Virus record (IMG/VR): IMGVR_UViG_3300047480_000606
Location: 1 to 20,625 of that record
DNA length: 20,625 nt
Reading direction: 5' to 3' (one strand)
Source: a virus
This document shows, piece after piece, positions 1 through 20,625 of this stretch. Below the pieces are notes generated by a model. The model saw only the letters and a program-made list of their open reading frames with translations. It did no database searches and was not told where the DNA came from. The stretch's first letter is position 1, and each line of letters opens with the position of its first letter. Made by a program: the position numbers and the translations under genes.

Positions 1-678
1 GAACTATATAGGCAATTTATCGATGAATGTAAAAATAAAATCTATGATAAAAATTTAGTATTACATTCTCACCATATTATACCAAAGCATATGTGGGTTG
101 GTAATGGAGATGTGAATTGTAAAAATAATTTAGTAGAAGTTTCGGTAGAAGACCATATAATTGCCCATATTATGTTGGCTAATTGTTATATAGATGGTTC
201 ACCTGAATCTAATAGTAATTTAAGAAGTGCTAGGATTTTAAATAAAAAATCTATAATTACTAAATCTGATATGGATAAAATATCAGAAACGTATTTAGGT
301 GAAAAAAATCCATTTTATGGTAAAACTCATACTGATGAAACTAAGAAATTATTAGCATCAATGACTAAAAAACAATGTAAGGGTATAACATATGAGCAAC
401 GATATGGTGAACGAGCACAAAGTGAAAAAGATAAACGAAAATCTAAACTTAATAAATATCACAATTCATTAACAATTGAAGAACGTTTAATTAGAAGTGA
501 AAAAATATCCAAATCACTTAAAGGTAAAAATACTGGATTTTCGAATCCAATGTCTAAATCAGTTATAATTAATAATGTAGTGTATGGTAGTATAAATGAA
601 GCTTGTAAAAAATTAGAAACTACCAGATATGCATTGTTTAAATCAAAATTAATAAAAAAGGAAAAAGATAATGGTTGA
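1..678 (+). CDS. HNH homing endonuclease with NUMOD3/NUMOD1-type DNA-binding repeats (5' end outside window)
   Basis: The reading frame is open from base 1, so the gene is cut by the left edge. The first ATG in frame (base 91) cannot be the real start, because the catalytic core lies before it. Counted from base 1, residues 21-31 read LHSHHIIPKHM, followed by KNNLV near 43-47 and EDHIIAH near 51-57; this is the spacing of an HNH nuclease (His-His, Asn-Leu, His). Downstream, GEKNPFYGKTH matches the NUMOD3 signature, a second GKNTGFSNP resembles another copy, and the C-terminus (VVYGSINEACKKL) matches NUMOD1. Both modules are DNA-binding parts of phage homing endonucleases. The product probably nicks or cuts an intron-less or neighbouring allele to spread itself. 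Its last 8 nt overlap the thioredoxin start. Family is clear; target site and completeness of the N-terminus are unknown. Confidence 0.85.
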   Translation, partial: ELYRQFIDECKNKIYDKNLVLHSHHIIPKHMWVGNGDVNCKNNLVEVSVEDHIIAHIMLANCYIDGSPESNSNLRSARILNKKSIITKSDMDKISETYLGEKNPFYGKTHTDETKKLLASMTKKQCKGITYEQRYGERAQSEKDKRKSKLNKYHNSLTIEERLIRSEKISKSLKGKNTGFSNPMSKSVIINNVVYGSINEACKKLETTRYALFKSKLIKKEKDNG

Positions 679-934
679 ATTTAAAAAGTTCTCTGCTAGT
701 TGGTGCGGGCCGTGTAGAGCATTGGCACCAGTGATTAACGAAATTAAGGGTCAATTCCCTAACGTTCAATTTATAGATTATGATGTAGATGTTGCATTTA
801 ATGAAGCAACACAATATGGAATTCGTTCAGTTCCTACAATTATAATTGAGAAAGATGGTAAGGAAATTGAAAGATTTACCGGAGCATCTTCAAAAATGGC
901 ATATGTAAACGCATTAAATGAGTGTATCAAATAA
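671..934 (+). CDS. Thioredoxin-like protein, short phage form
   Basis: Small thiol-disulfide oxidoreductase of 87 residues. The active site WCGPC is at residues 11-15 and the cis-proline loop SVPT at 53-56, with the glycine-containing tail (FTGAS) after it. The usual N-terminal beta strand and helix of the roughly 105-residue bacterial thioredoxin are absent; T4 NrdC is also 87 residues, so a short form is normal for phage. It would reduce ribonucleotide reductase or other phage enzymes in the cytoplasm; the partner is not in this window. The start overlaps the upstream endonuclease by 8 nt and its end overlaps the next small ORF by 17 nt, so all three are probably translated from one message. 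The fold and redox motif are certain; the physiological substrate is inferred. Confidence 0.93.
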   Translation: MVEFKKFSASWCGPCRALAPVINEIKGQFPNVQFIDYDVDVAFNEATQYGIRSVPTIIIEKDGKEIERFTGASSKMAYVNALNECIK

Positions 935-1103
935 AAGGTGTGGTGAAAATCATCCAAAGGCGAAACTTACAAACGAGCAAGTTAGGATAATAAGAGAACT
1001 CTTTAAACAAGGGTTCTCTACTAACGTTATAGCTAGAAATTTTAAAGTTAGTAAGTGGAATGTGGAAGAAATTGTAAAACGTCACACATGGACACATATT
1101 TAA
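918..1103 (+). CDS. Small helix-turn-helix protein resembling the DNA-binding tail of HNH homing endonucleases
   Basis: A 61-residue protein with the pattern GENHPKAKLTNEQV, then IRELFKQGFSTNVIARNFKVSKWNV as a predicted helix-turn-helix (about residues 18-53), then a WTHI end. In phages this arrangement (GENHP.AKLT.EQV...IA..F.VS...V..I..G..W.H) is usually found attached to an HNH nuclease domain. Here no nuclease domain is present and the preceding bases code for thioredoxin in another frame, so it is either a free-standing DNA binder or the remnant of a decayed homing endonuclease. It begins inside the thioredoxin gene (17-nt overlap), and its stop codon directly abuts promoter P1. Being next to P1 it could act as a local repressor, but nothing in the sequence proves that. 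Confidence 0.65.
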   Translation: MSVSNKRCGENHPKAKLTNEQVRIIRELFKQGFSTNVIARNFKVSKWNVEEIVKRHTWTHI

Positions 1104-1135
1104 TTTGGAAATACGAAAATAATTTCGTATCTTTG
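1104..1135 (+). promoter_or_regulatory. Promoter P1, Bacteroidetes type
   Basis: TTTG at 1104-1107, a 20-nt spacer and TATCTTTG at 1128-1135 match the Bacteroidetes primary-sigma -33/-7 promoter. The bases TTTCG directly precede the -7 box, as in P5 and P6. It starts on the base after the stop codon of the small HTH gene and drives the four-gene operon at 1160-5439, leaving a leader of about 20 nt. Confidence 0.85.
1111..1130. promoter_or_regulatory. Perfect palindrome inside P1 (candidate operator)
   Basis: ATACGAAA at 1111-1118 and TTTCGTAT at 1123-1130 form an 8-bp perfect inverted repeat with a 4-nt spacer, placed between the -33 and -7 boxes and covering the first bases of the -7 box. 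A dimeric regulator bound here would block RNA polymerase. None of the other promoters in the window has a palindrome of this length. It may partly reflect the shared TTTCGTAT promoter sequence, so operator function is inferred. Confidence 0.45.
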
Positions 1136-1159
1136 TAAAATATAAAAGAATAAAAGGTT

Positions 1160-2392
1160 ATGTATTTAGATTACTTTGATAAGTTTTATGGTATGACACC
1201 ATATCTCTTTATCGGTAAAGAAGAATGGGAGTGGATTAAGGAAACTTTTAATAGAGAAGATGTAAAAGAATCTCTTGCAAAGGTTGCAGCAACTTATGAC
1301 ATCCCATATGCAGAAATTACCGAAGGAGAAGCGAGAAACGAATATCTTAAATTAAAAGGATTTCGTTGGCACGAATTATTTACCGAAGGAGAGTGGGTGC
1401 CAAGAAAGGCATCGGAATCTCGTTATCCATTAACGTTTCAAGGTAAACAACAATTCGTTAGAAGAATAAACACTGGCAATCCTGCCTCAAATTATTTTCA
1501 ACAAGCAAATAGATGGAGTGTAGATGGCACTGTCTCACCTGGTCCTTATAGGACGTGGAACAACCCTGATTTTATGTTCTCACTTATGGGTGGTATGTAC
1601 ACTTTAAAATTTGATGAGGTAAGTAAAAATACATTACGAACTTGTCTTTCTCTACGAAAATATATTTGTTCCCAATTTAAACCTAATGTTGCAAAAGTAT
1701 TATACGATTTTGTAGAAGCAAAAAACGTATTAGACATTTCAGCAGGGTGGGGAGATAGATTGTGTGGATTCTACGCATCAGAATACGGAGAACATTATGT
1801 AGGTATTGACCCTCGTAAAGAAAATCACCCAATTTATAGACAACAGGCAGATTTCTATGAAAAAAATAATGGATTCTTTGAAACTGAAAAGAGGTCTACA
1901 TTTTATGAATCCCCCGCGGAAGATTTAGATTTAAGTGAATATAAAGAATACTTTGATATTGTATTCAGTTCCCCACCATATTTCAACGTAGAGAGATATT
2001 CATACGATGAAACACAAAGTTGGGTTCGCTACAAAACAATTGATGATTGGAACAAAAACTTTTTACATAAAACAATTGCTAATGTTTGGCCTACAATCCG
2101 TAAAGGTGGTTATTTGGCTATAAACATTGCAGATGTATATGCATCATCAAAAGGTGATGGTAAAGGTCAACAAGAAATCACCAACCCTATGAACGATTTT
2201 ATTGGTACTCTAGAAGGTGCAAACTACGAGGGATGTTTGGGTATGGAAATGGCGAAACGACCGGGTTCTGCAGGTGCTGGAATGATTATAGATGGTGATG
2301 AAGAAAGATATTCCGAAGAGGAGTTGAAAAAAAATGAAGAAGCCAAAGATAAAACATTCGGAGAACCGGTGTGGGTATGGCGTAAATTATAA
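1160..2392 (+). CDS. DNA-methyltransferase-like protein (SPPY catalytic motif), copy A
   Basis: Class I SAM-dependent methyltransferase-like protein of 410 residues. Motif I is VLDISAGWGDRL near residue 190 (SAM binding), an acidic VGIDPR follows where the SAM ribose is bound, and the catalytic motif SSPPYFN is near residue 270; SPPY is typical of enzymes methylating exocyclic amino groups (N4-cytosine or N6-adenine). The C-terminus GEPVWVWRK resembles the end of DNA methylases. The first 180 residues match no domain I recognise. It is the first gene of the P1 operon, 11 nt ahead of a thymidylate-synthase-like gene. The protein at 10843-12480 is a clear paralogue (same SPPYFN block and NIAD motif). 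No restriction enzyme partner is present, so self-protection or an unusual base-modification step is more likely than classical restriction-modification. Substrate base unknown. Confidence 0.82.
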   Translation: MYLDYFDKFYGMTPYLFIGKEEWEWIKETFNREDVKESLAKVAATYDIPYAEITEGEARNEYLKLKGFRWHELFTEGEWVPRKASESRYPLTFQGKQQFVRRINTGNPASNYFQQANRWSVDGTVSPGPYRTWNNPDFMFSLMGGMYTLKFDEVSKNTLRTCLSLRKYICSQFKPNVAKVLYDFVEAKNVLDISAGWGDRLCGFYASEYGEHYVGIDPRKENHPIYRQQADFYEKNNGFFETEKRSTFYESPAEDLDLSEYKEYFDIVFSSPPYFNVERYSYDETQSWVRYKTIDDWNKNFLHKTIANVWPTIRKGGYLAINIADVYASSKGDGKGQQEITNPMNDFIGTLEGANYEGCLGMEMAKRPGSAGAGMIIDGDEERYSEEELKKNEEAKDKTFGEPVWVWRKL

Positions 2393-2403
2393 AAATAAAT
2401 AAT

Positions 2404-3102
2404 ATGACAGTAATAGAAGCAACATCTCCTGGCGATGCATGGGTAAAAGTATCTAAACATCTTATTGTAAATGGAGTAAAAGTAGGTGATTTAACCGAAG
2501 AACTAAATGTGATGACAGAAATCACAAAGTTTGAATCCGATGATTGGTTTGACCCTCATTTCAGAGAGATTATGGGTGATGATAGAATTGATTATGCAAA
2601 GACCGTAACATTCTTAGAACCACAACCATTTGTTTCAGATTCACCATTTTTCCAAGCAGAAGAAGGGTTGGAATATAAATTCATCAAAGATAAATGGCAT
2701 GATTCATATTGGGGTAGAATGGTTTCATGGCAAGGAACATTTAATCAGGTAGAAAATGTAATCAAAATCTTAAAGACTGGTAAAGCAGTTAAGAGATGTG
2801 AATTGATTATCTTTGACCCGAGTAGAGATGCTAGAAATCCATACTCACAACCTTGTATGTTAGCAATCGATATTAAACCTCGTAATGGTAAAATCTACCT
2901 AACATCAATCATTCGTTCAAATAGAGTATCTAAATCAGGTTACGCAGATTATACTGCATTAGTTGAAATGGGTAAATTCTTAGCGAAAGAAAGTGATATG
3001 GAATTAGAAAAAGTATCAGTATTAGCTTGTTCTTGTCATATCGGTAAAATGAATGATGAAACTAAAAAAACTCATAAGTTATTAGAAGTATTAAATAAAT
3101 AA
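2404..3102 (+). CDS. Divergent thymidylate synthase / dNMP hydroxymethylase-fold protein
   Basis: 232 residues. The second half follows the thymidylate synthase pattern: YSQPCM places a catalytic-type cysteine at C151, followed by RSNR at 171-174 (cf. RSND), a YADYTALVEMGKFLA helix in place of FNIASYALL..., and a CSCHI near the end where ThyA has DAHIY. The N-terminus (AWVKVSKHLIVNG...EELNV) resembles the archaeal/phage ThyA start. The family transfers a one-carbon unit from methylene-tetrahydrofolate to position 5 of dUMP or dCMP. Here the PFN segment whose asparagine recognises the uracil ring is not present (SG in my alignment) and only one arginine of the phosphate-binding RR pair is visible, so substrate specificity is likely altered. 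It is coupled to the AsnB gene (1 nt apart). Fold assignment is fairly good; reaction is unknown. Start ATG follows the A/T-rich leader AAATAAATAAT. Confidence 0.72.
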   Translation: MTVIEATSPGDAWVKVSKHLIVNGVKVGDLTEELNVMTEITKFESDDWFDPHFREIMGDDRIDYAKTVTFLEPQPFVSDSPFFQAEEGLEYKFIKDKWHDSYWGRMVSWQGTFNQVENVIKILKTGKAVKRCELIIFDPSRDARNPYSQPCMLAIDIKPRNGKIYLTSIIRSNRVSKSGYADYTALVEMGKFLAKESDMELEKVSVLACSCHIGKMNDETKKTHKLLEVLNK

Positions 3103-3103
3103 T

Positions 3104-4609
3104 ATGTGTGGAATCGTAGCAACCATAGGGTGTAATAGAGATGAGGTAAATGAAATGTTGGAAGCGATAGAACATCGCGGAAGAGATAATAGAGGAATTA
3201 AAGAATTCCAATATGGAGATAAACACATCATCTTAGGTCACAATCGTTTATCAATCAACGATACATCACCATTAGGAAATCAACCGATGGAATATGATGG
3301 AGTTCAATTGGTAGTAAATGGTGAAATTTGGAATTACCCAACTTTGCGTAAAGAATATGAAGAAAGAGGTTATACGTTCAAATCAAATTCAGATTCAGAA
3401 ATTATTTTATTCTTATACAAAGAAGGTGAATTGAAAAGATTAGAAGGTATGTTTTCTTTCGTAATCTATGATAAAAATAAATTGATTTTATCACGAGATT
3501 GGGTAGGTAAATTACCATTATACATTCTGAATAATAACGAATACATCATTGCAAGTGAAATCAAAGCAATCACTACAAAAACTAAAAGTGCAGATATTAG
3601 ATTTGTTCCTAAAAATAGTTTGGTAGAAATTGATTTAGATACTGATAAACTTACAATAACACCAAACTACTATTTTCAATTTTCAGCAGAACCTACAAAG
3701 GTAGAATCACATCAAGAAGTAAGTGAAACAACATTCAAACTTTTAGAAAGAGCAGTAGATAAAAGATTATTATCAGATGTTCCTATTGCAACATCTTTAA
3801 GTGGTGGTATTGATTCTGCCGTTATTACATACTTATTGTCACAACGAATACCCAATTTGAAAGCTTATACAATTGCATTTGATGAGTCCTCTAAGGATTT
3901 ACAAAAAGCAAGAGTATGTGCCGATTATTTAGGTGTAGAATTGGTAGAAGTCTTTGTTCCAAAAGATGATGAAATAATCAAACAACGTTTCTTAGAATCA
4001 ATCAAAGTAATTGAATACCCATCGACCGTTCAAATGGAAGTAGGTATTTTACAATCCTTTATTGCAGAACAAATGGCGAAAGATGGAATCAAAGTAGCAT
4101 TTAGTGGTGAAGGTAGTGATGAATCGTATGGTTCGTATGGAACATTCCGTATGTTTAGTAAGAAACCTGATTGGAGTGATGTTCGTAAGAAATTATTTGA
4201 GAAACAATATCATGGAAATTTATTAAGAGGTAATACTATCTTTATGAATTACGGAACGATTGAATTAAGATGCCCATTCTTTGATACTGATTTTTTAAAT
4301 TATACTACCAACTTAACCGATGAGTATTTGTGTAAAGGTGGACAATGGAAATTACCACTGGCTAATGCATTTAGAGGTAAATTACCAGATGAGATATTAG
4401 ACCAGGAAAAAAGAGCATTTCAAAAAGGAACAAATTTCAAATCATACATCGAAGAAATTATTGTAAATGACAAAAATATCAATTTCAAAAATAGAAAAAA
4501 GATATTGCATGTAATTGGTGATAATTTTGAAAAAATACATGGATTCTCTCATAAAAATATGAAGGGAGAATTGACATCAAATACAGGAGGAATTTACAAA
4601 TGGATTTAA
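3104..4609 (+). CDS. AsnB-type glutamine-hydrolysing asparagine synthetase / amidotransferase
   Basis: Complete two-domain enzyme of 501 residues. The N-terminal class II glutaminase begins MCGIVA with nucleophile C2, and has HRGRDNRG, HNRLSIND, VNGEIWNY and SDSEIIL motifs. The C-terminal synthetase has the PP-loop SGGIDS at residues 233-238, FSGEGSDE, and the LRCPFFD and PDEILDQEKRAFQKG segments. The family adenylates a carboxylate with ATP and converts it to an amide using ammonia from glutamine. All visible catalytic motifs are intact. Its position between a ThyA-like gene and a PLP-enzyme gene suggests that the acceptor may be a nucleotide- or DNA-linked carboxylate rather than free aspartate; ordinary asparagine synthesis cannot be excluded. 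Its last seven codons (NTGGIYK) match the tail of the next protein, which is odd (see repeat). It overlaps the next gene by 10 nt. Confidence 0.9.
   Translation: MCGIVATIGCNRDEVNEMLEAIEHRGRDNRGIKEFQYGDKHIILGHNRLSINDTSPLGNQPMEYDGVQLVVNGEIWNYPTLRKEYEERGYTFKSNSDSEIILFLYKEGELKRLEGMFSFVIYDKNKLILSRDWVGKLPLYILNNNEYIIASEIKAITTKTKSADIRFVPKNSLVEIDLDTDKLTITPNYYFQFSAEPTKVESHQEVSETTFKLLERAVDKRLLSDVPIATSLSGGIDSAVITYLLSQRIPNLKAYTIAFDESSKDLQKARVCADYLGVELVEVFVPKDDEIIKQRFLESIKVIEYPSTVQMEVGILQSFIAEQMAKDGIKVAFSGEGSDESYGSYGTFRMFSKKPDWSDVRKKLFEKQYHGNLLRGNTIFMNYGTIELRCPFFDTDFLNYTTNLTDEYLCKGGQWKLPLANAFRGKLPDEILDQEKRAFQKGTNFKSYIEEIIVNDKNINFKNRKKILHVIGDNFEKIHGFSHKNMKGELTSNTGGIYKWI
4580..4601 (+). repeat. 22-nt direct repeat, copy 1 (3' end of AsnB gene)
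   Basis: Bases 4580-4601 match 5413-5434 at 20 of 22 positions. Here they encode NTGGIYK at the AsnB C-terminus and also supply AGGAGG (4585-4590), the only canonical Shine-Dalgarno I noticed, nine bases before the start of the PLP gene at 4600. Copy 2 encodes NIGGIYK at the end of the PLP enzyme. Confidence 0.7.
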
Positions 4610-5439
4610 GATTAAAAGGATTAAACGAAGACACCCCATTAGAACTTTATCATATTAAAGGTAGAGAAGTTTGGGTAAAAAGAGATGACCTTATGGGTGA
4701 TGGAGTAACATTACCGCCGTGGGGTAAGATAGCAGCAGTATATGAATTAGTAAAAAAATATGTGGATAGAAGCAAACCACTAACACACCTTTCAGTTGAT
4801 GGAAGTTGGACAGCATGGGTTCTAGCAGCAATTTGTGAGCAATTAGATATTGAATTTTATGCATCACACCCTGATTCTAAAAAAATATCACAAGAATATT
4901 TGGGTTTAATCAAAGAAAAATATCCAAAAACACATTTGAATCCTATTAGACCTAATATGATGCAAATTATGTATAATTCTTTAAGAGGTCAAGCAAGAGA
5001 AAATGGATGGCAAATGCTACCTTACGCTTTTGACCATGATTTCTATAAAGATTATCTTGCGGAACGAATTCAACCATTTACCCATTTCGATAATTTAGTT
5101 GTATCATCTGGTAGTGGTGTAACCTTATCGGGTTTAGCAAGAGGATTTTATAGAGAAGAATTAAAGGAGTTTTTTCCTGATGTCAAAAGAAAGATTTGGA
5201 CAACATGTGTATCATCAGAAAGTTCAATCAAAAAAACCCTTAAAAAAAGTGGAATTCCAATTCCGTTAAATATCCGTAAATCGGAGTATCTTTTTGAGAA
5301 TAGGTTGGATGGATACGAAGCCCCCTTTCCTTGTAATCAATTTTGGGATATAAAGCAGTGGAAATGGTTAGAAGAAAACATAGACCAAATTGAAGGAACT
5401 ATTTTGTTCTGGAATATAGGTGGAATTTACAAATTTTAG
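4600..5439 (+). CDS. PLP-dependent enzyme, fold type II (ACC deaminase / D-cysteine desulfhydrase-like)
   Basis: 279 residues. TPLEL near 12-16 and VWVKRDDLMGDG near 24-35 match the start of the ACC deaminase/D-cysteine desulfhydrase group; K43 in PPWGK occupies the place of the PLP-binding lysine of GGNK. GSWTAW (68-73) sits where the family has QSNHTR, so the substrate carboxylate loop is changed. SSGSGVTLSGLARG near 169-182 is the phosphate-binding glycine loop, and the tail WNIGGIYKF fits the usual HTGG...F ending. Such enzymes do elimination, deamination or beta-replacement on amino acids. At 279 residues it is shorter than typical relatives (about 330). Last gene of the P1 operon, overlapping AsnB by 10 nt, with AGGAGG nine bases upstream. 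Likely role: handling an amino-acid-derived group in the same pathway as AsnB; substrate unknown. Confidence 0.8.
   Translation: MDLRLKGLNEDTPLELYHIKGREVWVKRDDLMGDGVTLPPWGKIAAVYELVKKYVDRSKPLTHLSVDGSWTAWVLAAICEQLDIEFYASHPDSKKISQEYLGLIKEKYPKTHLNPIRPNMMQIMYNSLRGQARENGWQMLPYAFDHDFYKDYLAERIQPFTHFDNLVVSSGSGVTLSGLARGFYREELKEFFPDVKRKIWTTCVSSESSIKKTLKKSGIPIPLNIRKSEYLFENRLDGYEAPFPCNQFWDIKQWKWLEENIDQIEGTILFWNIGGIYKF
5413..5434 (+). repeat. 22-nt direct repeat, copy 2 (3' end of PLP-enzyme gene)
   Basis: Matches 4580-4601 with two mismatches, both in the first nine bases, and encodes NIGGIYK. In this copy the peptide fits the conserved C-terminal TGG segment of the PLP family, so this copy is probably the original. 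Confidence 0.7.
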
Positions 5440-5447
5440 GATAAATA

Positions 5448-5479
5448 TTTGGTAATATCAAAATTTATTCGTATATTTA
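5448..5479 (+). promoter_or_regulatory. Promoter P2, Bacteroidetes type
   Basis: TTTG at 5448-5451, 20-nt spacer with ATTCG at its end, and TATATTTA at 5472-5479 (last base differs from TATnTTTG). It lies 9 nt after the PLP-enzyme stop codon and serves the GHKL ATPase-polymerase unit. The leader to the ATG at 5579 is about 95 nt, much longer than those of the other promoters here (roughly 10-35 nt). Confidence 0.78.
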
Positions 5480-5485
5480 CAAAGT

Positions 5486-5519
5486 ATTCTATAAATAAAT
5501 CTATCATAATTTATAGAAT
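5486..5519 (+). promoter_or_regulatory. 11-bp inverted repeat at the start of the P2 transcript
   Basis: ATTCTATAAAT at 5486-5496 and ATTTATAGAAT at 5509-5519 are perfect reverse complements with a 12-nt loop. The repeat starts at about +1 to +3 of the P2 transcript and is followed by a T-rich stretch (5520-5538). It may be an operator, a 5' stabilising hairpin, or a weak attenuator/terminator; the stem is AT-rich, so strong termination is not expected. Confidence 0.5.
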
Positions 5520-5541
5520 TTAATATTTTTTATTTTTAAAC

Positions 5542-5564
5542 TGACTCAATCAATCAACGAGTCA
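5542..5564 (+). promoter_or_regulatory. 6-bp hairpin just before the GHKL ATPase start
   Basis: TGACTC at 5542-5547 and GAGTCA at 5559-5564 are perfect complements with an 11-nt loop containing a repeated AATC. The right arm ends 14 nt before the ATG at 5579, where it could affect ribosome loading. It is the second structure in this unusually long leader. Function inferred only. Confidence 0.4.
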
Positions 5565-5578
5565 TAAACAACCCAATT

Positions 5579-7195
5579 ATGGACAACTTAAAGTACACAA
5601 AAAAAGAATTAACAATCACCTCTGATGTTTATATAACGCAAGATGGTGCAGCATACGGGTCTCCATCCGATGCCATTAAAGATGCAACCGATAATTGTTT
5701 AATCGGTTCAACCCACCCAGAATTACCGGCCGACCACATTAGGAAAGTTAAAATAGTTTTTCATTGTACAGCATCAGATTCAATTCCAACTCAAATTGAT
5801 ATTATTGATAATGGAATTGGTATGGATGTTGATACTATTTTAAATTCATTATTTATAACCAATAAAAATAATACAACTAAACAAGATAATATATCGGGTG
5901 GCACATCTCGATGGGGAATGGGATATAAAGCATTTACTCATTATTTAGGTAAACCCGGTATTGTAATTAGTAGAACGATTGAACAAGCAAAAAACGGATT
6001 ACCGGGTACTATAGCATCGGTAATGTATGTAAATGGTAAATCACCAGAAACAAAGTATGCAGAATGTAGTGAAGACCGTTTTTTAGCAGAACGTAATTGT
6101 GGATTACTTGAAAAACATGGTACTAAAATAACAATAACGGATATAAAGAAAGAAAAATGGCCAAAATCTTGGTGGAAACCAAAAGGTCAAACGTTTCACA
6201 AAGATTGGGAATGTAGATACCATAGATTATTATCAAAAGGAAATTTACAAATAGAATTAATTTTAAAAGAACCAAATACTCCACCTAAAACCAGAATATT
6301 AGAACCAGCAGAATTTATATTAGATAACAATCCAGCAGCAATTGTAGATTATAAAAAAACTGGATATCTAAAATGTTCTAGGAATTCATGGAATGTTATT
6401 GAAAATTTAAAAATAGATGGGTATGATACCGAATTTCCTATAAAAATTGGTAAACATTTAGCACCAATGCAAAAACAAGCTTGGGATGTACTTGGTAGTA
6501 TAAATTTATTAGCAGGTTCATCTACTAAAGCACAAAATCCAACAATACGATATTATGAATCTGATATATTAATAAGTGTTGTCACATTTAAAGGTAGTGA
6601 TAGAGATGCTGGATTATCACATTTAAATGGGTTGTATGTGGAAGTTGATGTACCTGAAAATGTAAATGTACCAACTAATGTTGTGAAAAATAAATTAGAT
6701 ACTGCATTTACAAATTTAACACAACAATTAATACAAACCAGGGCAGAACAAATTTGGAAACCTGCCAAAATAAATGAAGCAGCATATCATAAACAATTTG
6801 AAGAAATATTATATCATGATATGAAAGGAGCAGGAATTCGTTCTAAAATGTTTGATTCAATTGACGTAGAAGAGTTAAAAAAATTGATTAAACATGAAGA
6901 CCAAAGTTCCTCATTTAGACCGGATTGGAAACAATATAGTGATTCCAGTAAAACATCAGTTAGACGAATTATTGAAATGAAAGATGATATAGCAGATAAT
7001 TCAATAACTTCGCAAGTAGCGGGATATGTATTGGATAATCCAGAAGCAATTGAAGTTATCATAATAGCACCAGGATTTAATCAATCGGTAAAACAAATTT
7101 TTCATACATGGAATGATAAAGCATCTAATAGAACCGAAGTAACCACCAAATTTACTACATATACTTTTGATGAAATTGGTATGCATCAATTATAA
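5579..7195 (+). CDS. GHKL-superfamily ATPase of unknown role
   Basis: 538 residues. The N-terminal ATP-binding domain shows the Bergerat fold motifs: DAIKDATDN at 31-39 (N box), IIDNGIGMD at 75-83 (ATP-lid DxGxG), and SGGTSRWGMGYKAF at about 107-119 (second glycine box). In Hsp90, MutL and GyrB the N box carries a catalytic glutamate; here the matching residue appears to be aspartate (D35), which may lower or alter hydrolysis. The C-terminal 350 residues match no domain I recognise; I see neither a TOPRIM domain nor a histidine-kinase dimerisation helix, so T4 topoisomerase gp39 and sensor kinase are unlikely. It is co-transcribed with the DNA polymerase (23 nt downstream), which suggests a role in DNA metabolism, chaperoning of the replisome, or defence/counter-defence. 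Fold confident, role unknown. Confidence 0.8.
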   Translation: MDNLKYTKKELTITSDVYITQDGAAYGSPSDAIKDATDNCLIGSTHPELPADHIRKVKIVFHCTASDSIPTQIDIIDNGIGMDVDTILNSLFITNKNNTTKQDNISGGTSRWGMGYKAFTHYLGKPGIVISRTIEQAKNGLPGTIASVMYVNGKSPETKYAECSEDRFLAERNCGLLEKHGTKITITDIKKEKWPKSWWKPKGQTFHKDWECRYHRLLSKGNLQIELILKEPNTPPKTRILEPAEFILDNNPAAIVDYKKTGYLKCSRNSWNVIENLKIDGYDTEFPIKIGKHLAPMQKQAWDVLGSINLLAGSSTKAQNPTIRYYESDILISVVTFKGSDRDAGLSHLNGLYVEVDVPENVNVPTNVVKNKLDTAFTNLTQQLIQTRAEQIWKPAKINEAAYHKQFEEILYHDMKGAGIRSKMFDSIDVEELKKLIKHEDQSSSFRPDWKQYSDSSKTSVRRIIEMKDDIADNSITSQVAGYVLDNPEAIEVIIIAPGFNQSVKQIFHTWNDKASNRTEVTTKFTTYTFDEIGMHQL

Positions 7196-7218
7196 ACAAA
7201 ATAATAAGTTACAACTGA

Positions 7219-9726
7219 ATGTATAAAAACATATATTACCAAAGAGAGAAAAACCTAATACACTTATGGGATTCTCATTTAGGCTACCGAACTTTCCCAT
7301 ATACTCGTTATGCATATGAAAGAGCAGAAAGAGGTGAAGCACGTTCTATCTATGGTGATAGACTAACCAAAATTTACAAATTCAAAAACGATGACCCCGA
7401 TTTATTTGAATCGGATGTACCTGAAACAACTCGTGTGTTAGTGGATACATATGTCGATTCTGATATTCCATCCGAAGGTGTTGTTACGATGACATTTGAT
7501 ATTGAGGTGGAGATGGAAAGTGGATTACCTGATACTGAAAAAGCAGAAAATGAACTTACTGCTATTGGTTTGCACGATAGTGTAACTAATCAATATTGGG
7601 TATTGATTATGGATAAAGCCGGTAAAATGGTTGAACGTAAAACCGATAAAGCAATCATCCTACCTTTCAGAGATGAGAGAGATATGTGTATGAAGTTCTT
7701 AGAGTTATACGAAGGAATTTCACCCGATATTTTAACCGGTTGGAATATTGATAATTTTGATATTCCATATCTATTCAACCGAATGAAACGTATCTTAGGT
7801 GAATCACAAGCAAAAAGATTATCACCGATTGGTCAAGCATTCTATTCACCATATCGTCAAAGATGGTTCTTAGCAGGTGTAAGTTGTTTGGATTATCTTT
7901 CTTTGTATAAGAAATTTAACTATAACGAATTACCTAACTACCGATTGGATACGATTGGTACAATTGAATTAGGTAAAGGTAAAATTGAATATCAGGGTTC
8001 ATTGGATGATTTATTTAATCAAGATATTGAAAAATTTATTGAATATAACTTAGTCGATGTTGAAATTGTAGTAGGTTTAGATAAGAAATTACAATTCATA
8101 GATTTGTGTAGAGGTATTTGTCATGCAGGGCACGTTCCATATGAAGATTTCGTTTATTCATCGAAATACTTGGAGGGTGCATTGTTATGTTTCCTTAAAC
8201 GTAAAGGATTAGTTGCACCGAATAAACCTGCGGATAGAAAAGAGAAACTCGCAGCCCTTGCAGAAGCAGGTGAAGAAAAGTTTATTGGTGCATATGTAAA
8301 AGACCCTATTGTGGGTAAGTATGATTGGGTATATGACTTGGATTTAACATCACTATATCCATCAATCATTATGACCTTAAACATTAGTCCAGAAACTAAG
8401 GTTGCTAAGATTTCAGATTGGGATGTTCAAGCCTTTATGAAAAAAGAGGTACAATATTATCAAATGGGAGATGATAGAATTTCTCGTGATAATTTAGAAA
8501 AGTATATTAAAGAAGCAGATTTAACAATATCATCAAATGGTGTGTTATATCGTAAAGATAAAATGGGTTGTATTCCTGAAATTTTAGATATTTGGTTTAA
8601 TGAAAGGGTTGAATTTAGAAAATTGGAAAAAAAGTACGGCCAAGAGGGTGATAAAGAAAAATATGCCTTTTACGGAAAAAGACAGTTGGTTCAAAAAATT
8701 CTACTTAACTCTCTTTATGGTGTTCTTGGTCTTCCTGCCTTTCGGTTTTACGATGTTGATAATGCGGAGGCAGTTACAACTACGGGTCAGACGGTTATTA
8801 AGAACTCGGCGAATATGGGGAACATCAAATACAACAAAGAATTAGGTACAAAGGATGTAGATTCAAACATTTATATTGATACGGATTCGGTATTCTTTTC
8901 GGCAGTTCCACTTTTAGATTTCAGACATCCTAATTGGAAACAAATGCCAGATGCAGAAGTTGCAGTATTGGTAGATGGTATCGCAGGTGAGATGCAAGAT
9001 TATCTTAATAAATTCTACGATATACTTTCTGATAAATTCTTCAACGTTCAGAAACACCGATTAGAAATTAAAAAAGAATATGTTGCTAGAGCAGGTATTT
9101 GGATTGCAAAGAAAAGATATGCACAATGGATTATTTCTAATAATGGTATTGCGGTAGATAAATTAGATGTTAAGGGATTGGATGTTAAACGTTCATCATT
9201 CCCTAAAGCATTTCAGGAGTGTATGGGAACTGTCTTAATAGATATTCTACGAAGTAAACCAGAAGAAGAAATCACAGCATTCGTTCTTGCATTTAAGAAA
9301 AGTATGGTAGATAGACCTATTACCGAAATTGCTAAAAACTCTGCGGTAAAAAACTTATCAAAATATCTACCAAAGAAAAGACAATTATTTCAAATGGAGA
9401 AAGGAGTTCCTGCACACGTTAAAGCAGCAATCCTATATAATGATTGTTTAAAACATTTCAACGCTCCATTCAAATACTCACCGATGAAAGATGGTGATAA
9501 AGTAAAGTGGGTATATTTGAAAAACAATCCATTAGGAATCGATGGTTTAGCATTTACAGGTTATGATGACCCCGAAGAAATTACAAAATTCATTTCAACG
9601 TATATTGACCATAATAGAATATTCGAAGCTGAATTAAAAGGTAAGTTACAAGATTTTTACAATGCTTTAGATTGGGGTGAGGTGATGAGTGAACAAAAAA
9701 CAGCAGAAAAATTCTTTAACTTTTAG
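7219..9726 (+). CDS. Family B DNA polymerase with 3'-5' exonuclease (T4 gp43-like)
   Basis: Replicative polymerase of 835 residues, slightly shorter than T4 gp43 (898). Exonuclease motifs are intact: Exo I TFDIEVE (D94, E96), Exo II GWNIDNFD near 174-181, and Exo III YNLVD (Y276, D280). Polymerase motifs follow: A, DLDLTSLYPSI near 373-383; B, KILLNSLYG near 493-501; C, IDTDS with D554 and D556. The C-terminus AEKFFNF resembles the hydrophobic tail of T4/RB69 polymerase that binds the sliding clamp, and the clamp itself is encoded at 10126. No intein or intron interrupts it. A patch around 8630-8830 (motif B) uses CTT, GCC, GCG and CGG codons unlike the rest of the gene. It works with the clamp, gp44-like and gp62-like proteins of this window. 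Confidence 0.97.
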   Translation: MYKNIYYQREKNLIHLWDSHLGYRTFPYTRYAYERAERGEARSIYGDRLTKIYKFKNDDPDLFESDVPETTRVLVDTYVDSDIPSEGVVTMTFDIEVEMESGLPDTEKAENELTAIGLHDSVTNQYWVLIMDKAGKMVERKTDKAIILPFRDERDMCMKFLELYEGISPDILTGWNIDNFDIPYLFNRMKRILGESQAKRLSPIGQAFYSPYRQRWFLAGVSCLDYLSLYKKFNYNELPNYRLDTIGTIELGKGKIEYQGSLDDLFNQDIEKFIEYNLVDVEIVVGLDKKLQFIDLCRGICHAGHVPYEDFVYSSKYLEGALLCFLKRKGLVAPNKPADRKEKLAALAEAGEEKFIGAYVKDPIVGKYDWVYDLDLTSLYPSIIMTLNISPETKVAKISDWDVQAFMKKEVQYYQMGDDRISRDNLEKYIKEADLTISSNGVLYRKDKMGCIPEILDIWFNERVEFRKLEKKYGQEGDKEKYAFYGKRQLVQKILLNSLYGVLGLPAFRFYDVDNAEAVTTTGQTVIKNSANMGNIKYNKELGTKDVDSNIYIDTDSVFFSAVPLLDFRHPNWKQMPDAEVAVLVDGIAGEMQDYLNKFYDILSDKFFNVQKHRLEIKKEYVARAGIWIAKKRYAQWIISNNGIAVDKLDVKGLDVKRSSFPKAFQECMGTVLIDILRSKPEEEITAFVLAFKKSMVDRPITEIAKNSAVKNLSKYLPKKRQLFQMEKGVPAHVKAAILYNDCLKHFNAPFKYSPMKDGDKVKWVYLKNNPLGIDGLAFTGYDDPEEITKFISTYIDHNRIFEAELKGKLQDFYNALDWGEVMSEQKTAEKFFNF

Positions 9727-9729
9727 ATT

Positions 9730-10053
9730 ATGAAAGGTTGGTATTGTATATACGAATGTAGTAATAACCAATGGTTAATGCAAGGTAGTTGGTGGCAATT
9801 GGATAGAGAGTATAAAACCATTAGTATGCCAACACAATTTGATATTACAAAATATCAACTACCAGATGGAACTAAGGATTATATGTTGGGTAAATACGAT
9901 AATAAAAATTTCCTAACATTAGGAGAAGGTAAGATAAATCCCTGGTCAATCCTTAAATTTGAAACCATTAAAGAGGCTGAACAATTCTTACAAAATGGAG
10001 GATTTTCATTAACCGATGGTAGATTTTATACAATTCGTAAAATATATTTTTAA
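9730..10053 (+). CDS. Conserved-looking small protein of unknown function
   Basis: A 107-residue protein starting 3 nt after the polymerase stop codon, so it is translated from the same message. It is rich in aromatic residues (GWYCIYEC, GSWWQLDREY, GRFYTIRKIYF), has no signal peptide or membrane segment, and no motif I recognise. The end is immediately followed by promoter P3. The tight spacing and codon use like its neighbours argue for a real gene. I do not assign a function. Confidence 0.7.
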   Translation: MKGWYCIYECSNNQWLMQGSWWQLDREYKTISMPTQFDITKYQLPDGTKDYMLGKYDNKNFLTLGEGKINPWSILKFETIKEAEQFLQNGGFSLTDGRFYTIRKIYF

Positions 10054-10059
10054 AATAAA

Positions 10060-10091
10060 TTTGGATAATTCAAAAATTATTCGTATCTTTG
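10060..10091 (+). promoter_or_regulatory. Promoter P3, Bacteroidetes type
   Basis: TTTG at 10060-10063, 20-nt spacer ending in ATTCG, and TATCTTTG at 10084-10091. A short AT-rich inverted repeat (ATAATT/AATTAT, 10065-10080) lies in the spacer. It drives the sliding clamp and the second methyltransferase-like gene, with an unstructured A-rich leader of about 30 nt. Confidence 0.85.
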
Positions 10092-10125
10092 TGTAACAAT
10101 AAATTAAATAATAAAAAACAAACAA

Positions 10126-10839
10126 ATGGAAAAAGGTAAATTAAATCGTTTCGTACAAAAGTACAATCTTGCTGGTTTGGTTGAATCAGTAAAGTGGGAA
10201 ACAAAAGACAATGAATTGACAACTTCATTCATTTCTGATGATAAATCAGTATTGGGTAAGGTGACAATGAAAGAGTTTAATTTCAACGATGCAACATTCG
10301 GTGTATATGACACATCTAAATTAACTAAAATGTTGTCAGTATTGGGTGAAGCAGTTGAATTTGAAATTTCTGATGTTGAAGGTAAGCCAGTTTCTTTGAA
10401 ATTTAAAGATGGTTCTACTTCCGTAAACTATATGTTGGCTGACCTTTCGGTTATTCCTAACGTACCAGATTTGAAGAAGTTACCAGATTTTAATATCAAA
10501 ATCAAATTGGATGAAAACTTCATTTCAAAATTCATTCGTGCTAAGAGTGCATTGGCAGATGAAAACAATTTTACATTCGTTGTAAAGAATGGTAAGGCAC
10601 AAATCGTATTAGGTCACTCTAATATCAATACAAACCGAATCTCAATTGACGTTGAAGGTGAAGTAGAAGGTGATGTAAATCCAATCTCATTCTCAGCAAC
10701 ATATTTAAAAGAGATTTTAGTTGCAAACAAAGAAGCAAAAGATGCTACTTTAAACATTTCATCACAAGGTTTATCACACATTCACTTTGAAGTAGGTGAA
10801 TACACATCTGATTACTACTTAGTAGAAATCGCAGGATAA
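10126..10839 (+). CDS. Sliding clamp, DNA polymerase processivity factor (T4 gp45-like)
   Basis: 237 residues, close to the 228 of T4 gp45. The pattern fits the phage clamp: a short N-terminal helix region (LNRFVQKYNLAGLVESV), alternating beta strands, FGVYDTSKLTKML (cf. the F.IYD...FL..L segment of gp45), a YMLADLSVIP interdomain segment, and a C-terminal domain ending DYYLVEIAG. Members form a ring-shaped trimer around DNA, loaded by the gp44/gp62 ATPase, and tether polymerase; in T4 they also activate late transcription. The gene is first after promoter P3 and is followed 3 nt later by a methyltransferase-like gene, suggesting that protein may act with the replisome. Confidence 0.88.
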   Translation: MEKGKLNRFVQKYNLAGLVESVKWETKDNELTTSFISDDKSVLGKVTMKEFNFNDATFGVYDTSKLTKMLSVLGEAVEFEISDVEGKPVSLKFKDGSTSVNYMLADLSVIPNVPDLKKLPDFNIKIKLDENFISKFIRAKSALADENNFTFVVKNGKAQIVLGHSNINTNRISIDVEGEVEGDVNPISFSATYLKEILVANKEAKDATLNISSQGLSHIHFEVGEYTSDYYLVEIAG

Positions 10840-10842
10840 TAT

Positions 10843-12480
10843 ATGAGTAAATACTATTACGAACGCTCGAAATTTTCTGAATTCCAATCCAATACAACTT
10901 ATCATCAGTTACTACAAATGACTGATGATGAGTTTGTTAATTGGGCTAAGTTACTACGCAAGGAAGTAACGAAGCAATGGGATGAAGATGGTGTACCACC
11001 CGTTATTGGTAAAGATAAGGATGGTATTATCGAATCATTTAAAAAACTAAAAGGAAACGATTGTGATTTCCTACAAAAAGATTTATCAGGCGATGATGAG
11101 TCGTTGGGTATTATTCAGAATTTTAACAAAGATGCATCTGCAATCAATCAGTTTTTCCCTACTATGTTGAAAACTAAAATTTCAATTGGGAAATCTGCTG
11201 ATGGTGGATTATCTATTTATGACCATTTCTCTGACCCGAACTTAGAAGACCAATTCGTAAAGATTATGCGTAGAGCTGTTAAAAGAGATTCTATGTATTC
11301 CTGGTCACGTTCTATTGTAAACAAAAAAGATGAGAACGAATTTTGGGATGGTGAAACTGGTGTAGAGTTTATCCAAAAAGTGCACGAAGGTAAAATCTTT
11401 GTTGGTAAACATTCTAATTTGGATATTGTAATTGCAAAGGTAAAAGAAGATACAATTGATAATTACGGAACTATTAACGAACAATATATTGGATTTGGTA
11501 ATCTATATCTAAACGCAGAACAATTACAAGAATGTGTAGATAAGGGGTGGTTAAACCATACCCAAATGTCTAACGTAAAAAAGATAGAAGACCATTTAAC
11601 ACTTGCAGATGGTAAAACAACTAAAAAGTTTTATTATCTGATTCGTTGGTATGATAAGACAGTTGGTATATTCCCTAAAATCTTACAAGTATTCAGATTA
11701 AGCTGTGGACAACCTGCTGTAAATTTCCCTGCATTAACTGCTAAATGGATTTACGAAAATTACACATCTCATATTGAACAAGATGAACCATTACACATTT
11801 ATGATTCATCAAGTGGATGGGGTGGTAGAATCTTAGGTGCAATGAGTAGTAGAAAGAAAACTCATTACATTGGTACTGACCCTAACCCTGATAATTTTAT
11901 TCCAGAGTTAGGTATATCTCGTTATGAATATGCAGCTAAATTCTACAATGATAATTGTGTAGATGATTTTTCTGAATCATTTGCTAAATTCTTTGATGTA
12001 GAGAAACAAGGTAATACATATGAATTGTTTCAAGATGGTTCGGAGTTAATTCAACACAATCCTAAGTTTCAAAAGTATAAAGGTAAATTGGATATATCTT
12101 TCACATCACCTCCATACTTTAATAGAGAACAATACTCACAAGATGAGAATCAATCGTTCAAAGCATATGGTGAATATGATGATTGGAGAGATAATTTCTT
12201 ACGTCCTACTTTAACTACCATTTATGATTATATGAAAAACGATAGATACATTCTATGGAACATTGCTGATATTAAGATTGGTAAAGATACTTACTATGCA
12301 TTAGAACAAGATTCTATTGATATTTTGAAAGAATTAGGGTGTGAGTATAAAGGTAAATTAAAGATGTTAATGACCAGAATGGTTGGATTAGACCCAACTA
12401 AGACAGGTATTAAGAACGCAGTAAAACACGATGGTAAAGCGTATAAGTTTGAACCAATCTTTGTTTTCTACAAACCATAA
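10843..12480 (+). CDS. DNA-methyltransferase-like protein (SPPY catalytic motif), copy B
   Basis: 545 residues; paralogue of the protein at 1160-2392 but with a longer N-terminal region of about 300 residues that I do not recognise. Motif I reads YDSSSGWGGRILGA near residues 319-332, followed by YIGTDPN, and the catalytic block is TSPPYFNREQYS near 421. NIADI and the final EPIFVFYK correspond to NIADV and EPVWVWRK of copy A. The SAM-binding pocket and the SPPY loop are therefore intact in both. It lies 3 nt after the clamp gene, so it is expressed with replication proteins, not with copy A. Likely acts on the exocyclic amino group of a base or on a modified base; base and sequence specificity cannot be read. 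The motif I variant GWGGR (GWGDR in copy A) suggests the two differ in activity. Confidence 0.82.
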   Translation: MSKYYYERSKFSEFQSNTTYHQLLQMTDDEFVNWAKLLRKEVTKQWDEDGVPPVIGKDKDGIIESFKKLKGNDCDFLQKDLSGDDESLGIIQNFNKDASAINQFFPTMLKTKISIGKSADGGLSIYDHFSDPNLEDQFVKIMRRAVKRDSMYSWSRSIVNKKDENEFWDGETGVEFIQKVHEGKIFVGKHSNLDIVIAKVKEDTIDNYGTINEQYIGFGNLYLNAEQLQECVDKGWLNHTQMSNVKKIEDHLTLADGKTTKKFYYLIRWYDKTVGIFPKILQVFRLSCGQPAVNFPALTAKWIYENYTSHIEQDEPLHIYDSSSGWGGRILGAMSSRKKTHYIGTDPNPDNFIPELGISRYEYAAKFYNDNCVDDFSESFAKFFDVEKQGNTYELFQDGSELIQHNPKFQKYKGKLDISFTSPPYFNREQYSQDENQSFKAYGEYDDWRDNFLRPTLTTIYDYMKNDRYILWNIADIKIGKDTYYALEQDSIDILKELGCEYKGKLKMLMTRMVGLDPTKTGIKNAVKHDGKAYKFEPIFVFYKP

Positions 12481-12489
12481 TCTTAACAA

Positions 12490-12520
12490 TTTGGTAATAT
12501 ACTTTTCCAATATATACAAT
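12490..12520 (+). promoter_or_regulatory. Promoter P4, degenerate Bacteroidetes type
   Basis: TTTGGTAATAT at 12490-12500 is identical to the first 11 bases of P2, but the -7 region is a poor match (TATACAAT at 12513-12520, spacer 19 nt). It lies 10 nt after a stop codon, as the other promoters do. Probably weak or dependent on a helper. Confidence 0.45.
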
Positions 12521-12531
12521 ACTTATCTATA

Positions 12532-12780
12532 ATGACATCAAACGAATTTATATTCTGGTTGAAAGGTTTTACAAAAGGAGTGAATGATTCTAATATCACC
12601 CCATCACAATGGTCACATATTAAAGATATGTTAGACACAGTCAATTCTGGTAATGAATGGAAACCAGAGCATGGAAATAATTCCCCAAAAATTAATACAA
12701 CTACACTCACCCCACCATATTCAACTGGTGGGGATGATGAGTTTATACCTACTAAGGAATTATTAATATCGAATAAGTAG
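12532..12780 (+). CDS. Small phage protein with NEFIFWLKGF motif, function unknown
   Basis: 82 residues. The N-terminus TSNEFIFWLKGF followed by a short acidic stretch and ITPSQWSHIKDMLDTV matches a small protein type seen repeatedly in unrelated tailed phages (NEF.YWL.GF...L...Q...I...L). No function is established to my knowledge. The second half is low-complexity (Asn, Thr, Pro, Ser) and contains a strong hairpin at the DNA/RNA level (12705-12742). The ATG follows promoter P4 by about 11 nt. It is the last phage-type gene before the TonB receptor. Confidence 0.75.
   Translation: MTSNEFIFWLKGFTKGVNDSNITPSQWSHIKDMLDTVNSGNEWKPEHGNNSPKINTTTLTPPYSTGGDDEFIPTKELLISNK
12705..12742 (+). promoter_or_regulatory. 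Strong hairpin near the 3' end of the small phage gene
   Basis: CCCCACCA (12710-12717) and TGGTGGGG (12726-12733) form an 8-bp, mostly G-C stem with an 8-nt loop; ACTCA (12705-12709) and TGAGT (12738-12742) extend it to 13 bp across a 4-nt bulge. It is remarkable in such an AT-rich sequence. No T tract follows, so it is not a standard terminator; it may protect or process the message ahead of the receptor gene. Confidence 0.55.
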
Positions 12781-12801
12781 GGGAAACCCTTTTATTATAA
12801 G

Positions 12802-12836
12802 TTTGAGAAAATCTCAAATGGTTTATTATTTTTTTT
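12802..12836 (+). terminator. Weak hairpin plus T tract before the TonB receptor gene
   Basis: TTTGAG (12802-12807) and CTCAAA (12813-12818) form a 6-bp stem with a 5-nt loop; a run of eight T follows at 12829-12836, about 10 nt further on, which is too far for an efficient terminator. The same bases could act as a promoter for the receptor: TTTG at 12802-12805, 21 nt, then TATTTTTT at 12827. Neither reading is firm. Confidence 0.35.
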
Positions 12837-12857
12837 AACAACAAAAAAAGGACAATT

Positions 12858-15800
12858 ATGAAAAAACTAATTTTATCGTTAGTTTTCGCAATGACTTCGT
12901 TTTTAGGATTTAGTCAGATTACTACTTCCTCAATTTCGGGTGTTGTGAAGAACGAGAAAAATGAAGTGTTGGTAGGTGCTACGATTCACGCAGTACATAC
13001 CCCAACTGGTACGCAGTACAATGCTGTGACCAACAAAAATGGTGCATATGTTTTACCTGCAATTAGAGTAGGTGGACCATATACATTACACACTACTTAT
13101 GTAGGGTACAAAAAAGATGAAATCAAAGATGTAAATACTCAATTGGGTATTACTACAAACGTTGATTTTATTTTAGTTGATGAAACTACTACATTAAAAG
13201 AAGTGGTGGTAAGTGCCGGTAGAAATAATATTATCTCAAGAGAGAGAACCGGAGCATCACAACAATTCAGTAGAAGAGATTTACAAAACATCCCTATTAC
13301 TGGTGCAAGAACAATCGATGGTATTACAAAGTACAATCCAAACGGAAACGGAAACTCATTCGGAGCACAAGATTCTCGTTTAAATAACTTTACAATCGAT
13401 GGTTCTCAATTCAATAATGGGTTCGGGTTAGGTTCATCTGCACAGGCGGGTGGTAGAACTGGTGCATCTGCTATTTCATTAGATGCAATCGAACAATTAC
13501 AAGTGAACATTGCACCATTCGATATTCGTCAATCAGGTTTCACTGGTGCTGGTATCAATGCAGTAACAAGAAGTGGTACAAACGAAATCGAAGGTTCGGT
13601 ATATCAAACACAAAGAGATAATTCATCTACATATGTTGGTGATAACGCTAGAGGAACAAAAGTAACTGCATCTAAATTTGATGAGAAAGTACAAGGTTTC
13701 CGTTTAGGTGCACCAATCATTAAGAACAAATTGTTTATTTTTGGAAACTACGAACAAATTGAAAAAACTGAACCAGGTACAACTTGGATTTCAACAGGTT
13801 CTCCATTGACAGGTTCACAAGTAAGTAGACCAACTTATACACAATTATCAGACTTATCTAAATTTATGCAAGATAAGTTTAACTACACAACTGGTCCGTT
13901 TGAAGGATATTCTAACACAAATGCTTCTAAGAAATTCTTAGTTCGTATGGATTGGAACATCAACGATAAACATAAATTAACGGCTCGTTATGTACAACAT
14001 GATTCTGAAGCAGAGATTAATATTTCAAACTCTACATCAGCAGGATTTGGTAATAGAACAACTTCAGCATTAGCAATGAGTTTCCAAAATAGTGGTTATA
14101 TTATTATGGATAATACTCGTTCTTATGTATTGGAATTAAACTCTAAATTATCAAACACTTTACATAACAACTTAATTGTTGGGTATGATAAACAAATTGA
14201 GGATAGAGCATATCGTTCTCAAATGTTCCCAACGATTGATATTAAGGATGGTGCAACAACTCTTACATCAGTAGGTTTTGACCCATTCACACCGGGAAAC
14301 AAATTAGATTATAATACTTTCCATATTACGAACAACTTAACAAAGTATGCAAACAAACACACTTTGACATTTGGTTTTAATTATGAGAAATACCAATCTA
14401 ACAACTTATTCTTCCCAGCATCTAATGGGGTTTACATCTTCAATAGTTTAGCAGATTTCTACACTGCAGCTAATCAATCATTAGCAAATGGTGGAGCACC
14501 TTCTACATTAGTTCCAGCTCGTTTCCAATTCCGTTATTCGGCGTTACCAGGAGCAGTTGACCCAATGCAAACTTTGAAAACTGATAGATTAGATGTTTAC
14601 GGCCAAGATGAATTCCAAGCAACTGAAAACTTAAAATTCACATTAGGTTTAAGAGCAGCAATCATTGGATTTGAACAAACTGCATTGGAAAACCCTGCAG
14701 TAACTGCAATGACATTCGCTGGTGGATTGAAATTTAACACAGGTAAATTACCTTCTACACAAACTTTATTAGAACCACGTATTGGATTTAACTATGATGT
14801 ATTTGGTGATAGAAAAACTCAATTAAGAGGTGGTAGTGGTGTATTCACCGGTAGACCTCCATATGTGTTTATCTCAAATCAAGTGGGTAATAATGGTGTG
14901 TTGACTGGGTATATTGATGTAAGTGGTTCGGCTGCAACTAATTATGGTTTCACAGCTAATCCTAACAAATACTTTATCCCTTCAACTCCAACTTTACCAT
15001 CAACATTTGATTTAGCATTTACGGAACAAAACTATAAGTTCCCACAAGTTTGGAAAACAAATATTGCAGTTGACCAAAAATTACCATTCGGTTTTATTGG
15101 TACTGCTGAATTTATTACAAACAAAAACTTAAATGCAGTTCATTATTATAACGCAAACTTTGGTGTTCCAACTGGTATCTTTGCAGGTGTTGATACAAGA
15201 GCGATGTATGGTAGAACTGATGCGAGTGTTAGAGTAAATGGTAATGTTTCAAACGCTATCGTATTAGCAAATTCAAATGATACATATTTTAATTCATTAA
15301 CGTTGAAATTAGAATATCCGTACCAAAAGGGTGTATTCGGTTCATTTGCATGGACAACATCAACTGCACAAGATTATTTAAGTGCAGGTTCAATTGCTAG
15401 TGGTAGTTGGACTGGTGCAAGAAGTGTAAATGGTAATAATAGTTTATCTCTTTCTAATTCAGATTTCTTATCTCCAAATCGTTTAGTTGGTTTGTTAGGA
15501 TATAGATTAGAATATGGTAAAGGTATGGGTGGTGCAACTTCATTCACATTAGGATATGTGGGTAATCAAGGTTCTCCATTCTCTTACACAATCGGTGGTG
15601 ATATGAACGGAGATAGAATCTCTAATAACGATTTAGTTTTCGTACCAAACAAAGGTTCTGATATTAAATTCGCACCATTGGTAGTAGGTACAAGAACTTA
15701 CACACAAGAAGAACAACAAGCAGCATTTGATGCTTACATTGGACAAGATGAATACTTATCAACTCGTCGTGGTCAATATGCTGAAAGAAATGGTTCATTC

Positions 15801-16127
15801 TTACCAATGTTACATAGATTCGATTTATCAGTAGTACAAGACATCTATGTAAATGTTAAAGGTAAAAAGAATACAATCCAAATCAGAGCAGATATTTTGA
15901 ACTTTGGTAATTTATTAAATAATGAGTGGGGTGTTTCTCAAAGAGCAACTATCCCAACTATCTTAAACTATTCAACTACAACAAATGGTGAACCAGTTTA
16001 TAAGTTAGCAACTCAAAAATTAGCAGATGGTTCTACTATCTTAGCTAGAGATACATATCAATACAATTCATCCGTATTTGATGTATGGAGTGCTCAATTA
16101 GGTATTCGTTATATCTTTGGTAGATAA
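12858..16127 (+). CDS. TonB-dependent outer-membrane receptor, Oar-like, with carboxypeptidase-regulatory-like N-domain
   Basis: 1089 residues, full length. Residues 1-19 (MKKLILSLVFAMTSFLGFS) are a signal peptide, likely cleaved next to Q20. Residues about 24-110 form a carboxypeptidase-D-regulatory-like beta domain (SISGVVKNEKNEVLVGATI, NKNGAYVLPAI, YVGYK). A plug domain follows from about 115 (LKEVVVSAGRN; LNNFTIDGSQFNN; SLDAIEQLQVN; GAGINAVTRSGTNEIEGS), then a large beta barrel with alternating aromatic strands ending LGIRYIFGR. DMNGDRISNNDL near 916-927 resembles a calcium-binding loop. Such proteins import substrates across the outer membrane using TonB energy. No stop or frameshift interrupts it. 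A complete host-type receptor inside phage replication genes is unusual. Possible roles are nutrient uptake, receptor exchange, or superinfection control; contig chimerism is unlikely because the surrounding promoters and codon use are continuous. Confidence 0.95.
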   Translation: MKKLILSLVFAMTSFLGFSQITTSSISGVVKNEKNEVLVGATIHAVHTPTGTQYNAVTNKNGAYVLPAIRVGGPYTLHTTYVGYKKDEIKDVNTQLGITTNVDFILVDETTTLKEVVVSAGRNNIISRERTGASQQFSRRDLQNIPITGARTIDGITKYNPNGNGNSFGAQDSRLNNFTIDGSQFNNGFGLGSSAQAGGRTGASAISLDAIEQLQVNIAPFDIRQSGFTGAGINAVTRSGTNEIEGSVYQTQRDNSSTYVGDNARGTKVTASKFDEKVQGFRLGAPIIKNKLFIFGNYEQIEKTEPGTTWISTGSPLTGSQVSRPTYTQLSDLSKFMQDKFNYTTGPFEGYSNTNASKKFLVRMDWNINDKHKLTARYVQHDSEAEINISNSTSAGFGNRTTSALAMSFQNSGYIIMDNTRSYVLELNSKLSNTLHNNLIVGYDKQIEDRAYRSQMFPTIDIKDGATTLTSVGFDPFTPGNKLDYNTFHITNNLTKYANKHTLTFGFNYEKYQSNNLFFPASNGVYIFNSLADFYTAANQSLANGGAPSTLVPARFQFRYSALPGAVDPMQTLKTDRLDVYGQDEFQATENLKFTLGLRAAIIGFEQTALENPAVTAMTFAGGLKFNTGKLPSTQTLLEPRIGFNYDVFGDRKTQLRGGSGVFTGRPPYVFISNQVGNNGVLTGYIDVSGSAATNYGFTANPNKYFIPSTPTLPSTFDLAFTEQNYKFPQVWKTNIAVDQKLPFGFIGTAEFITNKNLNAVHYYNANFGVPTGIFAGVDTRAMYGRTDASVRVNGNVSNAIVLANSNDTYFNSLTLKLEYPYQKGVFGSFAWTTSTAQDYLSAGSIASGSWTGARSVNGNNSLSLSNSDFLSPNRLVGLLGYRLEYGKGMGGATSFTLGYVGNQGSPFSYTIGGDMNGDRISNNDLVFVPNKGSDIKFAPLVVGTRTYTQEEQQAAFDAYIGQDEYLSTRRGQYAERNGSFLPMLHRFDLSVVQDIYVNVKGKKNTIQIRADILNFGNLLNNEWGVSQRATIPTILNYSTTTNGEPVYKLATQKLADGSTILARDTYQYNSSVFDVWSAQLGIRYIFGR

Positions 16128-16148
16128 TAACAAAATAAAACTAAACTT

Positions 16149-16175
16149 AAATGGGAGAAAAATTCTCCCATTTTT
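16149..16175 (+). terminator. Intrinsic terminator after the TonB receptor
   Basis: An 11-bp perfect stem (16149-16159 with 16163-16173; core ATGGGAGAA/TTCTCCCAT) with an AAA triloop runs into TTTTT ending at 16175. It is the strongest terminator in the window, 21 nt after the receptor stop codon and just before promoter P5, insulating the receptor gene from groEL. Confidence 0.92.
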
Positions 16176-16176
16176 G

Positions 16177-16208
16177 TTTGGTAATTTCAAAAATATTTCG
16201 TATCTTTG
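16177..16208 (+). promoter_or_regulatory. Promoter P5, Bacteroidetes type
   Basis: TTTG at 16177-16180, 20-nt spacer ending in TTTCG, and TATCTTTG at 16201-16208. It begins one base after the terminator T tract and drives groEL and probably the clamp-loader and kinase-like genes. Leader about 15-20 nt. Confidence 0.87.
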
Positions 16209-16226
16209 TAAAAATAAAAAATATAA

Positions 16227-17861
<1,635 letters not shown>

Positions 17862-17884
17862 TAAAAAATAAAAAAATAAATAAT

Positions 17885-18832
17885 ATGGCATTTTTTGAAG
17901 AAGTAGCAAAAGAAGAAACTAACAATACACTTTGGGTAGAAAAATATAGACCTAAGAAGTTGGAAGATTATGTGGGTAATGACCACCTAAAACAAAAGAT
18001 TAGTGATTATATTCAGACAGGTGATGTTCCTCATTTACTATTATTTGGTAAAGCAGGAACTGGTAAAACTACACTTGCAAAGTTGATAGTAAATTCAATC
18101 AATTGTGATTATATGATTATTAACGCATCTGATGAGAATAACGTAGATACTGTCCGTAATAAGGTAAAATCATTTGCTTCTACTATTGGATTCAAAGATA
18201 CAAAAATAATTATCTTAGATGAGTTTGATTATATGACTCCAAACGCACAGGCAATCTTGCGTAACTTAATGGAAACTTTTTCAAAACATTGCCGATTTAT
18301 TTTGACCTGTAATTATGTTGAAAAGGTAATTGACCCAATTCAATCTCGTTGTCAAACATTCCAAATTGTTCCACCTACTAAAAGAGATGTTGCAATTCAA
18401 ATTAGTAAAATTCTAAATGCAGAAAAAATACAATTTGAACCAAAGGAAATAGTTCCAATCGTAGATGCATCATATCCAGATATTCGTAAGATTATTAATA
18501 CTTGTCAATTGAATTCATCTAAGGGTGTATTGAAAGTTGATACAAGTTCAATCTTAGATTCGGATATTAAAGTTAAAGTTGTTGATATTCTTAAATCAAA
18601 AGATGATAAGAGAAATCGTTATGTAAATTTAAGACAAGCAATTGCAGATTCTCGTGTTCAAGATTTTACTGAATTATACACATATCTTTACGAAAAGGTA
18701 GATGATTATGCACAAGGTAATACATCTGCAGTTATTTTAGAGTTGGCACAAGGACAACATAAAGATGCATTAGTAGTAGATAAGGAAATTTGTTTTATGG
18801 CAACTTTAATTGGAATCAACGGAATTATATAA
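17885..18832 (+). CDS. Clamp-loader ATPase large subunit (T4 gp44 / RFC small-subunit-like)
   Basis: AAA+ ATPase of 315 residues. WVEKYRPKKLEDYVG at 17-31 is the RFC box, the Walker A loop GKAGTGKTT is at 55-63, Walker B LDEFD at 111-115 carries the DEFD form also present in T4 gp44, sensor 1 is TCNY with N143, and SRC at 154-156 provides the arginine finger acting on the neighbouring subunit. It hydrolyses ATP to open and load the sliding clamp onto primer-template DNA, in complex with the gp62-like protein encoded at 20240. It starts 23 nt after groEL in a typical AAATAAATAAT leader, without its own promoter, and overlaps the next gene by 1 nt. Confidence 0.93.
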   Translation: MAFFEEVAKEETNNTLWVEKYRPKKLEDYVGNDHLKQKISDYIQTGDVPHLLLFGKAGTGKTTLAKLIVNSINCDYMIINASDENNVDTVRNKVKSFASTIGFKDTKIIILDEFDYMTPNAQAILRNLMETFSKHCRFILTCNYVEKVIDPIQSRCQTFQIVPPTKRDVAIQISKILNAEKIQFEPKEIVPIVDASYPDIRKIINTCQLNSSKGVLKVDTSSILDSDIKVKVVDILKSKDDKRNRYVNLRQAIADSRVQDFTELYTYLYEKVDDYAQGNTSAVILELAQGQHKDALVVDKEICFMATLIGINGII

Positions 18833-19377
18833 TGAGTAAAATTATAAATCTATTTGGTGGGCCGGGTATTGGAAAATCTTCAATCGCATCCGGCCTTACC
18901 TATAAACTTAAAAAGAAACATATAACGTGTGATAATCCATATGAATTCCCTAAACAATTAGCTTGGGATGAAAATCATTTGGCAATTAAAGACCAATTAT
19001 ATGTGTTGGCAAATCAACATAGGGGTATTGTAAAAAGTTTTGGTAAGGTAGATTATATTATCTTAGATTCACCAATCTTACTCTCATTAGTATATCGTTC
19101 TGCTTATACTGGTTTAGAGTATCCAGCAACCTTATATGGAGAGTCTTTTGATAAAATGGTATTAGATATACATAATCAGTATGATTCTCTAAATATCGTT
19201 CTAAAACGAACGGAAGGTGGGTATAACGAAAAGGAACGCTATCAATCTTTGGATGAATCTAAGGAATTGGATAGACAAATCGAAGATACATTAGTAAAAA
19301 ACAATATATCATATAATTCCGTATTGGTTGGTGATAAGACGGTAGATGATATATTAAAAATATTGAATATATCTTAA
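18832..19377 (+). CDS. P-loop NTPase, probable kinase-like protein (AAA_28-like)
   Basis: 181 residues. LFGGPGIGKSS at 7-17 is a Walker A loop with K15 and S16, and YIILDSPILLSLVYRSA (about 79-95) gives a Walker B-like strand followed by the DSPxLLS motif found in a family of small phage and bacterial nucleotide/cofactor-kinase-like NTPases. The reading frame continues upstream to 18790, but the real start is at 18832: it gives a TAATG overlap with the clamp-loader stop and puts the Walker A strand at its usual distance from the N-terminus. Reaction and substrate are not evident; location with replication genes would fit a role in nucleotide metabolism. Confidence 0.8.
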   Translation: MSKIINLFGGPGIGKSSIASGLTYKLKKKHITCDNPYEFPKQLAWDENHLAIKDQLYVLANQHRGIVKSFGKVDYIILDSPILLSLVYRSAYTGLEYPATLYGESFDKMVLDIHNQYDSLNIVLKRTEGGYNEKERYQSLDESKELDRQIEDTLVKNNISYNSVLVGDKTVDDILKILNIS

Positions 19378-19383
19378 CTAAAA

Positions 19384-19415
19384 TTTGGTAGTTTGGAATA
19401 AATTTCGTATATTTG
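19384..19415 (+). promoter_or_regulatory. Promoter P6, Bacteroidetes type
   Basis: TTTG at 19384-19387, 20-nt spacer ending in TTTCG, and TATATTTG at 19408-19415, six bases after the kinase-like stop. It drives the small ORF at 19434, groES, the zinc-ribbon gene and the gp62-like gene. The TTG within the -7 box is in frame with the next ORF but lies too close to the transcription start to be its start codon. Confidence 0.85.
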
Positions 19416-19433
19416 GGTATAAAACTAAATGAT

Positions 19434-19643
19434 ATGATAGTATATGACCCTAAAAACCCCTTAACTGACGATGATTTAAAGAAATTATCAGAAGAAGACC
19501 TTTTTTCTTATTTAGACCAATTAGCCTTACACAAACGTAAAGATACAAAAGTGATAGGTGAATGGAAAAAGAAAGGACATGATATTCTTAGAAAAAGTGG
19601 AGTAAAAAATGTAAAAACGAACCGAAGACAATGGTTCGATTAA
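19434..19643 (+). CDS. Small charged protein of unknown function
   Basis: 69 residues from the ATG at 19434. A start at the upstream TTG (19413) would lie inside the -7 box of promoter P6, so the ATG is preferred; the leader is then very short. The protein is strongly charged (LTDDDLKKLSEEDLF; KKKGHDILRKSG; KTNRRQWFD), mostly helical by eye, with an acidic N-terminal half and a basic C-terminal half. No known domain recognised. It precedes groES by 16 nt and shares its message. Confidence 0.65.
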   Translation: MIVYDPKNPLTDDDLKKLSEEDLFSYLDQLALHKRKDTKVIGEWKKKGHDILRKSGVKNVKTNRRQWFD

Positions 19644-19659
19644 AATTAAAAATAAACAT

Positions 19660-19965
19660 ATGTCAAACGAACAATTAGCAAAACCATTAGGAGATAGAGT
19701 CCTAATCGAAGTAGAAGTAAAAGAAAAGACCGTTGGTGGAATTATCATACCAGACACTGTCAGAGATGGTGAAAATCAAATTGGAGTAGTAGTTTCAGTT
19801 GGTAATGGTATTTATACCCAATCAGGTACTAAAATTCCAATGGAAGTAGAAGTGGGTGATAAAGTAATGCTTCCTGCAGGTGGTATGAGTTTGCGTAAAA
19901 TCAAATTGGGTGATAAAGAATACTATCTATGCAGAGAGATGGATTTAGAAATGATTATAAAATAA
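19660..19965 (+). CDS. groES: Co-chaperonin GroES (10 kDa subunit)
   Basis: 101 residues, near the usual 95-100. KPLGDRVLIEVE at 11-22 is the conserved first strand, and the mobile loop EKTVGGIIIPDTV at 28-40 carries the GGIIIP segment that docks into the GroEL apical domain; the acidic and basic ends match the family (VEVGDKVMLPAGG; YYLCREMDLEMII). It caps the GroEL ring to form the folding chamber. In bacteria groES directly precedes groEL in one operon; here it is separated from groEL by the clamp-loader, kinase-like and small genes and by promoter P6, so the two are controlled separately. Both subunits being encoded suggests a matched phage chaperonin. Confidence 0.95.
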   Translation: MSNEQLAKPLGDRVLIEVEVKEKTVGGIIIPDTVRDGENQIGVVVSVGNGIYTQSGTKIPMEVEVGDKVMLPAGGMSLRKIKLGDKEYYLCREMDLEMIIK

Positions 19966-19971
19966 TAAAAT

Positions 19972-20247
19972 ATGGCAAATATATTAGGTCAGCAACCACC
20001 CAAACAAAAAGTAGATATTTCCAATTCAGTTCCAATGGTATGTCCTCATTGTGGGTATGATGTATTCATTAGTGGAACAAAGTTTAGAAAATTATCCAAA
20101 CTAGCATTTGGTGGAGAACAAGATATGGTTATTCCATTCGAAGTATTAGTATGTGGAGAATGTGGTGAAGTAAATCACGAAATGTCTGCAATTGAATTAC
20201 AAGCATTAGAACATAAGGATAAATTAAGTAAAGAACAAAATGGCTAA
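19972..20247 (+). CDS. Small zinc-ribbon protein
   Basis: 91 residues with two cysteine pairs, CPHCG (C24, C27) and CGECG (C61, C64), spaced as in a zinc ribbon with about 33 residues between. The insert contains PFEVLVCGEC, as in phage proteins of this kind that are encoded next to clamp-loader genes; the acidic/basic C-terminal tail (ALEHKDKLSKEQNG) is probably flexible. It may be a structural or nucleic-acid-binding factor for replication or transcription; function is unknown. It starts 6 nt after groES and its end overlaps the gp62-like start by 8 nt, implying coupled translation. Confidence 0.8.
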   Translation: MANILGQQPPKQKVDISNSVPMVCPHCGYDVFISGTKFRKLSKLAFGGEQDMVIPFEVLVCGECGEVNHEMSAIELQALEHKDKLSKEQNG

Positions 20248-20625
20248 ATCGCTATTCGACCATATTAAAGCAATTACAACTGAACAAGACCCAAAATATT
20301 GGGATAAGTTAGATGAAGCTGATAAAAAGACATGGTCAAATTATATGGTACATAGATTTCTTTCTATGAACCCAGATTGGATACAATTTCTATCTGAAAT
20401 ACAACCTTATACACAAACATTAGAGCCAAAACAATTGTATTTGGCTCTAATTGGTATTTTACCAAAGGGGAAATATTATCTACGTTATGTTAAAGGTAAG
20501 AAAGAAGATGCTTATGAAAAATGGTTAATAGAATTGGTAATCAAAGATTATCAATGTTCTAAATTTCAGGCAGAAGAATACTTAGAAATTTTATACGCAA
20601 CAAAGGAAGGTAAAGAACATATAAA
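20240..20625 (+). CDS. Probable clamp-loader small subunit (T4 gp62-like), cut by right edge
   Basis: The frame is open from the ATG at 20240 to the end of the window (128 full codons). MAKSLFDHIKAI resembles the start of gp62-like proteins (MSLFD..), and the order WSNYMVHRFLSMNPD, then IQPYTQTLEPKQLYLALIGILPKGKYYLRYVKGKK, follows the pattern of phage gp62 homologues (N.FMVNR.LS..P....; Y..L...P..K.Y..Y.K). No ATPase motifs are present, as expected for this structural partner of the gp44 ATPase. The family is poorly conserved, so this rests on pattern and on the clamp and gp44-like genes being nearby. The C-terminal part is outside the window. Confidence 0.7.
   Translation, partial: MAKSLFDHIKAITTEQDPKYWDKLDEADKKTWSNYMVHRFLSMNPDWIQFLSEIQPYTQTLEPKQLYLALIGILPKGKYYLRYVKGKKEDAYEKWLIELVIKDYQCSKFQAEEYLEILYATKEGKEHI

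Follow-up and report, generated by a model that had tools for sequence, protein, structure and literature searches.

The four-gene cassette described here is interpreted as a phage DNA-hypermodification module directed at cytosine, which would install a handle at C5, elaborate it with an amino-acid-type group and amidate the result; we consider this reading slightly better than evenly probable. The cassette lies in a window of 20,625 nucleotides (the whole stretch of DNA analysed), and its carriers are large viruses of Bacteroidetes-type bacteria, comprising dozens of uncultivated large phages. The enzyme families, their intact catalytic residues, the conserved linkage of the genes and the swapping of modules are direct observations, from which we infer substrate, order, product and purpose. 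The relevant features of the window are as follows.

1104..1135, + strand: cassette promoter of the Bacteroidetes type, TTTG-N20-TATCTTTG, an exact pattern match 5' of the cassette
1160..2392, + strand: MT, DNA N6/N4-methylase-like protein, 410 aa (phrog_12517, E=1.4e-15)
2404..3102, + strand: ThyL, ThyA-superfamily protein, 232 aa, predicted to hydroxylate or hydroxymethylate C5 of a cytosine nucleotide
3104..4609, + strand: AsnB-type glutamine-dependent amide ligase, 501 aa, with the presumed aspartate-binding motif lost
4600..5439, + strand: fold-type II PLP enzyme, 279 aa, of the D-cysteine desulfhydrase/ACC deaminase fold
5448..5478, + strand: promoter-like TTTG-N20-TATATTT of the next unit, last G missing, marking the end of the cassette
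10843..12480, + strand: MT2, a longer second member of the MT family, 545 aa (phrog_12517, E=9.7e-11)

The first-pass annotation had proposed a single promoter followed by four tightly packed genes that end just before the next promoter, and both the open reading frames and the pattern matches confirm this arrangement. All four frames are intact and lie on the + strand with spacings of 11, 1 and -10 nt, and the next promoter copy begins 9 nt past the stop codon of the PLP enzyme gene. The pattern TTTG-N17..23-TAnnTTTG occurs in 8 copies in the window against 1.8 expected, a number attained in none of 100 shuffles; it was used instead of a sigma-70 promoter scan, in which the count of sites was not above that of the shuffles. 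The locus is surrounded by genes for RNR, thioredoxin, PolB and the clamp.

Linkage was counted in 48 ThyL contigs with enough flanking sequence and in 47 PLP contigs. The amide ligase adjoins ThyL in 47 of the 48, a PLP or radical-SAM enzyme accompanies it in all 48, and the cassette genes co-occur down to 44% identity, always on the same strand; because the ligase and the PLP or radical-SAM enzyme are kept so consistently on a single strand, the association is far beyond chance. The four families, previously suspected of forming a unit, are thus found together elsewhere as a conserved neighbourhood. Within this unit, individual modules are exchanged: AsnB gives way in some phages to a ligase without a glutaminase domain, a radical-SAM enzyme occurs in place of the PLP enzyme or together with it, and a 2-hydroxyacid dehydrogenase replaces ThyL in 11/47 PLP contigs. 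Since a 202-kb contig of this dehydrogenase type also yielded zero matches to PF00303, ThyL cannot start every version of the cassette. Conserved linkage combined with interchangeable ligase and elaboration modules is the pattern seen in hypermodification pathways.

ThyL is predicted, from its sequence and structural model, to be an enzyme of the cytosine branch of the ThyA superfamily. Its match to TIGR03283 (E=2.3e-18) falls under the model's cut-off, and its identity to superfamily members is ~17% over 230 residues. The predicted structure (pLDDT 92) gave Z scores of 17-21 to ThyA-fold chains overall and was assigned to that fold with the nucleophilic Cys151 and the phosphate-binding R171 in place; it scored highest with the 5-hydroxy-dCMP synthase AfhB (Z 20.6) and with MilA (Z 20.1), and lower with thymidylate synthases (Z ~18). 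Profile searches likewise placed MilA (8.6e-9) and AfhB (1.8e-8) ahead of canonical thymidylate synthases (4e-4 or weaker). Residues Cys151, R171, S172, D182 and H212 are invariant across 35 homologues. D182 is the counterpart of E. coli position 177, at which the uracil-reading Asn is absent and 35/35 sequences carry Asp, a residue shared with the close relatives nattely, Mareelih and AfhB. An Asp at this base-reading position marks cytosine-type enzymes (PMC8670742, PMC5175136). A role as the phage's thymidylate synthase was rejected on the basis of D182 together with the canonical ThyA encoded separately in 4/11 large relatives. A ribose preference was also dropped, given that Ala176 of the published MilA enzyme corresponds to Ser167 of E. 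coli and to Ser172 of ThyL; Ser172 in place of the ribose-type Ala therefore suggests that deoxynucleotides are favoured. The folate-family Asp169 position is occupied by Arg or Ala, the 209 position is not Tyr, and the equivalent of Glu58, which serves folate activation, is a variable residue in a region where the N-terminal alignment is weak; because the first two positions and probably the third are lost, plain hydroxymethylation by ThyL is uncertain. In line with the earlier suggestion of a divergent ThyA-fold protein, ThyL is read as a predicted cytosine-type enzyme distinct from thymidylate synthase, and the dehydrogenase-containing cassettes speak against its being an obligatory starter.

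Judging by its sequence, the AsnB-type protein is very probably no asparagine synthetase but an amide ligase with ties to the base-modifying CmoY enzymes. It matches TIGR01536 (E=6.9e-88) and keeps its catalytic residues, both the glutaminase Cys2 and the ATP pyrophosphatase motifs (MCG, NGE, SDSE, SGGIDS, GEGSDE and the later Lys). The TTIRAS/TTVRAS motif of asparagine synthetase B, which we take to be aspartate-binding and which is conserved in enzymes ranging from E. coli to human, gives way throughout the family to an STVQMEVG-type sequence, and the asparagine synthetase assignment was rejected on the loss of this motif. At the same site the protein resembles the TurkishDelight ligase, which is its best phage relative and is encoded in a ParB-CmoX-CmoY-CmoA-like cluster. 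The nearest annotated relatives of the alternative ligase also lie within CmoA/CmoX clusters, one of them in S-B43, whose CmoY amidates a base-linked carboxylate (PMC12783734). Motif loss and kinship with the CmoY group thus argue for the carboxylate-to-amide activity first proposed for this enzyme.

The PLP enzyme matches phrog_7093 (E=1.4e-23) and PALP (E=0.002), and its model fits best to the D-cysteine desulfhydrase/ACC deaminase fold (Z 24 to 1j0a). Its Schiff-base Lys43 is invariant in 38 homologues and is also present in M6 gp052; the identity to the PLP enzyme of the M6 cassette is 27%. Its relatives in isolated phages belong to M6/YuA-type phages, among them SN1 with a documented cassette. 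This grouping with the thymidine-hypermodification enzyme of M6 is consistent with its proposed role as a hypermodification partner. In the case of the cassette radical-SAM enzyme, no relative was found in isolated phages at E 0.01.

MT consists of a variable N-terminal region of ~170 aa followed by a SAM-dependent core with the SPPY motif. SAM motif I, SxGWG(D/G)R, and motif IV, SPPY, occur in 18/18 aligned sequences of the family, and its distant homologues L122 and L124 pass the cut-off of PF01555 N6_N4_Mtase (E~3e-8). MT2 adjoins the sliding clamp gene in the window, and its family counterpart lies directly upstream of ThyL in another phage group (contigs L184, L196, L199 and L222). Each phage carries 2 to 5 copies; paralogues within one genome share 66-93% identity in the core and 27-41% in the N-terminal half, with one pair at 75%. 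Plain sequence-specific methylation by MT is as possible as action on a modified base.

Several characterized systems resemble parts of the cassette. The 5-carboxymethylcytosine pathway of Synechococcus phage S-B43 (CmoA/CmoX/CmoY; PMC12783734) likewise forms an amide by means of an AsnB-family ligase, with both glutaminase-bearing and glutaminase-less ligases, draws on the same ligase lineages (TurkishDelight, S-B43, Erwinia Y3, Staphylococcus F1) and places its group at cytosine C5, as the cassette probably does. It relies, however, on CmoA and CmoX, where the cassette has ThyL with PLP or radical SAM; membership in the Cmo pathway was dropped, as the C5-methylase CmoX (PF00145) and the Cx-SAM synthase CmoA (TIGR00740) were detected in 0/13 records, several of them fragmentary. 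AfhB, the 5-hydroxy-dCMP synthase of RB69-like phages with 5-arabinosyl-dC (PMC13390438; PDB 9iqu/9iqc), is the best structural match of ThyL, has the cytosine-type Asp as well and likewise lacks the Asp169 and Tyr209 that folate-dependent enzymes carry; it differs in sequence (17% identity), and no arabinose genes adjoin ThyL. The CMP hydroxymethylase MilA and the T4 gp42 dCMP hydroxymethylase have the same ThyA fold, catalytic Cys and cytosine-reading Asp, and MilA additionally shares Lys130, but ThyL lacks the Asp169 and probably the Glu58 positions and has the deoxy-type Ser172 unlike MilA. The 5-hydroxymethyl-dC carbamoyltransferase pathway described by MetaGPA (PMC8670742) also pairs a ThyA-family starter with an enzyme through which cytosine gains an amide-bearing group; that enzyme is a carbamoyltransferase, where the cassette has a ligase with PLP or radical SAM. 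No published pathway with the exact four-enzyme set was found in the literature covered, which excludes Lee et al. 2021 and Iyer et al. 2013, where a prior prediction is possible.

In the proposed pathway, ThyL would add a one-atom or one-carbon C5 handle to a cytosine nucleotide, probably dCMP, yielding 5-hydroxy- or 5-hydroxymethyl-dCMP as candidates. The PLP enzyme (elsewhere radical SAM, alone or with PLP) would then build a carboxylate-bearing group of the amino-acid type on this handle, after which the AsnB-type ligase would activate the carboxylate with ATP and convert it to an amide using ammonia from glutamine; phages with the glutaminase-less ligase may join a different amine, possibly an amino acid. 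Finally, the methylase-family proteins would act sequence-specifically on DNA, in the role either of companion methylases or of writers. Such a route would end in bulky cytosines with amide groups, as a barrier to host nucleases. A search with the dUTPase_2 family found no dCTP-removing enzyme of that type, and full substitution at the dNTP level is therefore less likely. The hypermodification reading of the first-pass annotation is thus supported in part, by the conserved gene unit, the predicted cytosine-type ThyL, the probable amide ligase and the M6-related PLP enzyme.

For the methylase-like proteins, even probability is given to ordinary N4-cytosine or N6-adenine methylases that act against restriction and are mere companions, the modification being made by ThyL, the ligase and PLP or radical SAM alone. 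The SPPY motif and PF01555 membership fit this assignment, as do family members that stand alone in cassette-free phages, including Bacteroides and Vibrio phages, and the shared core with divergent N-termini is expected from diversified target recognition. Against it, the family occurs near the cassette in 45/48 ThyL and 44/47 PLP contigs, the ThyL-free form included, and in contig L120 an N6_N4 DNA methylase is fused to the radical-SAM enzyme of the cassette. It is unlikely that these proteins are instead sequence-specific writers, with one catalytic core and varied N-terminal recognition halves, all of which install or complete a single amino-acid-amide decoration on cytosine that ThyL, the ligase and the PLP (or radical-SAM) enzyme produce.

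Alternatives to DNA hypermodification of cytosine as a whole were also weighed. The cassette could make a modified cytosine nucleotide or nucleoside serving as a decoy, inhibitor or signal and leave DNA untouched, comparable to MilA in nucleoside-antibiotic synthesis. MilA is among the top ThyL matches, and nucleoside-antibiotic pathways contain PLP and amide-ligase enzymes; this is nonetheless unlikely, given that Ser172 favours deoxynucleotides, a DNA-methylase family is attached, and the closest ligase relatives act on DNA bases or cluster with genes for doing so. A thymidine pathway like that of M6, with a 5-hydroxymethyl-dUMP handle, amino-acid transfer and PLP decarboxylation, draws on likenesses in enzyme class to the 5-aminoethyl-dU cassette of M6/YuA/SN1: a ThyA-family starter, the related fold-type II PLP enzyme and radical SAM, which can occur in both. 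That cassette has a uracil-type starter, however, whereas ThyL has the cytosine-type Asp, and the present unit includes an amide ligase, a gene absent from the listed M6-type genes of SN1; the M6 amino-acid transferase aGPT-PPlase2 also had no match in 13 records, in a weak single-sequence search without a positive control, and the pathway is judged quite improbable. Auxiliary metabolism, with AsnB producing asparagine, the PLP enzyme breaking down D-cysteine or another amino acid, and ThyL making dTMP, would agree with the family-level names and the best-fitting fold of the PLP model, but is very improbable in view of the replaced TTIRAS motif, the base-reading Asp, the canonical ThyA of relatives and module swapping without obvious metabolic logic.

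The proposed hypermodification cassette is a small portable unit that would combine three separately discovered chemistries, namely ThyA-family cytosine starters, M6-type PLP or radical-SAM elaboration and CmoY-type amidation. If this holds, it would provide new amide-bearing cytosine bases whose amines differ between phages, and enzymes for putting such groups on nucleotides or DNA; if the methylase-like proteins are writers, site-specific DNA hypermodification with interchangeable chemistry would follow. The cassette-bearing contigs offer a concrete list of phages for DNA mass spectrometry.

The window is a complete IMG/VR record of 20,625 bases from a large tailed phage, encoding a family B polymerase, a sliding clamp, a clamp loader, and the phage's own GroEL and GroES (16230-17861 and 19660-19965). 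The first-pass annotation proposed a hypermodification operon at 1104-5439 with one promoter and four genes spaced by 11, 1 and -10 nt, an arrangement confirmed by the ORF positions and the promoter match:

1104-1135, + strand, Bacteroidetes-type promoter, exact pattern match
1160-2392, gene 1, methylase-like (MT), intact, co-directional with the other three
2404-3102, gene 2, ThyA-like (ThyL), intact, co-directional, 11 nt after gene 1
3104-4609, gene 3, AsnB-type amide ligase, intact, co-directional, 1 nt after gene 2
4600-5439, gene 4, PLP enzyme, intact, co-directional, spacing to gene 3 of -10 nt
5448-5478, + strand, second promoter copy, start of the next unit

The promoter pattern occurs 8 times in the window versus 1.8 expected, and an extended form, TTTGG...TTCGTAT(C/A)TTT, is common to five promoter-like sites on the + strand (1104, 5448, 10060, 16177 and 19384). 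Directly 3' of the cassette lies a GHKL-ATPase-domain protein (5579-7195; HATPase_c_3, E=2.6e-6), and a NUMOD3 homing-endonuclease-like ORF (91-678) overlaps the start of a thioredoxin gene; endonuclease-like ORFs also lie within or adjoining the cassette in the related loci L118 and L123. The phage further encodes a 1089-aa outer-membrane beta-barrel protein resembling TonB-dependent receptors (12858-16127; PF25183, E=1.7e-53), with an apparent signal peptide and a carboxypeptidase-regulatory domain, retained in relatives L002, L003 and L055. A P-loop nucleotide kinase (18832-19377), related to the phage "thymidylate kinase" phrog_2107 (E=2.9e-15), could phosphorylate a modified dNMP.

The cassette is a conserved unit. 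IMG/VR searches with the ThyL and PLP proteins returned 49 and 30 loci, and alignment-based searches 60 and 80. Linkage was counted in 48 distinct ThyL contigs, each with at least 1.5 kb of upstream and at least 3 kb of downstream flank, whose ThyL proteins form 21 clusters at 90% identity and 8 at 70%. An amide ligase is close to ThyL in 47/48 (AsnB in 34, a shorter ligase in 13), all 48 carry either a PLP enzyme (44) or a radical-SAM enzyme (4), and the methylase family is present in 45; every ligase and PLP/radical-SAM gene lies on the strand of ThyL. The order MT-ThyL-ligase-PLP is retained at a ThyL identity of only 44-48% (L049, L050, L123, L124-L129), in distant phages that include contigs of up to 376 kb.

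The cassette parts are INTERCHANGED, with alternatives at the ligase, PLP and ThyL positions. A PP-loop ligase of ~305 aa without the glutaminase domain replaces AsnB in L030, L037, L042 and L124-L129; a radical-SAM enzyme replaces the PLP enzyme in L118, L121, L122 and L130, and both are present in L036 and L175. In L120 (4630-6888), a radical-SAM enzyme is naturally fused to an N6_N4 DNA methylase adjoining ThyL. In L062, L065, L067, L071, L195, L203, L214 and relatives, a 2-hydroxyacid dehydrogenase stands where ThyL would be; among PLP contigs with enough flank this exchange was counted in 11/47, in orders including AsnB-dehydrogenase-PLP and MT-PLP-dehydrogenase-AsnB. No contig examined carries both ThyL and the dehydrogenase, and a 202-kb contig of the dehydrogenase form has no ThyA-family match. 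Given these exchanges, the constant core is therefore the ligase, the PLP/radical-SAM enzyme and the methylase; two alternative partners join this core, ThyL more often than the dehydrogenase.

Against the archaeal ThyA family model TIGR03283, ThyL gives an E-value of 2.3e-18, which falls short of the model cut-off. Its predicted structure (pLDDT 91.9) is closest to AfhB, the RB69-type enzyme (9iqu, Z 20.6, 2.5 A over 195 residues; 9iqc, Z 20.2), followed by the CMP hydroxymethylase MilA (Z 20.1) and thymidylate synthases (Z about 18); a profile search of PDB sequences gave MilA at 8.6e-9, AfhB at 1.8e-8 and thymidylate synthases at 4e-4 or weaker. Both AfhB entries are annotated as phage dCMP hydroxylase/FAD-dependent monooxygenase, and the Mosigvirus enzyme is a 5-hydroxy-dCMP synthase (PMC13390438). 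Across 35 homologues there is no variation at the catalytic Cys151, Arg171, Ser172, His212 or Asp182; Ser172 is the counterpart of the deoxyribose-favouring residue. Asp182 occupies the E. coli Asn177 position, where Asn reads uracil and Asp cytosine (PMC8670742, PMC5175136); the nearest isolated-phage relatives of ThyL also have Asp there. A full canonical ThyA is encoded separately in 4/11 large relatives, and those of L133, L135 and L136 have Asn177. Since ThyL does not keep Asp169 or Tyr209, nor perhaps Glu58, its cofactor may be folate, as in the hydroxymethylases, or flavin, as in AfhB.

AsnB keeps its glutaminase and ATP sites. The aspartate-binding motif of asparagine synthetase, TTIRAS/TTVRAS, is common to the E. 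coli and human enzymes; throughout the cassette AsnB proteins an STVQMEVG-like sequence stands instead, and we do not classify them as asparagine synthetases. The closest isolated-phage relative (33.6% over 91%) is the ligase of Streptomyces phage TurkishDelight, which has AQVEIG at this position and sits in a ParB-ParB-methylase-ligase-methylase cluster; another lies within a 7-deazaguanine cluster of phage Motura. For the glutaminase-less ligase, distant relatives are CmoY of phage S-B43 (E=0.002, partial coverage) and, in Erwinia Y3 and Staphylococcus F1, ligases encoded next to genes resembling CmoA or CmoX. In DNA, CmoY has been demonstrated to couple glycine with 5-carboxymethylcytosine; for a CmoY group that carries the glutaminase domain, ammonia is the predicted substrate (PMC12783734). 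Neither C5-methylases nor CmoA were found in 13 cassette-bearing records, and a carboxylate, if any, would therefore be of other origin.

The PLP enzyme model adopts the ACC deaminase/D-cysteine desulfhydrase fold (Z 24). Amino acids and PLP decarboxylases reportedly act in the M6 pathway (Lee et al. 2021). Relatives of the PLP enzyme occur in 61 isolated-phage records, all from Pseudomonas, Bordetella, Sphaerotilus or Stenotrophomonas phages, and the records inspected belong to M6/YuA-type phages; Lys43 is invariant, M6 included. In Sphaerotilus phage SN1, a PLP enzyme is named within an M6-like thymidine-hypermodification cassette (PMC9476957).

The methylase-family core contains SAM and SPPY motifs, matches of distant members exceed the Pfam N6_N4_Mtase cut-off, and the family also occurs in cassette-free phages. 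L124, L126 and L127 carry 2-5 paralogues per phage, with cores 66-93% identical and strongly divergent N-terminal halves (27-41%, one pair 75%); because the cores are conserved and these halves are not, their sequences suggest diversified target recognition.

From the observed families, conservation and swapping, we infer the substrate, order and product of the cassette. As the ThyA enzyme is of the cytosine type, ThyL would modify a cytosine nucleotide by placing a handle at C5. Because an amide ligase of base-modifying lineage is a constant part of the cassette, the substrate should bear a carboxylate: the PLP and radical-SAM enzymes, alternating or combined at the amino-acid elaboration stage, would add a carboxylate-bearing amino-acid group, which the ligase would convert to an amide in the last step. 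This sequence of handle, amino-acid group and amide is the simplest scheme for the probable mode of action, and it does not account for the dehydrogenase form. No paper describing this gene set was found in the literature searched, the two most relevant older works lying outside that search. We classify the cassette as a probable new variety of phage DNA hypermodification and place it in neither the Cmo nor the M6 pathway.
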